Assembly: GCF_902459655.1 (NCBI RefSeq)
Contig: NZ_CABPSB010000007.1
Span: 124,001-188,000 of the forward strand
Source of the DNA: Pandoraea anhela
GTDB lineage: Bacteria; Pseudomonadota; Gammaproteobacteria; Burkholderiales; Burkholderiaceae
Reading direction: 5' to 3'
Length of the DNA stretch: 64,000 nt
Shown: positions 1 through 64,000 of the stretch, piece after piece
Numbering within the stretch: position 1 is the stretch's first letter
Layout of the letters: every line of letters begins with the position of its first letter
Translations under genes and position numbers: made by a program
Notes under the pieces: generated by a model
The model's input: the letters and a program-made list of their open reading frames with translations, nothing else
Database searches by the model: none
What the model was told of the DNA's origin: nothing

Positions 1-243
1 ATGCTGATGTCCGCGCCGAGGCATCGCAGCGGCGGGGCGAGCGGCATGCTGGGCACGGCGCGCCTGACCGGGCAGACGACCGGGGCCGCGCTCGTGGCGC
101 TCGTTTTCAGCGTCGCGCCACAGGGGTACGGCACGCGCGCGTCGCTGTACGTGGCGGCCGCTTTCGCGGCGGTCGCCGCCGTCGTCAGCAGCCTGCGCAC
201 CCTGCCCGCCGCGCAGCCGGACACGAAATCGTCGCACGGATGA
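1..243 (+). CDS. MFS drug-type transporter, C-terminal fragment (cut by window start)
   Basis: The open frame enters from the left edge and ends at the TGA at 241-243, so only about the last 80 residues are visible. They show a Gly/Ala-rich loop, a hydrophobic helix (TGAALVALVFSV), a short loop with Gly-Thr-Arg, and a second helix (LYVAAAFAAVAAVVSSL) before a hydrophilic tail. This matches the last two membrane segments of 14-helix MFS efflux permeases of the EmrB/QacA (DHA2) type, where an SRxxGGASGxLGxxRxxGQ-like stretch precedes the last pair. Substrate cannot be inferred. The ATG at position 1 is internal to the real gene, not its start. Confidence 0.65.
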   Translation: MLMSAPRHRSGGASGMLGTARLTGQTTGAALVALVFSVAPQGYGTRASLYVAAAFAAVAAVVSSLRTLPAAQPDTKSSHG

Positions 244-445
244 GTCGGCGCGCAACTGTGGGCCGATGCGGCTTACGTCGGTATTGGACGTCAGCATCGG
301 AGATCGGCATGGGCGCCTGGCGTCGACGCGGGGCGCCCTTGAGCCGCGTCGGTTCCGGGCGGTCTGGCCGCATTCATCCGACCGACCGTCCGGCCGTGCT
401 ACACTGCCGACCTTTTACGGCTCGCCCGCGCGGGCCGCAAATGCC

Positions 446-1699
446 ATGAGTTTCTGCGCCATCGATTTCGGCACTTCGAATTCTGCCGTCGCCGTGCAAA
501 GCGGCGGCGCCATGCGTCTGGTCGAACTGGAAGCCGGCTACGGCACGCTGCCCACGGCGGTGTTTTTCAACGCCGACGAGGGCGGTCGCGCCTCGTTCGG
601 CCGTCAGGCTGTCTCCGACTATATCGATGGCTACGACGGGCGTCTGATGCGCTCGCTCAAAAGCCTGCTCGGTTCCTCCCTGATCGAAAGCACCACCGAC
701 CTCGGCAACGGCTCGGCGATGCGCTATATCGACATCATCGCCACGTTCCTGCGGCACCTGCGCACGCACGCCCTCAAGGCCGACGGCGGTGAACTGCGTC
801 ATGTGGTCATGGGCCGCCCGGTGTTCTTCGTCGACGACGACCCCAAGGCGGATGCCGCCGCACAGCGCTCGCTCGAACAAAGCGCACGCGACGTGGGTTT
901 CAAGGACGTTCACTTCCAGTTCGAACCGATTGCCGCCGCCTTCGATTACGAATCGCGTCTCACACATGAGCAACAAGTACTCGTCATCGACATCGGTGGC
1001 GGTACGTCGGACTTTTCGCTGGTGCGCGTCGGCCCGGAGCGGGCGCGTCATCTGGATCGCAAGGACGACGTGCTCGCGCACCACGGTGTGCACATCGCAG
1101 GCACGGACTTCGACCGCCGCATCGAACTGGCGACGATTCTGCGCGAACTCGGCTACAAGGCGCTCGGCCCGGACGGCAAGGAAGTGCCGAACCGCATCTA
1201 CTTCGATCTGGCCACGTGGCACCTGATCAACACCGTCTATACACCCAAGCGGGTCGGTGAATTGGCGCTCACGGCGCATCTGTATGCGGATCCGGCGCAT
1301 CATCGCCGCCTCATGCGCACTGTCGAGCAACGCCTCGGACATGCGCTCGTGGGCCATGCGGAAGATGCCAAGATCGCAGTGTCCGCCGGTGGCGATACGC
1401 GCATCGATCTCTCGGTGATCGAGCGCGAACTGAGCGTCGCGTTCTCGGAAGCCGCGTTGGTGGAGGCCGTGAGCGACGAGATCGCCAGCATCACGGCGGG
1501 CGCGGTGCACACGGCGTCGCTCGCGGGGCTGCGTCCGGAAGACGTGGATGCGCTGTACTTCACCGGTGGCTCGACCGGCTTGCGCTGTCTGTCCGACGCC
1601 ATGTGCGCCGCATTCCCGAAGGCCACGCCGGTCTTCGGCGACCGTCTTGCGAGCGTAGCGCTCGGCCTCGGTATTCACGCGAAGCGGGTGTTTTCCTAA
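446..1699 (+). CDS. Hsp70 family protein, YegD-like
   Basis: A 417-residue protein with the actin/Hsp70 ATPase fold. The N-terminal phosphate-1 loop reads AIDFGTSNSAVAV (residues 4-16), the phosphate-2 loop reads VIDIGGGTSDFSLV near residue 180, and the adenosine motif YFTGGSTGL lies near residue 370. It is shorter than DnaK (about 640 residues) and lacks the substrate-binding domain and lid, as in E. coli YegD, so it is an atypical Hsp70 whose client is unknown. The ATG at 446 is chosen because the family motif starts at residue 4; the frame stays open upstream to 266 but that stretch has no family character. It stands alone, with a terminator hairpin 53 bp downstream. Confidence 0.85.
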   Translation: MSFCAIDFGTSNSAVAVQSGGAMRLVELEAGYGTLPTAVFFNADEGGRASFGRQAVSDYIDGYDGRLMRSLKSLLGSSLIESTTDLGNGSAMRYIDIIATFLRHLRTHALKADGGELRHVVMGRPVFFVDDDPKADAAAQRSLEQSARDVGFKDVHFQFEPIAAAFDYESRLTHEQQVLVIDIGGGTSDFSLVRVGPERARHLDRKDDVLAHHGVHIAGTDFDRRIELATILRELGYKALGPDGKEVPNRIYFDLATWHLINTVYTPKRVGELALTAHLYADPAHHRRLMRTVEQRLGHALVGHAEDAKIAVSAGGDTRIDLSVIERELSVAFSEAALVEAVSDEIASITAGAVHTASLAGLRPEDVDALYFTGGSTGLRCLSDAMCAAFPKATPVFGDRLASVALGLGIHAKRVFS

Positions 1700-1751
1700 T
1701 CGCCTCGTGGCCCACCGACCCCACGTTCACCGCATTCCATCGCATCAAATG

Positions 1752-1787
1752 AAAAAGCGCGCGACCAGCAGGTCAGCGCGCTTTTTT
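1752..1787. terminator. Bidirectional intrinsic terminator between the hsp70-like gene and gntP
   Basis: GCGCGC arms extended by GACC/GGTC around an AGCA loop, flanked by A5 on the left and T6 on the right. It sits between convergent genes and can serve both strands. Confidence 0.85.
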
Positions 1788-1812
1788 CATGCCATGAATC
1801 ACACGGATCGGT

Positions 1813-3189
1813 TCACACCAGCAACTGCCAAAGCACCAACGTCATCACCAGCCCCACCACGGACACGATGGTCTGCAAGACGGACCAGACCCACAGTGTC
1901 TCCTTGAGCTTCAGGCCGAAGTACTCGCGCACCATCCAGAAACCCGCGTCGTTCACGTGGCAGAAAAACACCGAACCCGCGCCGATCGACAAGGCGATGA
2001 GCGAACCCTGCACCGGCGGCAGATGCATCACGAGCGGCGCGACAATGCCGGCCGTGGTCGTGGTCGCGACCGTGGCCGAGCCCGTCGCCTGACGCAGCGC
2101 CACAGCGATCAGCCACGCCAGCAAAATCAACGGCATATGTGTGCCGACCGCCACCTTGCCGATGGTCGTGGCAATCCCCGCCGTGACCAATGCCTGCTTC
2201 AGACCGCCACCCGCACCGATGGTCAGCAGCAGCCCGGCAATCGGCGGCAACGCACGGCGCAGCGTCTCGCCCACGCGGGCGCGCGGCACACCGCGTCCCC
2301 ATCCCAGCACGACGATGGCAACGACGACCGTCAGCGCCAGCGCAATGATCGGTTCGCCCAGAAAGTTGAGCGCCTCGAATAGCGGTGTCTCGGGCGTAAG
2401 CGCCACCTTCGCGAGCGTACGACCCAGCATCAGCACCACCGGCAGCAGAATCACCAGCAGCGCCGCCGCGAACGGCGGCGGTGCGATGTCGTCGTCTCGC
2501 CTGGTGAAGAGCTCGCCCAGTTGCTGCGGCGCCTGCACCGGCAGACGCGGCGCGAGCCACATGCCGTACAGCGGTCCCGCAAGCATCACCGCCGGAATGG
2601 CGATCAGCAGCCCGAGCCCCATCGTCATGCCCAGATCCGCATGCAGCGCCGACACGGCGATCAGCGGGCCCGGATGCGGTGGCACCAGCGCATGCAGCGT
2701 CGTCATGCCCGCCAGCGCCGGGATCGCGACACGAAGAATCGGCGTATCGGCACGGCGCGCCATCACGAAGATGATCGGCACCATCATGACCAGACCGACT
2801 TCGAAGAACAGCGGCAAGCCGATGATCATCGCGACGAGCGCCATCATCCACGGCAACGCCGCCCCCTTCGCGAACTTGAGCAGCACGGTCACGATGCGAT
2901 CCGCCGCGCCGGTGTCGGCCATCAACGCCCCGAGCATGGCCCCGAGCGCGATGATCATGCCCGCGTCGCCAAGCAAACTTCCCGCCCCCTTGCTGAACGA
3001 ACTGGCCACCGCTTCGAGCGGCAAGCCGGCACCAAGCCCCGCAATGAACGTGCCGATGAGAATCGACAGGAACGGCGAGAGCTTTAGCGCGCTGATGAAA
3101 ACGATGATGGCCACGAGGCCGACGAGACAGGACAGCAGAAGGCGAGTGTCGTGCGCTGCCCAAGGCACGACGTGGTTGACTATCTCCAC
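1813..3189 (-). CDS. gntP: Gluconate:H+ symporter, GntP family
   Basis: A 458-residue, strongly hydrophobic protein with about 12 membrane segments. Family signatures include GAMLGALMADTGAADRIV (about residues 82-99), a DxAFF-like FFEVGLVMMVPI stretch near 130, HALVPPHPGPL near 165, and ATGSATVATTTTAGIV near 365, all typical of GntP/GntT/GntU gluconate permeases. It imports gluconate or a related sugar acid across the inner membrane. The start is a GTG at 3189 with AAGG six bases upstream. The nearby Entner-Doudoroff genes fit a role in gluconate use, but no gluconokinase is visible in the window, so the imported acid must be phosphorylated by an enzyme encoded elsewhere. A hairpin just upstream separates it from amn. 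Confidence 0.9.
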   Translation of the reverse strand: MEIVNHVVPWAAHDTRLLLSCLVGLVAIIVFISALKLSPFLSILIGTFIAGLGAGLPLEAVASSFSKGAGSLLGDAGMIIALGAMLGALMADTGAADRIVTVLLKFAKGAALPWMMALVAMIIGLPLFFEVGLVMMVPIIFVMARRADTPILRVAIPALAGMTTLHALVPPHPGPLIAVSALHADLGMTMGLGLLIAIPAVMLAGPLYGMWLAPRLPVQAPQQLGELFTRRDDDIAPPPFAAALLVILLPVVLMLGRTLAKVALTPETPLFEALNFLGEPIIALALTVVVAIVVLGWGRGVPRARVGETLRRALPPIAGLLLTIGAGGGLKQALVTAGIATTIGKVAVGTHMPLILLAWLIAVALRQATGSATVATTTTAGIVAPLVMHLPPVQGSLIALSIGAGSVFFCHVNDAGFWMVREYFGLKLKETLWVWSVLQTIVSVVGLVMTLVLWQLLV

Positions 3190-3207
3190 GATGATCCTTG
3201 ATGACGA

Positions 3208-3244
3208 GAAACGAAAACACCGGCGCGCAGCGCGCGGCCGGTGT
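3208..3244 (-). terminator. Terminator-like hairpin after amn and before gntP
   Basis: Arms ACACCGGC/GCCGGTGT with a GC-rich inner stem, followed on the minus strand by TTTTCGTTTC. It most simply ends the amn transcript. Because it lies only about 20 nt before the gntP start, it could also act as a leader attenuator for gntP. Confidence 0.6.
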
Positions 3245-3368
3245 GTGCAGGCATTGTGCTATCGGAGTCGGCCGCGTGCACGCACGGGCTACAACGCCCC
3301 GTGATACGGGGCAGGTGGAGGGCAGCAGCGAGTTTCAGTCGACGAAACATCGCGGCTGCCGGGTCGCG

Positions 3369-4868
3369 TTACTGGAACGCGACTTCGTTGAAACTGCGCA
3401 GTTTGCGACTGTGCAGACGGTCCAGACCGTTATCGCGCAGCAACTCCATCGCTTTGACACCGATTTTCAGGTGCTGATCGACCCGCTCGCGATAGAAACG
3501 ATCGGCCATGCCGGGCAACTTCAGTTCGCCGTGCAACGGCTTGTCGCTCACGCACAGCAACGTGCCGTACGGCACCCGGAAACGGAACCCGTTCGCGGCA
3601 ATCGTCGCGCTTTCCATGTCGAGCGCAATCGCGCGGCTCTGGCTCATGCGTTGCACCGGCTCGCGATGATCGCGCAACTCCCAGTTGCGGTTGTCGACAG
3701 TCACGACCGTCCCCGTGCGCATCACGCGCTTGAGCTCGAAATCGTCCAGTTGGGTCACGTCGGCCACGGCACGCTCCAGCGCCACCTGCACCTCGGCCAG
3801 CGGCGGCACCGGCACCCACAGCGGCAGGTCATCGTCGAGCACGTGATCCTCCCGCACATAGCCGTGCGCAAGGCAGTAGTCCCCCAGACGCTGGGAATTG
3901 CGCAGCCCGGCGCAGTGCCCCAGCATCACCCAGGCGTGCGGGCGCAACACCGCGATGTGATCGGTGATGGTCTTCGCGTTCGACGGACCGACGCCGATGT
4001 TGACCATCGTGATGCCGGTGTTGTCCGGGCGCACGAGGTGATACGCCGGCATCTGCGGCAGACGCGGCGGCGATGTGCCCTCCTCCGGGCGGGGGTCGAC
4101 GTTCTGATTCCAGTGCGTCACGTTGCCCGGCTCCACGAACGCCGTGTACTGGCTGCGATATTCACGCAAGGCGGGATCGTCGGTGGCGCTCATCAACTCG
4201 CGTCCCAGTTCGACGAACTCGTCGATATAGAACTGGTAGTTGGTGAAAAGCACGTAGTTCTGGAAATGCTCGGGCGACGTGGCCGTGTAATGACGCAGAC
4301 GGTGCAGCGAGTAGTCCACCCGCGGCGCCGTGAACAATGCCAGCGGCAGAATTTCGCCGGGCAACGGATCGCGTGTGCCATTGACGATGCTGTCGTCCAT
4401 CTTGGCCAGATCGGGCACATCGAACACCGTGCGCATCGCGCGCAGGTGCGTCTGGTCGAGATCGCCTTCGAGATACACGCCGTCCTGATAGGCGAAGTGC
4501 ACCGGAATCGGCTCATCGGACACGCCCACCTCGAACGCCACCCCGTGGTTGTGGGCGAGACGTCGCAATTGCTCGATGTAGTAGTTCTCGAACAGATCGG
4601 GACGCGTGACCGTCGTCTGATAACTGCCCGGCCCGGAAACGAAACCGTACGACAGGCGCTTGTCGAGCTGGGTGATGTCTTCCGTGGTGATGCGGATGAA
4701 AGGGTAATGCGCGCTCACCCGCCGCGCCTGATCCTTCTGCCTGGAAAAGCGCTCGAAAGCGGCGCGAAGATACGCCGTATTGGCGTCGTAAATCGTCTTC
4801 AGATAGGCGACGGCTTCCACCGGATCCGTGATCGATCGGGTGGCATGAACCGGTTCTTGTTCGGACAT
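3369..4868 (-). CDS. amn: AMP nucleosidase
   Basis: A 499-residue protein, close to the usual 480-500, that hydrolyses AMP to adenine and ribose 5-phosphate in the cytoplasm. The N-terminal AMP-nucleosidase domain spans about residues 20-180. The C-terminal nucleoside-phosphorylase-like domain contains NIGVGPSNAKTITDH, VMLGHCAGLRNSQ, ALDMESATIAANG and the catalytic-region motif VSDKPLHGELKLPG. The ATG at 4868 is preferred over a TTG two codons upstream because AGAGG sits 7 nt before the ATG and only 1 nt before the TTG. It is probably monocistronic, with a hairpin downstream at 3208-3244. Confidence 0.95.
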   Translation of the reverse strand: MSEQEPVHATRSITDPVEAVAYLKTIYDANTAYLRAAFERFSRQKDQARRVSAHYPFIRITTEDITQLDKRLSYGFVSGPGSYQTTVTRPDLFENYYIEQLRRLAHNHGVAFEVGVSDEPIPVHFAYQDGVYLEGDLDQTHLRAMRTVFDVPDLAKMDDSIVNGTRDPLPGEILPLALFTAPRVDYSLHRLRHYTATSPEHFQNYVLFTNYQFYIDEFVELGRELMSATDDPALREYRSQYTAFVEPGNVTHWNQNVDPRPEEGTSPPRLPQMPAYHLVRPDNTGITMVNIGVGPSNAKTITDHIAVLRPHAWVMLGHCAGLRNSQRLGDYCLAHGYVREDHVLDDDLPLWVPVPPLAEVQVALERAVADVTQLDDFELKRVMRTGTVVTVDNRNWELRDHREPVQRMSQSRAIALDMESATIAANGFRFRVPYGTLLCVSDKPLHGELKLPGMADRFYRERVDQHLKIGVKAMELLRDNGLDRLHSRKLRSFNEVAFQ

Positions 4869-5122
4869 GCGCAAACCTCTTCTGTCTTTTTCGTGATCTC
4901 GAGTATGCGCCTATTGTGACACGACTGTACGACATCTGCGGGGCATTACAGCGTGCCGATTCTCATCGGCCGGGGCGGCCGAAAACCGCGACGCGCGGGG
5001 GAGGCGTTTCGGGAGATTGCTAGGGGATTTCCGAGCGATGTCGGAGAAATCGCGGCGAGACATCGGCACGAGAGCGGCAGGGGAAAGACGCCTTTGCCTC
5101 CCCCACCGGAAAAATCCTGCGC

Positions 5123-5332
5123 TCAGTCTTCCAGACGCATGCCGACCTTCAGCGTGACTTGCCAGTGAGCGACCTTGCCGTCCTCGATATGGCCGCGCGT
5201 CTCCGTGATTTCGAACCAGTTCAGGTTGCGCAGTGTCTTGCTCGCGCGCTCGATGGCCCCTTTGACGGCGTCATCGATGGACTTGGTTGACGAGCCGGTC
5301 AGCTCGATTTGCTTGTACACGTGATTCGTCAT
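5123..5332 (-). CDS. Dodecin family flavin-binding protein
   Basis: A 69-residue protein with the dodecin pattern: [11 protein letters not shown] at the N-terminus, [17 protein letters not shown] as the single helix (about residues 17-33), [12 protein letters not shown] including the Trp that stacks on the flavin ring, and a C-terminal strand [12 protein letters not shown]. Dodecins form hollow dodecamers that store or buffer FMN, riboflavin or lumichrome. The start ATG at 5332 gives the standard dodecin length. It lies 46 bp downstream of the marR stop on the same strand and may share its transcript. Riboflavin genes occur elsewhere in the window but are not adjacent. Confidence 0.9.
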
Positions 5333-5378
5333 GTCAGTCTCCGGGTTGGGTTGGGAGACTTCCCATGCTAGGCCCGGA

Positions 5379-6023
5379 CTACCGAGGCCGCAAGTCGGTG
5401 AATTCCGACATGTCGTCGTCAGTGCCGTCGAGGTGCCGCGCGGCAGCGCCCGCGCCGTCGTTCCCGCCGTCGTTCCCGCCGTCGTTCCCGCAGTCGTTCG
5501 TGCAGGCGGAACGGGAGCCCTCAACGACACCGCCGGCCGGCTCCCGACGCAGCATCGCGGGCACCACCGTGTCGAGCGGCGTGGGCACGACGTTGCTGAG
5601 ATTACGTCGCACCTTTTGCAGCAGTTGCGTGAGCTGCACCGCCTCGAAAGCGGTCAGGCCGTGCAACGCCTCGTCGCGTACGTCGTCGGAGAGTTTGCGC
5701 GCGAGCTGCAACTGCGCGACGGCCGCACGCGTGACGAAAAGGCGTTCGATGCGGGCGTCGCGCGCGTCCGCACGGCGGCGAACCCAACCGGCCTCCTCCA
5801 TGCGCTCGAGCATGCGGGCAAGTGCCTGCGGCGGGGTTTCGAGGATATCCGCGAGCACCGTCTGGCTCACGCCGCGATTGACGCTGAGATAGGCGAGCAA
5901 GCGGCATTGGGCGCGCGACATCGGCAGTGTGCGCTGTGCGAACTGCTCGAAGCGGCGCCCGAACAGACGTTGAATGTCTGCTACGAGAAAGCCGAAACGT
6001 TGGGCGGAATCGGTCACTTTCAT
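5379..6023 (-). CDS. MarR family transcriptional regulator with a low-complexity C-terminal tail
   Basis: A 214-residue protein. Residues 1-140 have the MarR winged-helix fold: [26 protein letters not shown], the recognition region [21 protein letters not shown], and the wing [13 protein letters not shown]. MarR proteins are usually 140-160 residues; here a 70-residue Ala/Gly/Asp/Asn-rich tail follows, containing GGND repeats encoded by a 12-bp tandem repeat. The ATG at 6023 is chosen because a consensus promoter sits immediately upstream and would otherwise lie inside the gene; in-frame ATGs at 6032 and 6044 would add 3 or 7 residues. The promoter carries an inverted repeat, so autorepression is likely. 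Dodecin lies downstream; ligand unknown. Confidence 0.85.
5457..5504. repeat. 12-bp tandem repeat inside the marR 3' end
   Basis: Four direct copies of GTCGTTCCCGCC; the first two are identical, the third differs at its last base and the fourth at three positions. The unit is four codons (Gly-Gly-Asn-Asp on the minus strand), so copy-number change alters tail length without breaking the frame. Confidence 0.9.
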
Positions 6024-6030
6024 ATGCCGC

Positions 6031-6059
6031 ATTATGCTGAACATGTTTAGGGATATCAA
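6031..6059 (-). promoter_or_regulatory. marR promoter with overlapping operator; predicts a leaderless mRNA
   Basis: On the minus strand, TTGATA (6059-6054), a 17-nt spacer and CATAAT (6036-6031). The spacer holds the near-perfect inverted repeat CTAAACATGTTCAG (6037-6050), a plausible MarR operator placed to block RNA polymerase. The expected transcription start, 6-7 nt past the -10 box, falls at or beside the ATG at 6023, leaving no room for a Shine-Dalgarno sequence. Confidence 0.7.
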
Positions 6060-6147
6060 GGCGCCGAAGATTCGGCATCCGGTGTATCGCCGTCTTGGCC
6101 TACATGCCCTACATGCCCTACACGACATGGACGGCCGACGCGGCGCG

Positions 6148-8019
6148 TCAGGCCGCCGCAGGCGTCCCGGCGTCCTGTCCGCTGCCGTGGCCCAGCCAGT
6201 CCAGTGCCCCCTCGCCCGCCGTTTCCGCTCCCGGCCCCGCACGACGAATGGCCACGCCGACAGCGAGCACGTCGATGGCGGCCAGATGCAGAATGCGCGC
6301 GATCATCGTGACGTGCGCCCCCATCGTCTCGACGTGATCGTTAGGGAGAACCAGCGTCGCCTTGCGGGCGAGCGGCGAATTGCGTGCCGTGAGCGCAATG
6401 ACCTTCGCGCCACGCGCGAGCGCGATATCGACGGCGCGGTTCAGATCGGCCGAGCGCCCCGAGGCCGAGATCGCGACGACCACATCCCCCTCGCCCAGCA
6501 AGCCCGCGGACGCCTGCAACAGATACGGGTCGCCGTACGCGATGGTCGGCTTGCCGAAGCGGAAGAACTTGTAGTGCGCGTCCTGCGCGATCACGCCGGA
6601 ATTGCCCAGCCCGTAGAACTCGATGCGGCGCGCACCGTCGAGCAGTGTCACCGCCGCTTCCACCGTGCGTGCATCGAGATGCTCTCGCATTTGCAGAATC
6701 GACGAGACGGTGTTGTCGAGCACTTTGGCACTGAACTCCGCCGCCGTGTCACCCACGTGCACCTGCCCGTGACGCACCGGCAGCGTGCCCGTCAGTGCAC
6801 TCGCGAGCTTCAGCTTGAAATCCGAGAGGCCCTGACACCCGAGCTTGCGACAAAAGCGGATGACCGTCGGTTGGCTGACTCGCGCCAGCCGCGCAATCTC
6901 TGCGACCGGCTCGGCCAACAACGCGCGCGGCTGCTTGAGCGTAAGTTCGGCCACGCGCTGCTCCGCCGGACTCAGGCGGTCGCGCAAGCGATGCAACCGG
7001 TCAATCAATGCGCCCGCGCCTGCGGCGTGCGTGCCGAGTTGCTCGGCGAGGATCGCGGACGTGCCGAGAAATGCCGGATGATCGGCGGTGATGACATACG
7101 TCGGAATCTTCTTCAGATACGCCTCGAAACGTCCCTTCGCCTCGAAGCGCTGGCGAAACGGCGAGTCCTCGAACAACTTGCCGAGTTTCGGAATCACGCC
7201 ACCGCCCAGATACACGCCGCCGACCGCGCCGAGCGACACCGCGACGTTGCCGGCGAGGGTGCCGAGCATCGCGCAGAAGGCGTCGACGGTCTCGCGCGCC
7301 AGCGCATCGCCCGACTTTGCGAGTTCGACGATGGCCGGCGTCTCCAACGATGGCACACGACGCCCCGCACGTTCGGCCAGCGCCTGATAGACGAGCGCCA
7401 TCCCGGGGCCGGCAACGAGACGTTCGAACGACACGTGCGGGAAGTGCTTCCATGCGTAGCGCAGCACGTCGATGTCACGCTCGTCCGCCGGCGCGAACGT
7501 GGTGTGCCCCCCCTCGCTGCCCAGGGCGATCCACCGGTCGCCCGCAGGAATCAGGCCGGACACGCCCACGCCGGTGCCCGGCCCCAACAGCCCCAGCACG
7601 CCGTTCGGACGGGGCTCGCCCCCGCCGATCTGATACTTCTGCGCTTGCGTGAGATACGGCAGCGCCATGGCCAGCGCGGTGAAATCGTTGACGACCAGCA
7701 GCGTCTCGAAGCGCAGCGCGCGACGCGTCGCTTCGATGGAGAAGCGCCAGTCGCGATTCGTCATGCGGATCTCGTCGCCTTCGATCGGATTCGCAATGGC
7801 GATGGCAGCATGCCGCACCGGTTCGGCGTGATCGGCCTGATCGAGATAGGCGCGAATCACTTCTGGCACGCCGGCATAGTCGTCGCAGGCGTAGTCGCGA
7901 ATCTCGACGAGATCGCCCGGCGCAATCTCCAGCGCGAAACGGGCGTTGGTGCCGCCGATGTCGGCAAGCAGGCGCGGGCCGCTCAGATGCGGCGGATTAT
8001 TCCTCACTCCAGAAGACAT
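6148..8019 (-). CDS. glk: Bifunctional glucokinase / HexR-type RpiR regulator
   Basis: A 623-residue fusion. Residues 15-335 are a ROK-independent bacterial glucokinase (glucose + ATP to glucose 6-phosphate): phosphate-1 loop [12 protein letters not shown] (18-28), catalytic NDFTA with Asp112, GPGTGVGVS (146-154) and EGGHTTF (169-175). Residues 345-410 are an RpiR-type helix-turn-helix ([24 protein letters not shown]), and residues 435-600 a SIS sugar-phosphate domain ([28 protein letters not shown]). The second half is the HexR architecture, which senses KDPG in known HexR proteins. ATG 8019 is preferred over GTG 8037 because AAGGAG lies 9 nt before it. It overlaps pgl by 23 bp as the last gene of zwf-pgl-glk/hexR. 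The fusion is known in Burkholderia. Confidence 0.95.
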
Positions 8020-8674
8020 CGATTTTGACTCCTTCACGGTGGATCAGCCGGGAGATGGCGTTGTCCTGTTCGTCCGCCTGCGCTGCTTCGAGCACGGCAC
8101 GTTTGGCCGGGCCCTGAATTTGCAGGATGAGCCGGTCGCAGGCCGCAAGCGCGGCGAGCGACCACGACACACGCTGATACGGCGCGCGCTGCGGCTGCAC
8201 AAGGACGAACTTGTCGTGGGTGGTGATGGCGTGTTGCCACTGCGGGGCGTCGGCGAACAGCGACGCCGTGTGACCGTCCTCGCCCATGCCGAGCACGCAG
8301 ACCTGCGGCACGCCATGCGTCCACGTGTCGTTGAGCGTGCGCACCTGCAAGGTCGCGGCCGTTGCCGTGTCGACGAGGGGCAGCCAGCGTGCCCCGGTCG
8401 CATCCGGCAATAACGTCTGCGCAAGCAAACGCGCATTGCTGTCGGCATGGTCGGGCGGCAACCAGCGGTCGTCGACCAGCGTGATGTCGACGTTGCGCCA
8501 TGCGACGGGCAAGCGCGCGAGTTGCGAGAGAAACGCCCGTGGACTGGTGCCGCCGGAGACGGCCAGCAAGACGCGTGGCCGAATCGTCAACGCTTCGTCG
8601 ATGCCCGCGACGACCGCGTTCGCGAGGGCATGCGCCTGCGCGTCGCGCGTGGGAAAGGTTCGCCAGTGGATCAT
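7997..8674 (-). CDS. pgl: 6-phosphogluconolactonase
   Basis: A 225-residue cytosolic enzyme hydrolysing 6-phosphogluconolactone to 6-phosphogluconate, the step after Zwf. Recognised by [18 protein letters not shown] (about residues 37-54), [17 protein letters not shown] (about 64-80), and [19 protein letters not shown] (about 126-144), the NagB/DevB-fold signatures including the catalytic GxGxDGHxASLFP-like loop. The length is normal for the family. It starts at ATG 8674 with GGAG 10 nt upstream, 113 bp after zwf, and its end overlaps the glk/hexR start, which suggests translational coupling. Confidence 0.95.
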
Positions 8675-8787
8675 GGGTGTGTGTCTCCGTGCCTTGGCTG
8701 TGGACGGTGAGCGCCGCGGCCGTTTCGGCCCCGGCGATCCGTCACGCTTGTTCTATGGGTGCTTCCGGATGGACGCTGCCGCGTCGA

Positions 8788-10263
8788 TCAGTTGTCTTCC
8801 TCGACCCAGCTCGTGCCGTATTGCGCGAGGAGCGCGCTCGCGGCGGGCGGCCCCCAGGTGCCGGCGGCGTAACGCTTCGGCCCCTTGTGCTGGCGCGACC
8901 AGTACGCCTGAATCGGCGCCACCCAGCGCCACGCCTGCTCCTGTTCGTCGCGTCGCACGAAAAGCGCAAGGCGTCCGTTGATGACGTCGAGCAGCAGACG
9001 CTCATACGCGTCCATCCGGTGCCCCTTGAAGAACTGGTCGAATGCCAGATCGAGATGCACCGATTGCAGATTCATCCCCTCGCCCGGCTGCTTCGCGAGA
9101 CAGTACAGACGAATCGACTCGTTCGGTTGCAGGCGAATGACGAGACGGTTCACGCCCGGCTGCGCGGTCGCGTCGCCGAGCAACGGGTACGGTGTTGCGC
9201 GGTAGTTGACGACGATCTCCGCCACGCGCTCCCCGAGGCGCTTACCGGTACGCAGAAAGAACGGCACCCCCGCCCAGCGCCAGTTGTCGATGTCGGCCTT
9301 GAGGGCGACGAACGTCTCCGTCTGACTGTCGGCCGGCACGCCCGGCTCGTCGACGTAGGCAGGCACCGCCGACTTGCCGATCGCGCCGCCGCCGTACTGC
9401 CCCCGCACCACATTGCGCGCCACGCTCTCGTCGTCCAGATGACGCAGCGAGCGCAACACGCGCATCTTTTCGTCGCGCACGGCATCGGCGTCCATCGACA
9501 GCGGCGGCTCCATGGCCACGATGGCGAGCAGTTGCAGCAAGTGGTTCTGCACCATGTCGCGCAGCGCGCCCGTCTGTTCGTAGAACTCGCCGCGCCCTTC
9601 GACACCGATCTCCTCGGCAATCGTGATCTGAATGCTGTCGATCAGTTCACGCCGCCACAGCGGCTCGAAAACCGCGTTGCCGAAGCGCAGCGCCAGCAGG
9701 TTCTGGACCGCCTCTTTGCCGAGGTAGTGGTCGATCCGGTAGATCTGGTCTTCGCGGAAGATCGCGCCCACGGCGTCGTTGATCGCTTCGGACGACGCCA
9801 GATCGTGTCCCAGCGGCTTTTCGAGCACGATGCGGCTGTTCTCGTTGAGCCGGGCGCTGCGCAGCCCCTCGCAAATGGGGATGAACAGCGACGGGCCGGT
9901 CGCGAGATAGAAAATGCGCACGCCCGGACGCGTCGCCAGCCGCTCGGCCAATACACCGAACTCGGCTTCGCGACCGAGATCGAGCGGCATGTAATCGATG
10001 GTGGCGAGAAAGCGCTTCCAGACGTCCCCGTCCCAAACGTCGGTCTTGATGTGCTGGCGCACATGGTGTTCGCACCACGCTTGATATTCGGCGGCGTCCA
10101 TCGGCTTGCGGGCGACAGCCAGGATACGACCGGCATCGCCCGTCTGCTCGGGGCCGAGTTGCCCGGTGCGAAAGGCGCGAAACAACGACGGCAGCACTTT
10201 GCGCAGCGACAAATCGCCGGTGGCGCCGAACAACACAAAGGTATAGGGTGAAGGCGTGTTCAT
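8788..10263 (-). CDS. zwf: Glucose-6-phosphate 1-dehydrogenase
   Basis: A 491-residue enzyme (usual length about 490) that oxidises glucose 6-phosphate to 6-phosphogluconolactone and makes NAD(P)H. The nucleotide-binding loop FVLFGATGDLSLRKVLPSL lies at residues 9-27, the catalytic signature RIDHYLGKE near residue 175, and EKPLGHDL near 150. The start at ATG 10263 places the GATGDL loop as in other Zwf proteins; an upstream in-frame extension lacks family character. It is the first gene of the zwf-pgl-glk/hexR operon. Its promoter, 47 bp upstream, overlaps a HexR-like palindrome, so induction by Entner-Doudoroff intermediates is expected. Confidence 0.97.
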   Translation of the reverse strand: MNTPSPYTFVLFGATGDLSLRKVLPSLFRAFRTGQLGPEQTGDAGRILAVARKPMDAAEYQAWCEHHVRQHIKTDVWDGDVWKRFLATIDYMPLDLGREAEFGVLAERLATRPGVRIFYLATGPSLFIPICEGLRSARLNENSRIVLEKPLGHDLASSEAINDAVGAIFREDQIYRIDHYLGKEAVQNLLALRFGNAVFEPLWRRELIDSIQITIAEEIGVEGRGEFYEQTGALRDMVQNHLLQLLAIVAMEPPLSMDADAVRDEKMRVLRSLRHLDDESVARNVVRGQYGGGAIGKSAVPAYVDEPGVPADSQTETFVALKADIDNWRWAGVPFFLRTGKRLGERVAEIVVNYRATPYPLLGDATAQPGVNRLVIRLQPNESIRLYCLAKQPGEGMNLQSVHLDLAFDQFFKGHRMDAYERLLLDVINGRLALFVRRDEQEQAWRWVAPIQAYWSRQHKGPKRYAAGTWGPPAASALLAQYGTSWVEEDN

Positions 10264-10309
10264 GACAAGACGTCCACGTGTCACTGGGAAAGCGCAACTT
10301 TGACACTGC

Positions 10310-10337
10310 ATTGTAGTTTAACTACACTACAAATCAA
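10310..10337 (-). promoter_or_regulatory. zwf promoter with HexR-type operator
   Basis: On the minus strand, TTGATT (10337-10332), a 16-nt spacer, and TACAAT (10315-10310). The perfect palindrome TGTAGTT-T-AACTACA (10312-10326) covers the -10 box and spacer. It fits the TGTARTnnnAYTACA pattern described for HexR in gamma-proteobacteria. A second, wider symmetry TTGT...ACAA reaches 10333. The site lies between zwf and the divergent edd, so one repressor could control both. Confidence 0.8.
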
Positions 10338-10528
10338 CAAAATCTCGTGCTTTGACTACATCGCCCTGTCACATGGCGGGGTTCGCAGATGAAGATCAGG
10401 GCCGCAACACAGCCAGCATGCGGGAGACGCGGCAGGCCGGGCAGCGTGCACATGGGCGGCCCGACGGCGATTCGATGCGCTCACCGTATGGGGCGACCCA
10501 CAACGATGTCCCCCGTCCCGGAATCACC

Positions 10529-12376
10529 ATGACCCAGTCTTCGCACAACGTGTCCCTGCATCCGGTGGTGCAACGCGTGACCGAGCGCCTCATCGAGCGC
10601 AGCCGGTCGTCCCGCCAGGCATATCTCGAAGGCGTCGCGCGCGCCACGCAGGGCCAGCCCGGTCGCGAAAGGATCGGCTGCGCCAACCTCGCCCATGCGC
10701 TCGCCGCCGCGCCCGCCGACGATCGCCTCAAGATCCGCTCCGAGCGCAGCCCCAACATCGGCATCGTCACCGCGTACAACGACATGCTGTCGGCGCACGC
10801 GCCGTTCGCCGAATTCCCCGACATCATCAAATCCGCCGCCCGCGCCCATGGCGCGAGCGCGCAGGTCGCCGGCGGCGTGCCCGCAATGTGCGACGGCGTA
10901 ACGCAAGGGTACGCCGGCATGGAACTGTCGCTGTTCTCACGCGACTTGATCGCCATGGCGTCGGTCGTCGCCCTCTCGCATCAGATGTTCGACGCCGCCA
11001 TGTTCCTCGGCGTGTGTGACAAGATCGTGCCGGGTCTGGTGATCGCCGCACAGGCGTTCGGCCATCTGCCCGCCGTGTTCAGCCCCGCCGGGCCGATGCC
11101 TTCCGGGCTGCCGAACGACGAGAAGTCGCGCATCCGGCAGGAATACGCGGCCGGGCGTGTCACGCGCGCCGCCCTGCTCGACGCCGAACTCGCGGCATAT
11201 CACACCGAAGGCACCTGCACGTTCTACGGCACGGCCAACAGCAATCAGATGCTCATGGAGTTCATGGGCCTGCATCTGCCCGGATCGTCGTTCGTCAACC
11301 CGCATACGCCGTTGCGCCATGCGCTGACACAGGCCGCAACCGCCCGAGCGATCGCCCTGGCGAAGTCGGGCATCAACACGTCGCAAATTCTCGATGAGCG
11401 AGCGTTCGTCAACGGCGTGGTCGGGCTGCTCGCCACCGGCGGGTCGACGAACCACACGCTGCACCTCGTGGCGATGGCGCATGCGGGCGGCATTCTGCTC
11501 GACTGGCAGGACTTCGCCGAACTGTCGGACGTCACACCGCTACTCGCCCACGTCTACCCGAGCGGCAAGGCCGACGTGAACCAGTTCCACGCGGCAGGCG
11601 GCCTGAGCTTCCTGATTCGCGAATTGCTCGACGCCGGCTTCCTGCACGACGACGTGACCACCGTCATGGGGCACGGGCTGCGCACTTATACGCAGGAAGC
11701 GTTCCTGCGCGACGACGTGCTGTCGTGGCACGACGCGCCTGCCGAGAGCCTCGACGAGACCATCGTGCGCCCCGCGTCGCGACCGTTCGCCCCGGAGGGC
11801 GGGCTTCGTATGCTCGCGGGCAATCTGGGGCGCGCCGTCATCAAATCCTCCGCCGTCAAACCCGAACACCGGAAGGTGCGCGCCCCGGCACGCGTATTCT
11901 CCGACCAGGAATCGGCCCAGGCCGCGTTCAAGGCGGGCGAGCTCACGCGCGACGTCATCGTCGTGGTCCGCTTCCAGGGGCCGCGTGCGAACGGCATGCC
12001 CGAGTTGCACAAGCTCATGCCGATGCTCGGCCTGTTGCAGGACGAAGGACATCACGTGGCGCTCGTGACGGACGGCCGGATGTCGGGGGCCTCCGGCAAG
12101 GTGCCCGCCGCGATTCACCTGTCGCCCGAGGCCGAGCAGGGCGGTATGCTCGCACGGGTACAGGACGGCGACATCATTTCCATCGACTGCGAGACGAACT
12201 CGCTTCACTGTGAAGTCGACGACGCGACCCTCGCCGCCCGCGCGCCAGAACCCGCACCGCACCGGCCGTTCGATCCGTGGCGCAATATGTTCGGCTTGTT
12301 CCGCAACAACGTGGGCGCGGCGCCCCACGGCGCTTGCGTGCTGTTCAACGACGCGGACTATCCCGCGCAGGACTGA
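10529..12376 (+). CDS. edd: Phosphogluconate dehydratase (Entner-Doudoroff)
   Basis: A 615-residue member of the IlvD/Edd family that converts 6-phosphogluconate to KDPG. Visible motifs are GIVTAYNDMLSAHAPF, the Fe-S cysteine contexts MCDGVTQG and VCDKIVPG, FYGTANSNQMLMEFMG, LLATGGSTNHTLHL, and the C-terminal VTDGRMSGASGKVPAAIHLSPEA. Edd carries an oxygen-sensitive [4Fe-4S] cluster. The start is placed at ATG 10529, giving the normal N-terminus (about 608 residues in E. coli); the open frame upstream to 10352 is not family-like. Divergent from zwf across a HexR-type operator, with its own terminator at 12415. The next pathway enzyme, KDPG aldolase (eda), is not in the window. Confidence 0.97.
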   Translation: MTQSSHNVSLHPVVQRVTERLIERSRSSRQAYLEGVARATQGQPGRERIGCANLAHALAAAPADDRLKIRSERSPNIGIVTAYNDMLSAHAPFAEFPDIIKSAARAHGASAQVAGGVPAMCDGVTQGYAGMELSLFSRDLIAMASVVALSHQMFDAAMFLGVCDKIVPGLVIAAQAFGHLPAVFSPAGPMPSGLPNDEKSRIRQEYAAGRVTRAALLDAELAAYHTEGTCTFYGTANSNQMLMEFMGLHLPGSSFVNPHTPLRHALTQAATARAIALAKSGINTSQILDERAFVNGVVGLLATGGSTNHTLHLVAMAHAGGILLDWQDFAELSDVTPLLAHVYPSGKADVNQFHAAGGLSFLIRELLDAGFLHDDVTTVMGHGLRTYTQEAFLRDDVLSWHDAPAESLDETIVRPASRPFAPEGGLRMLAGNLGRAVIKSSAVKPEHRKVRAPARVFSDQESAQAAFKAGELTRDVIVVVRFQGPRANGMPELHKLMPMLGLLQDEGHHVALVTDGRMSGASGKVPAAIHLSPEAEQGGMLARVQDGDIISIDCETNSLHCEVDDATLAARAPEPAPHRPFDPWRNMFGLFRNNVGAAPHGACVLFNDADYPAQD

Positions 12377-12414
12377 TCGCGCCCCGCGATCCCCGCCAGA
12401 ATGACGGTAAAGAC

Positions 12415-12441
12415 AGGCGTCGAAATCTTGACGCCTTTTTT
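12415..12441 (+). terminator. Intrinsic terminator of edd
   Basis: Perfect 7-bp arms AGGCGTC/GACGCCT around an 8-nt loop, followed by five to six T residues, 38 bp after the edd stop codon. Confidence 0.9.
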
Positions 12442-12499
12442 ACCCGCGCGTCCCTAGACTGGCCTCGTTGTCACTTCAGTCGTCAAACGACACGTTGCC

Positions 12500-12979
12500 A
12501 TGCCTGCTATCGCCCAACGCGCCAGCCTCGAACCTCCCGGTGCGAGCGCCGTCCCGTCCACTTCCGCCGACACGCTCCGAGCTTTCGGGGCCTTCGACCT
12601 CACGCCCGCCGCAGCGCGCGCCTCGGTCACGACAGCCAGCCCCGTCGCCGTGTCGACGCCGGCCAGCGCCCAGGCCGCACCTCCCGCCGACGCCTTCGCC
12701 GCAGCGCGGCAACGCAATCGATACAACCCACGCGCGCGTCTCGACGCCACGCTCGACATCACGCTCAGCCGTGCCGCCGTCTCCTCGCTGGCCGTCACGC
12801 TGGCGATGAGCCTGCCGCTGCCGTGGCGCGTCGAGACGATTCGTCCGATCCGCCGCGATACGGCCGCCGTCGTGTCGATTGCCCTGCCGCGAGTCGAAGC
12901 CTCGCGGGCGATGGATGTCGTCATGCAGTCGCTGCCGGAAGCGGAATTCGGCGCGCTGCGCCTGCGTCCGTCCGTCTGA
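12500..12979 (+). CDS. Hypothetical protein, 159 residues
   Basis: I do not recognise this protein. Residues 1-75 are Ala/Pro/Ser/Thr-rich and probably disordered. Residues 75-159 look folded, with alternating strands and helices (ARLDATLDITLSRAAVSSLAVTLAMSLPLPW, then DTAAVVSIALPRVEASRAMDVVMQSLPEAEFGALRLRP). No signal peptide or membrane segment is evident. It lies between the edd terminator and a DapA-like gene on the same strand, 72 bp before the latter. Codon use is as GC-rich as its neighbours. No good Shine-Dalgarno precedes the ATG at 12500, so the start is uncertain. Confidence 0.5.
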   Translation: MPAIAQRASLEPPGASAVPSTSADTLRAFGAFDLTPAAARASVTTASPVAVSTPASAQAAPPADAFAAARQRNRYNPRARLDATLDITLSRAAVSSLAVTLAMSLPLPWRVETIRPIRRDTAAVVSIALPRVEASRAMDVVMQSLPEAEFGALRLRPSV

Positions 12980-13051
12980 GGTCCTGCCGTCAGAACGGCC
13001 GGCGTCGGAGAGTGTGCCGACGCCATTGGTCAAACACAGCATCTTCCGGTT

Positions 13052-13933
13052 ATGAACACAGCCATCTTCGAAGGCGTGTGGGTTCCCCTCGTCACGCCCA
13101 TGACCGGCGCCAATGGCGCCCAGATCGATCGCAACGCCTTTGCGCGCCTGGTCGACTACTACCTCGCTGCCGGCGTAAACGGTCTGGTCGTGGCCGGCAC
13201 CACCGGCGAAGGCACGCTACTCGATGACGAAGAGCGCCGCTGGCTCGTCGAGACAGCCTGCCATCTGGCCCACGGCCATGCGCCGGTGCTCGCCGGGGTG
13301 GGCGCTGCCGACACGTCGAACGCCGCACGTCAGATCCGCAGTCTCGACGACCTGCCGCTCGCCGGGTACCTCGTGCCGCCGCCGTATTACCTGCGCCCCT
13401 CGCAGGAAGGCATTCTCTGGCACTACCGCACGCTCGCGGGAGGCACCCGCAAACCGCTGGTGCTCTACAACGTGCCGTTGCGCACGGGGGTCACGCTCGG
13501 CGTGGACACCATTCGCGAACTCGCCTCGCATGAAGCCTTCGCCGCCATTAAGGAATGCGACGCGCATCCGCTCACGCATCTGCCCTCGCAAGTCACCATG
13601 CGCGTGCTGTGTGGCGACGACATGCAGATCCTGCCCGCATTGCATGCGGGCGCCGTCGGCTGCATCTCCGCTGCGGCGCACGTCCGGCCCGACCTGTATC
13701 TGAAGCTCATCCGTTACGTGCGCGAGGGCGACATGGATCACGCCAACAAGCTGTTCAACGGCATGAAACCGCTGATCCGGCGTCTGTTCTCCGAGCCGAA
13801 TCCGGTCGCCATCAAAGCCGCGCTCACATCGCTCGGCCTGTGTACGGAGACGGTCCGTCGCCCACTCATGCCCTGCTCCGCCGCGCTTCGCAAAGACATC
13901 GAAGCGCAGCTCGAAGTGATGATGGCGTTCTGA
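13052..13933 (+). CDS. Dihydrodipicolinate synthase (DapA) family aldolase/lyase
   Basis: A 293-residue class I aldolase of the NAL/DapA family. The family signature GTTGEGTLLDDEE is at residues 49-61, the proton-relay Tyr139 sits in VLYNVPLRTG, and the Schiff-base Lys167 in AAIKECD. In DapA these join pyruvate and aspartate semialdehyde for lysine synthesis. Length and motifs match 4-hydroxy-tetrahydrodipicolinate synthase, but many paralogues act on other 2-oxo acids, and the context (edd upstream, an HTH protein downstream, no lysine genes) does not settle the substrate. It starts at ATG 13052. The gene 75 bp downstream on the same strand may be co-transcribed. Confidence 0.85.
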   Translation: MNTAIFEGVWVPLVTPMTGANGAQIDRNAFARLVDYYLAAGVNGLVVAGTTGEGTLLDDEERRWLVETACHLAHGHAPVLAGVGAADTSNAARQIRSLDDLPLAGYLVPPPYYLRPSQEGILWHYRTLAGGTRKPLVLYNVPLRTGVTLGVDTIRELASHEAFAAIKECDAHPLTHLPSQVTMRVLCGDDMQILPALHAGAVGCISAAAHVRPDLYLKLIRYVREGDMDHANKLFNGMKPLIRRLFSEPNPVAIKAALTSLGLCTETVRRPLMPCSAALRKDIEAQLEVMMAF

Positions 13934-14007
13934 CGTCGCACGTCGACAATCTCACGCGCGCCCTCGTCGCCCCGCATTTCCTCCGCTCTCACGACAGGAC
14001 TTTCGTT

Positions 14008-14553
14008 ATGGATGACATCGAACAGCGTCACCGCACCGTCGCCCGTCTGCTGATCAAACTCTCGGGCACGACACTGGCGCGACTGGCCTATGCGACCGGG
14101 ATCACGGGCAATACGATCTCGCGCTGGGTGCACGGTGATTACTGCGCACTCGGCACACATGGACGAGACAAGCTGTTCGCCGCGCTCGGCGTGCGCAGCG
14201 ACGGCGTGAACGTACGCTTCGCGCCTCGCGCCACCGGCGCCGCGCAACCGGTCTTCCAGATCAACGGCCTCGTGCAGGCCGAGCGCTTCGCGACCCTCGC
14301 CGCGCTGACCTCGACCCAATTCGTCGCCGCACGCGAGACGTGTCAGGGACAGACGCTGGTGAGCGTCGTCACCGACATCACCGGTCAAACGACCGCGTTG
14401 CTCGTCGGCACACGTGAAGCCCTCGACGAGTTGTATGCGGAGCTTGGCATCGCCGTCTCTCCCAAGCGCCGCTCGGACCGTCTCGACCGTTTGGAGGCAG
14501 ACCTCCGTCCTTATGCTTCGGCTGGCACGGCCGTGCGGCTACACTCGAACTGA
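14008..14553 (+). CDS. Small putative DNA-binding protein (HTH, Cro/C1-like)
   Basis: A 181-residue protein. Residues 7-50 resemble a Cro/C1 helix-turn-helix: VARLLIKLSGTTLARLAYATGITGNTISRWVHGDY, where the second helix (TISRWVHGD) is the likely recognition helix. The remainder, including AQPVFQINGLVQAERFATLAALTSTQFVAARET and a strand-rich SVVTDITGQTTALLVG, is not recognised. It starts at ATG 14008 with AGGA 8 nt upstream. It may be translated from the same mRNA as the DapA-like gene 75 bp upstream, or control it. No regulator family can be assigned more precisely. Confidence 0.65.
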   Translation: MDDIEQRHRTVARLLIKLSGTTLARLAYATGITGNTISRWVHGDYCALGTHGRDKLFAALGVRSDGVNVRFAPRATGAAQPVFQINGLVQAERFATLAALTSTQFVAARETCQGQTLVSVVTDITGQTTALLVGTREALDELYAELGIAVSPKRRSDRLDRLEADLRPYASAGTAVRLHSN

Positions 14554-14700
14554 CCGCTAAACACGTAGTGCCGCACCGCCTCGCGCAGCGCACTGCCCCA
14601 GCCGCCTTTTGCCCCGGCCGCCTTTTGCCCCGGCCCGGCAGCCCTCCCGGGGGTAAGGCGGCGTTCCATTCTTGGCCCCCCGTCAACTATGGAGCGTGTC

Positions 14701-15204
14701 ATGACGACAGATCGCATCAACAAGCGCCTCAAGGTGTACGCCAAAGACGGCTGGCAGGACACCGGATACAAAGTCGGCGCACAAAACGCACCGAAAGTGA
14801 TTTTGCGCGCCGAGGGCGAATGGTGTACCCGCACGGACGATCGCAAGTTCGGACGCCGCGACGCCAACGGCCGCACGCCGAACTCCGGCGCCACGTATCT
14901 CCACAAGGTCTCCGGCGACAAGGCTTACCCATACCACGCAAGCGACGCCTTGATGGGGCAACTGGTCGGGCGGTTCGGTGAACATGGCGAACCGTTTCTC
15001 GTCGGCAGTCACAAGTCGTTCCGCGTGGACGGCATGCCGAAGGACGTGACGCTCTGGCTGTGCTGCAACGACCCGCTCGACAGCGCCAAGCGCGACAACG
15101 ACGGCGCGCTCGACGTAACGCTCGAACTCGATGACGCCCGCGACGTCTTCGCACCGCGCCCGCAACATTTCGACCGTCCGTCAGGGCGTTGGGTGGACGA
15201 TTGA
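14701..15204 (+). CDS. LecA (PA-IL)-like lectin-fold protein
   Basis: A 167-residue protein without a signal peptide. Residues 11-145 resemble the Pseudomonas galactophilic lectin LecA: an N-terminal VYAKDGWQDTGYKVG strand pair, ALMGQLVGRFGEHGEPFLVGSHKSFRV (83-109, like ALVMKIG...PVNTGLFRWV in LecA), and VTLWLCCNDPLDSAKRDNDGALDVTLE (116-142), which parallels the LecA calcium loop NDVPGTYGNNSGSFSV with Asn123/Asp124 and Asp132-Asn133-Asp134. Calcium and sugar binding are plausible but inferred from this pattern. Start ATG 14701 is chosen because GGAG lies 6 nt before it; an ATG four codons upstream lacks this. Secreted LecA likewise has no classical signal. Confidence 0.7.
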   Translation: MTTDRINKRLKVYAKDGWQDTGYKVGAQNAPKVILRAEGEWCTRTDDRKFGRRDANGRTPNSGATYLHKVSGDKAYPYHASDALMGQLVGRFGEHGEPFLVGSHKSFRVDGMPKDVTLWLCCNDPLDSAKRDNDGALDVTLELDDARDVFAPRPQHFDRPSGRWVDD

Positions 15205-15234
15205 GCCGCTCGCCGACCCTGGTGCAGACGACAT

Positions 15235-15267
15235 AAAAAAGCCAGCGGCGAGCCACTCGCCGCTGGC
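15235..15267 (-). terminator. Intrinsic terminator, minus-strand orientation
   Basis: A perfect 12-bp stem (GCCAGCGGCGAG and its complement) around a 3-nt loop, followed on the minus strand by six T residues. It points leftward and so serves the minus-strand small gene at 15402-15605, supporting that this gene is transcribed. Confidence 0.85.
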
Positions 15268-15401
15268 GCGATGGCGTGACATGACGTGACGCAGCGCGCG
15301 TCACCGCCATCCGAGCCGCCATCCCAGCCACCGCGCGCATGCTCTTCATGCATGGCGTGCGCACGGCGTGGGCCGGCGCAAGCGCGGCGAGCATCGGGAC
15401 G

Positions 15402-15605
15402 TCAGGCGCGTCTGGCTTGGCCGTAGCGCTTCACGAGCGACCGCAGCCAACGTCCCACACGCGTCGTCACGCCGCTACGCGCGGCCATGTCATGGGACAA
15501 GGCAGCATCGGCGTGCGGATCGACGTGATAGTGATGCAGGCACTGGGACGGCAGCAGGAGCGCTTGCGGATTGCCCGAACGAAGGGTCATGGAGTAACGG
15601 AACAC
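15402..15605 (-). CDS. Small hypothetical protein, 67 residues
   Basis: Unrecognised. Reading starts at a GTG at 15605 with a good GGGAG Shine-Dalgarno 7 nt upstream; a later in-frame ATG at 15590 has none. The C-terminus ends RVGRWLRSLVKRYGQARRA, a short basic amphipathic helix. The N-terminal half is His/Leu-rich (LLLPSQCLHHYHVDPHAD). Support comes from the ribosome site and a strong terminator downstream on the same strand; coding is otherwise unproven. Confidence 0.45.
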   Translation of the reverse strand: MFRYSMTLRSGNPQALLLPSQCLHHYHVDPHADAALSHDMAARSGVTTRVGRWLRSLVKRYGQARRA

Positions 15606-16223
15606 GATGAATCTCCCGGCCGCACGGCAACCGACCTTCGCAAACGTTCCGTTCGCGTCACCCCGAGGCTCAGGGACACACACGAACGCACGCGCACGAC
15701 GGGACAGCCCGAACGGCAGACGTAAAACCAATAAGGGAGCGTGCTACGAGAGACGGACGCTAGCGACGGAGCCCAACCCGGTCCATGCCATGGTTACGCA
15801 ACGAGTGCGGCCAAAGAAGGCAAAGAAGGCAAAGAGGGCAAACCATCGAAAGGTACGTCTGAGGTGCGCGCCAACCCGACTATGCGAGTTAGCGGCAGGG
15901 AAGATCCCGGGGACTAACTCGCGGTGATGGTGTCGACTTCGGTCGACCGGCAACTACCACTAGAACAACTGTCCACGGAAGGATCTCCTGAGAGCTATGA
16001 CGGCGCGATTTTACCCCCGAGTGCGTCGAAAGAAAAGTGACAATTCAACGTGTTACAAAATGATGACGGAAGCCACTTTCCTCCGCGCGCCGGCTCGGCC
16101 AGAATCTGTCATCTATTCGTCACAAACCGCCTGCCGGCGGCCGACGGCCCGCTGCTGCGCCGGTATCCGGCGATCCGGCAACGCGCCGAACGTCCGGCAG
16201 GCACTCGATTGCCTCCGGACTTC
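15606..16223. other. 618-bp intergenic stretch with a folded, possibly RNA-coding core (15884-15990)
   Basis: No credible gene. The left part holds AAGAAGGCA-type repeats (15813-15840). The core has a 9-bp stem GCGAGTTAG (15884-15892) with CTAACTCGC (15914-15922) enclosing a GGGA/TCCC hairpin, then a GTCGAC-TTCG-GTCGAC hairpin with a UUCG tetraloop (15932-15947), and longer-range complements GGAC/GTCC (15911/15971) and AGATCC/GGATCT (15902/15982). These pairings compete, as in a switching leader. The plus strand leads toward the PAP2 gene at 16224. I cannot match it to a named riboswitch. Confidence 0.4.
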
Positions 16224-16826
16224 ATGGATTCGTTCAACCGCGCCCTCTTTCTGGCCATCAACGCCTCGCCCAACGTGAGCGAGGGCGAACTGGCGCTCGC
16301 CGTCTTCCTCGCGAAGTATCTGATTCTCCTGTTGCCGATCGGTCTCGCCACGCTCTGGCTGGCCGGGGGACGCGATCGCGAAGGCGCCGTTCACGGCCTG
16401 CTCGGCGTGGGCCTCGTACTGCTCGTCAATGCCGTCATCGGCCTCGCCTGGTTCGAGCCGCGTCCGTTCGTCGTCGGCCTCGGCACGAATCTGCTTGCGC
16501 ATGCGCCGACGAGCGCGTTCCCCAGCAATCATGGCGCCATCATGTTCACGTCGGCCTTCGTACTGATGGGCACCGTCGCACGCACGCCGCGTCTGCTCGG
16601 CAAGCTTCTGCTGATTTGCGCGCTGCCGGTGTGCTGGGCGCGCGTCTATCTCGGCGTGCACTGGCCGGTCGATATGCTGGGCGCGCTGGTCGTGTCGATC
16701 GTCGTCGCGCTCATCATGCGCACGGCGAGCGCGCGCGAGACGAGCCGTATCGTCGCCGCCATCCTCGAAGGCGTTTATCGTCGACTGATGGCGTGGCCGA
16801 TCGCGCGCGGCTGGCTGCGTCGCTGA
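16224..16826 (+). CDS. PAP2 family undecaprenyl-diphosphatase (BcrC-like)
   Basis: A 200-residue inner-membrane protein with about five membrane helices. The phosphatase motifs are RPF in WFEPRPFVVG (about residue 75), FPSNHGAIMF (about 100), and RVYLGVHWPVDMLGA (about 140), corresponding to PAP2 motifs C1 to C3 with the catalytic His in NHG and HWPVD. Size and the SNH variant of motif 2 match BcrC-type enzymes, which recycle undecaprenyl pyrophosphate for cell-wall synthesis and can confer bacitracin resistance. The start at ATG 16224 matches the family N-terminus (MDSFNRALFLAINA); the longer open frame upstream is not membrane-like. No clear ribosome site. Confidence 0.85.
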   Translation: MDSFNRALFLAINASPNVSEGELALAVFLAKYLILLLPIGLATLWLAGGRDREGAVHGLLGVGLVLLVNAVIGLAWFEPRPFVVGLGTNLLAHAPTSAFPSNHGAIMFTSAFVLMGTVARTPRLLGKLLLICALPVCWARVYLGVHWPVDMLGALVVSIVVALIMRTASARETSRIVAAILEGVYRRLMAWPIARGWLRR

Positions 16827-16933
16827 GCGTGGCGTGACACGGTCGGCACCACGGGACGGCGGGACCGCGAAGCGCGGCGCTGAACGCTGCAAACGCGGTC
16901 GAGCCGGTTGGCGCGACTAAGTCGGCTAAAGCG

Positions 16934-16973
16934 CGGATAAACGGATAAACGGATAAGCGGATAAGCGGGTGAG
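16934..16973. repeat. 8-bp tandem repeat between the PAP2 gene and rnk
   Basis: Five consecutive units: CGGATAAA twice, CGGATAAG twice, then CGGGTGAG, continuing into degenerate purine-rich GCGGG(A/T)(G/A)A sequence to about 17030. It is non-coding and lies in the gap between two convergent genes. Confidence 0.85.
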
Positions 16974-17090
16974 GCGGGAAAGGCGGAAAGCGGGTGAAGG
17001 GGGTGAAGCGGGAACGTCGGAAGCGCGTGAGGGAAATGCCTGGGAGACTCGGGAGATCCGAATCTCCCAATGGTGCCGGGCAGACGTGAA

Positions 17091-17516
17091 TCAGCGGTGG
17101 TACTCGCCAGCGGCTTCCGGCTGGTAGTCGAGGCCGAGCAGTTCAAGCTCGATCAGGTGACCGCCCGGCACTTGCCAGTGAATCGACTGACCGATGCGCA
17201 GCCCCAGCAGCGCACTGCCCACCGGCGCAAGCACCGAAATGCCGTTTTCCGTAGCCGCGAGATGCTGCGGATACACGAGCGTCACGCGATGCTCCTGCTG
17301 CGTGGCGAGGTCACGATAGCGCACCACCGAATTCATCGTAGCGACGTCGGCCGGCATTTGCTCCGGGTCGACGACGCTCGCACGGGCGAGCTCTGTTTCG
17401 AGTGCCTCCACATACGGCAATGCCGCGCGCGGCGCATTCTCGATGACCGAATAAAGACGATCGAGGTCGAGAGACGAGACAGTGATCGAGGGACGTTGCG
17501 AGTTGACGGTGGACAT
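17091..17516 (-). CDS. rnk: Regulator of nucleoside diphosphate kinase, Rnk (GreA/B C-terminal-like)
   Basis: A 141-residue protein matching Rnk: an N-terminal SITVSSLDLDRLYSVIEN helix, LETELARASVVDPEQMPADVATMNSVVRY, and a C-terminal FKBP-like GreA/GreB domain (VTLVYPQHLAATENGISVLAPVGSALLGLRIGQSIHW). Rnk binds RNA polymerase near the secondary channel and affects nucleoside diphosphate kinase levels in other bacteria. It starts at ATG 17516 with an AAGG nearby, and is divergent from hemL across 150 bp. Likely monocistronic. Confidence 0.9.
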   Translation of the reverse strand: MSTVNSQRPSITVSSLDLDRLYSVIENAPRAALPYVEALETELARASVVDPEQMPADVATMNSVVRYRDLATQQEHRVTLVYPQHLAATENGISVLAPVGSALLGLRIGQSIHWQVPGGHLIELELLGLDYQPEAAGEYHR

Positions 17517-17666
17517 GTCGACGGGCCTTGAATTTCCTTGGGCGTTGAGTGAAGGTGCCCTCAATCTAACAGAAGCCCCGCGCGGGGAGAAGTCCCGGTC
17601 TCGGGCGGCATCCGCTAGAATCGACGCATTAAGGTGAATAGGCCTACGCGCCGCAAAGCTGAAGTC

Positions 17667-18971
17667 ATGTCCGAAAACACTACGAACGACGCGCTGTTCG
17701 AGCGCGCCCAGCAAACCATTCCCGGCGGGGTGAACTCGCCCGTGCGCGCCTTCCGTTCGGTCGGCGGCACACCGCGCTTCATCGCTCGCGCACAAGGCCC
17801 CTACATGTGGGACGCCGAAGGGGTGCGCTACATCGACTACATCGGCTCGTGGGGCCCGATGATCGTCGGCCATCTGCATCCGGAAGTCGTTGCCGCCGTA
17901 CAGGTCGCGATGTCGCAGGGCTTCAGTTTCGGAGCGCCGACGCAGGCCGAAGTCGAGATGGCCGAAGCCATCTGCCGCCTCGTGCCGTCCATCGAGCAAG
18001 TGCGCCTGGTGTCCTCGGGCACGGAGGCGACGATGAGCGCCTTGCGTCTGGCGCGTGGCTTTACGGGGCGCAACAAGATCGTCAAGTTTGAAGGCTGCTA
18101 TCACGGCCACGCCGACAGCCTGCTGGTCAAAGCCGGCTCAGGCCTGCTGACCTTCGCCGACTCGACGCGCAATGCGCCCTCCTCCGCCGGCGTGCCGCAG
18201 GAAGTCACGCGCGACACGCTCGTGCTCGAGTACAACAACGTCGACCAGCTTCGCGAACTTTTCGCGGGACAGGGCAGCGAAATCGCCGCCGTCATCGTCG
18301 AGCCGGTCGCGGGCAACATGAATCTCGTGCGCGGCTCGCGTCACTTCCTTCAAACGCTGCGCGAGCTGTGCACCGCGCACGGCGCCGTGCTGATCTTCGA
18401 CGAAGTCATGTGCGGGTTCCGCGTCGGTCTGGGCGGCGCGCAAGCGCTTTACGGCATTACGGCCGACCTCACGTGCCTGGGCAAGGTCATCGGCGGCGGT
18501 ATGCCCGCTGCGGCCTTCGGCGGACGCCGCGACATCATGTCGCATCTCGCGCCGCTGGGCGGCGTCTATCAGGCAGGCACCCTCTCGGGCAATCCGCTTG
18601 CCGTGGCGGCGGGCCTCGCCACGCTCAAGCTGATCGAGGCGCCGGGCTTCTATGAGGAGCTCGCCCGACGTACGTCGAAGCTCGTGAGCGGGCTCGTCGA
18701 TGCGGCACAGGCCGCCGGCGTGCCGTTCTCGGGCGATAGCGTGGGCGGCATGTTCGGTCTGTATTTCCGCGCCAACGTGCCGCAGAGCTTCGCCGAAGTC
18801 ACGACATCGGACGTTGCGCGTTTCAACAAGTTCTTCCACGCCATGCTCGATCGCGGTGTCTACCTCGCACCGAGCGCGTTCGAAGCCGGTTTCGTCTCTG
18901 CAACGCATGACGACGCGATCCTCGATGCGACCATCGATGCCGCGCGCGATGCGTTTGGGACGCTCGTGTGA
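17667..18971 (+). CDS. hemL: Glutamate-1-semialdehyde 2,1-aminomutase
   Basis: A 434-residue PLP enzyme making 5-aminolevulinate from glutamate-1-semialdehyde in the C5 tetrapyrrole pathway. Typical stretches are [24 protein letters not shown] (N-terminus), [58 protein letters not shown], and the PLP lysine in [17 protein letters not shown] (about residue 275). Start ATG 17667 fits the family; an in-frame GTG at 17634 would add 11 basic residues. It is followed after 96 bp by lemA on the same strand, with no terminator seen between. Confidence 0.96.
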
Positions 18972-19067
18972 GCGCCGCGAGGCGCTCACTACCATTTGCA
19001 CTGTGGCGCTTTCCACGTATTGCGTAGTCCGCCGGATGTCCGTCCGGCCATAACAAGGGGAAACATC

Positions 19068-19682
19068 ATGCAAATGCTGCTGCCGATCAAGCTTCGTCAA
19101 TCGTTCGTGCGCTGGCTGGCGTTGGGGCTGCTCACGTCGTTGCTCAGCGCGTGCGGATACAACGAAATTCAGGTCAAGGACGAAGCGGTCAAGGCGTCAT
19201 GGAGCGAGGTCGTCAACCAGTACCAGCGACGCGCCGATCTGGTGCCGAATCTGGTCAATACCGTGAAGGGCTACGCGGCGCACGAGCAGGCCACGCTCAC
19301 CGAGGTGATCAATGCGCGCGCCAAGGCAACGAGCATCACGGTCACGCCGCAGACGCTGAACGATCCGGAAGCATTCAAGCGCTTCCGGCAGGCCCAGGGC
19401 GAATTGTCCGGCGCCCTCTCGCGTCTGATGGCCGTCTCTGAGAACTATCCGAACCTGAAGGCCGACGGTCTGTTCCGCGACCTGCAATCGCAACTCGAAG
19501 GCACGGAAAATCGGATTACCGTGGCGCGCAATCGCTACATTCAGGCGGTACAGGACTACAACGTGTACGTGCGCCAGTTCCCGAACAATCTGACGGCCAA
19601 GGTGTTCGGTTACGCCACGAAGCCGAACTTCACCGTGGACAACGAGAAGGCCATTTCCACGGCGCCGGCCGTCAAGTTCTGA
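19068..19682 (+). CDS. lemA: LemA family lipoprotein
   Basis: A 204-residue protein with an N-terminal lipoprotein signal (LALGLLTSLLSAC; lipobox LSAC) followed by the LemA helical bundle: VKASWSEVVNQYQRRADLVPNLVNTVKGYAAHEQATLTEVINAR is the diagnostic stretch (about residues 45-90). LemA proteins are membrane-anchored; their function is poorly defined. The start ATG 19068 has AAGGGG upstream. It is followed after 10 bp by two TPM-domain proteins, a conserved lemA-TPM-TPM arrangement, so the three are probably one operon acting in the envelope. Confidence 0.92.
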   Translation: MQMLLPIKLRQSFVRWLALGLLTSLLSACGYNEIQVKDEAVKASWSEVVNQYQRRADLVPNLVNTVKGYAAHEQATLTEVINARAKATSITVTPQTLNDPEAFKRFRQAQGELSGALSRLMAVSENYPNLKADGLFRDLQSQLEGTENRITVARNRYIQAVQDYNVYVRQFPNNLTAKVFGYATKPNFTVDNEKAISTAPAVKF

Positions 19683-19692
19683 GGATCCGGCA

Positions 19693-20589
19693 ATGGCGGC
19701 ACTGCATCGGCCGAAGCGTTGGCTGTGGACATGGTGGGCACTGGCGCTGACCACACTGTGCTGGCTGTCGCTGCCGGCCAGCGCAGACGCGCTGGTCGCG
19801 GTGCCCGCCCTTACCGCTCGCGTGACCGACCTCACCGGCACGCTCACACCCGAGCAGCGCAACGCGCTCGAGAACCAGCTCGCGCAGTATGAGCAGCAGC
19901 GTGGCAGCCAGATCTTCATTCTGATGTTGCCCAGCACTGCGCCGGAGACCATCGATCAGTACAGCATCCGTGTCGCCGATGCCTGGAAAGCCGGCCGCAA
20001 GGGGGTCGACGACGGTGTGATCATGCTCGTCGCGAAAGACAATCCGAACGACTTGCGCAAGATGCGCATCGAAGTGGGACGCGGCGTGCAAGGCTCGCTC
20101 ACCGACGCGATCTCGGGCCGTATTCTGCGCGACGTGATGGCCCCCAACTTCCGTCAAGGCGACTTCTTCGGCGGGCTGGCCGCAGGCGTGGCCGCCGTGC
20201 AGGCGGCGATGAACAACGAGGCGCTGCCCGCACCGAATCTGCCCGCCACGCGCGCGCCGCATTCCGATCTGTCCGATTTCCTGCCGTTGCTGTTCATCGT
20301 CTTCATCATCGCGATGGTCGTGATCATGGAGAGCCGCCGGCGTTTTCAGGGCGCCGGGCTACCCAGCGCCAACCCGAACGATCCGCGTTCGCGCGTGCTG
20401 ACCGGACAACGCGGACGCATCGGTCCCGGTGGCTTCGGCGGTGGTATCGCCGGGGGGCTCGGGGGCGGACTCGGCGGCTGGGGACGTAACGACGGCGGCT
20501 TCGGTGGCGGCGGGGGCGGTGGTGGTGGTGGATTCGGCGGCGGGGGCGGCGGCGGTTTCGACGGCGGCGGCTCGTCGGGGAACTGGTGA
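19693..20589 (+). CDS. TPM-domain protein with Gly-rich C-terminus (YgcG family)
   Basis: A 298-residue protein. Residues 1-37 form a signal peptide (TTLCWLSLPASADA). Residues 45-175 are a TPM (TLP18.3/Psb32/MOLO-1) domain: VTDLTGTLTPEQRNALENQLAQYEQQRGSQIFILMLPST and AGRKGVDDGVIMLVAKDNPN with the EVGRGVQGSLTDAISGRILRD helix. Residues 198-214 are a membrane segment (FLPLLFIVFIIAMVVIM), followed by a very Gly-rich tail with GGGGGGGFGGGG runs ending SGNW. The tail is typical of the YgcG/YdgJ-like family. It starts at ATG 19693 with a GAGGA-type site, overlapping no gene, between lemA and the second TPM gene. Confidence 0.9.
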   Translation: MAALHRPKRWLWTWWALALTTLCWLSLPASADALVAVPALTARVTDLTGTLTPEQRNALENQLAQYEQQRGSQIFILMLPSTAPETIDQYSIRVADAWKAGRKGVDDGVIMLVAKDNPNDLRKMRIEVGRGVQGSLTDAISGRILRDVMAPNFRQGDFFGGLAAGVAAVQAAMNNEALPAPNLPATRAPHSDLSDFLPLLFIVFIIAMVVIMESRRRFQGAGLPSANPNDPRSRVLTGQRGRIGPGGFGGGIAGGLGGGLGGWGRNDGGFGGGGGGGGGGFGGGGGGGFDGGGSSGNW

Positions 20590-20624
20590 CGGCGATGGCG
20601 ACGGCACACGAGAAGGAGATCGCG

Positions 20625-21143
20625 ATGCAACACAGGCCGCACGACATCTCGCGCTGGCTGCGTCACGCCGGCACGTGGCGCGCGCATGCCCGCTGGCTGT
20701 TTCCGGACAATGCCCTCGATACCCTGGAGGCCTCGATCCGCGATTCGGAGCGCGAGCATCGCTGCGAGATCCGTCTGGTGATCGAGGCGGCAATGCCGCT
20801 ATCGGCCGTCTGGCACGGGCAAACGTGCCGTCAACGCGCCGTTCAACTGTTTCATCAGTTGGGTGTCGCGCACACTGGCGAGCGCACAGGCATACTGCTG
20901 TACATCAACATCGCCGATCACGATATCGAGCTGATCGCCGACAAAGGCGTCAATGCGCTGGTGAGCGCTCATCGCTGGGACGCCATCGTCGAACAAATGA
21001 GCGCCGGTTTTCGTGACGAACGTTATGTCCAGAGCGTGCTCGACGCGCTGAACACCCTGCGCGGCATTGCGCGCGAATCCCTGCCGGCCCATGCCGGCGC
21101 AGCACCGGACAATGCGTTGACCGACCGGCCGCTGATGCTTTGA
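20625..21143 (+). CDS. Second TPM-domain protein
   Basis: A 172-residue protein without signal peptide or membrane segment, so probably cytoplasmic-facing or peripheral. TPM features are LDTLEASIRDSEREHRCEIRLVIEAAMPL, RAVQLFHQLGVAHTGERTGILLYINIADHDIELIADKGVNALV, and the closing helix VEQMSAGFRDERYVQSVLDALNTL. The start at ATG 20625 is set by a strong AAGGAG 6 nt upstream; a GTG at 20586 overlapping the previous stop would add 13 residues. With lemA and the first TPM protein it forms the three-gene set known in many proteobacteria, whose function is not established. Confidence 0.9.
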   Translation: MQHRPHDISRWLRHAGTWRAHARWLFPDNALDTLEASIRDSEREHRCEIRLVIEAAMPLSAVWHGQTCRQRAVQLFHQLGVAHTGERTGILLYINIADHDIELIADKGVNALVSAHRWDAIVEQMSAGFRDERYVQSVLDALNTLRGIARESLPAHAGAAPDNALTDRPLML

Positions 21144-21157
21144 CGATCTGACGTCTC

Positions 21158-22264
21158 ATGTTTTCCGATCAGGATTTTGCTTACATGCGCCGCGCGCTCG
21201 CGCTGGCAGAGCGCGCGATGTTCACCACGACGCCGAACCCGCGCGTCGGTTGCGTGATCGTGCAGGATGGCCGCGTCATCGGCGAAGGCTTCACGCAACC
21301 CGCCGGTCACGACCACGCCGAGGTGCAGGCGATGAAAGACGCGCGCTCGCGCGGCGAATCGGTGCGCGGCGCCACGGCTTATGTCACGCTCGAACCCTGT
21401 AGTCATTACGGACGCACACCGCCGTGCGCCAAAGGCCTCATCGAAGCGGGCGTGAAGCGCGTGATCGCCGCGATGGAAGATCCCAACCCGCTCGTTGCCG
21501 GACGCGGGCTCGGCATGCTGCGCGAAGCCGGCATCGAGGTGCGCTGCGGCTTGCTGGAACAGGAAGCGCGCGAGATGAACATCGGCTTCATCGCCCGCAT
21601 GACGCGCGGCACGCCGTGGGTGCGCATGAAGGTCGCCGCCAGCCTCGACGGCAAGACCGCGCTGAACAACGGCGTGAGCCAGTGGCTCACCGGCCCGGCA
21701 GCCCGTGCGGACGGCCATGCCTGGCGCGCGCGCGCCTGCGCCATCCTCACGGGCATCGGTACGGTGCGCGAGGACGATCCCGCCCTGACGGTACGTGAGG
21801 TGCAGACCCCGCGCCAGCCACTGCGTATCGTCGTCGATTCGCGTCTGGAGATTTCCCCGACGGCCAGGGTGCTGGCCGACGGCAATGCGCTCGTCGTCTG
21901 TGCGAACGGCGATCCGGACCGTGTGTCACGTCTGCGCGATCTCGGCGTGGGCGTGCTGGATTTGCCCAACGCGAACGGCAAGGTCGACTTGCCCGCGCTG
22001 TTGCGCGCGCTGGGGGAGCGTCAGCTCAACGAAATTCACGTGGAAGCCGGGTACAAGCTCAATGGCTCGATGCTGCGTGAAGGATGTGTGGACGAACTGC
22101 TGACGTACATCGCGCCGTGTATCGTCGGTGAGGCGCAGGGCATGTTCAACCTGCCTGCGCTCACGTCGCTCGACGACAAGCTCGCGCTCGAATTTACCGA
22201 CGTGCGCATGATCGAAAGCGACCTGCGGGTGATGGCGCGTGTGGTGGCGCGTATGAAGCAGTGA
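21158..22264 (+). CDS. ribD: Riboflavin biosynthesis bifunctional deaminase/reductase
   Basis: A 368-residue cytosolic enzyme that deaminates 2,5-diamino-6-ribosylamino-pyrimidinone 5-phosphate and then reduces its ribosyl chain. The deaminase half shows TTPNPRVGCVIVQDGRVIGEGFT, the zinc/catalytic GHDHAEVQAM, and LEPCSHYGRTPPCA (about residues 72-86). The reductase half from about residue 145 shows RMKVAASLDGKTALNNGVSQWLTG and ILTGIGTVREDDPALTVR with IHVEAGYKLNGSMLREGCVDELL. It starts at ATG 21158, 14 bp after the second TPM gene. The later pathway genes ribB(X) and ribH lie 9.5 kb away, so the riboflavin genes are split here. Confidence 0.96.
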   Translation: MFSDQDFAYMRRALALAERAMFTTTPNPRVGCVIVQDGRVIGEGFTQPAGHDHAEVQAMKDARSRGESVRGATAYVTLEPCSHYGRTPPCAKGLIEAGVKRVIAAMEDPNPLVAGRGLGMLREAGIEVRCGLLEQEAREMNIGFIARMTRGTPWVRMKVAASLDGKTALNNGVSQWLTGPAARADGHAWRARACAILTGIGTVREDDPALTVREVQTPRQPLRIVVDSRLEISPTARVLADGNALVVCANGDPDRVSRLRDLGVGVLDLPNANGKVDLPALLRALGERQLNEIHVEAGYKLNGSMLREGCVDELLTYIAPCIVGEAQGMFNLPALTSLDDKLALEFTDVRMIESDLRVMARVVARMKQ

Positions 22265-22336
22265 CGCTTGCGGGGGGCGGCGACACGACTGCCTCCGTCT
22301 TTGCCCACCCCTCCGCTCGCAGACTCACGCAACCCA

Positions 22337-22389
22337 AAAGCACACGGGGTGTGCCGCGTCGTATCGACCGGTACACCCCGTGTTGCTTT
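22337..22389. terminator. Convergent hairpin between ribD and the decarboxylase gene
   Basis: Arms ACGGGGTGT (22344-22352) and ACACCCCGT (22373-22381), extended by AAAAGCA/TGCTTT. It lies between convergent genes; the T tract is short, so termination strength is uncertain. Confidence 0.6.
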
Positions 22390-22423
22390 GCCCGGGCAGC
22401 ACACACCGCCGCAGGCCGGACGA

Positions 22424-23185
22424 TCAGACGTGGAAGCCCACGCGGCCGAGCGACTCCATTTCGACCGACACGTAGTGGCCCGGTTTGATGTATTCGGCCG
22501 GCGTGGCGCCGCCCGCCATCACGATCCAGCCCGCCTGCAACGGTTCGCCGGCGGCGGCCGACAAACGCGCCGCCGCCACCAGCGAGCGCAGCGGATGGCC
22601 GAGCAGCGCCGCCGTCGAACCGACCTGCACCGTGCGGCCGTCGATCGTCATCGCCAACCCGAGATTCGAGAAGTCGACGTGCGGGTCGTGCCATGCACCG
22701 ATGACGAACCCGCTCGACGACGCGTTGTCCGCAATCACTTCCGGCAGCGTGAACTTGAAGTCCTTGTAGCGCGAATCGATGATCTCGATGGCCGGTGCAA
22801 TCGCCTCCACCGCCGCGAGCGCCTGCGGCCCTGTGACGTTGCCTTCGAGCGGCGCCTTCAGAATGAACGCGATTTCCGGTTCGACGCGCGGATGCACGTA
22901 ACGCTTGAAGTCGATGGCGGCCCCTTCCTCGACTTGCATGCCCGAGGTCAGACGGCCCCAGATCACGTCAGAGAGTCCCATCTGGATCATCTTGGCGCGA
23001 CTGGTAAAGCCCATCTTCACACCGACGCGTGTCTCACCGCGCTCGGCGCGACGCGCAAGCGATGCGGCCTGAATGGCGTAGGCGTCGTCGAGCGACAGAC
23101 GGTTATCGGTGTCGAACTGCTCGACTTCGTGGACGAAGTGCGCTGCGTCGTCGAGCAGCTTGGCGTAGTCGTGGATATGGCTCAT
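22424..23185 (-). CDS. dmpH: 2-oxo-3-hexenedioate (4-oxalocrotonate) decarboxylase
   Basis: A 253-residue member of the FAA-hydrolase-like hydratase/decarboxylase family. [29 protein letters not shown] (about residues 55-83) and [13 protein letters not shown] with the metal-binding Glu residues match the DmpH/XylI branch, which decarboxylates 2-oxo-3-hexenedioate to 2-hydroxypenta-2,4-dienoate with Mg2+. Its start overlaps the stop of the upstream paralogous hydratase as ATGA. In known pathways these two enzymes form a complex, and the adjacent tautomerase supplies the substrate. No upper-pathway dioxygenase is nearby. Exact aromatic substrate unknown. Confidence 0.88.
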
Positions 23186-24021
23186 CGTGCCGCCTCGCTG
23201 GCAGATTCAAAGACGGCGCGGACCGAGCCCAGGCCGTTGATACGGGTCTCGAAGATGTCGCCTGGCGTGACGGCGGCCATCGGGCCGAGTGCACCGGAGA
23301 GCACCAGATCGCCCGCCTTGAGCGGTGTGCCGACGGCCGCCATCGTGCGCGCGAGCCACACCACCGCGTTGATCGGGCTGCCGAGGCAAGCCGCCCCGGC
23401 CCCGACGGACACCGGCTCGCCGCGACGCTCCATCACCATGCCGCACAGGCGCACGTCGAATTCGGACAGCGTCTTCGGCGTATTGCCGATCACATAAGCC
23501 GACGACGATGCGTTATCGGCAATCGTGTCGGTGATGCGAATGTTCCAGTCGGCCACACGGCTGCCGACGATTTCCAGCGCGGGCAGCGCGTATTCGATGG
23601 CGTTCAGGACATCGAGCTGCCCCGGATTGTCGAGGTTCAGATCGCGTCCGATGACAAAGGCGATCTCGGCTTCGATCTTCGGTTGCGTGAGTATCGACGC
23701 GGGAATCGGTTCGCCGTCGCCATACCCCATGTCGTCGAACAACATGCCGAAGTCGGGCCGATCGACGCCGAGTTGCTTTTGCACGGCGACGGATGTCAGG
23801 CCGATCTTGCAGCCGACGATGCGACGCCCGGCGGCCAGACGGCGCTCGGTGTTGATGCGCTGGATTTCATAGGCGTCGTCAATGGTCAGCGGTGCAAACG
23901 TGTCGCGCAGCGGCGCGATGAAGCGATGCGAGCGCTCGGCGTCGAACAGCGCGTCGGCGGCCTGCCGCAGACGCGCCTGCGTGGCGGCGTCGCGCGGCGC
24001 GTGGGACGTGGCGGCGCGCAT
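23182..24021 (-). CDS. dmpE: 2-oxopent-4-enoate hydratase
   Basis: A 279-residue paralogue of the gene downstream. [38 protein letters not shown] (about residues 70-107) followed by [16 protein letters not shown] is the pattern of MhpD/DmpE 2-keto-4-pentenoate hydratase, which adds water to the dienol to give 4-hydroxy-2-oxovalerate. The ATG at 24021 overlaps the last base of the tautomerase stop (TGATG), indicating coupling; a GTG one codon earlier is possible. The next enzymes (aldolase and acylating aldehyde dehydrogenase, DmpG/DmpF) are not present here. Confidence 0.9.
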
Positions 24022-24230
24022 CACACGCCTGCCTTCGCCGGTGCCACCGGCTCGTCCTTGGTGCGCTCGCCCACCGCCCAGTGCGCCGCCGGCACCTGCG
24101 TCGCATAGACGCGAATCGATTCGAGCGGCGCGCCGAGGGTCTCGTGCACGGTGCGTACGACGGCCTTCACACAGGCCTTTACGGTGGCGTCGTCACGCCC
24201 CTCCACCAGATGGATATGAACGATCGGCAT
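24021..24230 (-). CDS. dmpI: 4-oxalocrotonate tautomerase family protein
   Basis: A 69-residue protein. After Met removal the N-terminal Pro1 would be the catalytic base ([11 protein letters not shown]), with Arg11 and Arg39 in the positions used by 4-oxalocrotonate tautomerase and Trp50 where the family usually has Phe50. It isomerises 2-hydroxymuconate to 2-oxo-3-hexenedioate. The C-terminus is about seven residues longer than usual. AGGGGA lies 7 nt before the ATG. It leads the tautomerase-hydratase-decarboxylase operon, divergent from a LysR regulator. Confidence 0.88.
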
Positions 24231-24325
24231 GTTGGTGTCCCCTGAGAATGCCCAAACAAAAGTCTTCGAGCGCCGATGATGCGGGCTCGACGGGATACCG
24301 TCCAATACCGATTTTCGAGAATCCG

Positions 24326-24340
24326 ATACCATTTCGGTAT
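24326..24340. promoter_or_regulatory. LysR-type operator between dmpI and its divergent regulator
   Basis: ATACCATTTCGGTAT fits ATAC-N7-GTAT, the recognition-site pattern of CatR/CbnR-type LysR proteins, extended to GATACC/GGTATC. It ends 18 nt before the regulator ATG and 96 bp from the dmpI start, as expected for autorepression with activation of the divergent operon. Confidence 0.75.
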
Positions 24341-24358
24341 CAGGATGGAGAACGTTTC

Positions 24359-25264
24359 ATGGATATCAGGCAAATGCGGTACTTCCTCGCCGTGGCCCAG
24401 GAGGGCCATTTCGGACGGGCCGCCGAGCGACTCAACATGGCGCAGCCGCCGCTCACCCGTCACATTCATGCGCTCGAAGCGCAGTTGGGCACGGCGCTCT
24501 TCGTGCGCACCCCCAAGGGCGCCGCGCTGACCGCCGCCGGACAGACGTTGCTCGCCGAGGTGCCCAATATCCTGTCGCTCACGCGCCGGGCGGAGGAACA
24601 AACGCGGCTCGCAGGCGAGGGCTATATCGGGCGGCTCGACGTCGGCATATTCAGCTCCGGCATTCTCAACGTGATTCCGCGATTGCTGGCGAGCTTTCAC
24701 ACCGAGCGTCCCGAAGTGAAGATCGGCCTGCACAACCTGTCCAAGACCGAGCAGATCGCAGCGCTGCGCGAGCGGCGCATCGCCATCGGGTTCAATCGCC
24801 TGATTCCGGATGAACCGGACCTCGTCGTCGACTGGATTCATCGCGAACCGTTTCTCGTCGCGCTTTACGAAGGGCATGCGCTGTGCAAACGGACGTCGCT
24901 CACGCTCGCGGATCTCGACAATGAACGCATGATTCTTTACCCGAACGCGCCGGTGCCCGGCCTCGCGGAAGAAGTGACTGCGGCCTTCCGCGCGGAAGGC
25001 GTGACGTTACGGGTGGAGCAGGAGGTGGAAGACGTGGTGACGTCGATCGCGCTCGTGGCGAGCCGCTTCGGTATTTGCGTGACGACGGAGTCCGCCGCCA
25101 ACCTGCGGTTGCCCGGCGTGGTGTATCGCCCGTTGAAATCGCAACGTTTGCGCGCCATCGAACTGAACTGCATGTACCGGCGCGACGACGACTCCCCCAT
25201 CCTCGCCGCGTTTCTCGCCCTCATCCGGCAATCGCGTACTCGGCGTCATCCGTTATCGATGTAA
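24359..25264 (+). CDS. LysR family regulator of the meta-cleavage genes
   Basis: A 301-residue LysR protein. The helix-turn-helix is at residues 1-60 (MRYFLAVAQEGHFGRAAERLNMAQPPLTRHIHALEAQLGTALFVR), in which the QPPLTRHI variant is typical of the CatR/BenM/CbnR group regulating aromatic degradation. The substrate-binding domain follows (YIGRLDVGIFSSGILNVIPRLLASFH). The ATG at 24359 gives the standard N-terminus. It is divergent from dmpI-dmpE-dmpH with an ATAC-N7-GTAT operator between, so it most likely activates them in response to a muconate-like intermediate. Confidence 0.92.
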   Translation: MDIRQMRYFLAVAQEGHFGRAAERLNMAQPPLTRHIHALEAQLGTALFVRTPKGAALTAAGQTLLAEVPNILSLTRRAEEQTRLAGEGYIGRLDVGIFSSGILNVIPRLLASFHTERPEVKIGLHNLSKTEQIAALRERRIAIGFNRLIPDEPDLVVDWIHREPFLVALYEGHALCKRTSLTLADLDNERMILYPNAPVPGLAEEVTAAFRAEGVTLRVEQEVEDVVTSIALVASRFGICVTTESAANLRLPGVVYRPLKSQRLRAIELNCMYRRDDDSPILAAFLALIRQSRTRRHPLSM

Positions 25265-25702
25265 GCGATCGGCCCCTCGGGCGCTTGCGCGCTATCAACC
25301 GTCAAATTCGGCCAGATGGATGCAAAACGTTGAACATTGGATTTCAATGCAATGCGGATTGTATCCAAAATGTCCTGATGCGTAATCCATTGTCGCCATT
25401 CAATATGGCCCCGATTCCACGATTTGATCGGCGGATATCGTATTAACAACCTGCGTAGTACTACGGAGTATCTCTGTGACGACTCTTATTTTTTTCTTGC
25501 GACCCTTTTGAAACCCTTTATCCATGGGGGTTTTCGGGGAACTCAGGATACCTGTTTCTATTGACGAGCGTATTACGCTACTATGGCGCATCGTTCGAGC
25601 CGCCGATGGCCAGAATGATCCAATACAGACCAGGTTCAGCAGTCGATTAAGACTATCGCATGCCCGGGTAGTCAAAAAATACAAATCAAGGAGATGTCCA
25701 CA
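25265..25702. other. 438-bp regulatory gap upstream of livK
   Basis: No gene seen. It is clearly more AT-rich than its surroundings. It holds ATTGGAT (25336-25342) with a downstream ATCCAA (25363-25368) and the perfect 12-bp palindrome CGTAGTACTACG (25454-25465), both candidate operators. TTGACG at 25561 could be a -35 box, but no well-spaced -10 box follows. AAGGAG at 25688-25693 is the livK ribosome site. Confidence 0.55.
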
Positions 25703-26815
25703 ATGCAGTTTCGTCACAAATCCCTGTTCGTTGCCGCTGCTCTCGCCCTCCTCGGAACGGCTGCCAACGCCGAGACCGTCAAGATCGCCATCGCGGGCCC
25801 GTTCAGCGGCTCGGTGGCTCAGTACGGTGACATGGTCAAGGCCGGCGCACTGACCGCTATCGAACAGGTCAACGCCGCAGGCGGTGCGAACGGCAACAAG
25901 CTCGAAGCCGTGTTCATGGACGACGCATGCGAGCCGAAGCAGGCCGTCGCCGTCGCGAACAAGATCGTCAGCCAGAAGATCAAGTATGTGATCGGTCACG
26001 TGTGCTCGGGCTCGACGATCCCGGCATCGGACATCTACGAAAACGAAGGCGTGGTGATGATTACGCCGTCGGCCACGGCACCGCAGCTGACCGAAGGCAA
26101 GAAGCGTCACTTCATCTTCCGTACGATCGGCCGTGACGACCAGCAAGGTCCGGCAGCCGCGCAGTACATCATCAGCAAGGTCAAGCCGAAAAAGGTCGCT
26201 GTGCTGCACGACAAGCAGTCGTACGGCCAGGGTATCGCCACCTCGGTGAAGAAGGATCTGGACGCCGCCAAGGTGCCGGTCGTGCTGTTCGAAGGCATCA
26301 ACGCCGGTGACTCGGACTACTCGGCCGTGATCACCAAGCTCAAGTCGCAAGGCGTGGACTTCGTGTACTTCGGCGGCTACCACCCGGAAATGGGTCTGCT
26401 GCTGCGTCAGGCGCGCGAGCAAGGCGTGAAGGCGACGTTCATGGGACCGGAAGGCGTGGGCAACAAGGACGTGACGGCCATCGCCGGCCCGTCCTCGGAA
26501 GGCATGCTCGTCACGCTGCCGGCCGACTTCGCTGCCGACCCGGCCAATGCCAAGCTGGTGAAGGCCTTCGCCGACGCCAAGCGTGATCCGAACGGCCCGT
26601 TCCAGATGCCGGCCTACACCGGTGTGAAGCTGATCGCCGACAGCATCGCCGGCGCCAAGAGCACGGACTCGGAAAAGGTCGCCAAGTACCTCCACGCCAA
26701 CACGTTCGACACGCCGATCGGCAAGGTGGCGTACGACGCCGCCGGCGATCTGAAGTCGTTCAAGTTCGTGGTCTTCACGTGGCACAAGGACGCGACCAAG
26801 ACCGCTGCCAACTGA
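25703..26815 (+). CDS. livK: Branched-chain amino-acid ABC transporter, periplasmic binding protein
   Basis: A 370-residue protein. Residues 1-22 are a Sec signal peptide (FVAAALALLGTAANA). The mature part is a type I periplasmic binding protein: VKIAIAGPFSGSVAQYGDMVKAGALTAIEQVNAAGG, CEPKQAVAVANKIVSQKIKYVIGHVCSGSTIPASDIYENEGV with the Leu/Ile/Val-pocket SGST, and GDSDYSAVITKLKSQGVDFVYFGGYHPEMGLLLRQAR. This is the LivJ/LivK pattern. Start ATG 25703 is preferred: AAGGAG is 9 nt upstream, whereas it touches the ATG at 25694. A hairpin after the gene likely stabilises its message relative to livHMGF. Confidence 0.95.
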   Translation: MQFRHKSLFVAAALALLGTAANAETVKIAIAGPFSGSVAQYGDMVKAGALTAIEQVNAAGGANGNKLEAVFMDDACEPKQAVAVANKIVSQKIKYVIGHVCSGSTIPASDIYENEGVVMITPSATAPQLTEGKKRHFIFRTIGRDDQQGPAAAQYIISKVKPKKVAVLHDKQSYGQGIATSVKKDLDAAKVPVVLFEGINAGDSDYSAVITKLKSQGVDFVYFGGYHPEMGLLLRQAREQGVKATFMGPEGVGNKDVTAIAGPSSEGMLVTLPADFAADPANAKLVKAFADAKRDPNGPFQMPAYTGVKLIADSIAGAKSTDSEKVAKYLHANTFDTPIGKVAYDAAGDLKSFKFVVFTWHKDATKTAAN

Positions 26816-26850
26816 TTCCCTGACGCGTTACCGGCCAGCGAATCACCCTC

Positions 26851-26878
26851 AGCCGCCCGCCGACCCCGGCGGGCGGCT
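26851..26878 (+). other. Intercistronic hairpin after livK
   Basis: A perfect 11-bp stem AGCCGCCCGCC with its complement around a 6-nt loop and no T tract. Such hairpins after binding-protein genes usually protect the upstream mRNA end, giving more binding protein than permease. Confidence 0.7.
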
Positions 26879-26919
26879 CGCATTCGCGCTCGGCCCCCGC
26901 TAGTCGCGAGGCTTCCCGC

Positions 26920-27843
<924 letters not shown>

Positions 27844-27851
27844 GGTCGACC

Positions 27852-29126
27852 ATGACACAACAACTCACCCTCAAGTCCGGCGCCGCCAACCGTGCACCGG
27901 CAGGAGAAACGCTCAAGGGTGCGGTCATCGCCGCAGTCATGACGATCATCCTCACGGCCCCGATCCTGGGCCTCCAACTGAAGCTCGACGGCTACAAGGT
28001 CGTGCTCGAACAACACTGGCGTCCGGTGTGGATCGCGACCGCACTGGTGTTCGTGTTCCAGTTGATCAAGCCGTTTCTGGTGCGCACGAAACGCGCCGTG
28101 AAGCTGCCGACGATGCCTGCGATGGGACGTCGTCAGCAACTCACGGCGATGTGGGTGCTGCTCGCCGTCGGGCTCGTGTGGCCGTTCGTGGGCTCGCGCG
28201 GCGCGGTGGACGTGGCGACGCTCGCCCTCATCTACTGCGTGCTGGGTCTCGGCCTGAACATCGTCGTGGGCTTCGCCGGTCTGCTCGATCTGGGCTACGT
28301 CGGCTTCTATGCCGTGGGCGGTTACACGTATGCCCTGCTCAATCAGTACTTTGGTCTGACCTTCTGGGAATGCCTGCCGCTCGCCGCGCTCATGTCGGCC
28401 ACGTTCGGTTTCCTGCTGGGCTTCCCGGTGCTGCGCCTGCGCGGCGATTACCTCGCCATCGTGACGTTGGGTTTCGGCGAAATCATTCGCCTGCTGCTCA
28501 ACAACCTGACGAGCATCACCGGCGGCCCGGACGGGGTGTCGGGCATTCCGAAGCCCAGCGTGTTCGGCTTCGAGATGGCGCGCTCGTCGAGCGTGGAAGG
28601 CGCGAAGACATTCCATGAACTGATCGGGCTCGATTACAGCGGCTCGCACATGGTGATCTTCCTGTACCTGCTCGCGTTCGCGCTGGTCGGCTTTACGCTG
28701 TTCGTGACGAGCCGTCTGATCCGCATGCCGATCGGCCGCGCATGGGAAGCGCTGCGCGAAGACGAAATCGCCTGCCGCTCGCTCGGCCTGAACCCCACGC
28801 GCATCAAGCTCTCGGCGTTCACGCTGGGTGCGTCGTTCGCCGGGCTGGCCGGGGCATTCTTCGCGGCACGCCAGGGGCTGGTCACGCCCGAGTCGTTCAC
28901 GTTCATCGAATCGGCGCTCATTCTCGCCGTGGTGGTGCTCGGCGGCATGGGCTCGCAGATCGGCGTGATTCTCGCGGCCATCCTGCTCACGATCTTGCCG
29001 GAAGTCGCACGTGACTTCGCCGAGTACCGCATGCTGATTTTCGGTCTGGTGATGGTGCTGATGATGATGTGGCGTCCGCAAGGTCTGCTGCCCGCCACCC
29101 GCCCGCATGTGGAGTTGCCGCAATGA
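27852..29126 (+). CDS. livM: Branched-chain amino-acid ABC transporter permease LivM
   Basis: A 424-residue permease with an N-terminal extension of about 110 residues carrying two or three extra helices, as in E. coli LivM. The core shows [52 protein letters not shown], and the ATPase-docking loop [44 protein letters not shown]. It overlaps livG by 4 bp (ATGA). Confidence 0.95.
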
Positions 29127-29890
29127 GTGCAGAACTGTTGAAACTCTCCGGCTTGCAGATGCGCTTCGGCGGTCTGCTCGCCGTCGATGGCGTCGAGTTC
29201 GACGTCCGCAAGAACGAAGTCTTCGCGATCATCGGACCGAACGGGGCCGGCAAGACGACGGTATTCAACTGCGTGGGCGGCTTCTATCGGCCGACCGGCG
29301 GCTCGATCGTGCTCGACGGCGACAACATCACCGGCCTGCCGAGTCATATGGTCGCGCGTCGCGGACTGGTGCGTACGTTCCAGAACATCCGCCTGTTCCG
29401 CCAGTTGACGGTCGTGGAAAACCTTCTGGTCGCCCAGCACATGACCGTGCACAGCGGTTTCCTTCAAGGGCTGTTCTCGACGGGCGCGTTCCGTCGCGCC
29501 GAGCGCAAGGCGCTGGAGCGCGCCAAGATGTGGCTCGATCGGCTCGGCCTCACCGGCGTTGCCAACCGTGAGGCGGGCACGTTGTCGTACGGGCATCAGC
29601 GCCGTCTCGAGATCGCACGTTGCATGATCACCGAACCGCGCCTGCTCATGCTCGACGAACCGGCGGCCGGTCTGAACCCGCAGGAAAAGGTCGAATTGCA
29701 GCAACTGGTCGACAAGCTGCGTCACGAGTTCGGTATCTCGGTACTGCTCATCGAGCACGACATGAGTCTGGTGATGGGCGTCTCCGACCGGATTCTCGTG
29801 ATGGAACACGGCAAGCCGATCATGACCGGCAAGCCCGACGAGGTGCGCAACGATCCGCGCGTCATCAAGGCCTACCTCGGGGAGGAATAA
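29123..29890 (+). CDS. livG: Branched-chain amino-acid ABC transporter ATPase LivG
   Basis: A 255-residue ABC ATPase. The Walker A motif GPNGAGKTT is near residue 40, the Q-loop is [13 protein letters not shown], the signature reads [13 protein letters not shown] (in place of LSGGQ, as usual in LivG), Walker B is [15 protein letters not shown], and the switch His lies in [10 protein letters not shown]. It energises import with LivF. Its ATG overlaps the livM stop and its TAA overlaps the livF ATG. Confidence 0.96.
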
Positions 29891-30591
29891 TGCTGAAGCT
29901 GGAACAGATCCACACCCATTACGGGGCCGTCGAAGCGCTCTCGGGCGTGTCGATCGAAGTGAACAAGGGCGAGATCGTCACGCTCATCGGTAGCAACGGC
30001 GCGGGCAAGACCACGCTGATGATGACCGTGTGCGGCACGCCTCGCGCGTCGAGCGGTCGCGTGCTGTTCGAAGGCAACGACATTACGGCGCGTCCCACGC
30101 ACGAAATCATGCGCATGGGGCTGGCGATTTCGCCCGAAGGGCGTCGCGTGTTTCCGAGCCTGACCGTCATCGAGAACCTGAAGATGGGCGGTTTCTTCGC
30201 GTCCAGCGACGAAATCGATGCCGGCATGGACCACGTCTTCAAGTTGTTCCCGCGACTCGCGCAACGCGGCAAGCAGCGCGCGGGCACGATGTCCGGCGGT
30301 GAGCAGCAGATGCTGGCGATCGGGCGGGCGCTGATGAGCCGTCCGCGTCTGCTGTTGCTCGACGAACCGACGCTCGGTCTGGCGCCGCTCGTCATCGCAC
30401 AGATCTTCGACATCATTCGCGCGATCCGTGAAGAAGGCGTGACGGTGTTTCTGGTCGAGCAGAACGCGAACAAGGCGCTACACGTGGCCGATCGGGGCTA
30501 TGTGCTCGAAACCGGTCGTGTGGTGCTGGCCGATTCGGCCGACAACCTGCTCGCCAACGACGACATCAAGCGCGCTTATCTGGGCGCGTAA
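29890..30591 (+). CDS. livF: Branched-chain amino-acid ABC transporter ATPase LivF
   Basis: A 233-residue ABC ATPase, the normal LivF size. Walker A is GSNGAGKTTLM, the Q-loop region ends SPEGRRVFPSLTVIENL, the signature MSGGEQQMLAIGRALM, Walker B LLLLDEPTLGLAPL, and the switch region FLVEQNANKALHVADRGYVLETGRV. It is the last gene of livKHMGF, beginning in TAATG with livG and followed by a strong terminator. Confidence 0.96.
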   Translation: MLKLEQIHTHYGAVEALSGVSIEVNKGEIVTLIGSNGAGKTTLMMTVCGTPRASSGRVLFEGNDITARPTHEIMRMGLAISPEGRRVFPSLTVIENLKMGGFFASSDEIDAGMDHVFKLFPRLAQRGKQRAGTMSGGEQQMLAIGRALMSRPRLLLLDEPTLGLAPLVIAQIFDIIRAIREEGVTVFLVEQNANKALHVADRGYVLETGRVVLADSADNLLANDDIKRAYLGA

Positions 30592-30713
30592 GTCAGTCGC
30601 AGGTATCGCCGACACGGCAGCGCGTTGGCGATCCTGTCATGCGACGTTGCCAACACGGTGTCCGTGGCGTTCGCGACATTCGGGAAGCTCGTCGGCAGCC
30701 GTTGCCGCGAGGC

Positions 30714-30750
30714 AAAAAAAGGGATGTGCCTTCGGGCACATCCCTTTTTT
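30714..30750. terminator. Bidirectional terminator between livF and the SRPBCC gene
   Basis: A perfect 10-bp stem GGGATGTGCC with a UUCG loop, flanked by A7 and T6. It lies between convergent genes and serves both strands. Confidence 0.95.
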
Positions 30751-30798
30751 CTTGAGCCGACGACACCGTGCCGCCGTGTCACCGTGTCGCCGTACTCG

Positions 30799-31305
30799 TC
30801 ACTTCATCAGGCCGACCAACTGATCGAGCGCCTTGCCCCAGCCGTCGTGGAAGCCCATCGCTTCGTGCTGCGCGCGGGTCTCCTCGTTACCGTGAATCGC
30901 AATCGCCGTGTAGCGCGTGCCCTTGCCTTGCGCTTCCATCAGCACGGCGGCCGTAAACGGGAAACCGCCATGCTCGGCCTCCGGCGCGGGCGCCGGACGA
31001 AAACCGGGCAGCACGGCATTGGTCCAGACCAGACGCGAGTTCTCGATGACCTCGAGATAGCAACCGACGTTCGGGAACTGCTGACCTTCGGGCGAACGCA
31101 TCACGGTGTGGAAGCGTCCGCCCGGACGCAGATCGATCTCGCACTCCACCGTCTGCCATGGCGCAGGGGTGAACCACTTCTTGAGATGCTCAGGTTGCGT
31201 CCATGCCGCCCAGACGCGCTCGCACGGCACATCGACGTAACGCTCCAGCACCAGATCCAGCTTCGGGTCGACCGAGAAAAGCGTGGCTTGCTTTGCGAGG
31301 CTCAT
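30799..31305 (-). CDS. SRPBCC (AHSA1-like) family protein
   Basis: A 168-residue protein with the helix-grip fold: [33 protein letters not shown] (about residues 16-48) is the AHSA1/polyketide-cyclase signature, followed by [17 protein letters not shown] and the C-terminal helix [15 protein letters not shown]. Such proteins bind hydrophobic ligands; the ligand here is unknown. The start is ATG 31305 with GAAGGAG 8 nt upstream. It lies 2 nt after an ArsR-type regulator stop, a common ArsR-SRPBCC pair in which the regulator controls both. Confidence 0.9.
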
Positions 31306-31307
31306 GT

Positions 31308-31640
31308 TCACGTCTCCTTCATCTGCAATAGATAGTCATCGAGTTGATCGAGGCGGCGCGTCCACTTGTCGCGCTGCAACTGGAGCCAATCCTGTGCGCC
31401 CGCCAGCGTCTGCGTCTCCAGGGCATAGGTCCGCACCCGCCCCGTTTTCCGTGAGACGACCAGCCCGCTCTCCTCCAGCACATTCAGATGCTGCGAGAAC
31501 GACGGCAACGCCATCGAGAACGGACGCGCCAGTTCACTGACCGACGCCGGGCCCAATGTCAGGCGCTCGACGACCGCACGCCGTGTCGGATCGGACAACG
31601 CCTGAAAGATACGATCGAGAGGGATGGATTGGTTAGCCAT
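31308..31640 (-). CDS. ArsR family (winged-helix) regulator
   Basis: A 110-residue protein with the [62 protein letters not shown] (residues 10-70). It lacks the CxC metal-binding motif of ArsR/SmtB metal sensors, as usual for members paired with SRPBCC proteins. ATG 31640 lies directly where transcription should begin, so the mRNA is probably leaderless. A perfect CGCCTA/TAGGCG repeat overlaps the -10 box and would allow autorepression. Confidence 0.92.
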
Positions 31641-31641
31641 A

Positions 31642-31676
31642 CGCCTAACTATAGGCGCCCTCATTACTTAGGTCAA
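31642..31676 (-). promoter_or_regulatory. arsR-SRPBCC promoter with overlapping operator; predicts a leaderless mRNA
   Basis: On the minus strand TTGACC (31676-31671), a 17-nt spacer, TATAGT (31653-31648), then seven bases to the ATG at 31640. The inverted repeat CGCCTA-ACTA-TAGGCG (31642-31657) spans the -10 box and the transcription start. Confidence 0.8.
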
Positions 31677-31786
31677 TACCTTTGTATCGATGCTTTTTCC
31701 TTAGGTCGAAGCCCCAGATCGGGCGCAGGCGTGCACCGGCTTGGCGTAGAATAGAGCCTTTCCAAATTCAGCCCCGCGTCGCCCCT

Positions 31787-32908
31787 ATGCCGTTGGCCAC
31801 TACAGAAGAAATCATTGCCGAGCTGAAGGCCGGCCGCATGGTAGTCCTCGTCGACGAGGAAGATCGTGAAAACGAAGGCGACCTGGTCATGGCAGCCGAA
31901 TTTGCAACGCCCGAGGCCATCAACTTCATGGCGAAGTACGGCCGTGGCCTGATTTGCCTGACGCTCACGCAAGCCCGCTGCAAACAGCTCAACCTGCCGC
32001 TGATGACGTATCGCAACGGCACGCAATACGGCACGGCGTTCACGCTGTCGATCGAAGCGGCCGAGGGTGTGACGACGGGCATCTCCGCCGCCGATCGTGC
32101 GCATACGGTGCAAACGGCGATCTCGCGCGATGCGCGTCCGGAAGACATCGTCCAGCCGGGCCACGTCTTCCCGATCATGGCGCAACCGGGCGGCGTGCTG
32201 GTGCGCGCCGGTCACACGGAAGCCGGTTGCGACCTCACGGCGATGGCAGGCCTCACGCCTGCGGCCGTCATCTGCGAAATCATGAACGACGACGGCACCA
32301 TGGCGCGTCTGCCGCAGTTGCTGGAGTTCGCCGAGCAGCACAACATCAAGATCGGCACGATCGTGGACCTGATCCACTACCGCAGCCGCACCGAATCGAT
32401 GATCGAGACGGTGGCGTCGCGCGAAATGCAAACGGCATGGGGCCCGTTCCAGGCAACGCTGTATCGCGACAAGCCGAGCGGCAATCCGCACCTCGCGCTG
32501 ATGCGCGGCGCGCCGTCGCCCGACGAGGAGACGCTGGTGCGCGTGCACGAGCCGCTGTCGGTCATGGATCTGCTCGAAACCGGCGTGTCCACCCACTCGT
32601 GGACGCTCGCCGGGGCGATGCAGGCGATTGCCGACGCCGGCAAGGGCGTGGTCGTGCTGCTCAACTGCGTGGAAACGCCCGAGCATCTGTTCAATCAGTT
32701 CGAGGCGCTCGACGAAACCGAGAAAGCGGCCCGCGCCAAGCGCCGCCCGGTGGATTTCCGTACGCACGGTGTCGGCGCACAGATCCTGCGTGAGCTGGGC
32801 GTCGGTAAAATGCGCGTGCTGTCGAGTCCACGCAAGATTCCCAACATGGCAGGTTATGGCCTCGAGGTGACCGGTTTCCAACCGATGCCCGGTGCCGAAT
32901 CAGCCTGA
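31787..32908 (+). CDS. ribB: 3,4-dihydroxy-2-butanone-4-phosphate synthase with inactive RibA-like domain (RibBX type)
   Basis: A 373-residue protein. Residues 1-205 are RibB, converting ribulose 5-phosphate to dihydroxybutanone phosphate: VLVDEEDRENEGDLVMAAEFATPEAINFM, YGTAFTLSIEA, TGISAADRAHTV, and RAGHTEAGCDLTAMAG hold the Mg and substrate residues. Residues 210-365 align in layout with GTP cyclohydrolase II, but the three zinc cysteines (CLTGDxFxSxRCDC) are absent: the region reads RVHEPLSVMDLLETGVSTHSW. The tail is therefore not expected to open GTP, as in RibBX variants described in Proteobacteria. The start is ATG 31787. No FMN riboswitch is recognisable upstream. ribH follows. Confidence 0.93.
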   Translation: MPLATTEEIIAELKAGRMVVLVDEEDRENEGDLVMAAEFATPEAINFMAKYGRGLICLTLTQARCKQLNLPLMTYRNGTQYGTAFTLSIEAAEGVTTGISAADRAHTVQTAISRDARPEDIVQPGHVFPIMAQPGGVLVRAGHTEAGCDLTAMAGLTPAAVICEIMNDDGTMARLPQLLEFAEQHNIKIGTIVDLIHYRSRTESMIETVASREMQTAWGPFQATLYRDKPSGNPHLALMRGAPSPDEETLVRVHEPLSVMDLLETGVSTHSWTLAGAMQAIADAGKGVVVLLNCVETPEHLFNQFEALDETEKAARAKRRPVDFRTHGVGAQILRELGVGKMRVLSSPRKIPNMAGYGLEVTGFQPMPGAESA

Positions 32909-33037
32909 GTTATACCCCGTATCGATGCCTCGTCCAATGCAGACGGGGCGTCATCTTGCCGAGCATTGCCTGTCTCGGGCGTGCCGGCACAACGTTGGCC
33001 GCACCGCCTGGACGGTACTTTTTTGAGGAAGCCCATT

Positions 33038-33553
33038 ATGGAAATCGGACAATACCAGCCGGAACTCGACGGTGTAGGCCTGCGCGTGGGCATCGTGCAA
33101 GCACGATTCAACGACGCCGTTTGCGCGGCGCTGCGTGAAGCCGCCGTCGCCGAACTCGAACGCCTCGGCGTCGACGGCGAAGACGTGTTGCTCGTGACCG
33201 TGCCCGGCGCACTGGAAATTCCGCTGGCCTTGCAGAAGATGGCCGAGTGCGGCCAGTTCGACGCGCTCATCGCGCTCGGCGCGGTAATCCGCGGCGAGAC
33301 GTATCACTTTGAGCTGGTGTCGAACGAAAGCGGCGCCGGCATCACGCGCATCGGCCTCGATTTCGGCATCCCCATCGCCAACGCGGTGCTCACGACCGAA
33401 AACGACGAACAAGCCGAAGTGCGCGCCGCCGAGAAAGGTCGCGATGCGGCCCGCGTGGCGGTGGAAATGGCCAATCTGCTCGAAGCCATCGACATGCTCA
33501 GTGGCGACGAGGGATCGGATGAAGACGAAGACGAAGAAGAGGAAGATCGGTAA
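33038..33553 (+). CDS. ribH: 6,7-dimethyl-8-ribityllumazine synthase
   Basis: A 171-residue enzyme condensing dihydroxybutanone phosphate with the pyrimidine from RibD. Motifs are [52 protein letters not shown] with the catalytic His, and FGVL-like [18 protein letters not shown]. The C-terminus carries an unusual acidic tail of about 20 Asp/Glu-rich residues ([13 protein letters not shown]). The start at ATG 33038 has GAGGAA upstream. Its TAA overlaps the nusB ATG (TAATG), so translation is probably coupled. Confidence 0.96.
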
Positions 33554-34005
33554 TGAAGAGTGCACGGCGCCGCGCGCGCGAATTCGCGCTGCAAGGAGTG
33601 TATCAATGGCTGATTTCGCGCGGCCACGCGAGTGAGATCGATGCTCACCTGCGCTCCACCCCCGGCTACGACAAGGCGGATCAGGTCCTCCTGGAAGCTG
33701 TGCTGTACGGCAGCATCCGCGAGGCGGACGCCTTGTCGCAGCAACTCCAGCCCTATCTCGACCGGCCGGCGGCGCAGTTGTCGCCGATCGAACATGCCGC
33801 ACTGATCGCCGGCGCGTACGAACTGATTCACCTTCAGGACGTGCCTTATCGTGTGGTGATCAACGAGGCAGTCGAAGTCGTGAAGACGTTCGGCGGCCCG
33901 GACGGCCACCGTTTCGTGAACGGCGTGCTCGACAAGTTCGCCGCGGAAGTCCGCCCGGTGGAAGTCGCCGCCAATCGCAACGGCGGTCGCGGCAAGAGCG
34001 CCTGA
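33553..34005 (+). CDS. nusB: Transcription antitermination factor NusB
   Basis: A 150-residue RNA-binding protein acting with NusE at boxA in rRNA antitermination. The N-terminal RRRAREFALQGVYQWLIS is the Arg-rich boxA-binding helix, and LSPIEHAALIAGAYELIHLQDVPYRVVINEAVEVVKTFGGPDGHRFVNGVLDKFA is the conserved C-terminal half. The ribH-nusB order is widespread. The C-terminal tail (RPVEVAANRNGGRGKSA) is longer than in E. coli NusB. Confidence 0.97.
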   Translation: MKSARRRAREFALQGVYQWLISRGHASEIDAHLRSTPGYDKADQVLLEAVLYGSIREADALSQQLQPYLDRPAAQLSPIEHAALIAGAYELIHLQDVPYRVVINEAVEVVKTFGGPDGHRFVNGVLDKFAAEVRPVEVAANRNGGRGKSA

Positions 34006-34042
34006 TATCCCAATCCATCTGGACAACCCTCCCCCCGCCCCC

Positions 34043-35245
34043 ATGGATCGCACGCCCAATCTCGCTCCCGCGCTCACGCTGGCGCAACGTGTCGACGATA
34101 TCGCCCCCTTTCACGTGATGGAGCTGGCCAAGCAGGCCGCGCTACGCGAGAAGGCGGGGCACCGCGTGATCCATATGGGGATCGGCGAGCCCGACTTCAC
34201 AGCACCCGAAGCGGTGATCGAGGCGGCGGCGAAAGCCATGCGCGACGGAAGCACGCAGTACACCGGCGCGATGGGCATTCCTGCGCTGCGTGAGGCCATC
34301 TCCGGCTACTACCGGAGTTTCTACGGTGTGGACGTCGACCCGTCGCGTATCGTCGTGACGGCAGGCGCATCGGCTGCACTCGTGCTGGCCTGTGCGGCGC
34401 TCGTAGGCGTGGGCGATGAAGTGCTGATGCCGGATCCCTGCTATCCGTGCAATCGCCACTTCGTCTCGACGTTCGACGGCAAGCCCGTGTTGATCCCGTC
34501 AGGGCCGGCCGAGCGTTTCCAGCTCACCGCGCAGCGCATCGAATCGCACTGGGGAGCGAAGACGAAGGGCGTGCTCCTTGCCTCGCCGTCGAATCCGACC
34601 GGCACATCCATCGAGACGGAGGAATTGTCCCGTATCGTGCGGACGGTGCGGGCACGCGGCGGCTTCACGCTCGTCGACGAGATCTATCAAGGCCTCTCGT
34701 ACGACGGAAAGCCCACCACCGCGCTGAGTTTCGGTGACGACGTGCTGGTCGTGAGCAGCTTTTCGAAGTACTTCAACATGACGGGCTGGCGTCTCGGCTG
34801 GCTGGTCGTGCCGCCCTCGATGGTGCCGACGTTCGAGAAGCTCGCGCAGAACCTGTTCATCTGCCCGTCCGCCGTTGCGCAACACGCGGCAACGGCGTGC
34901 TTCCTCCCGGAAACGCTGGCTATCTACGAGCAACGCAAGGAAGCATTCCGTCAACGACGCGACTTCGTCGTGCTGGCGCTGGAACGTCTGGGATTCAAGG
35001 TGCCGGTGATGCCGGACGGCGCGTTTTATGTCTACGCGGATTGCGCCGGCGTCGCTCACGCCGATGCGGGCGACAGCGACCGTCTGACGCAATCGCTGCT
35101 TCAGCAGGCAGACGTCGTGCTGGTGCCGGGTCTCGACTTCGGTTTTGCCGAACCGCGTCAATACATCCGTCTCTCGTACGCTACCTCGCTCGAACAATTG
35201 CGCGAGGCCATGGACCGAATCGGCAAGGTGTTCGCAGCGGGCTGA
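34043..35245 (+). CDS. PLP-dependent aminotransferase, class I/II
   Basis: A 400-residue fold-type I aminotransferase. Motifs are IHMGIGEPDFTAPEAVIEAA, QYTGAMGIPALREAIS, LASPSNPTGTSIE, the PLP Asp/Tyr region LVDEIYQGLSYDG, the Schiff-base lysine in VSSFSKYFNMTGWRLGW (about residue 240), and the C-terminal Arg in QYIRLSYATSLEQL. It groups by eye with bacterial aspartate/alanine-type aminotransferases; substrate is not certain. It starts at ATG 34043, 37 bp after nusB, and may be the last gene of ribB-ribH-nusB-aminotransferase, followed by a strong terminator. Confidence 0.9.
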   Translation: MDRTPNLAPALTLAQRVDDIAPFHVMELAKQAALREKAGHRVIHMGIGEPDFTAPEAVIEAAAKAMRDGSTQYTGAMGIPALREAISGYYRSFYGVDVDPSRIVVTAGASAALVLACAALVGVGDEVLMPDPCYPCNRHFVSTFDGKPVLIPSGPAERFQLTAQRIESHWGAKTKGVLLASPSNPTGTSIETEELSRIVRTVRARGGFTLVDEIYQGLSYDGKPTTALSFGDDVLVVSSFSKYFNMTGWRLGWLVVPPSMVPTFEKLAQNLFICPSAVAQHAATACFLPETLAIYEQRKEAFRQRRDFVVLALERLGFKVPVMPDGAFYVYADCAGVAHADAGDSDRLTQSLLQQADVVLVPGLDFGFAEPRQYIRLSYATSLEQLREAMDRIGKVFAAG

Positions 35246-35296
35246 GCCTGTGCCTGCATTTCAAAGTTTCCCGGATACTCGCTCGCCTGCCAGGCG

Positions 35297-35341
35297 CCAA
35301 CAAAAAACCCATCGAAGCGATTTCGATGGGTTTTTTGTTGG
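35297..35341. terminator. Bidirectional intrinsic terminator
   Basis: A 20-bp perfect inverted repeat (CCAACAAAAAACCCATCGAA and its complement) with a 5-nt loop; the T6/A6 tracts are part of the stem. It lies between convergent genes. Confidence 0.95.
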
Positions 35342-35443
35342 CTGTTGCGACGCCTCTCTATATAGATAGCATCGCTGGCCGATGGACGCGCCGGCCGTGG
35401 CGCGTCACGCGAGGTCGTTGGCCGCCAGGGCCGCGCAGGCCGA

Positions 35444-36499
35444 TCAGGCCGCCGTGCTGTCGTCCGCTTCCAGCGGCTTGGTGGCCGCAGCCGCCTTGCC
35501 CGACGACGTCGACGCTGCCGGCGCAGGCGCCGATTCCGTCGAGGCATCCGACTTGCCGCTCGAGACCGGCTTCGCCACCGGCTTGGCCGAGCTGACGATC
35601 ACCGGTGCTTGCGGCTCGTTCGGCGACACCTTACGTCCCATGGACACGCCACGCAGACGATCGCGCTCGGCGAGAACCTTCGCGCCATAGCCGCCGTCGC
35701 CGGCGCTGGTCGATCCGACATACAGACGCAAACCACCGGCGAGCGAACCGCCGCGTGCAATGCATTCCTTCAGGATCAGCGCACCGACCTTGATGTTGGC
35801 CAGCGGATGCAGCGCCGCCTCCGGACCGCCGAAGTATTCCAGCTTGTCCTGATGCACCTTCGACATGACCTGCATGAGGCCCTGCGCACCGACGGTGCTC
35901 TCCGCATACGGGTTGAAACCCGATTCGATCGCCATTACGGCGAGCAACAGCAGCGGATCGAGGCCGACTTCCTTGCCGGTCGAATATGCCGCGCGCACGA
36001 GGTTGCCCGTCACGTCGCCCGCCACGCGATAGCGGCGTGCGAGATAGTCGGCGACCGCGATCTGCTCACGCGTATCGAGTACCTTGGTCGCGCGCGCATC
36101 GGCGGCGACACGCTGGTTCGGAATATAAGCCGCGAGGACAGCGGCCGAGGGCACGTGCTGCGCCGCTTGCGCCATCATCGTCGAATCCGACGGTGTGCCC
36201 TGTGCAAGCGCGCCGCCGGTGGCGCCCTGGCCGGCCGCATTGGCCGAACCGGTGGCTGCCTCAAGCAGCGGACCCACGCGCGACGCCAGATCGGCACGCC
36301 ACGTCGGTCGGGCCCACAACGCCAGCGTGCCGACCACGGCAACCAGACCGACCGCGCTGGACGTATACAGTCCAACACGACCGCCGTGCCATGCAAGGCG
36401 ACGCCAATCGCGGCGAGCCAAGGCTACCGTTGCCGCACCGCGTGCGCGAAGCGCAGCGAACACGGCCAGTAGCCAGGGTGATAAACCAGACTTCTTCAT
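35444..36499 (-). CDS. Lytic transglycosylase (SLT domain) with N-terminal membrane anchor
   Basis: A 351-residue protein. One membrane helix at about residues 46-66 (GLYTSSAVGLVAVVGTLALWA) anchors it to the inner membrane facing the periplasm. The SLT domain (about 160-290) shows VGLDPLLLLAVMAIESGFNPYAESTVGAQGLMQVM with the catalytic Glu in AIES, then NIKVGALILKECIARGGSLAGGLRLYVGST. It cleaves peptidoglycan glycan strands. The C-terminal 60 residues are Ala/Ser/Lys-rich and probably disordered. The start ATG 36499 has GGAG 8 nt upstream. A promoter 345 bp upstream predicts a long, structured leader. Confidence 0.9.
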   Translation of the reverse strand: MKKSGLSPWLLAVFAALRARGAATVALARRDWRRLAWHGGRVGLYTSSAVGLVAVVGTLALWARPTWRADLASRVGPLLEAATGSANAAGQGATGGALAQGTPSDSTMMAQAAQHVPSAAVLAAYIPNQRVAADARATKVLDTREQIAVADYLARRYRVAGDVTGNLVRAAYSTGKEVGLDPLLLLAVMAIESGFNPYAESTVGAQGLMQVMSKVHQDKLEYFGGPEAALHPLANIKVGALILKECIARGGSLAGGLRLYVGSTSAGDGGYGAKVLAERDRLRGVSMGRKVSPNEPQAPVIVSSAKPVAKPVSSGKSDASTESAPAPAASTSSGKAAAATKPLEADDSTAA

Positions 36500-36840
36500 A
36501 CTACGTACTCCGGTTACGCCGTCACCACGGGGTGGCCCCGGGGCGTAAGGAAGTAAGCCGGTATGCCCGCCAGGCATCCCGTGAAGCGCTTACTTACGGC
36601 ATATGGAACGAGGCGGTGCATCGTGTTTGTCATGGACGATGCCGCTACCGCCGCAGCGCGCCGACCTGTTCAGGTCTTCGGCGCTGACGAGCTATCGCTC
36701 GCGCTGCTTCCTAAAACACTGGTTTCCCGACCTCGGCGAGAAAACCAGCCACTGAAAATCCACGTCGATGTTGTAGTTGTCGCTAAGCTTGAGCGGGTCG
36801 GCCTACCCGTCATCGAAGCCGCCTTTCTGGATTCAACGGG
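36500..36840 (-). other. Long structured 5' leader of the transglycosylase gene
   Basis: No credible gene in about 340 nt between the predicted promoter and the ATG. The minus strand contains many perfect hairpins: CTGGTTT/AAACCAG, GAGC-GATA-GCTC, GACCTG-AA-CAGGTC, and AAGTAAGC/GCTTACTT enclosing TGCC/GGCA. This could be a regulatory leader or an sRNA processed from it. I do not recognise a named riboswitch. Confidence 0.45.
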
Positions 36841-36843
36841 CGG

Positions 36844-36871
36844 ATTGTAGCAGTGATATATAAACCGTCAA
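36844..36871 (-). promoter_or_regulatory. Sigma70-type promoter for the transglycosylase gene
   Basis: On the minus strand TTGACG (36871-36866), a 16-nt AT-rich spacer and TACAAT (36849-36844). Transcription would begin near 36837, 338 nt upstream of the ATG. The adjoining 36872-37068 stretch is AT-rich and also serves as ubiD leader on the other strand; nothing else is seen there. Confidence 0.65.
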
Positions 36872-37068
36872 TACTATTATTAGTGAAAATCATTACTAAA
36901 AGTAATTTGTAACGGCTGTTTTGCCGTGACGTTCGAACGCCCTGACCGGTAAAATGCCCTGCCCCGCCCCGCGTTTACAAGGGTGTTCCCCCGACATTCA
37001 TCGATTTCAAACGACCGTTTACCCCGGGCGTATGAATTTCGTAAAATTTTTTGGTAACGGTTTGTTTC

Positions 37069-38619
37069 ATGAAATATCTCGATCTTCGTGACTTCACCGC
37101 GCAACTGGAGCGATCCGGCCAGCTTCGTCGCGTAGACGTGCCGGTCTCGCCGGTGCTGGAGATGACTGCGCTCGCCGATCGCGTGCTCAAAGCGGGGGGC
37201 CCGGCCCTCTGGTTCGAGCGGCCGACCGGTTACGACATGCCGGTGCTCGCCAACTTGTTTGGCACCCCTGAACGTGTGGCGCTCGGCATGGGCGTCGAGC
37301 AAGGGGAGAATGCGCTGAGTTCCCTGCGCGATATCGGACGCCTTCTCTCGACGCTGAAGGAACCCGAACCGCCGCGTGGGCTGAAGGATGCCGGCAAGTT
37401 GCTCGGCATGGCCAAGGCCGTGTGGGACATGGCGCCCAAGGAGGTGAGCAGTCCGGTGTGCCAGGAAATCGTCTGGGAGGGGGACGATGTCGATCTCTCG
37501 CGTCTGCCGATCCAGAGCTGCTGGCCCGGCGACGCCGCCCCCCTGATCACGTGGGGTCTGGTGATCACGAAGGGGCCGCATCGCAAGCGCCAGAACCTTG
37601 GCATTTACCGCCAGCAGGTGATCAGCCGCAACGAGGTCATCATGCGCTGGCTCGCGCATCGCGGCGGGGCGCTGGACTTCCGCGAGTTCGCCCAGGCGAA
37701 TCCGGGCAAGCCGTTCCCCATCGCCGTAGCGCTCGGCGCCGACCCGGCAACGATGCTGGGCGCCGTGACGCCTGTGCCCGACACCTTGTCCGAGTATCAA
37801 TTTGCCGGCCTGTTGCGCGGCAGCCGTACCGAACTGGCGAAGTGCGTCACGCCGGGACTGGAATCGCTGCGCGTTCCCGCGCGCGCCGAGATCGTGCTCG
37901 AAGGGTTCATTTATCCCGCCGAACAGCCGCCCGTCGTGCCCGAAGGTGCACCGCCCGCGCCATCGCGTGGCGCGAGCGCCGCATATCAACATGCCCTCGA
38001 AGGCCCGTACGGCGACCACACCGGCTATTACAACGAGCAGGAGTGGTTCCCGGTGTTCAAGATAGCGCGCATTACGATGCGTCGTAACGCCGTCTATCAC
38101 TCGACATATACGGGCAAACCGCCCGATGAACCGGCCGTGCTCGGCGTCGCGCTGAACGAAGTGTTCGTGCCGCTGCTGCAAAAGCAGTTCCCCGAAATCA
38201 CCGACTTCTATCTGCCGCCCGAAGGCTGTAGTTACCGCATGGCCATCGTCCAGATGAAGAAGGCGTACCCGGGACACGCCAAACGCGTGATGTTCGGCGT
38301 GTGGAGCTTCCTGCGCCAGTTCATGTATACGAAGTTCATCGTCGTGGTGGACGAAGACGTCGATATTCGTGACTGGAAGGAGGTGATCTGGGCGATCACC
38401 ACGCGCGTGGACCCTACACGCGACACGACGCTCGTGGACCAGACGCCGATCGACTATCTCGATTTCGCCTCGCCCACAGCCGGGCTGGGGTCGAAGATGG
38501 GGATCGACGCGACCAACAAGTGGCCGGGCGAAACTTCGCGCGAGTGGGGGCGTCCGATTGAAATGACCGCCGACGTGGACGCTCGCATGGCAGCGCTATA
38601 CAAGGATCTCGGCTTGTAA
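37069..38619 (+). CDS. ubiD: 3-octaprenyl-4-hydroxybenzoate carboxy-lyase UbiD
   Basis: A 516-residue decarboxylase (E. coli UbiD 497) using prenylated FMN to decarboxylate the ubiquinone precursor. Recognised by [129 protein letters not shown] with the catalytic Glu/Arg region, and [46 protein letters not shown]. Start ATG 37069 is the conserved N-terminus. The partner flavin prenyltransferase ubiX is not in the window. Confidence 0.97.
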
Positions 38620-38648
38620 AACCGGCATCACGATCCGCTGCCATGCCG

Positions 38649-38680
38649 AACGCCGGCGGCCGTCAGGCTGCCGGCGTTTT
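38649..38680 (+). terminator. Probable terminator of ubiD
   Basis: Arms AACGCCGGC/GCCGGCGTT with a 12-nt loop, followed by only four T residues in total, 30 bp after the ubiD stop. Confidence 0.65.
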
Positions 38681-38850
38681 CATGGGTGCTACCGGCGCGG
38701 GAGATCCCGGTCCCTCGCGCCGTAGACGCCAGCCGGCTCCCGACGGACAGGTCAAACGATGTCGTTTCTTCCGCTTTCGTTGCTATTTCCGTCCCCTGCG
38801 CGACGCATTCCCCCCGGAGCGCGCCTCGCGGCCATCGAAAGGAGCCGATC

Positions 38851-40368
38851 GTGTCATCATCCCGCCCGTCCCATACCTCCCGGCAATCCCACTCGTCCGC
38901 CAGGCCGCATCCCGCGCTGGCCCGCCTGAACGACCCCGAACTGCTCAGATCCGACGCCTACATCGACGGTGACTGGACGCACGCCGACTCCCGCGCCACC
39001 TTCGTCGTCAGCGACCCGGCCACCGACGCCGAGATCGCGCATGTCGCCGACCTCGGTGCGAAGGAAACCGAGCGTGCCCTGGTCGCCGCCGAGGCCGCGC
39101 TGCCGGCATGGCGCAGCACGACCGGCAAGGAGCGCGCGCGCATTTTGCGCCGCTGGTTCGATCTCATCATGCAGGCGCAGGACGATCTCGGCGCCATCAT
39201 GACCGCCGAGCAAGGCAAGCCGCTCGCAGAAGCCAAAGCCGAAGTGGCCTACGGGGCGTCGTTCATCGAGTGGTTCGCCGAAGCGGCCAAACGCATCGAC
39301 GGCGACGTGCTCGCCTCGCCCGAGGGCGGCAAACGCCTGCTGGTGCTCAAACAGCCCATCGGCGTATGCGCATCGATCACGCCCTGGAACTTCCCCATTG
39401 CGATGATCACCCGCAAGATCGCCCCGGCCATTGCGGCCGGGTGCACGATCGTGGTCAAGCCCGCTCGCCTCACCCCGCTCTCGGCGCTGGCGCTCGCGGA
39501 ACTCGCCGACCGCGCGGGGCTGCCGAAGGGTGTCTTCAACGTGGTGACGTCGAAAAATTCGTCCGAAGTGGGTGACGTCTTCACCGCCAGCCCGCGGGTG
39601 CGCCATCTCTCCTTCACCGGTTCGACCGCCGTGGGCGCGAAGCTCATGGCGCAGTGCGCATCGACCCTCAAGAAAGTCGCACTCGAACTGGGTGGCCTGG
39701 CGCCGTTCCTTGTCTTCGACGATGCCGACGTGGATGCCGCCGTCGAAGGCTGCATCGCCTCCAAGTTCCGCAATGCCGGCCAGACGTGCGTGTGTGCGAA
39801 CCGCATTTACGCACAGGATGGGATTTACGACGCCTTCGTCGAAAAGCTCACTGCCGCCGTGAGCGAGCTGCGCGTGGGCAACGGCTTCGATCAAGGGGTC
39901 GTGATCGGCCCGCTGATCGAAGACGCCGCCGTCGCCAAGGTGGAGCGCCATGTGGCGGACGCCATCGCCAAAGGCGGGCGCGTCACCGTCGGCGGCAAGG
40001 TGCTGCATGGCCGCTTCTTCGAGCCGACCATGGTCGCAGACGCCAGCGCCGACATGCTCGTCGCGCAGGAAGAGACGTTCGGGCCCGTCGCGCCTGTCTT
40101 CCGGTTCAAGGACGAAGCGGACGGCATCCGGCTGGCCAACGCCTCCGATTTCGGGCTGGCGTCTTACTTTTTCGCCCGCGACGTCGGACGCGTCTGGCGC
40201 GTGGCCGAGGGCATCGAAGCCGGTATGGTCGGCATCAACACCGGCCTGATCTCGAACGAAGTCGCCCCGTTCGGCGGCGTCAAGCAGTCGGGGCTGGGGC
40301 GTGAAGGGTCGAAATACGGCATCGACGAGTACCTCGAACTGAAGTATCTGTGCCTCGCCGGCATCTGA
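38851..40368 (+). CDS. gabD: NADP-dependent succinate-semialdehyde dehydrogenase
   Basis: A 505-residue aldehyde dehydrogenase oxidising succinate semialdehyde to succinate. It matches GabD throughout: EGGKRLLVLKQPIGVCASITPWNFPIAMITRKIAPA (oxyanion Asn180), catalytic Glu279 in LELGG, catalytic Cys313 in RNAGQTCVCANR, and the C-terminal NTGLISNEVAPFGGVKQSGLGREGSKYGIDEYLE. The GTG at 38851 has AAGGAG 6 nt upstream, giving a Ser/Arg/His-rich N-terminus about 20 residues longer than usual. Oddities: LELGGLAPF has Leu283 where GabD nearly always has Asn, and VVKPARLTP has Arg206 where Ser or Glu is usual. No GABA transaminase is adjacent; an amino-acid permease follows. Confidence 0.93.
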   Translation: MSSSRPSHTSRQSHSSARPHPALARLNDPELLRSDAYIDGDWTHADSRATFVVSDPATDAEIAHVADLGAKETERALVAAEAALPAWRSTTGKERARILRRWFDLIMQAQDDLGAIMTAEQGKPLAEAKAEVAYGASFIEWFAEAAKRIDGDVLASPEGGKRLLVLKQPIGVCASITPWNFPIAMITRKIAPAIAAGCTIVVKPARLTPLSALALAELADRAGLPKGVFNVVTSKNSSEVGDVFTASPRVRHLSFTGSTAVGAKLMAQCASTLKKVALELGGLAPFLVFDDADVDAAVEGCIASKFRNAGQTCVCANRIYAQDGIYDAFVEKLTAAVSELRVGNGFDQGVVIGPLIEDAAVAKVERHVADAIAKGGRVTVGGKVLHGRFFEPTMVADASADMLVAQEETFGPVAPVFRFKDEADGIRLANASDFGLASYFFARDVGRVWRVAEGIEAGMVGINTGLISNEVAPFGGVKQSGLGREGSKYGIDEYLELKYLCLAGI

Positions 40369-40775
40369 GTTTTATCTGACCCTTTAACAATTTGTAATAG
40401 TGGGATTCTCACGGCGCGAGCCGCGCCGTGACTGGCTTGCGCCCATTTTGACCTAACGTCGGCGAACGGGATGTCATTGAGAAAGTGTTACAAAGTCCCA
40501 CACACCCCCGTCGGCTCGGGTAGAATCGCGCTTTTTTTCGCGAACGGCGACCCCGACCCCAATTCCGGGTGCCACATGCCCCCTGCGGTGCAATGTCGGA
40601 AGCCGGTAGTTTTTCGCGAAGCCGATCAACAGAAGTCGCGTCCGTCAGCGCTACCCCCGCGCCGTCATGCTCCTTGTGATGGCGAATGGCCTGCCGGCGT
40701 GTCCGCCCTCGCGCAACGTGCCACCCCATCTCACGGGAGCGCCGCTTGCACCCCCCGGGCGTGGAGAAGACAGCA
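40369..40775. other. 407-bp gap between gabD and the APC permease
   Basis: No gene seen. It contains the perfect 9-bp hairpin CACGGCGCG-AGC-CGCGCCGTG (40410-40430) without a T tract, 40 bp after gabD, and a TAGAAT -10-like box at 40521 without a clear -35 box. The APC gene ribosome site GGAG is at the right end. Confidence 0.5.
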
Positions 40776-42392
40776 ATGGACAACAACCCATCCCTCATGC
40801 GCAACATCGGGCCGTTCGCTTTGATGTTGACCGGCCTCGGCTCGATCATCGGCTCCGGCTGGCTGTTCGGCGCCTGGAAAGCCGCCAAGATCGCAGGTCC
40901 CGCCGCCCTGCTCGCCTGGCTCATCGGCGCCGTCGTGATTCTGGCCATCGCCCTCACTTACGCCGAACTCGGCGCCATGTTCCCCGAGTCGGGCGGCATG
41001 GTCCGCTATTCGCGTTACTCGCATGGCAGCCTTGTCGGTTTCATCGCCGCCTGGGCCAACTGGATCGCCATCGTCTCGGTGATTCCGATCGAAGCCGAAG
41101 CGTCGATCCAATACATGAGCACATGGCCGTACGACTGGGCGCACGCGCTGTTCGTGGACGGCACGCTCACCACCAGCGGTCTGACGCTGTCCGCCTTGCT
41201 CGTGATCGTGTACTTCATGCTGAATTACTGGGGCGTGAAGCTGTTCGCCCGCGCCAACACGGCGATCACGCTGTTCAAGTTCGCCATTCCGGCCCTGACG
41301 ATTGCCGGACTGATGATCGCCGGCTTCCATGCCGACAACTTCAACATCGCCGAGCACGGCGGTTTCGCGCCGAACGGCATGTCGGCCGTGCTGACCGCCG
41401 TCGCCACTTCGGGCATCGTGTTCGCGTTCAACGGTTTTCAGAGTCCGGTCAACCTTGCGGGTGAAGCGCGCGATCCGGGGCGCAGCATCCCGTTTGCCGT
41501 GGTCGGTTCGATCCTGCTCGCCACCGTCATCTATGTGCTGCTGCAAGTGGCTTACATCGGTGCGCTCTCGCCCGAACAACTGGCCGGCGGCTGGCACATG
41601 GTGAGCTTCAGCTCGCCGTTCGCCGAACTGGCGATCGCGCTCGGCCTGAACTGGCTGGCGATCGTGCTGTACTTCGACGCGTTCCTGAGCCCGAGCGGCA
41701 CCGGCACGACGTATATGGCCACGACGAGCCGCATGATCTACGCGATGGAGCGCAACCGCACGCTGCCGGCGATCTTCGGTCGCGTGCATCCGCTGTACGG
41801 CGTGCCGCGCCAGGCGATGTGGTTCAACCTCGCGATCTCGTTCGTCTTCATGTTCTTCTTCCGCGGCTGGGACTCGCTCGCCGCCGTGATCTCGGTGGCG
41901 ACCGTCATCTCGTATCTGACGGGCCCGATCAGCGTGATGGCGCTGCGCTACTCGGCGCCGGACATGCACCGTCCGCTGCGTCTGCGCGGGCTGTCGCTGA
42001 TCGCGCCGTTCGCGTTCGTGTGCGCGTCGCTCATCCTGTACTGGGCGCGTTGGCCGCTGACCGGCCAGATCATCGTGCTCGTGGTCGTCGCGTTGCCCGT
42101 CTACTTCTACTATCAGGCCAAGGACGAGTGGCAAGGGTTCGGTCGCGACCTCAAGGCGTCGTGGTGGCTTATCGGCTACCTGCCGTGCATGGCGTTGTGC
42201 TCGTACATCGGCAGCAAGGAATTCGGCGGCATCGGGCTGCTGTCTTACGGCTGGGACATGGCGATCGTCGCCCTGCTGTCGCTGGCGTTCTACCACTGGG
42301 GCGTGAGAGCCGGCTGGCGCACGCCGTACCTGTCGGAAGAGCGCGATCAGGACGCGGCCAGCATGGAAGGCATGCCCGCACTCTCGCACTGA
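40776..42392 (+). CDS. APC family amino-acid permease
   Basis: A 538-residue inner-membrane transporter with 12 or more helices. The N-terminal GPFALMLTGLGSIIGSGWLFGAWKAAKIAGPAALLAWLIGAVVILAIALTYAELGAMFPESGGMVRYSRYSHG carries the APC GSGIF-like substrate loop (here GSGWLFG) and the AELGxxxPxSGG helix 2-3 motif. FNGFQSPVNLAGEARDPGRSIPFAVVGSI near residue 225 is the helix 6-7 region. Substrate is not deducible; the upstream gabD hints at GABA or another amino acid. Start ATG 40776 has GGAG 9 nt upstream. A repeat and a terminator follow. Confidence 0.9.
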   Translation: MDNNPSLMRNIGPFALMLTGLGSIIGSGWLFGAWKAAKIAGPAALLAWLIGAVVILAIALTYAELGAMFPESGGMVRYSRYSHGSLVGFIAAWANWIAIVSVIPIEAEASIQYMSTWPYDWAHALFVDGTLTTSGLTLSALLVIVYFMLNYWGVKLFARANTAITLFKFAIPALTIAGLMIAGFHADNFNIAEHGGFAPNGMSAVLTAVATSGIVFAFNGFQSPVNLAGEARDPGRSIPFAVVGSILLATVIYVLLQVAYIGALSPEQLAGGWHMVSFSSPFAELAIALGLNWLAIVLYFDAFLSPSGTGTTYMATTSRMIYAMERNRTLPAIFGRVHPLYGVPRQAMWFNLAISFVFMFFFRGWDSLAAVISVATVISYLTGPISVMALRYSAPDMHRPLRLRGLSLIAPFAFVCASLILYWARWPLTGQIIVLVVVALPVYFYYQAKDEWQGFGRDLKASWWLIGYLPCMALCSYIGSKEFGGIGLLSYGWDMAIVALLSLAFYHWGVRAGWRTPYLSEERDQDAASMEGMPALSH

Positions 42393-42434
42393 ATCCGCTG
42401 ATGCACTGCGCCCGCCGAGCATCGGGCGTCGGGC

Positions 42435-42498
42435 CGACATCACCCGACATCACCCGACATCACCCGACATCACCCGACATCACGCAACATCACGCAAC
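42435..42498. repeat. 10-bp tandem repeat
   Basis: Six to seven consecutive 10-bp units of CGACATCACC; the first four are identical and the last two change to CGACATCACG and CAACATCACG. It is non-coding, between the APC permease stop and its terminator. Spacers are absent, so it is not CRISPR. Confidence 0.9.
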
Positions 42499-42499
42499 G

Positions 42500-42526
42500 A
42501 AAAGCCCGCCAACCGGCGGGCTTTTT
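42500..42526. terminator. Bidirectional terminator after the APC permease
   Basis: An 8-bp stem AGCCCGCC/GGCGGGCT with AACC loop, flanked by A4 and T5, between convergent genes. Confidence 0.9.
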
Positions 42527-42555
42527 CATGGCCGACGACAACCGCGTGAGTTGCT

Positions 42556-44523
42556 TTACCGATGCGCGCGCCGGCGCTCGATGAACAAGCTGTTGCCCAG
42601 CGCGCGCTTGGCCATCTTCTTGGCGTCGGCAGCGGCAGCCGAGACTTCGACATGAGAGGGGAAGCTCTCCGGCGTCACCGCAACCACACCGATGGACAGA
42701 CTTGTGATCGGATGGAAGATGACCATCCCGCGACGATCCTCCGCCTCGAACCCTCCCGCCGCGATCTGATCCGGATGGAAGTATTCCGTCACCGCTTCGC
42801 CGAAACGCGTGAGGGCCTCGCGGCAACGCGCTTCCCAATCGGGGCTGCGGAACAGAATCAGAAAATCGTCACCACCGATATGCCCGAGAAAATCGCGCTC
42901 GGGATTGCGCACCGCCATCAGCACGCGGGCGACGAGTTGAATCAGATCGTCGCCACGCCGATAGCCGAACACGTCGTTGAACGGCTTGAAGTTATCCAGA
43001 TCGACATAACACGCGTGGAACGACTGCCGCTCGCCGATCATGCGGTCCATATAGTCGTCGATCGGCACGTTGCCCGGCAGCAGCGTGAGCGGATTGGCAT
43101 AGCGCGCCGCATCGAGCTGCATATCGGTGATGTGGCGCATCAGGGCGTGCCCTTGCGCGACACCGAAATAGCGCCCCTGATCCGTCACGATAAACCCTGC
43201 CGCAATCTGACGGCTGGCCCCTTCCGCGATCATCCGGCTCAGATCCTCGACGCGCGCGGCTTTGTCGAACGTCAGCGGACGCGGCTCCATCACGGCCGAG
43301 CAGGGTTTGCGTCCGTAAAGTTCGCGGGTAAACGGTCGCGCGAACCGGCCGATCAGCGAGGCGCGCCCGATCAGCCCCACGGCGCGCTCGCGCTCCACCA
43401 CCGGCAGCACTTCCAGTGCGGGATCGCTCTCGAAACGGGCGACGACATCCTCGCTGCGCGTGTCCGGCGAGACCGGCGCGACATAAGACGCAATGCGCTC
43501 GAGCGTCACATTGCCAGCGCCCAACTGGCTCGGTTGCTGATGCACGTAAGCGCGGCGCTCGTTCACGACCTCCTGCACATTCGCCGTGATCGCCCGTTGC
43601 GGCTGCGCTTCGGGGCGCGCGATGAAGTATCCCTGCCCGAGGAAAATGCCCAGATCGCGCACGACCTGGAGTTCTTCGGCGTGTTCGATGCCTTCGGCGA
43701 TCACGCGCGTGCCGCTCGTCTCGGCGATCTGACGCATCGAACGCACGAACTGAAGTTTCAGGGTGTCGGTATCGATGCCGTCGACGAAGTGCCGGTCGAT
43801 CTTCACGTAATCGGGCCGCAATTCCGACCACAGCCGCAAACTCGCGTAGCCCTCGCCCATGTCGTCGAGCGCCACTTCGAAGCCCAGCGCGCGATACGCC
43901 GTCAACGACGCCCGCGTGCTCGCCAGATCCAGTGTCGGCGCGTGTTCCGTGAGTTCGAGCACCACGCGCTCGGGCGGGAGCCGAAACGACTGGAGCATGG
44001 CGAACGTCTCGTCCAGCCCGAGCGATTCGCTCACGCCGCCACCGGGCAACGCCCGCGTGACGGGACCGATGTTCAGAAAAAGACGCTCGGGCAGATCCTG
44101 CTCGACGAACCCTCGCAGCACGGTACGTCGACACGCGAGTTCGAGCGGTCCGAGCAGTCCATGGCGGCGCGCGGCGGCGAACAGCGCCATCGGCGAGTGG
44201 ATCGACGTGCCGGCCGGCCCACGCACGAGCCCTTCGTAACCGGCAATTTCGGAGGTCCGGAAATCGAGTATCGGCTGAAAGACGCAGGTCAGGCCGATGC
44301 CTTCGCAAAGCTCGGCCAGCAGCGACGCCTCGTCGGGCTCGACGTAAGGCGTTGCAGACGAGACGGCAGACGCCGGCGGGGCAGAGGAAGCGATCGGGGA
44401 GGCGGGGGAAGTCGGAGCAGTCGGGACAGTGGAAGGCGAATGCGCATCGCGCGCCGTCACAGCAGCGCCAAAGCGGTCTTGCGGACGTATCCCAGCAGTG
44501 ACGACAGGCGGGGGAGGGTTCAA
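42556..44523 (-). CDS. EAL-CBS-GGDEF cyclic-di-GMP turnover protein
   Basis: About 655 residues in the order low-complexity Ala/Pro/Ser N-terminus (1-60), EAL domain (about 65-310), CBS pair (about 330-470), GGDEF domain (about 485-640). EAL catalytic features are all present: EGLVRG, FLNIGP, LELTEH, LDDMGEG, VKIDRHFV, AEGIE, GQGYFIARP, so phosphodiesterase activity is plausible. The cyclase motif is GGDDF, compatible with activity, but the RxxD inhibitory site before it is missing. No membrane helix, so cytoplasmic. The start is uncertain: TTG 44523 has GGAG 6 nt upstream; a TTG at 44565 would add 14 residues. No early in-frame ATG exists. Confidence 0.88.
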   Translation of the reverse strand: MNPPPPVVTAGIRPQDRFGAAVTARDAHSPSTVPTAPTSPASPIASSAPPASAVSSATPYVEPDEASLLAELCEGIGLTCVFQPILDFRTSEIAGYEGLVRGPAGTSIHSPMALFAAARRHGLLGPLELACRRTVLRGFVEQDLPERLFLNIGPVTRALPGGGVSESLGLDETFAMLQSFRLPPERVVLELTEHAPTLDLASTRASLTAYRALGFEVALDDMGEGYASLRLWSELRPDYVKIDRHFVDGIDTDTLKLQFVRSMRQIAETSGTRVIAEGIEHAEELQVVRDLGIFLGQGYFIARPEAQPQRAITANVQEVVNERRAYVHQQPSQLGAGNVTLERIASYVAPVSPDTRSEDVVARFESDPALEVLPVVERERAVGLIGRASLIGRFARPFTRELYGRKPCSAVMEPRPLTFDKAARVEDLSRMIAEGASRQIAAGFIVTDQGRYFGVAQGHALMRHITDMQLDAARYANPLTLLPGNVPIDDYMDRMIGERQSFHACYVDLDNFKPFNDVFGYRRGDDLIQLVARVLMAVRNPERDFLGHIGGDDFLILFRSPDWEARCREALTRFGEAVTEYFHPDQIAAGGFEAEDRRGMVIFHPITSLSIGVVAVTPESFPSHVEVSAAAADAKKMAKRALGNSLFIERRRAHR

Positions 44524-44942
44524 CTGAGACTCCGTTGGTCGATGCGGTGCGCCGGCATCATGCAAACCGCTTTACATTGTGCGGGCATCTGTCGGGCACA
44601 CGCGTACGCACCGCAGGCATCGTGCCCCGATGAAGTCTCACCCGTTCCCCGTGCTTCGCGTGCGGTCGCTGCTCTTCGGCCCATATCCGCGTCTTGTGGC
44701 GGCGCCCGCAGGCACCTTATTTGACTTGCCGCTCAGGCTATCGCCGTTATTTGACAAAACCGTGACAGCACCGGCATCGCCACAACTGTCGGGACGACGC
44801 CTGTGCCGGCATCTTGTCACACGCGAATCCGGCGCCCGTACGCGAAAAAAACGGCAACGCCGCAAAGCGTTGCCGTTCTTGGCGCCGCTCGCCGCCGCGC
44901 GGCGAGTCGTCTCGAAACATCGTTGAACCGACGTGTTCGCGA
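44524..44942. other. Gap between the EAL-GGDEF gene and metQ
   Basis: No gene seen in about 420 bp. It holds the metQ terminator (44844-44880) and, left of it, the presumed upstream region of the EAL-GGDEF gene, in which I found no convincing promoter pair. Confidence 0.5.
44844..44880 (-). terminator. Intrinsic terminator of metNIQ
   Basis: Arms AACGGCAACG/CGTTGCCGTT with an 8-nt loop, followed on the minus strand by seven T residues, 65 bp after the metQ stop. Confidence 0.9.
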
Positions 44943-45755
44943 TTACCAGGCCGTAACCACCGAACCACCGAACTTTTGCTCGATGAAGGCCTTCACTTCC
45001 GGCGAGTGGTAAGCCTTGATCAGCTTGGCCACCCACGGCTTGTTCTGGTCGACCGAGCGGATCACGAGCACGTTGGCGTACGGACCGTTGGCGTCTTCGA
45101 TGGCGATCGAATCCTTCTTCGGATTCAGACCGGCTTCCATCGCGAAGTTGGTGTTGATGACGGCCACGGCAACGTCGTCGAGCGAGCGCGGCAGTTGCGC
45201 GGCGTCCAGTTCCACGAACTTCAGCTTTTTCGGGTTTTCGGCCACGTCGATCGGCGTTGCCTTCAGGCCTGCGTCGGCGCGCAGCTTGATGAGACCCTGC
45301 TTTTGCAGCAACAGCAGCGCACGACCGCCGTTGGTCGGATCGTTCGGCAGCGAAACCTTGTCACCCGTCTTCAGATCGGCCAGCGACTTGAGCTTCTTCG
45401 AATAGATGCCCATCGGGAAAATGACCGTTTTGGCGATGGATTCGAGCTTGTAGCCACGGTCCTTCACCTGGGCGTCCAGATACGGCTGATGCTGGTAGCT
45501 GTTCACATCCAGATCGCCCGAGGACAGCGCCGCGTTCGGTTGCACGTAATCGCTGAATTCGATGACCTTGATGTTCAGGCCGTCCTTGGCCGCGACCTTC
45601 TTCACTTCGTCGAAGATCTGGGCGTGCGGGCCGCCCGTCACACCGACCTTCAGATTGATGGCGTCAGCCGCAGCCGCGGGAGCCGCGAATTGCGTAGCGA
45701 AAACCGTAGCGGCGCCAACACCGGCCAGCAGCTTGAATAGCGTACGACGTTGCAT
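44943..45755 (-). CDS. metQ: Methionine ABC transporter, substrate-binding protein
   Basis: A 270-residue NlpA/MetQ protein. Residues 1-32 are a signal peptide (LFKLLAGVGAATVFATQFAAPAAAA) with Ala-x-Ala cleavage and no lipobox cysteine, so it is likely free periplasmic, unlike lipoprotein MetQ of E. coli. The mature part shows LKVGVTGGPHAQIFDEVKKVA, VIEFSDYVQPNAALSSGDLDVNSYQHQPYLD, VSLPNDPTNGGRALLLLQKQGLIKL and NTNFAMEAGLNPKKDSI, all characteristic. The start at ATG 45755 has GAGG 6 nt upstream. It is the last gene of metN-metI-metQ. Confidence 0.95.
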   Translation of the reverse strand: MQRRTLFKLLAGVGAATVFATQFAAPAAAADAINLKVGVTGGPHAQIFDEVKKVAAKDGLNIKVIEFSDYVQPNAALSSGDLDVNSYQHQPYLDAQVKDRGYKLESIAKTVIFPMGIYSKKLKSLADLKTGDKVSLPNDPTNGGRALLLLQKQGLIKLRADAGLKATPIDVAENPKKLKFVELDAAQLPRSLDDVAVAVINTNFAMEAGLNPKKDSIAIEDANGPYANVLVIRSVDQNKPWVAKLIKAYHSPEVKAFIEQKFGGSVVTAW

Positions 45756-45820
45756 AGAAAACCTCGCGTGTGTGAGTGAGTGCCGGGCTCGTCGGCCCGG
45801 CGACATTGTGATGTGGGTCG

Positions 45821-46474
45821 TTACTTATGGCTCAGCCGGCGTACCAGCCAGTCGCCGAACGTCTGTACCAGTTGCACGAAAACGATCAGGATCAGCACAA
45901 CGGTGATCATGACTTCCGGCAGGAAGCGCTGATACCCGTAACGAATCCCCAGGTCGCCCAGACCGCCGCCGCCGATGGCGCCGGCCATGGCCGAATAACC
46001 GACCAGACTCACGAACGTGATCGTCAGACCCGCCACGATACCGGGCAGCGCCTCGGGCAACAGCACCTTCATGACGATCTGACCGGTCGTCGCCCCCATC
46101 GACTGCGCTGCCTCGATCAGGCCGCGGTCGACCTCACGCAGCGCCGTTTCCACCAGACGCGCCACGAACGGCGCCGCCGCGATCGTGAGCGGCACCACGG
46201 CCGCCATCGTGCCGATGGACGAACCGACGATCAGACGCGTGAACGGGATCACGGCGACGAGCAGAATGATGAATGGCGTCGAGCGCACGGCGTTGACGAT
46301 GATCCCGACGATCCGGTTGGTCGGCAGGTTCTGCAACACGCCGTTGCGGTCCGTCAGATACAGCAACACACCCAGTGGCACACCGACGACGGCGCCGATC
46401 AGGCCGGAAATCCCGACCATGACGAGCGTTTCCCAGAACGACGAGACGAACAGATCGAACATTTCACTCCACAT
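45821..46474 (-). CDS. metI: Methionine ABC transporter permease
   Basis: A 217-residue permease with five helices. [22 protein letters not shown] and the EAA loop [40 protein letters not shown] match MetI. Its ATG at 46474 overlaps metN by 11 bp, with GGAG 7 nt upstream inside metN. metQ begins 65 bp later. Confidence 0.96.
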
Positions 46475-47498
46475 GGCTCAGCTCCTCGACGACGACGCCT
46501 TCACTGGCGAGGAACGCCATGGCTTCGGCCACACGGGCCGGCGTGCCGCCCGCCATCACGGCGAGCGAACCGAATGCCTGGCCCTGGATCTCGTCGATCT
46601 GGCCATGCAGGATGTTGAAATCGAGTTCGTAGCGACGAATCGCCTCGGAGAGCAGCGGCTGGTCGACCCCCGCGCCCGAGAACGCCAGTCGATAGAGATG
46701 GTCGTGGCCGTTGCCGATGCGCGAGGCCACGCGCTCGCGCACGCCCGCCGGCAACTCCTGCGAGATCACATCGCCGATCAGCGCGCGGGTGACGTCATGA
46801 CGCGGACGCAGAAAAACGTCGATCACGGCGCCCTGCTCGACCACACGGCCGGCGTCGAGCACCGTGACGCGGTCGCAGACCTGCTTGATGACTTCCATCT
46901 GGTGCGTGATCAGCACGATCGTCAGGCCCAACTCGCGGTTGATGCGCTTGAGCAGGTCGAGAATCGATCGGGTCGTCTCCGGATCGAGCGCCGACGTGGC
47001 CTCGTCCGAGAGCAGCACCTGCGGTTCGCTGGCGAGCGCGCGGGCAATGCCCACGCGCTGCTTCTGACCGCCGGAGATTTGCGAGGGGTAACGATCCTTT
47101 TGTGCGGTCAGCCCCACGAGTTCCAGCAACGGCAGCACCTTCGCGCGAATCTCGGCGGCCGACATGCCGGCGAGTTCGAGCGGCAGCGCCACGTTCTGAT
47201 AGACGGTGCGCGAGCTAAGCAGGTTGAAGTGCTGGAAGATCATGCCGATGCGGCGACGCGCCTGACGCAGGTCGTCAGGCGATAACGAGGTCAGATCCTG
47301 ACCGTCGACCCGCACCGAGCCGTCGCTGGGACGGTTCAGCAGGTTGATGACACGCACGAGCGTGCTTTTACCGGCGCCGCTCCGGCCGATGATGCCGAAG
47401 ACTTCGCCGCGCTTGATCGACAGGCTGACGTTGGAAAGCGCGTCGATCGGCCCCTTGGGTCCAGCGAAGCGCTGGGTAATGTTCTGGAGTTCGATCAT
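46464..47498 (-). CDS. metN: Methionine ABC transporter ATPase
   Basis: A 344-residue ATPase. Walker A is [12 protein letters not shown], the Q-loop [12 protein letters not shown], the signature [15 protein letters not shown], Walker [17 protein letters not shown] and the H-loop ITHQMEVI. Residues 260-340 form the C-terminal ACT-like NIL domain ([46 protein letters not shown]), which in E. coli MetN binds methionine and inhibits uptake. The start is ATG 47498. It is the first gene of metNIQ; the promoter region upstream carries an inverted repeat. Confidence 0.96.
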
Positions 47499-47552
47499 GC
47501 AAAAAAATAGCAGCCTCACTGCAAAACCGCCCGCAGTGCCGCCGCCAAGACT

Positions 47553-47601
47553 CTATTTAGCGCAAAGGCGACATTCTAGCCCATGCGCCTAAATAGTTGA
47601 A
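47553..47601 (-). promoter_or_regulatory. metNIQ promoter flanked by an inverted repeat
   Basis: On the minus strand TTCAAC (47601-47596), a 17-nt spacer, and TAGAAT (47578-47573). CTATTTAGCGC (47553-47563) and GCGCCTAAATAG (47585-47596) are inverted copies, one in the spacer and one past the start site. It is a candidate two-site operator; it does not resemble a MetJ box (AGACGTCT). Confidence 0.6.
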
Positions 47602-47671
47602 AATAATAAAATTTGATCTCTTTATATGGATTTCCGGGGGTCAAGAATCGATGCCCCCTGAGAGGGGGCTG

Positions 47672-48094
47672 TCAGGCCTGCCGGCCGGTCGCAAATTCGT
47701 CGAGCACCTCGATGACCCGGTCGAACTCCAGGGACTTGTCGAAAAAATGCTGCACGCCCAGTTGCTGGCAGCGTTTGCGATACGTCGCGAGGGCGTAATT
47801 CGTCAGCACGATGGCCATGAGCTTTTCCAGCAGGCCCCGCTCGTGCAAATACGACAGCACGTCCATGCCGGAACCGCGCCGCAGCTGAATATCGACGATG
47901 ACCGCGTCGAAGGAATCGTTTTCCAGGGTGCGGACCGCGTCATCGGCCGTCTCCGCCACGCCTGTGACCTCCAGCATCCCGGTCGATCCGAGTGCTTCGG
48001 ACAGGCTCTCGCGAATCACCGCCGAATCTTCGATCAGCAGCACCTTGAGGGGCAAACGGGACCCCGTAAGCGTTGCCGCGTTCCCGGTTGACAT
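47672..48094 (-). CDS. Receiver-only response regulator (CheY-like)
   Basis: A 140-residue single receiver domain: the acidic pocket is IEDS (residues 21-24), the phospho-acceptor Asp68 in AVIVDIQL, the switch Thr98 region in AIVLTNYA, and the invariant Lys in FFDKSLEF. No output domain. The start is ATG 48094 with GAGG 5 nt upstream. It lies 13 bp downstream of a NarL-type regulator on the same strand and is probably co-transcribed, so the two may be phosphorylated by the same kinase, most simply the CHASE3 kinase at 50284. Confidence 0.92.
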   Translation of the reverse strand: MSTGNAATLTGSRLPLKVLLIEDSAVIRESLSEALGSTGMLEVTGVAETADDAVRTLENDSFDAVIVDIQLRRGSGMDVLSYLHERGLLEKLMAIVLTNYALATYRKRCQQLGVQHFFDKSLEFDRVIEVLDEFATGRQA

Positions 48095-48107
48095 GACAGC
48101 CTCTCTC

Positions 48108-48749
48108 TCAACTGATCAAACCGTTCTTGAGCGCATACAGCGTCAGATCGGCATTGGTTTTCAAACGCATCTTTTCCAGCACCCGCGCGCGATACGTGCT
48201 CACGGTTTTCACCGACAGATGCAACTCGTCGGCGATTTCGGTCGGCGTGCGCCCCTGCGCGAGCTTGCAGAACACCTGAAACTCGCGCTCCGAGAGCTGC
48301 TCGTGCATCGGTTCGTCAACGGGCTTGTCGAGCTTTTGCGCGAGCAGATCCGCCGTCACTTCGCTCACGTAGCGATGACCGCGCGCCACCGTGCGGATCG
48401 CCCGGATGATCTCCTCGGGCGCCGCATCCTTCATCAGATAGCCGTCCGCCCCGGCGCGCAGCAGATTCACCGCGTATTGCGCCTCCGGATAGGTCGACAA
48501 GAACAAGACACCTTGCTCGGGCCGCAACTGCTTGATCACGCGCAAGGTGTCGATACCGTTCTTGTCAGGCATGGCGATATCCAGCAGCACGACATCGAAT
48601 TCGGCGTCTCGCACGGCACGAATCACTTCGTCTCCGCTCGCGGCCTCGCCCAGCACTTCCATATCCGACTCGTCGGCGATGAATTGCTTGAAACCGGTAC
48701 GAACGATGGCGTGATCGTCGGCAATCAGAATTTTTATTGTCAGTGACAT
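48108..48749 (-). CDS. NarL/LuxR family two-component response regulator
   Basis: A 213-residue regulator. The receiver (residues 3-120) has the acidic pair Asp11-Asp12, phospho-acceptor Asp57 (VVLLDIAMPDKNG) and Lys106-region YLMKDAAPEEI. The LuxR helix-turn-helix is at 145-210 (QLSEREFQVFCKLAQGRTPTEIADELHLSVKTVSTYRARVLEKMRL). The start is ATG 48749. It is followed by the receiver-only gene. The HisKA_3-type kinase needed by this class is encoded 1.5 kb away on the other strand. Confidence 0.95.
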   Translation of the reverse strand: MSLTIKILIADDHAIVRTGFKQFIADESDMEVLGEAASGDEVIRAVRDAEFDVVLLDIAMPDKNGIDTLRVIKQLRPEQGVLFLSTYPEAQYAVNLLRAGADGYLMKDAAPEEIIRAIRTVARGHRYVSEVTADLLAQKLDKPVDEPMHEQLSEREFQVFCKLAQGRTPTEIADELHLSVKTVSTYRARVLEKMRLKTNADLTLYALKNGLIS

Positions 48750-48819
48750 CTAAGCTCCAGAGACTGTCCCCGTCGGCCTCATGGCCGCGCTCGAGCGACA
48801 TGGGCGCGCGCCGTGCCCG

Positions 48820-49428
48820 TCATTCCCGGTCGAGCAGATCTCGCATATCGTCGGCATGCTCCTCCTCGACGGCGAGGATTTCTTCGAGCATGCGACGCGT
48901 TGTGGTATCCCGGTCGCCCAAATAATGAATCATCTCGCGGTAACTCTCAATCGCAATACGCTCAGCGACGAGATTTTCCCGGATCATGTCCCGCAAGGTG
49001 CTACAACTGACGTATTCCGCGTGGCTGCGGGCGGACAGACTGTCCGGGGAAAAGTCCGGCTCGCCGCCCAGTTGCACGATACGCGCTGCGATGCGATCCG
49101 CGTGATCCTGCTCTTGCGCCGCGTGCTCGGCGAATTCGGCCGCTACAGGCTCGGCGTGGATACCCGTGGCCATGAAGTGGTGACGTTTGTAACGCAGCAC
49201 GCACACCAGTTCCGTCGCGAGCGCGTCGTTGAGCATGTGCACTACGGCGTCGCGGTCGGCACGATAGTCCTCGGTGACGGCGCCTTCGTCGAGGTGCTCA
49301 CGGGCACGCTCGCGCAGGGCGCGAACGTCGATTTCGAATTCATCACCCGCGTGCTGGCTGTGACCATTACCCGTCATCGCGAGCTTGGCGGGCTTGGCGT
49401 GTAGCTTGGCTTGCTTGGCAGTATGCAT
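48820..49428 (-). CDS. Ferritin-like (bacterioferritin-type) protein
   Basis: A 202-residue protein. After a Lys/His-rich N-terminus (residues 1-60) comes a four-helix ferritin-like domain: DAVVHMLNDALATELVCVLRYKRHHFMATG, AAEFAEHAAQEQDHADRIAARIVQLGGEPDF, RENLVAERIAIESYREMIHYLG, and RRMLEEILAVEEEHADDMRDLLDRE. The Glu and ExxH residues needed for a di-iron site are present in each pair of helices, so iron oxidation/storage or peroxide detoxification is likely. AGGAGG lies 8 nt before ATG 49428. Located between the response regulators and two DUF1328 genes. Confidence 0.88.
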   Translation of the reverse strand: MHTAKQAKLHAKPAKLAMTGNGHSQHAGDEFEIDVRALRERAREHLDEGAVTEDYRADRDAVVHMLNDALATELVCVLRYKRHHFMATGIHAEPVAAEFAEHAAQEQDHADRIAARIVQLGGEPDFSPDSLSARSHAEYVSCSTLRDMIRENLVAERIAIESYREMIHYLGDRDTTTRRMLEEILAVEEEHADDMRDLLDRE

Positions 49429-49580
49429 GAGCGAATCCTCCTGTAGCGGTTGAGTGCGTGTGGCAGGGTTTCGGGGCATCAGAAAACGGGGGATGGCGAC
49501 AGCGGACAGACGACGGCGCCGGCTACGGTAAAGGGCGCGACAGAGGGCAGCTCATGCCGCCCCCCGGGCCATGGCGCTAT

Positions 49581-49742
49581 CTATCGTCGGACGACCCCAA
49601 AGAGCAGCGTGACCAGGAAGATCACCAGGAAGATGAAGAACAGGATCTTCGCGATCTCGGCGGCACCGGCAGCGATTCCCGTAAAGCCGAAAACCGCGGC
49701 GATCAACGCGATCACGAAAAAAACGACGGCATAGTGAAGCAT
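49581..49742 (-). CDS. DUF1328 small membrane protein, copy 1
   Basis: A 53-residue protein with two hydrophobic helices: [20 protein letters not shown], then the family signature [22 protein letters not shown]. It matches the DUF1328/YtjA family of small inner-membrane proteins. AAGGAGG sits 6 nt before the ATG at 49742. A similar gene lies 24 bp upstream on the same strand, so the pair probably arose by duplication and shares a transcript. Function unknown; family members are often stress-induced. Confidence 0.9.
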
Positions 49743-49766
49743 CGCAACCTCCTTGAATGACGATGG

Positions 49767-49943
49767 CTAATCGACGATCTTCTTGGCGACGGTCAGTCCA
49801 AGCAGCAGGAAGATCACGAACAGGACCAGGAACAGAACGAACAGAATCTTCGCGATCCCGGCGGCGCCGGCGGCGATCCCGGTGAACCCCAACAGACCGG
49901 CCACGATCGAGATCAGTGCGAACAACAAAGCCCACTTCAGCAT
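49767..49943 (-). CDS. DUF1328 small membrane protein, copy 2
   Basis: A 58-residue paralogue of the neighbouring gene: [20 protein letters not shown], then [22 protein letters not shown], ending [16 protein letters not shown] is 6 nt before the ATG at 49943. It is the first of the two-gene DUF1328 unit. The conserved Glu of copy 1 (GAAEIAKIL) is Gly here. Confidence 0.9.
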
Positions 49944-50283
49944 GGCGTTCTCCTTGTTTATTGCCTCGTATCCCGGAGACTTTTCCGGCTCCCCGTGGTC
50001 GGCTCGAACCGGGGGTCAGTAACTCCCTGGCAATGGGCAAACCCTGGGGCGCTGAATGCATAGTAGAAAAACGCCGCCGACGGGACTGCCCGCGCGGCGC
50101 TGTTTTTTGCGTAGGAATTGACTGACAAATGCCCGCATCCTGCGGTTTTCGCCGTATGATCAAAGCACCTGACGTCGCGTGATGCACGTCGAGATATGCC
50201 GGCGCACGCCACTCAACGCCATTTCACCGGCGATACACACCGTTCGCCGCCAGTCACCGCCATCCAAGGCCGCCATTTCCCCC
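49944..50283. other. 340-bp divergent gap between the DUF1328 genes and the sensor kinase
   Basis: No gene seen. A hairpin with CGCCGC (50072-50077) and GCGGCG (50094-50099) arms is flanked by A5 on the left and T6 (50103-50108) on the right, so it looks like a terminator on both strands although no gene ends here; it may mark a small RNA or protect divergent transcription. TATGAT at 50155 is a possible -10 box for the kinase gene. Confidence 0.5.
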
Positions 50284-51798
50284 ATGCCCCGATTCACGTC
50301 CTGGTTACGTCGCAGAAGCTGGATCATCGCCATGATCGCCGCGATCGTCATCACGGTCGGCAGCCTGATCGGGCTGGAATCGGCGCACCGCCGTCTCGCG
50401 TCGACCTACGAGAGCGCGCTGCAAAGCATGATGGCCGCCAACGAACTCAACGAGATCATTGCGCGCACCTCGACCGTGGTGGCCAGTCAGCGCGGCTACC
50501 TGCTTACGAACAACCCGGCCTATCTCGATCCGTATCTGTCGGCGGTGCGGCGCATCCGCGACCTCTCGGCGCTCATCATTCAGCACTATCAGGACGTGAA
50601 AGACGATCAGGCGACACAGGAGTTCGCGCGCGTCATGAAAGTGTTCTCCCAGCGCATCACGGCGATGGACACGGCGCGCTCGGCCGTCACGCAGGGCGAG
50701 ATGTCGCTGGAGGAAGCGCTCTCCCCGTCCAATCTCGGTATCGGCACGATGGAGCCCGTGCAGACCGGCATCACCGATCTTTACAACCGCGAGCTGGCGC
50801 GTGCGCGTACGGCGCAGGACGACGGACGCTTCGATCAGGCGATCTCGGCCATCAGCGCCGGCGCGCTCTCGGTGCTCACGATTCTGCTGTTCGTCATGCT
50901 CTTCCGCACGCTGGGCAAGCAGATGCGTCAGGAGCAACTCGCACGCGACCAGTTGCGCGAACAGCAGGCGCATCTGGACCGGCTCGTGCGCGAGCGCACC
51001 GAACAACTCGACGAACTGGCCACGCACTTGCAGAACGTGAGCGAGGACGAGAAAACGCGACTGTCGCGCGAACTGCATGACGAACTCGGCGCCATTCTGA
51101 CCGCGTGCAAAATGGACGTGACGTGGGCGCATCACAAGCTGCGCAACGCCGATCCGGTCATTGCCGAAAAGCTCGCGCGCGCACAACGCAATCTCGACTC
51201 GGGCATTCAGACGAAGCGCCGCATCATCGAGAATCTGCGCCCGACGGTGCTCATCAACTTTGGCCTCGTCACCGCACTGCGCTCGCTCGCCGAAGAGACC
51301 GCCGACCAACAGCACTGGCAACTCGATCTCGATCTGCCGGAAGAAGACTTTGCATTGCCGGAATCGACGGCCATCGTGCTGTTTCGCGTCGCCCAGGAGG
51401 CCCTGACGAACGCGGGCAAGTACGCGCGCGCGACGACGGTGCGCGTGGCGCTGGCCTGCGACGATCAGCGCGTGCGGCTCGAAGTGATCGATAACGGCAT
51501 CGGCCTCACGCGCGACCAGTTCAACAAACCCAAGACGCACGGTCTGTTCGGCATGCGCCAGCGCGTATCCGCCAAGGGAGGACGCATCGACATCCACTCC
51601 TTGCCGCAGCGCCTCGGCACCGAGATTCAGGTGGTGCTGCCGCTGTGCAATCCGGCGGATGCCCCCGAAATCGCCACGGAAGTCACCGAAAGCGCCGCGA
51701 CGCAATCGTCACTGGACACGCACGGCATCAAGGCCGACGCGTCGACATCATCCGCCTCGCAAGCCCAGCCCCCGCGCCCGCCGGTCGGAATGCACTGA
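50284..51798 (+). CDS. Sensor histidine kinase with CHASE3 domain (NarX/HisKA_3 type)
   Basis: About 504 residues. Membrane helix 1 is at 14-36 (WIIAMIAAIVITVGSLIGL), a CHASE3-like periplasmic domain at 40-180 (LNEIIARTSTVVASQRGYLLTNNPAYLDPYLSAVRRI), helix 2 at about 195-212, a coiled coil, then HisKA_3 (ENEKTRLSRELHDELG with the phospho-acceptor His) and HATPase_c (VAQEALTNAGKYA, DNGIGL, THGLFGMRQRV). The Ser/Pro-rich tail after 455 is disordered. The likely partner is the NarL-type regulator at 48108. The start is uncertain: ATG 50284 places the helix correctly, and the frame is open to 50179; no clear ribosome site. Confidence 0.9.
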   Translation: MPRFTSWLRRRSWIIAMIAAIVITVGSLIGLESAHRRLASTYESALQSMMAANELNEIIARTSTVVASQRGYLLTNNPAYLDPYLSAVRRIRDLSALIIQHYQDVKDDQATQEFARVMKVFSQRITAMDTARSAVTQGEMSLEEALSPSNLGIGTMEPVQTGITDLYNRELARARTAQDDGRFDQAISAISAGALSVLTILLFVMLFRTLGKQMRQEQLARDQLREQQAHLDRLVRERTEQLDELATHLQNVSEDEKTRLSRELHDELGAILTACKMDVTWAHHKLRNADPVIAEKLARAQRNLDSGIQTKRRIIENLRPTVLINFGLVTALRSLAEETADQQHWQLDLDLPEEDFALPESTAIVLFRVAQEALTNAGKYARATTVRVALACDDQRVRLEVIDNGIGLTRDQFNKPKTHGLFGMRQRVSAKGGRIDIHSLPQRLGTEIQVVLPLCNPADAPEIATEVTESAATQSSLDTHGIKADASTSSASQAQPPRPPVGMH

Positions 51799-51939
51799 CA
51801 GCGCAACCCGACTCCACCTACACCGCGACGAAAGCGCGGCTGACAGCGCGAACACTTCGCACTCCCTATCATGGAATCACCTGCCGCCGCCCCGACGGGC
51901 GCGGGGGCTGAACCCAACCCAACACGATAAGGAGTTGTC

Positions 51940-52146
51940 ATGAACTCGGATCTGATCAAGGGCAAGTGGAACCAACTCAAGGGCGAAGCGAAGAAGCAGT
52001 GGGGCAACCTGACCGATGACGATCTGCTGAAGATCGAAGGCAATCGAGACAAGTTCGTCGGTGTGATTCAGGAACGCTACGGCAAGGCCAAGGCCGACGC
52101 CGAACGCGAAGTCGACACCTGGAACAACCAGCACAAGCTCTGGTAA
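51940..52146 (+). CDS. CsbD family stress protein
   Basis: A 68-residue hydrophilic protein matching the CsbD family: MNSDLIKGKWNQLKGEAKKQWGNLTDDDLLKIEGNRDKFVGVIQERYGKAKADAEREVDTW, with the KGKWNQLKGE N-terminus and WGxLTDDD core. CsbD-like proteins (e.g. E. coli YjbJ) are induced by stress and stationary phase; molecular role unknown. AAGGAG is 7 nt before the ATG. Followed by other small stress/envelope genes on the same strand. Confidence 0.95.
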   Translation: MNSDLIKGKWNQLKGEAKKQWGNLTDDDLLKIEGNRDKFVGVIQERYGKAKADAEREVDTWNNQHKLW

Positions 52147-52296
52147 GCGGGCAACGCAGCGCCCGATGCGTGGTTTAGCGTCGTCACATTCACAACGTCG
52201 CTCACGCAGACCATGCTCGCCGGGAGGCGGGCTTGGTCTCCCCCTCGCGCGCCCTATGCGCCTCGAACAACATCCTCTCTCGAAGGAGACATCAAA

Positions 52297-52434
52297 ATGA
52301 AACGATTGATCGCCATCGCTCTGCTTTCGGGCTTCGCACTGGGCCTCGCAGGCTGCAACACCATCCACGGCGCGGGCAAGGACGTCGAGAAGGGCGGCGA
52401 AGCCATCCAGGGCGCCGCCGACCGCAACAAGTAA
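52297..52434 (+). CDS. Entericidin A/B family lipoprotein
   Basis: A 45-residue lipoprotein: signal peptide MKRLIAIALLSGFALGLAGC with lipobox LAGC, then the entericidin motif NTIHGAGKDVEKGGEAIQGAADRNK. In E. coli EcnA/EcnB form an osmotically regulated antidote/toxin lipoprotein pair. Only one copy is present here. GAAGGAG lies upstream of ATG 52297. Confidence 0.93.
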   Translation: MKRLIAIALLSGFALGLAGCNTIHGAGKDVEKGGEAIQGAADRNK

Positions 52435-52552
52435 TGCGACGCCACGCCGATACCCCCCCGGCGTGGCGCGCCGTTCCCCCGAATACACGAATCGCGGCGC
52501 CGCGGCGTCGCGCCTCATGCTCGCCACATCCCCAGCCAAGGAGGACTCTGAG

Positions 52553-53137
52553 ATGAACCATCGAATCGCCATGAACGTCCTGACCTGCGCCTGCATCGCG
52601 GCAGCCGGCATGCTGAGCACCACGGCAGCCAGCGCGGCCGATGCTGCCGCCAAGGATCGCTACGACGCCGCGCAGAAGGCTGCCGAAGCGGACTACAAGG
52701 CGGCCGCCGCGCGATGCGACGACATGAAGGACAACGCGAAGAAGATCTGCGTCGAGGATGCGAAGGGCAAGGAGAAGATCGCCAAGGCCAACGCAGAAGC
52801 CGACTACAAGCAAACGCCCAAGGCCCGCTACGACGCCGCCGTCGCCAAGGCCGACGCCGACTACAGCGTCGCCAAGCTGCGCTGCGACGACAAGAAGGGC
52901 AACGACAAGGATGTCTGCGTGAAGGACGCCGACGCCGCCAAGACGAAGGCCTACGGCGACGCCAAGGTCATGCGCACGAGCCGCGAGTCGTCGAAGGACA
53001 CCATGGCGGCACGCCAGGATGCCAACGCCGACGCCAACAAGGCCCAATACAAAGCCGCGATGGAGCGTTGCGACAGCCTGAGCGGCAACAGCAAGGACAA
53101 CTGCGTGGCCGAAGCCAAGACGCGTTACCACCAATAA
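52553..53137 (+). CDS. Periplasmic protein with three Cys-pair repeats
   Basis: A 194-residue protein, unnamed to my knowledge. Residues 1-29 are a signal peptide (CACIAAAGMLSTTAASA). The mature part is Lys/Ala/Asp-rich, probably helical, and carries three copies of a unit reading Y-K-x-A-x-x-R-C-D-(x)-G-N-x-K-D-x-C-V: Cys pairs at 55/66, 111/122 and 173/184, each C-x10-C, preceded by Tyr 7 residues earlier. Each pair could form a disulfide closing a helical hairpin. AAGGAGG lies 8 nt before ATG 52553. Its terminator is at 53220. It follows csbD and the entericidin-like gene. Confidence 0.85.
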   Translation: MNHRIAMNVLTCACIAAAGMLSTTAASAADAAAKDRYDAAQKAAEADYKAAAARCDDMKDNAKKICVEDAKGKEKIAKANAEADYKQTPKARYDAAVAKADADYSVAKLRCDDKKGNDKDVCVKDADAAKTKAYGDAKVMRTSRESSKDTMAARQDANADANKAQYKAAMERCDSLSGNSKDNCVAEAKTRYHQ

Positions 53138-53621
53138 CCCGAGTTATTTCCCAAAGAACGGCACCGGTTTCGCAGGGAGGAGAAGGCGTCTCACGCGAAT
53201 TTCGCTGAGCGTCGGCAACGGGCGAATGTCGCGCAAGTGGCATTCGCCCGCTGTTTTTGCGCGACATCCCGAGCGCGTGATGTAAATGAATGTAACAAGT
53301 GTCGCGCGCCGTCCGCGTATCCGTAGTGCCCGCGTCACCGCCCCATGTCAACCGATACCAGCGCAAAGCGTTGATTCTGCATAGAATAGTGGTCTGATAT
53401 ACACGTTTGGCGGCCGCTTTTCTACACCCGAACGTTCCTCATACCGGTCAAATGCGCATACTTTGCAACAATTGCGACGAGACCGCGTTTCGGAACTTCA
53501 GTAAAGTAAAAGCTAGGAAATCCGACGAATCAGGGTGCCGGCGGGCACCAGGCGCGTCGAACGGCATGGTGCCGTCCGGGCGCTGTCATCAGTACGCTGC
53601 CAAGTCCGCAGGAGAAATGTC
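53138..53621. other. 484-bp gap after the Cys-repeat gene
   Basis: No gene seen. It holds the terminator at 53220-53258, then an AT-richer stretch with GTAACAAGTG near 53295 and a GGAACTT motif at about 53495 that resembles an extracytoplasmic sigma -35 box, but no correctly spaced -10 follows. The PXPV gene ribosome site AGGAG is at the right end. Confidence 0.5.
53220..53258 (+). terminator. Intrinsic terminator after the Cys-repeat gene
   Basis: Arms GGGCGAATG/CATTCGCCC with a 12-nt loop, followed after GCTG by five T residues, 82 bp after the stop codon. Confidence 0.85.
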
Positions 53622-53930
53622 ATGAAAACCAAGTTTGCCGCCCTTGCCATCGCCGGGGTCGCGCTCGCCGCAGGTGCGGTCGGGACGGCGCAAGCGCACG
53701 TCTCGGTCGGGATCGGCATCGGCGTGCCGCTGATCGCGCCCGCGCCGGTCTATGCGCCGGCACCGGTCTACGTGGCACCGCCTCCGCCGGTCTACGTCGC
53801 GCCGCCGCCCCCCGTCTACGTCGCGCCGGCCCCCGTCTACTATGGCCCGCCGCCGGTGTATTACGGTCGTCCGTATGGCGGCTATTACGGTCGCGGTTAC
53901 TGGCGTCATGGCCGCTGGTACGGTTATTGA
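53622..53930 (+). CDS. PXPV-repeat exported protein
   Basis: A 102-residue protein. Signal peptide at residues 1-25 (LAIAGVALAAGAVGTAQA), then a Pro/Val/Tyr-rich array with six or more APAPVY / PPPPVY units (about residues 38-78), and a Gly/Tyr/Arg-rich end (YGGYYGRGYWRHGRWYGY). This is the PXPV-repeat family found in Burkholderiaceae; cell-envelope location likely, function unknown. AGGAG lies 7 nt before ATG 53622. Confidence 0.88.
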   Translation: MKTKFAALAIAGVALAAGAVGTAQAHVSVGIGIGVPLIAPAPVYAPAPVYVAPPPPVYVAPPPPVYVAPAPVYYGPPPVYYGRPYGGYYGRGYWRHGRWYGY

Positions 53931-53974
53931 TCGACGACGGCTCGACGCGCGACGCGCGTCACGGGTCCAGCGCA

Positions 53975-54015
53975 AAACGCGCCGCCGACGGCAATGTCGG
54001 CGGCGCGTTTCGTTT
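53975..54015. terminator. Terminator between the PXPV gene and the chemoreceptor gene
   Basis: A perfect 15-bp stem AAACGCGCCGCCGAC with its complement, 6-nt loop, then CGTTTG. It lies between convergent genes. Confidence 0.85.
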
Positions 54016-54040
54016 GTGCCGCAAAAGCGTTGTGTGACGC

Positions 54041-55453
54041 TCAGCGCGCGACACGGTAAGCGATACGGAAACCGCCCCAGTGGCGCCCGTTCACGTAGAT
54101 CGGCGCGGAGGCGTCCTTCATCACCACGAACTCCCCGCCGCCCATGTCGCGACGATAGGTTTGCAGCAACAGCGGTTTGGTATTGCGGCCGGCCGCCGCC
54201 CCGGTGCGGTCGTTGAATAGCCGCCGGTTGCGGCAATGCGCGGCGTTCCATACGGGATCGTTCGTCGGGGCCTGCGAGAACTTGCGGTTGTGCGTGGGCA
54301 GATAACCGTTCTCATCGACGGCCGCGCAGAACGTAATGCGCTCGTTCATACCGAGCAACGGTTCCTGAATCGCCGGCAGCGTCTCGTCGGTAAAGCGCGT
54401 GAAGCGCGCCATCAACTGTTGCGGATTGGACCCCGGAATCGGCTCGTAGCGACGGTCGAACAATTCCTGCTCGCTGATCTTTCCCTTCGCCAGCGCCGCC
54501 TCGAAACTCTCACCGACCTGTTTGGCCGCACGACGAACCGCACGAATGAACGGCGTGTCTTCAGTCTCGACATCGGCCTCGGCGATCAGGCCGATCAGAT
54601 GCTCGGACACCGACAGCAGGCCGTTAATACGCTCGCGGGCACTCTCGACGTGGTCGGCGGAATGCGTCACGCCGTCGGCCATTTCATCGACGTGCGCGGC
54701 CAGCGTGCTGCATTCGTTTTCGATGGCCTCGCTCGCCTGTGCGATCTGCCCGGCCTGACGGTCGAACGTATCGAGCGCGCCGCCAGCCGTCTCGATCACG
54801 CTGGCAATGGCGCGCGTGCCTTCGCGGGCGTCGTTGGCGCGTGCCACGTTGGCGTTGCTCTCGCGCATGAGACGCTGGGTGCGCTCGCTCAGCGCGGCGA
54901 GCGTGTGCTCGATCTGCTGCGTCGCCTCGGCGGTCTTGCTGGCAAGCAACTTCACTTCCGTCGCCACCACGGCGAAGCTGCGACCGGCCGCACCGGCGCG
55001 CGCGGCTTCGATCGCGGCGTTCAGTGCGAGCAGGTTCGTCTGTCGGGCGATGACGGAAATCCCTTCGGCCACTTTGCCCACGTGATCGAGCGCTTCACGC
55101 AGCCCCGATATCTCGTCGGCCATGCCCGACACCCCTTCGACAAGACCGTGGATCGACGCGAGCGAGGCGTCCGCCGTACTGCGCGACGCGGAAATTTCCG
55201 CGCTCGCGCGCTCAGCGACATCACGTGCCTCGCGCGCGGCGCTGGCGATGCGTTGATTGCCTTCGCTGGTATCGGTGGCGGCACGCCGAAGCTCCTGAAA
55301 CACTTCGGCCTGACGCTTGATCCGAACGGCGATTTCGTCGACGTTACCGGCGATATCGCACAACTCCACTCCGAGGGTGCCCGCGTTGGCGGCCACCTCG
55401 CTCATGATATTGACGGTCTGCGCGGCTCCCCTTGAGCGCGTGAATAGCCCCAT
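54041..55453 (-). CDS. Soluble methyl-accepting chemotaxis protein
   Basis: A 470-residue protein without membrane segments. Residues 30-285 are the signalling coiled coil, with the hairpin tip near [52 protein letters not shown], the CheW/CheA-contact signature. Residues 300-470 form a C-terminal sensor: [38 protein letters not shown] and [32 protein letters not shown], a PAS/Cache-like fold. The signalling-first, sensor-last order marks it as a cytoplasmic receptor. No chemotaxis genes are adjacent. It starts at ATG 55453. Confidence 0.93.
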
Positions 55454-55722
55454 CGTCAGTCTCCTCGCATCTCTGATCTGCTTGTTATGACGAGGGCGCG
55501 ACGGTCGCCGGCACTACGGGAAAACGTAAAACGCCGGGTAGACGTCTGCGCCACACGTTCGGGTATCTCGTTACCCTTGTGTCGAAAAGTATAACGGGAG
55601 AAAAAACGGCGGACTTGAGGGTGGCGTTACCTGCCCTCGCCTCGCGTCACCCGCGTTTTCTCCACTTTTTCGACGCTTTCGATGTGATGGAGCCACACTC
55701 TCACGCAAGGCTTACGCGGGAC

Positions 55723-56646
55723 TTACTGCGCAGCGGCGGCTTCATCAGCCCCCCCCAGTGCCCGGCGCAACGCCTCGCCCACGGCGACGACCAGTGTCCC
55801 GGCGTCGCGGCGGCGCAGCAAGGCGACTTCGCTATCGGCATGGGCGTCGTCGAGCGCGACGCGGCTGACGTCCGGCCCCGCCAGCGCCGCGAGGCTTTCA
55901 GGCACGATCGCCACGCCGAATCCGGCAGCGACCAGATGGACGAGCGTTGTCTTGCGCGATGTCGCCACCGCTGCCGTGGGGAAAAACCCGTGCTGCTGGC
56001 ACAGTTGAGCCACGCGATAGCTCAGCCCGCCGCGCTCACGGTGCGGCAGCGACACGAACGGCACAGCGGCCAGCGCCGCTACGCTCACCGACGCCCGTCC
56101 CGCCAGCGCGTGTGCCTTCGGCACGAGCAGCAGCAGACGTTCGCGCGCCACCGTCTCGCACACGAGCGACGGCGCCGGGCGCAGCACCGGCAGGCGCACG
56201 AGCCCCACGTCGATGCGTCCCGCTTCGATTTCGTCCTGCTGCTGTTCTGACGACAGCGTAGAGATGTCGACGCTCACGCCGGGATGCGCTTGCAGATGGG
56301 CATATAGCGCCGGGGGCAACGCACCGACGAACGGTACCGAGCTGGAATGCGCCAGCCTCACCGTGCCTTGCTCGCCGCGCGCCACACTGCGGGTCAACGC
56401 CACGGAGCCTGCCAGTTCGGTGAGCACGCGCCGCGCCTCGCCCACGAACGTGCGGCCTGCGGGCGTGAGCGTCACCCCTTTGGAGGAACGTTCGAGCAGC
56501 ACCGCCTGCAATTCCCGCTCCAGCTCCGAGATTTGCCGGCTCAACGCGGATTGGGCGACGAACAGACGTTCGGCCGCCGCGCTGAAACCGCCTGCGTCCA
56601 CCACTTCGAGGAAATAACGTAACTGCCGCAGCGACACCATGACCAT
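55723..56646 (-). CDS. LysR family transcriptional regulator
   Basis: A 307-residue LysR protein: HTH at 1-62 (SLRQLRYFLEVVDAGGFSAAAERLFVAQSALSRQISELERELQAVLLERSSKGVTLTPAGRTF), then the effector domain. The QSALSRQI recognition helix is the common form. The start is ATG 56646 or 56640. It is divergent from a TSUP permease gene across 145 bp holding the inverted repeat CGCCA-N10-TGGCG (56667-56686), so it probably controls that exporter. Effector unknown. Confidence 0.92.
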   Translation of the reverse strand: MVMVSLRQLRYFLEVVDAGGFSAAAERLFVAQSALSRQISELERELQAVLLERSSKGVTLTPAGRTFVGEARRVLTELAGSVALTRSVARGEQGTVRLAHSSSVPFVGALPPALYAHLQAHPGVSVDISTLSSEQQQDEIEAGRIDVGLVRLPVLRPAPSLVCETVARERLLLLVPKAHALAGRASVSVAALAAVPFVSLPHRERGGLSYRVAQLCQQHGFFPTAAVATSRKTTLVHLVAAGFGVAIVPESLAALAGPDVSRVALDDAHADSEVALLRRRDAGTLVVAVGEALRRALGGADEAAAAQ

Positions 56647-56666
56647 GCCGTTTCGAGATCGAACAT

Positions 56667-56686
56667 CGCCACATTCTATATTGGCG
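56667..56686. promoter_or_regulatory. Candidate LysR operator between the regulator and the TSUP gene
   Basis: Inverted repeat CGCCA-N10-TGGCG, in an AT-richer patch 21 bp from the regulator start. Suggestive only. Confidence 0.4.
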
Positions 56687-56791
56687 CGATACCCGCACAC
56701 GGCCCTAAGCTGACGGAAAACCCGCGTGCCACCGGCTTTCCCGCCCCCGCCCGCATCACCACAACTTCCCCTCGAACGCTTGCCCTTCCTC

Positions 56792-57583
56792 ATGCTCGCA
56801 ACGCTGTCCGCCGCTCTGTCCCCGTTCTTCCACACGCTGATCGACGCCCTCCCCACGCCCGGCCACTGGCTGCTGATGAGCGTAGCGCTGGTCGTCGCCT
56901 ATGTGATTTTCGGCATTGCCGGTTTCGGCACGGCGCTGGTCGCCAGCCCGATCCTCGCTTACGCGATGCCCGTCGCACAGATCGTGCCGATGCTCGCGCT
57001 GCTCGACTTCGGCGCGGCGTCGGGCAATGTCGTGCGCAACGCCCGTGCGGCCGATAGGGACGAACTCCGGCGTCTGGTGCCGGCCATCGTGCTCGGCAGT
57101 CTCGCGGGCGGCGCGCTGCTGCTGCACCTCCGACCGGACGTCCTGCTGCGTGCGCTCGCGTGGTTCGTCTGCGCTTATGCCGTCTTCGCGTTGACCGGTC
57201 CGCGTGCGAAATCGCGTCTGTCGCAGGCGTGGGCGGTGCCGTTCGGTGCCGTCGGCGGCATGTTGGGCGCGATGTTCGGCAGCGGCGGCTTCGTCTTCGC
57301 CATCTATCTGACGCGCCGGCTGGAGCGCATCGAGGCGATGCGCGTGACGCAGGCGACGCTCATCGGTCTGAGTACCCTCGTGCGCGCCGCATTGTTCCTG
57401 TTCGCCGGGGTCTATGCCCACGCGCCGATGCTCGCCACCGCTGTCTCGCTAGTGCCCGCGATGATGCTCGGCATGTGGCTCGGCAAGCACATGACATTGC
57501 GCCTCTCGCGAGAGCAGTTCGTCAAAGCGGTGAACCTCGTGGTGCTGGCCGCGGGCATCGCGTTGCTGATGCGCAGCCGGTGA
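56792..57583 (+). CDS. TSUP (TauE/SafE) family membrane transporter
   Basis: A 263-residue inner-membrane protein with about eight helices. The paired motifs YVIFGIAGFGTALVASPILAY (about residues 40-60) and GGMLGAMFGSGGFVFAIYLTRRLE (about 165-188) are the TauE/SafE repeats. Family members export or import sulfite, sulfoacetate or other organic anions. ATG 56792 is preferred over an upstream GTG at 56726, which would add a Pro-rich stretch. It is divergent from a LysR regulator. Confidence 0.9.
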   Translation: MLATLSAALSPFFHTLIDALPTPGHWLLMSVALVVAYVIFGIAGFGTALVASPILAYAMPVAQIVPMLALLDFGAASGNVVRNARAADRDELRRLVPAIVLGSLAGGALLLHLRPDVLLRALAWFVCAYAVFALTGPRAKSRLSQAWAVPFGAVGGMLGAMFGSGGFVFAIYLTRRLERIEAMRVTQATLIGLSTLVRAALFLFAGVYAHAPMLATAVSLVPAMMLGMWLGKHMTLRLSREQFVKAVNLVVLAAGIALLMRSR

Positions 57584-57766
57584 GCGTGGGGCGCCGGCCG
57601 GGCGTATGACTATCGGTCATGGCTAGCGACCACGGTTATCGGAGCCGACGGGAACGGACCCGGTGTGCGGCAGGCGTCTAGGAGCGCCGCGTACGCGAGC
57701 GTGCTGCGCCCGGATCCGGGTATGCTGACGACCGTTCTGGAATGATCGTCACGCGACCTTTACATC

Positions 57767-58696
57767 ATGTCTCTGCCCGCTTTGGTGGTTTTCAGCGAAG
57801 CCCTCACCGATCTGATTCGCCGGCCTGACGGCGCCGGCCGACGATGGATTAGCCGCGCGGGCGGCGCCTGCTGGAACGTAGCCCGCGTGAGCGCCGCGAT
57901 GGGGGTCGCAACGGGCTACGGCGGCGCGATCAGCACACGCGCGCCTTTCGGCGCCGAATTGCTCGCGCTCACGCGTGCGGCGGGACTGGACGATCGCTAT
58001 GTGCAAGCCGTCGATGCGCCACCGCTTCTGGCCGTGGTCCATCGTCACGATCCCCCCGCGTACTACTTTCTTGGCGAAGGGGCCGCCGATCTGGCCTTCG
58101 ATCCGACCGCCCTGCCCGACGGCTGGCAGAACGCCGCCCGCGTTGCGCACTTCGGTTGCATCAGTCTCGTGCGCGAGCCGCTGGCGAGCACCCTGCTCGA
58201 TCTGGCGACCCAATTGCACGCCCGCGGCGTGGCGATCAGCTTCGATCCGAATCTTCGCAATCTGATGGGGCCGGACTACTTCGCGACGTTTGCGCGAATG
58301 GCGAAGCTCGCCACGTGGCTCAAGCTCTCCGTGGAGGATTTGCGAGGCCTGTACCCCAAGCGCACCGACGACGAAGCGCTGGCGCACGTGCGTCGCATCG
58401 CGCCGCAGGCAACGGTTTTGCTCACGGACGGCGAGCGCGGCATGCGACTTGTGTCGCCCGACGGCGCAACGCGCGTCCAGCCCGCCTTCACCGTGGACGT
58501 GGCCGACACGGTCGGCGCGGGCGACGCCGCCATCGGCGGCTGGCTCGCGAGCCTCGCGCGCGCGCCGCAGGCACCGGTGGAAGATCATCTGCGACGCGCC
58601 GCTGCGGCGGCCGCCCTCGCCTGCACCCGCACCGGGGCGCATGCGCCGGACTGGAAGGCCGTCGAATCCCTCATCGCGTCGCAACGCTTCGCCTGA
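57767..58696 (+). CDS. PfkB family sugar kinase (fructokinase-like)
   Basis: A 309-residue ribokinase-fold enzyme. FSEALTDLIRR at the N-terminus and GGACWNVARVSAAMG (about residues 32-46) form the sugar site, SFDPNLRNLM lies near 165, and the catalytic/anion-hole motif DTVGAGDAAIGGWLASL (about 246-262) has the base Asp. The variants are closest to fructokinases, but the sugar is not certain. It starts at ATG 57767. No sugar transporter adjoins it; a CysB-like LysR regulator follows. Confidence 0.88.
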   Translation: MSLPALVVFSEALTDLIRRPDGAGRRWISRAGGACWNVARVSAAMGVATGYGGAISTRAPFGAELLALTRAAGLDDRYVQAVDAPPLLAVVHRHDPPAYYFLGEGAADLAFDPTALPDGWQNAARVAHFGCISLVREPLASTLLDLATQLHARGVAISFDPNLRNLMGPDYFATFARMAKLATWLKLSVEDLRGLYPKRTDDEALAHVRRIAPQATVLLTDGERGMRLVSPDGATRVQPAFTVDVADTVGAGDAAIGGWLASLARAPQAPVEDHLRRAAAAAALACTRTGAHAPDWKAVESLIASQRFA

Positions 58697-58726
58697 GCGT
58701 TCCCCTGCCGTTGCGCCAATCATCCG

Positions 58727-58771
58727 AATTATGGCTATGATGAGAGACAATCATCACTTCAGCCGATAATT
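58727..58771. promoter_or_regulatory. Large composite palindrome upstream of a LysR gene
   Basis: Nested inverted arms AATTAT/ATAATT (58727/58766), GGCT/AGCC (58733/58761) and TGATGA/TCATCA (58738/58751) around a 7-nt centre, ending 8 bp before the ATG at 58779. It is a likely autoregulatory operator. Confidence 0.7.
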
Positions 58772-58778
58772 TCACGCC

Positions 58779-59678
58779 ATGACGCCGGACCAATTGCTGA
58801 CTTTCGCGACGGTAGCCGAACTGGGCAACATCAGCCACGCGGCGCAGGCGTTGCATCTGTCGCAGCCGGCGGTCTCGGGCCAGTTGCGGCTGTTGCAGGA
58901 GTCGTTCGGCGAGCCGCTTTACCGGCGCGACGGTCGCGGCATCCGCCTGACCGCCGTGGGCGAGCAGGTGGCGGTGTACGCCAACAAGCTGCGGCAGGAC
59001 TACCGTCAGGCCATCGCCCTGCGCGACAGCCTGCGGGGGCTGGAGACGGGCGCGTTACGCATCGGCGCCAGTACGACGCCCGCGAGCTACCTGTTGCCGT
59101 ACGTGATCGCGGAATTCCATCAGCGTTACCCGGCGGTAGCGCTTCACATCATCGACGGCAATACCAGCGAGATCGTCGCGCAACTCGACCAGCTCGACGT
59201 GGCGTTCATCGAGGGCGCGGTGCCGCCGGGGCTGTCGCCGGAGATTGCCGTGCGGCCGTGGCGGGACGACGAAATCGTCGCCATCGCGCGTGCCGACCAT
59301 CCGCTTGCGCAGCAGCCGGAAGGCGCGTCGTTGCAGGCCATCGCCGCCTATGCGCTGATCATGCGCGAGCCGGGCTCCGGCGTGCGGGCGCTGGTGGCGC
59401 GAGCGTTCTCGGTATCGGGACTGGCGCCGCGCGTGGCGCTCGAACTGGCAGGGGTGGAGAGTATCAAGGAAGCGGTGCGCGCCGGGATGGGCGTGGGTTT
59501 CGTGTCGGCGATGTCGATGCGCCATGAAGACGCGGCGCTCGCCGCCGTGCGCATCGATCCGCCGCACGGCCTCAAGCGACTGCTCACCGCGCTCGTGCCG
59601 CATGCGGATGCGCTGTCGCGTCCCACCGAGCGCTTTCTCGCACAATGCTTCGCCGGCGACGCCTCAGGTCCTATTTGA
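58779..59678 (+). CDS. LysR family regulator (CysB/YeiE-like effector domain)
   Basis: A 299-residue regulator: HTH at 1-60 (TPDQLLTFATVAELGNISHAAQALHLSQPAVSGQLRLLQESFGEPLYRR), then LRIGASTTPASYLLPYVIAEFHQRYPAVALHIIDGNTSEIVAQL, a pattern seen in sulfur-assimilation-type regulators such as YeiE and CysB relatives. A large palindrome ends 8 bp before the start, indicating autoregulation. The 3' end overlaps the convergent SDR gene by 8 bp. The target genes are unclear: the sugar kinase lies upstream on the same strand. Confidence 0.92.
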   Translation: MTPDQLLTFATVAELGNISHAAQALHLSQPAVSGQLRLLQESFGEPLYRRDGRGIRLTAVGEQVAVYANKLRQDYRQAIALRDSLRGLETGALRIGASTTPASYLLPYVIAEFHQRYPAVALHIIDGNTSEIVAQLDQLDVAFIEGAVPPGLSPEIAVRPWRDDEIVAIARADHPLAQQPEGASLQAIAAYALIMREPGSGVRALVARAFSVSGLAPRVALELAGVESIKEAVRAGMGVGFVSAMSMRHEDAALAAVRIDPPHGLKRLLTALVPHADALSRPTERFLAQCFAGDASGPI

Positions 59679-60777
59679 AATCCCAGGCCATTTGTTCAGC
59701 AACGGACGTGGCTTCGGACGACCGCACGCACACCTCCAGATAGTCCGTGACCGCCGGCGCAGGCGGTGTGCCTTCGGACAGCAGACGACGATTGTCGAAC
59801 ACGTAGTCGAGCGCGGCGAACGCGCCGTAGCGTCGCAGCGCCTTGGCCATCAGACGGCTGTTGCCATGTCCCACCTGACGCGCGAGTGCGGGCGTCAGAC
59901 GATCGATCTCGGCGTCGCCGATGTGCCGGAAGCGCTCGCCCAGCGGGGCAACGCCACGCGCTTTCGCCAGCGCCGCCTCGATTTCCCGAATGGTACGCGC
60001 ACCGCGCTCGCCCGCCGACACGTGATACAGGTCGTGACGCAGATGCGGCAGGAACGCGAGATCGATCAATGCATCGGCACAGTAGTCGACGGGCACCACA
60101 TCGAGCCGGTCGTCCAGTCCGCACGTGAAGGCCCCGAGCAACTGCACCATCCGGAACATCCAGAAAATGCTGCCGGACGGCTCGCAACCGAGACGCGTAT
60201 GGCCCACCACGATGGAGGGTCGCGCGATTACCAGCGGCAGGCCCGGCCATTCCTTGCGCAGCCGTCGCTCGGCCTCCGCCTTGGACGCCGTGTATGCCAC
60301 GACCTGATGATCGGCCAGCGCGAGTTCGTGCGACTCCATGACCCGCCCGCGCAGCGAATTGCCGCAAGCCATCGCCGTGCCGACGTGCACGAAACGCTCC
60401 AGCACCGGGGATGCCGCCACCGCACGGGCCAGCGCCAGCGTGCCGCTCACGTTGACGGCATCGAGCTGCGGATGCGCCGAAAAGCTGGCGATCGCACCGG
60501 CGTGAATCACATGCGTGACGCTGCGCATGCGCGGGTCGTCGTCGAACGTGACCGGCTGCGCCAGATCCCCGCACACGATGTTCGCCTCGCTCAGCGCGAG
60601 CCGGTGCACGGGCGCGACACGGAAACGGTCCATCGCCGCGCGCACGCGGGCAAGACCGTCGCTGACGGTGCGCGCGCGCACGAGCAGCAACAACGACGGA
60701 CCGAACCCGTCCTTGAGGAGCTGGGCGACAACGGCGCCGCCCACAAAACCAGTACTGCCGGTGACGAGAATTCGCAT
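59671..60777 (-). CDS. NAD(P)-dependent SDR/thioester-reductase-like protein
   Basis: A 368-residue extended SDR. The Rossmann loop VTGSTGFVGGAVV (residues 5-17) and the YxxxK pair Tyr162/Lys166 in VVAYTASKAEAERR are intact, and the middle (HVIHAGAIASFSAHPQLDAVNVSGTLALARA, VHVGTAMACG, VVPVDYCADALIDLA) matches the fatty-acyl reductase/carboxylic-acid-reductase terminal domain and related sterol or sugar epimerases. Likely reduces a carbonyl or acyl thioester; substrate unknown. It starts at ATG 60777, 41 bp after mipA on the same strand, so the two may be co-transcribed. Confidence 0.85.
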   Translation of the reverse strand: MRILVTGSTGFVGGAVVAQLLKDGFGPSLLLLVRARTVSDGLARVRAAMDRFRVAPVHRLALSEANIVCGDLAQPVTFDDDPRMRSVTHVIHAGAIASFSAHPQLDAVNVSGTLALARAVAASPVLERFVHVGTAMACGNSLRGRVMESHELALADHQVVAYTASKAEAERRLRKEWPGLPLVIARPSIVVGHTRLGCEPSGSIFWMFRMVQLLGAFTCGLDDRLDVVPVDYCADALIDLAFLPHLRHDLYHVSAGERGARTIREIEAALAKARGVAPLGERFRHIGDAEIDRLTPALARQVGHGNSRLMAKALRRYGAFAALDYVFDNRRLLSEGTPPAPAVTDYLEVCVRSSEATSVAEQMAWDFK

Positions 60778-60818
60778 GGCTTGGGCCTCGCAACACTAGG
60801 GAGAACGAAACCGCGACG

Positions 60819-61724
60819 TCAGAACGTATAGTCGAGCGTGGCGGCGACCTGGTAGTTGGTCTTGTTGAAAACGATGGGACTCTTCGACGCGTTGCCGGTG
60901 TAGCGCATCACCCCGCCCGCGACCGTCGTGCTCCAGTGCCTGGTGAACTTATGCGTCCAGTTGGCGGTGAGACTCACGCCGTAAAGACCGCCGCCGACGG
61001 CGTATTGCCGGTAGCCGGAATTCAGGCTCTGGTTGGCCGTCACACCGAAATACGTTTGTGCGTATTTGCCGCTGGCGAAGTGCGCCGCAGCGCCCACACC
61101 GACGGAATCCGTCGGCGTCTCGTAGACCACGCTGTCCACCGCGAAGCGGTAGACGTTGCCGCGATCGCGGTTCGTGAGCGGGATATCGGTCGCCACGCTC
61201 ACGACAGCCAGATCGCCGATGGCGTAACCGGCTTGCAGCGTGGTGAAGAGCGAACCCTTGATGTCGCCCATGCCGCGCAGCTTGTCCGAGCCGGAATCGA
61301 GGCCTTTGGCGCGGTCTTTGCGGCCGTCGTCGTACGACAGCGCGGCCGACAGGAAGAAGCCGGCCGGCAGCGTGAGGCGATAGCCGATACCGCCCAGTCC
61401 GACGAACACGCCGAAGGGCGTTTGCATCGCGAGGTTCAGGGCGGGCGTGGCGCGGTACTCGTCGCTGCCCATGTAGCGCGGGGAATAGCCGACGCCTCCG
61501 CCGATGGTGAATTCGTAGCCGCTCTCGGACGCATTGGTCGGCAGGCTCTGATCCGGCTGAATGCCGCTGTAGCGGGCCGGTTCGACGGCATACGCCAGCG
61601 AAGCCGTGCCGGCGAGCAGCAGGCCCGTCACACCGGCCGCTGCGAGGCGATGCGAAGCACGGCGGTTTCGATCGTTCCGACGCGAACGAATGTAACGAAC
61701 GAGGCTGGCGGGGCGGCTTTTCAT
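60819..61724 (-). CDS. MipA/OmpV family outer-membrane protein
   Basis: A 301-residue protein. Signal peptide at about 25-48 (AAAGVTGLLLAGTASLAYA) after a basic N-terminus. The mature part is a beta-barrel: FTIGGGVGYSPRYMGSDEYRATPALNLAMQ is the MipA/OmpV hallmark, followed by YRLTLPAGFFLSAALSYDDGRKD and a C-terminal ATLDYTF ending in Phe. In E. coli MipA scaffolds peptidoglycan enzymes. AGGAG lies 4 nt before ATG 61724. It is divergent from an OmpR-type regulator with palindromes between. Confidence 0.92.
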   Translation of the reverse strand: MKSRPASLVRYIRSRRNDRNRRASHRLAAAGVTGLLLAGTASLAYAVEPARYSGIQPDQSLPTNASESGYEFTIGGGVGYSPRYMGSDEYRATPALNLAMQTPFGVFVGLGGIGYRLTLPAGFFLSAALSYDDGRKDRAKGLDSGSDKLRGMGDIKGSLFTTLQAGYAIGDLAVVSVATDIPLTNRDRGNVYRFAVDSVVYETPTDSVGVGAAAHFASGKYAQTYFGVTANQSLNSGYRQYAVGGGLYGVSLTANWTHKFTRHWSTTVAGGVMRYTGNASKSPIVFNKTNYQVAATLDYTF

Positions 61725-61776
61725 GGCACTCCTACAAAATCCGGTGAAGGGTTGAATATCGATGGCGGGGATGTCG

Positions 61777-61882
61777 TTGCGATTTGCAAATGGATCGCAA
61801 GGTGAACGCATAGTAGGAAAGAAGCCGCCGCGTGGCTGTTATCCGATTTAGGAGAGTTGTGAACAAATGTTTTCATTTGTTC
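61777..61882. promoter_or_regulatory. Two inverted repeats between mipA and the rstA-like gene
   Basis: TTGCGAT-N10-ATCGCAA (61777-61800), with an inner palindrome ATTTGCAAAT, and GAACAAATG-TTTT-CATTTGTTC (61861-61882). Both have perfect 7-9 bp arms and lie in the divergent promoter region, so they are candidate operators for the adjacent response regulator or another factor. Confidence 0.65.
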
Positions 61883-61989
61883 GCAGGTTTGAAACGCCCG
61901 CCCGGAGGGGCTGCCGGGCAGTAAAATGCCCATCACCGGAGTGCCGCCGGCGTTGTGCGGCACCGCACAACAGGAAAGGAATACCGGCC

Positions 61990-62694
61990 ATGTACCGTGT
62001 CTTGCTGGTCGAAGACGATGCGCGTCTGGCCGCGCTCGTCACCGAATATCTGCACGCTTACCGCTTCGAGGTGCTGGTGGTGGGCGACGGCTCGCGCGCG
62101 CTGGAGCGTTTTCGCGCGTTTTCTCCCGATATCGTGGTGCTCGACATGATGCTGCCCGGCATGGACGGCATGGAAATCTGCCGTCAGTTGCGCGCGGTCA
62201 GCACTACGCCGATTCTCATCCTCACGGCACGGGAAGACACATACGATCAGGTGGCCGGGCTGGAAGTCGGTGCGGACGACTACGTCGTCAAGCCTGTCGA
62301 GCCGCGTTTGTTGCTGGCGCGCTTGCGCGCCTTGTTACGGCGTGCCTTGCCGGCAGCCGAAGTGGACGTCGGGAGCGACGATGGGCTGACCTTCGGCCAG
62401 TTGCGGATCGTGCCGCGTGACCGCATGGTGTTCTGGCGCGGTGCGAGCGTCGAACTCAAATCGAACGAATTCAGCCTGCTCCTGATCCTGGCGCGCGGTG
62501 CGGGGCGGGTCGTCACGCGCGACGAAATTCTCCAGCAACTGCGCGGCATCGAATTCGACGGCATCGATCGCACGGTCGATGTCGGCATTTACCGGTTGCG
62601 CAAGCGGTTCGAAGACACCGACGGCGAACCGCAGCGTATCAAGACGGTTTGGGGCCGTGGCTATCTGTTCAGCCCGTCCGCCTGGGAGAGTTGA
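61990..62694 (+). CDS. OmpR-family response regulator, RstA-like
   Basis: A 234-residue regulator. The receiver (residues 3-118) has the acidic pair Glu8-Asp9/Asp10, phospho-acceptor Asp52 (VVLDMMLPGMDG), Thr-region LILTARED and Lys in YVVKPVEPR. The winged-helix output domain (about 135-232) shows SNEFSLLLILARGAGRVVTRDEILQQLRG and DVGIYRLRKRFEDTDGEPQRIKTVWGRGYLF. The layout is RstA-like. It starts at ATG 61990 with GGAAAGGA upstream and is followed after 3 bp by its kinase. It probably regulates the divergent mipA. Confidence 0.93.
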   Translation: MYRVLLVEDDARLAALVTEYLHAYRFEVLVVGDGSRALERFRAFSPDIVVLDMMLPGMDGMEICRQLRAVSTTPILILTAREDTYDQVAGLEVGADDYVVKPVEPRLLLARLRALLRRALPAAEVDVGSDDGLTFGQLRIVPRDRMVFWRGASVELKSNEFSLLLILARGAGRVVTRDEILQQLRGIEFDGIDRTVDVGIYRLRKRFEDTDGEPQRIKTVWGRGYLFSPSAWES

Positions 62695-62697
62695 CGC

Positions 62698-64000
62698 ATG
62701 TTTCGCGTGCTTTTGAAGTTGTACGCGCTGGTCGGCATCTCTGTCGTCGCCGCGATTCTGATCATCACCTATACGTTCGGCCATCTGTTCATGGACACCA
62801 TGAACCGCTCGGCGCAGACGCAATTGGGCGGCTACGTCTGGCTCATCAACGAGAAGCTGGCCGACATTCCCGAATCCGAGTGGCCCGCCTTCATCGAGGA
62901 ATTCGCCGCGAAGACGCAGGACAAGCTTGAAATCAAACCGCTCAAGGACTTTCCGGTCGAGCGTGAATATCTTCGCAAGGAGCTCGAAGCGGGACTGCCG
63001 ATCGTCAACGGCACCGATGGCGAGCATTACGCGATGCGCCTGCGCGATTCGCAGTGGGTTCTGACGTCGGAGAGCGGCACCGACCTGAGCATGAAGCAGA
63101 TCAACTACCTTGCCTATGCCGTGGTGGCGCTACTGATGCTGATCGCTGTCCTCACGTGGGTGCGCTGGTACTGGTCCGATCTGAAGTCGCTCAACCGGGC
63201 AGCGATTCGGTTCGGCGAAGGCGATTTCAGTTCCCGGGCGAAGGTGTCGAGCTTCTCCAACCTGACGGCGCTGGTGCGCGTGTTCAACACGATGGCCGAT
63301 CGCATCGAGCGCTCCATCAAGGCGCAGAAGGACATGATCAATGCGGTGTCGCACGAGTTGCGCACACCGATTGCACGGCTGGATTTCGGGCTGGAGATCT
63401 TGCAGCAGCGGCGTCACGACCCGGATGCGGACGACCGGATCGATGCGCTCAAGGGCGACATACGGGAGTTGGACGAACTTGTCACCGAACTGTTGTCGCT
63501 GGCGCGTCTGGACCAGATCACAGCGCCGCCAACGCGTCAGGTAGTCTCGCTGCGACTGATGTTCGACAGTCTGGCGGCGAATTGTACGGAAGTGCTGGCG
63601 GCGCGCTCGATTGCGCTGGATATTGCCGCAGAGCCGGGGGCCGATCGTGTCGACGTCGAACCGAAGCTGCTGGCGCGAGCGGTCCAGAACCTGCTCAGTA
63701 ACGCGATGCGCCACACCACGCGACGCATCGTTTGCGGCGCCAGGACGAGCGAAAACGGCGAGATCGTGATTTACGTCGACGACGACGGCGATGGGGTTCC
63801 CGCACTGGAGCGGGCACGCATCTTCGAGCCGTTCCACCGACTGGACAGCAGCCGCAATCGCGCGACGGGCGGCTTCGGTCTGGGATTGGCCATCGTGCGT
63901 CGCATCGCCTTGCTGCACAGCGGACGCGTTGGCGTCGAAACCTCGCCACTCGGCGGCGCCCGCTTTACGATCACCCTCCCCGCGAGCCACGCGGCCCCGC
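62698..64000 (+). CDS. Sensor histidine kinase, RstB-like (cut by window end)
   Basis: The first 434 residues are visible; no stop codon before the edge. Membrane helix 1 is at 8-28, a short periplasmic domain of about 105 residues, helix 2 at 136-156, a HAMP linker (160-205), HisKA with His219 in MINAVSHELRTPIARLDF, and HATPase_c with NLLSNAMRH, DDDGDGVP and GGFGLGLAIVRRIALLHSGR near the edge. All catalytic boxes are present, so only a few residues should be missing. It starts 3 bp after the response regulator and is translationally linked to it. Confidence 0.93.
   Translation, partial: MFRVLLKLYALVGISVVAAILIITYTFGHLFMDTMNRSAQTQLGGYVWLINEKLADIPESEWPAFIEEFAAKTQDKLEIKPLKDFPVEREYLRKELEAGLPIVNGTDGEHYAMRLRDSQWVLTSESGTDLSMKQINYLAYAVVALLMLIAVLTWVRWYWSDLKSLNRAAIRFGEGDFSSRAKVSSFSNLTALVRVFNTMADRIERSIKAQKDMINAVSHELRTPIARLDFGLEILQQRRHDPDADDRIDALKGDIRELDELVTELLSLARLDQITAPPTRQVVSLRLMFDSLAANCTEVLAARSIALDIAAEPGADRVDVEPKLLARAVQNLLSNAMRHTTRRIVCGARTSENGEIVIYVDDDGDGVPALERARIFEPFHRLDSSRNRATGGFGLGLAIVRRIALLHSGRVGVETSPLGGARFTITLPASHAAP

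Follow-up and report, generated by a model that had tools for sequence, protein, structure and literature searches.

Results

The region analysed here, at 47672-53930 of a 64-kb stretch of Pandoraea anhela DNA (the window), probably encodes a two-component system of Burkholderiales that is dedicated to stress response and has a box-controlled regulon; we put the probability of this reading at about 0.7. The box is an 18-bp dyad, roughly YGTMGGANTNNNCYGACA, found in the divergent promoter between the kinase and DUF1328 genes and again before csbD (Table 1). The gene content and synteny of the locus, and the conservation and placement of the box, are direct observations.

The sequence-only reading had described a ten-gene cluster. 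This was borne out: all ten genes are present in the open reading frame list and Pfam search, eight of the gene labels score above the curated Pfam cut-offs, and the ribosome sites ascribed to the small genes are of the AGGAG type and can be read directly in the sequence. The two DUF1328 proteins (PF07043; 58.4 and 53.2 bits, cut-off 27) are the only matches to this family in the genome. The CsbD protein (PF05532) scores 73.1 bits (cut-off 40). The small lipoprotein belongs to the entericidin family (PF08085; 34.6 bits, cut-off 23.3) and falls below the NCBIfam equivalogs for entericidin A and B (30.4 vs 86 and 33.8 vs 94). The two remaining labels have less support: for the Cys-repeat protein, Pfam and NCBIfam gave no family at E<=1, and the PXPV repeat (PF12778) scores only 12.6 bits (E=0.14; cut-off 23.1).

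The kinase carries CHASE3, HisKA_3 and HATPase_c domains, each over its cut-off, and a phospho-accepting histidine, H265, within the invariant stretch RELHDELG of the alignment; these features place it in the histidine kinase class. Its match to the NCBIfam LiaS model covers the catalytic part (77.9 bits, cut-off 450). The regulator is of the NarL/FixJ class, with Response_reg and GerE domains over cut-off and conserved D57 and K107. In six aligned sequences its helix-turn-helix residues S179-T182 and T185-R187 are invariant, as would be expected for a conserved box. The solved chains nearest to it are VraR, DevR, NarL, ChrA and EvgA. The receiver-only protein is a single-domain response regulator in which E22/D23, the phospho-acceptor D68, T98 and K120 are invariant among seven aligned sequences.

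Table 1. Genes, dyad boxes and promoter elements of the predicted regulon in the window
Feature	Position	Strand	Evidence or score
Dodecin, predicted distant regulon member	5126..5332	-	PF07311, 108 bits
Dyad box TGTCGGAATTCACCGACT, 60 bp before dodecin start codon	5393..5410	-	score 17.2
Receiver-only protein, 140 aa	47672..48094	-	Response_reg, 66.7 bits
NarL/FixJ-type response regulator	48108..48749	-	Response_reg, GerE
Ferritin-like protein	48820..49428	-	PF00210
DUF1328 small membrane protein, second copy	49581..49742	-	Pfam
DUF1328 small membrane protein, first copy; opens leftward arm	49767..49943	-	Pfam
Conserved -10-like hexamer TACTAT, leftward promoter	50060..50065	-	inferred from genus footprint
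Dyad box CGTAGGAATTGACTGACA, divergent kinase/DUF1328 promoter	50110..50127	+	score 23.7
Conserved -10-like hexamer TATGAT, kinase promoter	50154..50159	+	inferred from genus footprint
Membrane histidine kinase, 504 aa	50284..51798	+	CHASE3, HisKA_3, HATPase_c
Dyad box GGTCGGAATGCACTGACA, overlaps kinase stop codon, upstream of csbD	51783..51800	+	score 17.9
CsbD-family protein	51940..52146	+	Pfam
Entericidin-family small lipoprotein; lacks its own box	52297..52434	+	Pfam
Cys-repeat exported protein; no family matched, lacks its own box within the window	52553..53137	+	
Pro/Val-rich PXPV-like exported protein, no box; doubtful member	53622..53930	+	

Box sites were scored with a matrix built from 29 de-duplicated sites, taken from 44 at non-Pandoraea loci that had been preselected by the pattern itself. 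A first matrix, from symmetrised seeds, was dropped as too loose, with many coding matches. Box enrichment rests on permuted-pattern, 64-kb window and per-gene upstream counts, and not on the random-300-mer control, in which about 6 to 7% of sequences exceeded the threshold and which was contaminated because its pool contained the target loci.

Within the genus, a site scoring at least 14 lies upstream of the kinase in 27/27 loci, upstream of the first DUF1328 gene in 26/26 (this is the kinase-promoter site) and upstream of csbD in 26/26. The eight other genes there yield two such sites in 200 upstream regions: one each for narL (1/27) and the Cys-repeat gene (1/23), and none for the second DUF1328 (0/26), ferritin-like (0/20), receiver (0/26), entericidin (0/25) and PXPV (0/27) genes or the neighbouring MCP gene (0/26). 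Throughout the window, only the kinase promoter, csbD and dodecin have positions scoring at least 13. The entericidin, Cys-repeat and PXPV genes had been counted as members of the regulon, which the box does not support: in the window, none of them, nor the MCP gene, is preceded by its own box. These four genes could at best be co-transcribed. The PXPV-like gene, which has a conserved upstream region of its own in the genus footprint, is not clearly part of the regulon.

The box also precedes distant genes of the same genome: dodecin, a glycine-zipper lipoprotein, otsB (trehalose-phosphate phosphatase) and a DUF883 gene. Sites were drawn from the pattern with at most two mismatches, which gave 91 matches vs 25 for the backward control. 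All 91 were matrix-scored; ten score at least 17, four of them inside coding regions. One of these four is the match at C14:66810 (score 17.5). Across the genus, a score of at least 14 is found at the glycine-zipper gene in 27/27 cases, at otsB in 26/30 (two of the four lower scores are 13.6) and at the DUF883 gene in 14/30, the other 16/30 scoring below 14. The dodecin box, scored on another scale, occurs in 21/28 cases, at -76 to -78 in 20/28, and is missing in 7/28. At otsB both half-sites are kept although the letters of the box vary, a sign of selection on the dyad. Exact matches in 32 genus genomes number 61 vs 2 for the backward pattern; the kinase promoter accounts for 31 of them and csbD for 11. 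Six of the 61 fall off the recurrent targets and were taken as chance: L192 and L222 in the coding region of a HAD-family gene, L227 and L377 inside coding regions, L226 at the start of a coding region and L195 in the gap before another gene.

These counts bear on an explanation that we consider unlikely, in which the locus is a general-stress island mainly under RpoS, the two-component system has no targets besides itself and DUF1328, and the remaining boxes are weak or belong to another regulator. The same small-protein families form part of the RpoS regulon of enterobacteria: in a Salmonella study, sigma-S controls the DUF1328 protein YtjA (ytjA), the CsbD protein YjbJ (yjbJ), EcnB (ecnB) and OsmB (osmB) (PMC5437024). 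The upstream regions of the entericidin, PXPV and Cys-repeat genes agree with such an island, as does the separate conserved upstream region of the PXPV-like gene. However, the invariable csbD box, the boxes mostly retained at otsB, the glycine-zipper gene and dodecin, and the preserved otsB half-sites all argue for control by the box beyond the kinase and DUF1328.

Outside Pandoraea, 44 box matches were found in 37/76 kinase loci, against a mean of 0.45 and a maximum of 6 for 200 permuted patterns at the same loci; the other 39/76 have no match within one mismatch. In loci with the gene order receiver-narL-kinase-DUF1328, boxes precede the receiver-only gene or DUF1328, and in two other genomes a box lies in the gap between the narL and receiver genes. 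A genome-wide scan of 12 named relatives found no exact match in six. The other six hold 15 exact matches vs 2 in the control, of which four are at the kinase, at least three inside coding regions and three, in Cupriavidus, in front of the gene for a CGGGDDGIDDR-type lipoprotein. The Cupriavidus sites may mark additional targets or serve a different regulator.

The box is assigned to the local regulator because of their co-localisation, and it could belong to another NarL-family regulator. This alternative, in which such a regulator, for example a GacA/UvrY-like one, acts on the box while the local regulator has its targets elsewhere, appears quite improbable. As given in PMC4682653, the UvrY site TGTAAGNNNNNNCTTACA is likewise an 18-bp dyad, and the local regulator, whose best NCBIfam match is UvrY/SirA/GacA, stays below the cut-off of that equivalog (NF007018; 171.9 vs 280 bits). 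On the other hand, the box stays with the gene cluster where this is rearranged in several families, as its positions before the receiver-only gene or DUF1328, or between narL and the receiver gene, show.

The kinase, NarL-type regulator and receiver-only protein occur together in 29/29 genus loci (L033-L061), 22/29 of which have a full-length ferritin-like gene. The counts in named loci that follow are not independent events, nor are those in genus loci, because the loci are related. Among 80 named loci, the regulator is present in 73, the receiver-only protein in 70, DUF1328 in 59, the ferritin-like protein in 32 and entericidin in 21. Of 67 named loci with full flanks, mostly of Burkholderiales, 58 have the regulator and the receiver-only protein close to the kinase, and 47 have DUF1328 there as well (44/63 without Pandoraea). 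CsbD and the Cys-repeat gene are each near the kinase in 5/67. In 5/8 non-genus genomes with DUF1328, this gene is not at the kinase locus. Order and strand differ between groups. The sequence-only reading had named absence of synteny in relatives as grounds for giving it up; synteny in fact extends far beyond the genus. That the neighbourhood merely reflects lineage history, with the box a by-product, is very improbable: its composition does vary, as CsbD and the Cys-repeat gene illustrate, but the kinase, regulator, receiver-only protein and DUF1328 mostly stay together despite the reshuffling, and box enrichment is far above the permuted controls.

Discussion

The idea that these genes form a regulon with a two-component system of its own stands in part, without the entericidin, Cys-repeat and PXPV genes as box-controlled members; it gains conserved synteny and a common box that marks the two arms of the locus as well as remote stress genes such as otsB and dodecin. 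Binding by the local regulator, the direction of regulation, operon structure, phosphotransfer and the signal are predictions from sequence. In the mechanism we propose, the CHASE3 sensor, presumably periplasmic, would detect an envelope or osmotic signal, and the kinase would autophosphorylate on H265, from where the phosphate would move to D57 of the regulator. Dimers of the phosphorylated regulator would then bind the box. At the divergent promoter, the box would drive transcription of the kinase gene on one side and of the DUF1328-DUF1328-ferritin-like-narL-receiver run on the other, giving positive feedback. The second box would drive csbD and probably also the entericidin-like and Cys-repeat genes behind it. 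Distant boxes would drive dodecin, the glycine-zipper lipoprotein, otsB (and so trehalose synthesis), DUF883 and also, in some members of the genus, a lipoprotein operon. The receiver-only protein is a probable further acceptor of this kinase's phosphate and would serve as a sink or as a second output.

Titles and abstract openings, with few subscription papers covered, contained no description of this system. Several known systems resemble it in part. BarA-UvrY/GacS-GacA also has a NarL/FixJ-type regulator, but the kinase here is CHASE3-HisKA_3-HATPase without a receiver domain, and the half-site is TGTMGGA, not TGTAAG. The predicted targets here are stress proteins, whereas the strongest UvrY targets in PMC4682653 are the csrB/C small RNAs. 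Compared with the RpoS regulon, the predicted control runs through the box of a two-component regulator and not through a sigma factor only. In the EcfG/PhyR response of Alphaproteobacteria, control lies with a kinase and a protein that bears a receiver. In Sphingopyxis, one report lists csbD and ecnAB among the targets of this general stress response (PMC7083833). The regulator here differs in having its own DNA-binding domain, and no gene for PhyR, NepR or EcfG is among the ten genes. VraSR/LiaSR are Gram-positive envelope stress systems. The NarL-type regulator recalls them, VraR being among its nearest solved chains, while the CHASE3 sensor and the targets differ.

Small stress proteins of the DUF1328, CsbD, entericidin-like and glycine-zipper kinds are widespread, and what they do is mostly obscure. 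Linking one kinase, one regulator and a readable box to such proteins, dodecin and otsB makes their control directly testable, and the box can be used for regulon prediction in other member genomes. We tentatively suggest, at slightly less than even odds, that general or osmotic stress in Burkholderiales is handled partly by a CHASE3 kinase/NarL-type regulator/receiver-only switch. It would govern trehalose synthesis and a small-protein set that has been assigned to RpoS in enterics and partly to EcfG in Alphaproteobacteria. This would be a third control architecture for the same output, and the receiver-only protein would give it a second, built-in branch.

Gene content and conservation of the locus

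The window corresponds to G000:C7:124001-188000 of the 6.05-Mb source genome (G000). The ten genes named by the sequence-only reading were confirmed by ORF and sequence reading, followed by Pfam and NCBIfam scans. Eight of them exceed curated Pfam cut-offs; the PXPV protein falls below the Pfam cut-off for its label, and the Cys-repeat protein matched no family in either scan.

An orthologue of the kinase is present in 31 of 32 Pandoraea genomes, the source genome counted. The reduced genome G003 (1.2 Mb) is without one, its top match (E=7e-24) spanning the catalytic part only. Leaving the source genome aside, 30 loci remain, of which 29 (L033-L061) were used to follow synteny; the one omitted is that of G023, which sits on a short contig. 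The kinase, the NarL-type regulator and the receiver-only protein occur at all 29, DUF1328 and CsbD at 28 each, entericidin at 27, and the ferritin-like, Cys-repeat and PXPV genes at 22 each when more than 60% of gene length is required. At seven of the 29 (L044, L047, L049, L053, L055, L056 and L058) the ferritin-like gene is absent or fragmentary and the signalling genes are kept.

Outside the genus, named bacterial genomes were scanned with a seven-sequence kinase alignment, and the best 80 of at least 565 confirmed loci were taken. These are mainly from Burkholderiales, with a few from other Betaproteobacteria and from metagenome bins labelled Gammaproteobacteria or Proteobacteria. At distances of up to about 9 kb from the kinase, these best 80 loci carry the regulator (at least 48% identity) in 73 cases, the receiver-only protein (at least 35%) in 70, DUF1328 in 59, the ferritin-like protein in 32, entericidin in 21, CsbD and the Cys-repeat protein in 6 each and PXPV in 4. 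Where the flank is sufficient (67 of the 80), regulator and receiver-only protein both lie beside the kinase at 58 loci, bearing out the expected co-conservation in relatives, and DUF1328 joins them at 47 (44/63 without Pandoraea). Gene order and strand vary by group among the named loci: Paraburkholderia, Caballeronia and Pandoraea share the leftward run DUF1328-ferritin-narL-receiver, narL and receiver lie on the far side of the kinase in Cupriavidus and Ralstonia, and receiver, narL, kinase, DUF1328 is the usual order in Acidovorax, Polaromonas and Ramlibacter. The core of the system therefore consists of kinase, regulator, receiver-only protein and DUF1328. Ferritin and entericidin often accompany it; CsbD, Cys-repeat, PXPV and the neighbouring MCP gene are mainly a Pandoraea addition. 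Cys-repeat homologues of other groups lie near CsbD (L066, L171) or near the kinase (L172), possibly a recurring association.

DUF1328 was found in 38 of 61 related genomes. By coordinate comparison, nearly all of the 59 copies in 30 Pandoraea genomes are at the kinase, the exceptions being one copy each away from it in G024 and G025 and one at a contig end in G023. Of the eight non-Pandoraea carriers, three (G033, G035, G058) have it at the kinase locus and five (G041, G044, G046, G051 and G057) have it elsewhere. DUF1328 thus occurs beyond this two-component system too.

Signalling proteins

The receiver-only protein should be phosphorylatable, since E22, D23, D68, T98 and K120 are invariant in 7/7 aligned sequences. 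In the NarL-type regulator, D11, D12, D57 and K107, and S179, V180, K181, T182, T185, Y186 and R187 of its HTH, are invariant in 6/6; among solved chains, VraR, DevR and NarL are closest to it, followed by ChrA and EvgA. H265 of the kinase lies within RELHDELG, a stretch invariant in 7/7.

A dyad box at the kinase, DUF1328 and csbD promoters

When the regions upstream of all genes were aligned across 27 Pandoraea loci, window included, the divergent kinase/DUF1328 promoter stood out by a block of conservation, and the same dyad is found at this system in other genera. The 18-bp box approximates YGTMGGANTNNNCYGACA, with half-site TGTMGGA. Its stricter form, YGTAGGANTNNNCYGACA, searched from -3000 to +4200 relative to the kinase start with at most one mismatch, gave 44 matches in 37 of 76 non-Pandoraea kinase loci, which are related (29 sites once de-duplicated) and include genera whose relatives supplied a few of the first box seeds. 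Controls gave a mean of 0.45 and a maximum of 6 (200 permutations) and 0 (backward pattern); exact matches were 10 vs 0. Across 200 order-level genomes, YGTAGGANTNNNCYGACA is exact in 11, and six of the 11 sites are at this system, source genome included. A wider pattern gave 61 exact matches in the 32 Pandoraea genomes, and its backward control gave 2. Of the 61, the kinase promoter accounts for 31 and csbD for 11; 8 more are next to a TetR/lipoprotein operon, 5 upstream of a DUF883 gene and 6 elsewhere. The source genome has a degenerate copy (11.9) ahead of the lipoprotein operon's place.

With a matrix built from non-Pandoraea sites, a score of at least 14 is reached upstream of the kinase, of csbD and of the first DUF1328 gene of the leftward arm (DUF1328a) at every Pandoraea locus scored (Table), and in only 2 of 200 upstreams of eight further genes in the locus or at its edge (DUF1328b 0/26, ferritin-like 0/20, narL 1/27, receiver 0/26, entericidin 0/25, Cys-repeat 1/23, PXPV 0/27, MCP 0/26). 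Only three positions of the 64-kb window score 13 or more, those at the kinase promoter, csbD and dodecin (Table); at a threshold of 14, 200 column-permuted matrices found 0.41 positions on average and never more than 6. The csbD box is directly followed by another conserved block, which contains CCTACA and may represent a degenerate tandem site.

Table. Positions, scores and conservation of the box and associated features (window coordinates unless a contig is given)
Feature	Position	Score	Pandoraea upstreams with site
Ten-gene locus	47672-53930
DUF1328a	49767-49943(-)		26/26 (>=14)
DUF1328b	49581-49742(-)
-10-like hexamer	50060-50065
Box, kinase/DUF1328 promoter	50110-50127	23.7	27/27 for kinase (>=14)
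-10-like hexamer	50154-50159
Box, csbD	51783-51800	17.9	26/26 (>=14)
Block with CCTACA	51801-51825
Box, dodecin	5393-5410	17.2	21/28 (24-column matrix, >=12)
Box, glycine-zipper lipoprotein	C32:40796	21.2	27/27, from 28 loci taken (>=14)
Box, otsB	C1:323990	19.1	26/30 (>=14)
Box, DUF883	C15:62650	18.9	14/30 (>=14)

The box centre lies about 165 bp upstream of the kinase start. On either side the box is flanked by a conserved -10-like hexamer. If these hexamers are real, the centre would be at about -47 for the kinase and -65 for DUF1328, the usual places for an activator. Leftward intergenic gaps of 24, 152, 70 and 13 bp suggest that DUF1328-DUF1328-ferritin-narL-receiver may form a single transcript. 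The system is therefore read as a probable autoregulated two-component switch that would control proteins for envelope and osmotic stress; the receiver-only protein may serve it as a sink or second branch.

Candidate distant targets

In the source genome, ten of 91 pattern matches score at least 17, and six of the ten stand ahead of stress-type genes (Table). The other four (C5:151890, C14:66810, C3:161777, C11:158120) are within coding regions and were taken as chance. Dodecin is a predicted distant regulon member within the window, its box lying 60 bp ahead of the gene (5126-5410 region) and 45 kb from the kinase; 20 of its 21 Pandoraea sites are at -76 to -78. The otsB box is about 200 bp upstream, in the stretch that separates otsB from a membrane protein gene, PepSY-type by eye (L077:1501-2569, G000:C1), and two further loci score 13.6. 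Across species its letters differ but both half-sites are kept, as in TGTAGGCGTCGTCCGACA and TGTGGGATATCGCTGACA, a pattern that speaks for selection on the dyad.

Whole genomes of 12 named relatives were searched for exact matches to the wider pattern; six genomes had 15 between them (control 2) and the other six had none. The kinase locus holds four of the matches (L360, L362, L369, L371), and coding regions hold at least three (L368, L370, L372); in three Cupriavidus genomes (L363, L367, L374) a near-symmetric TGTCGGA-N4-TCCGACA precedes a CGGGDDGIDDR-type lipoprotein gene. Evidence for the predicted distant regulon is thus confined to the genus.

Relation to known systems

The UvrY site is an 18-nt inverted repeat, TGTAAGNNNNNNCTTACA (PMC4682653). 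The architecture is shared with our box but the half-site differs, and the local regulator falls below the UvrY/GacA family cut-off. The target families match those of the Salmonella sigma-S regulon, whose small proteins include YtjA (DUF1328) and YjbJ (CsbD), with EcnB and OsmB among the characterised ones (PMC5437024). They also match the csbD and ecnAB targets of Sphingopyxis EcfG (PMC7083833). The literature search found no paper describing this two-component system; a passage of PMC6357080 is unrelated to it.

The proposal of a stress regulon around its own two-component system is therefore partly supported, and extended, by conserved synteny and by the box at kinase/DUF1328, csbD and distant stress genes, but entericidin, Cys-repeat, PXPV and MCP have no box of their own in the window. 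No new class of machinery is involved here, but the system is new and widely conserved, and it combines a readable box with a predicted regulon and a receiver-only partner.
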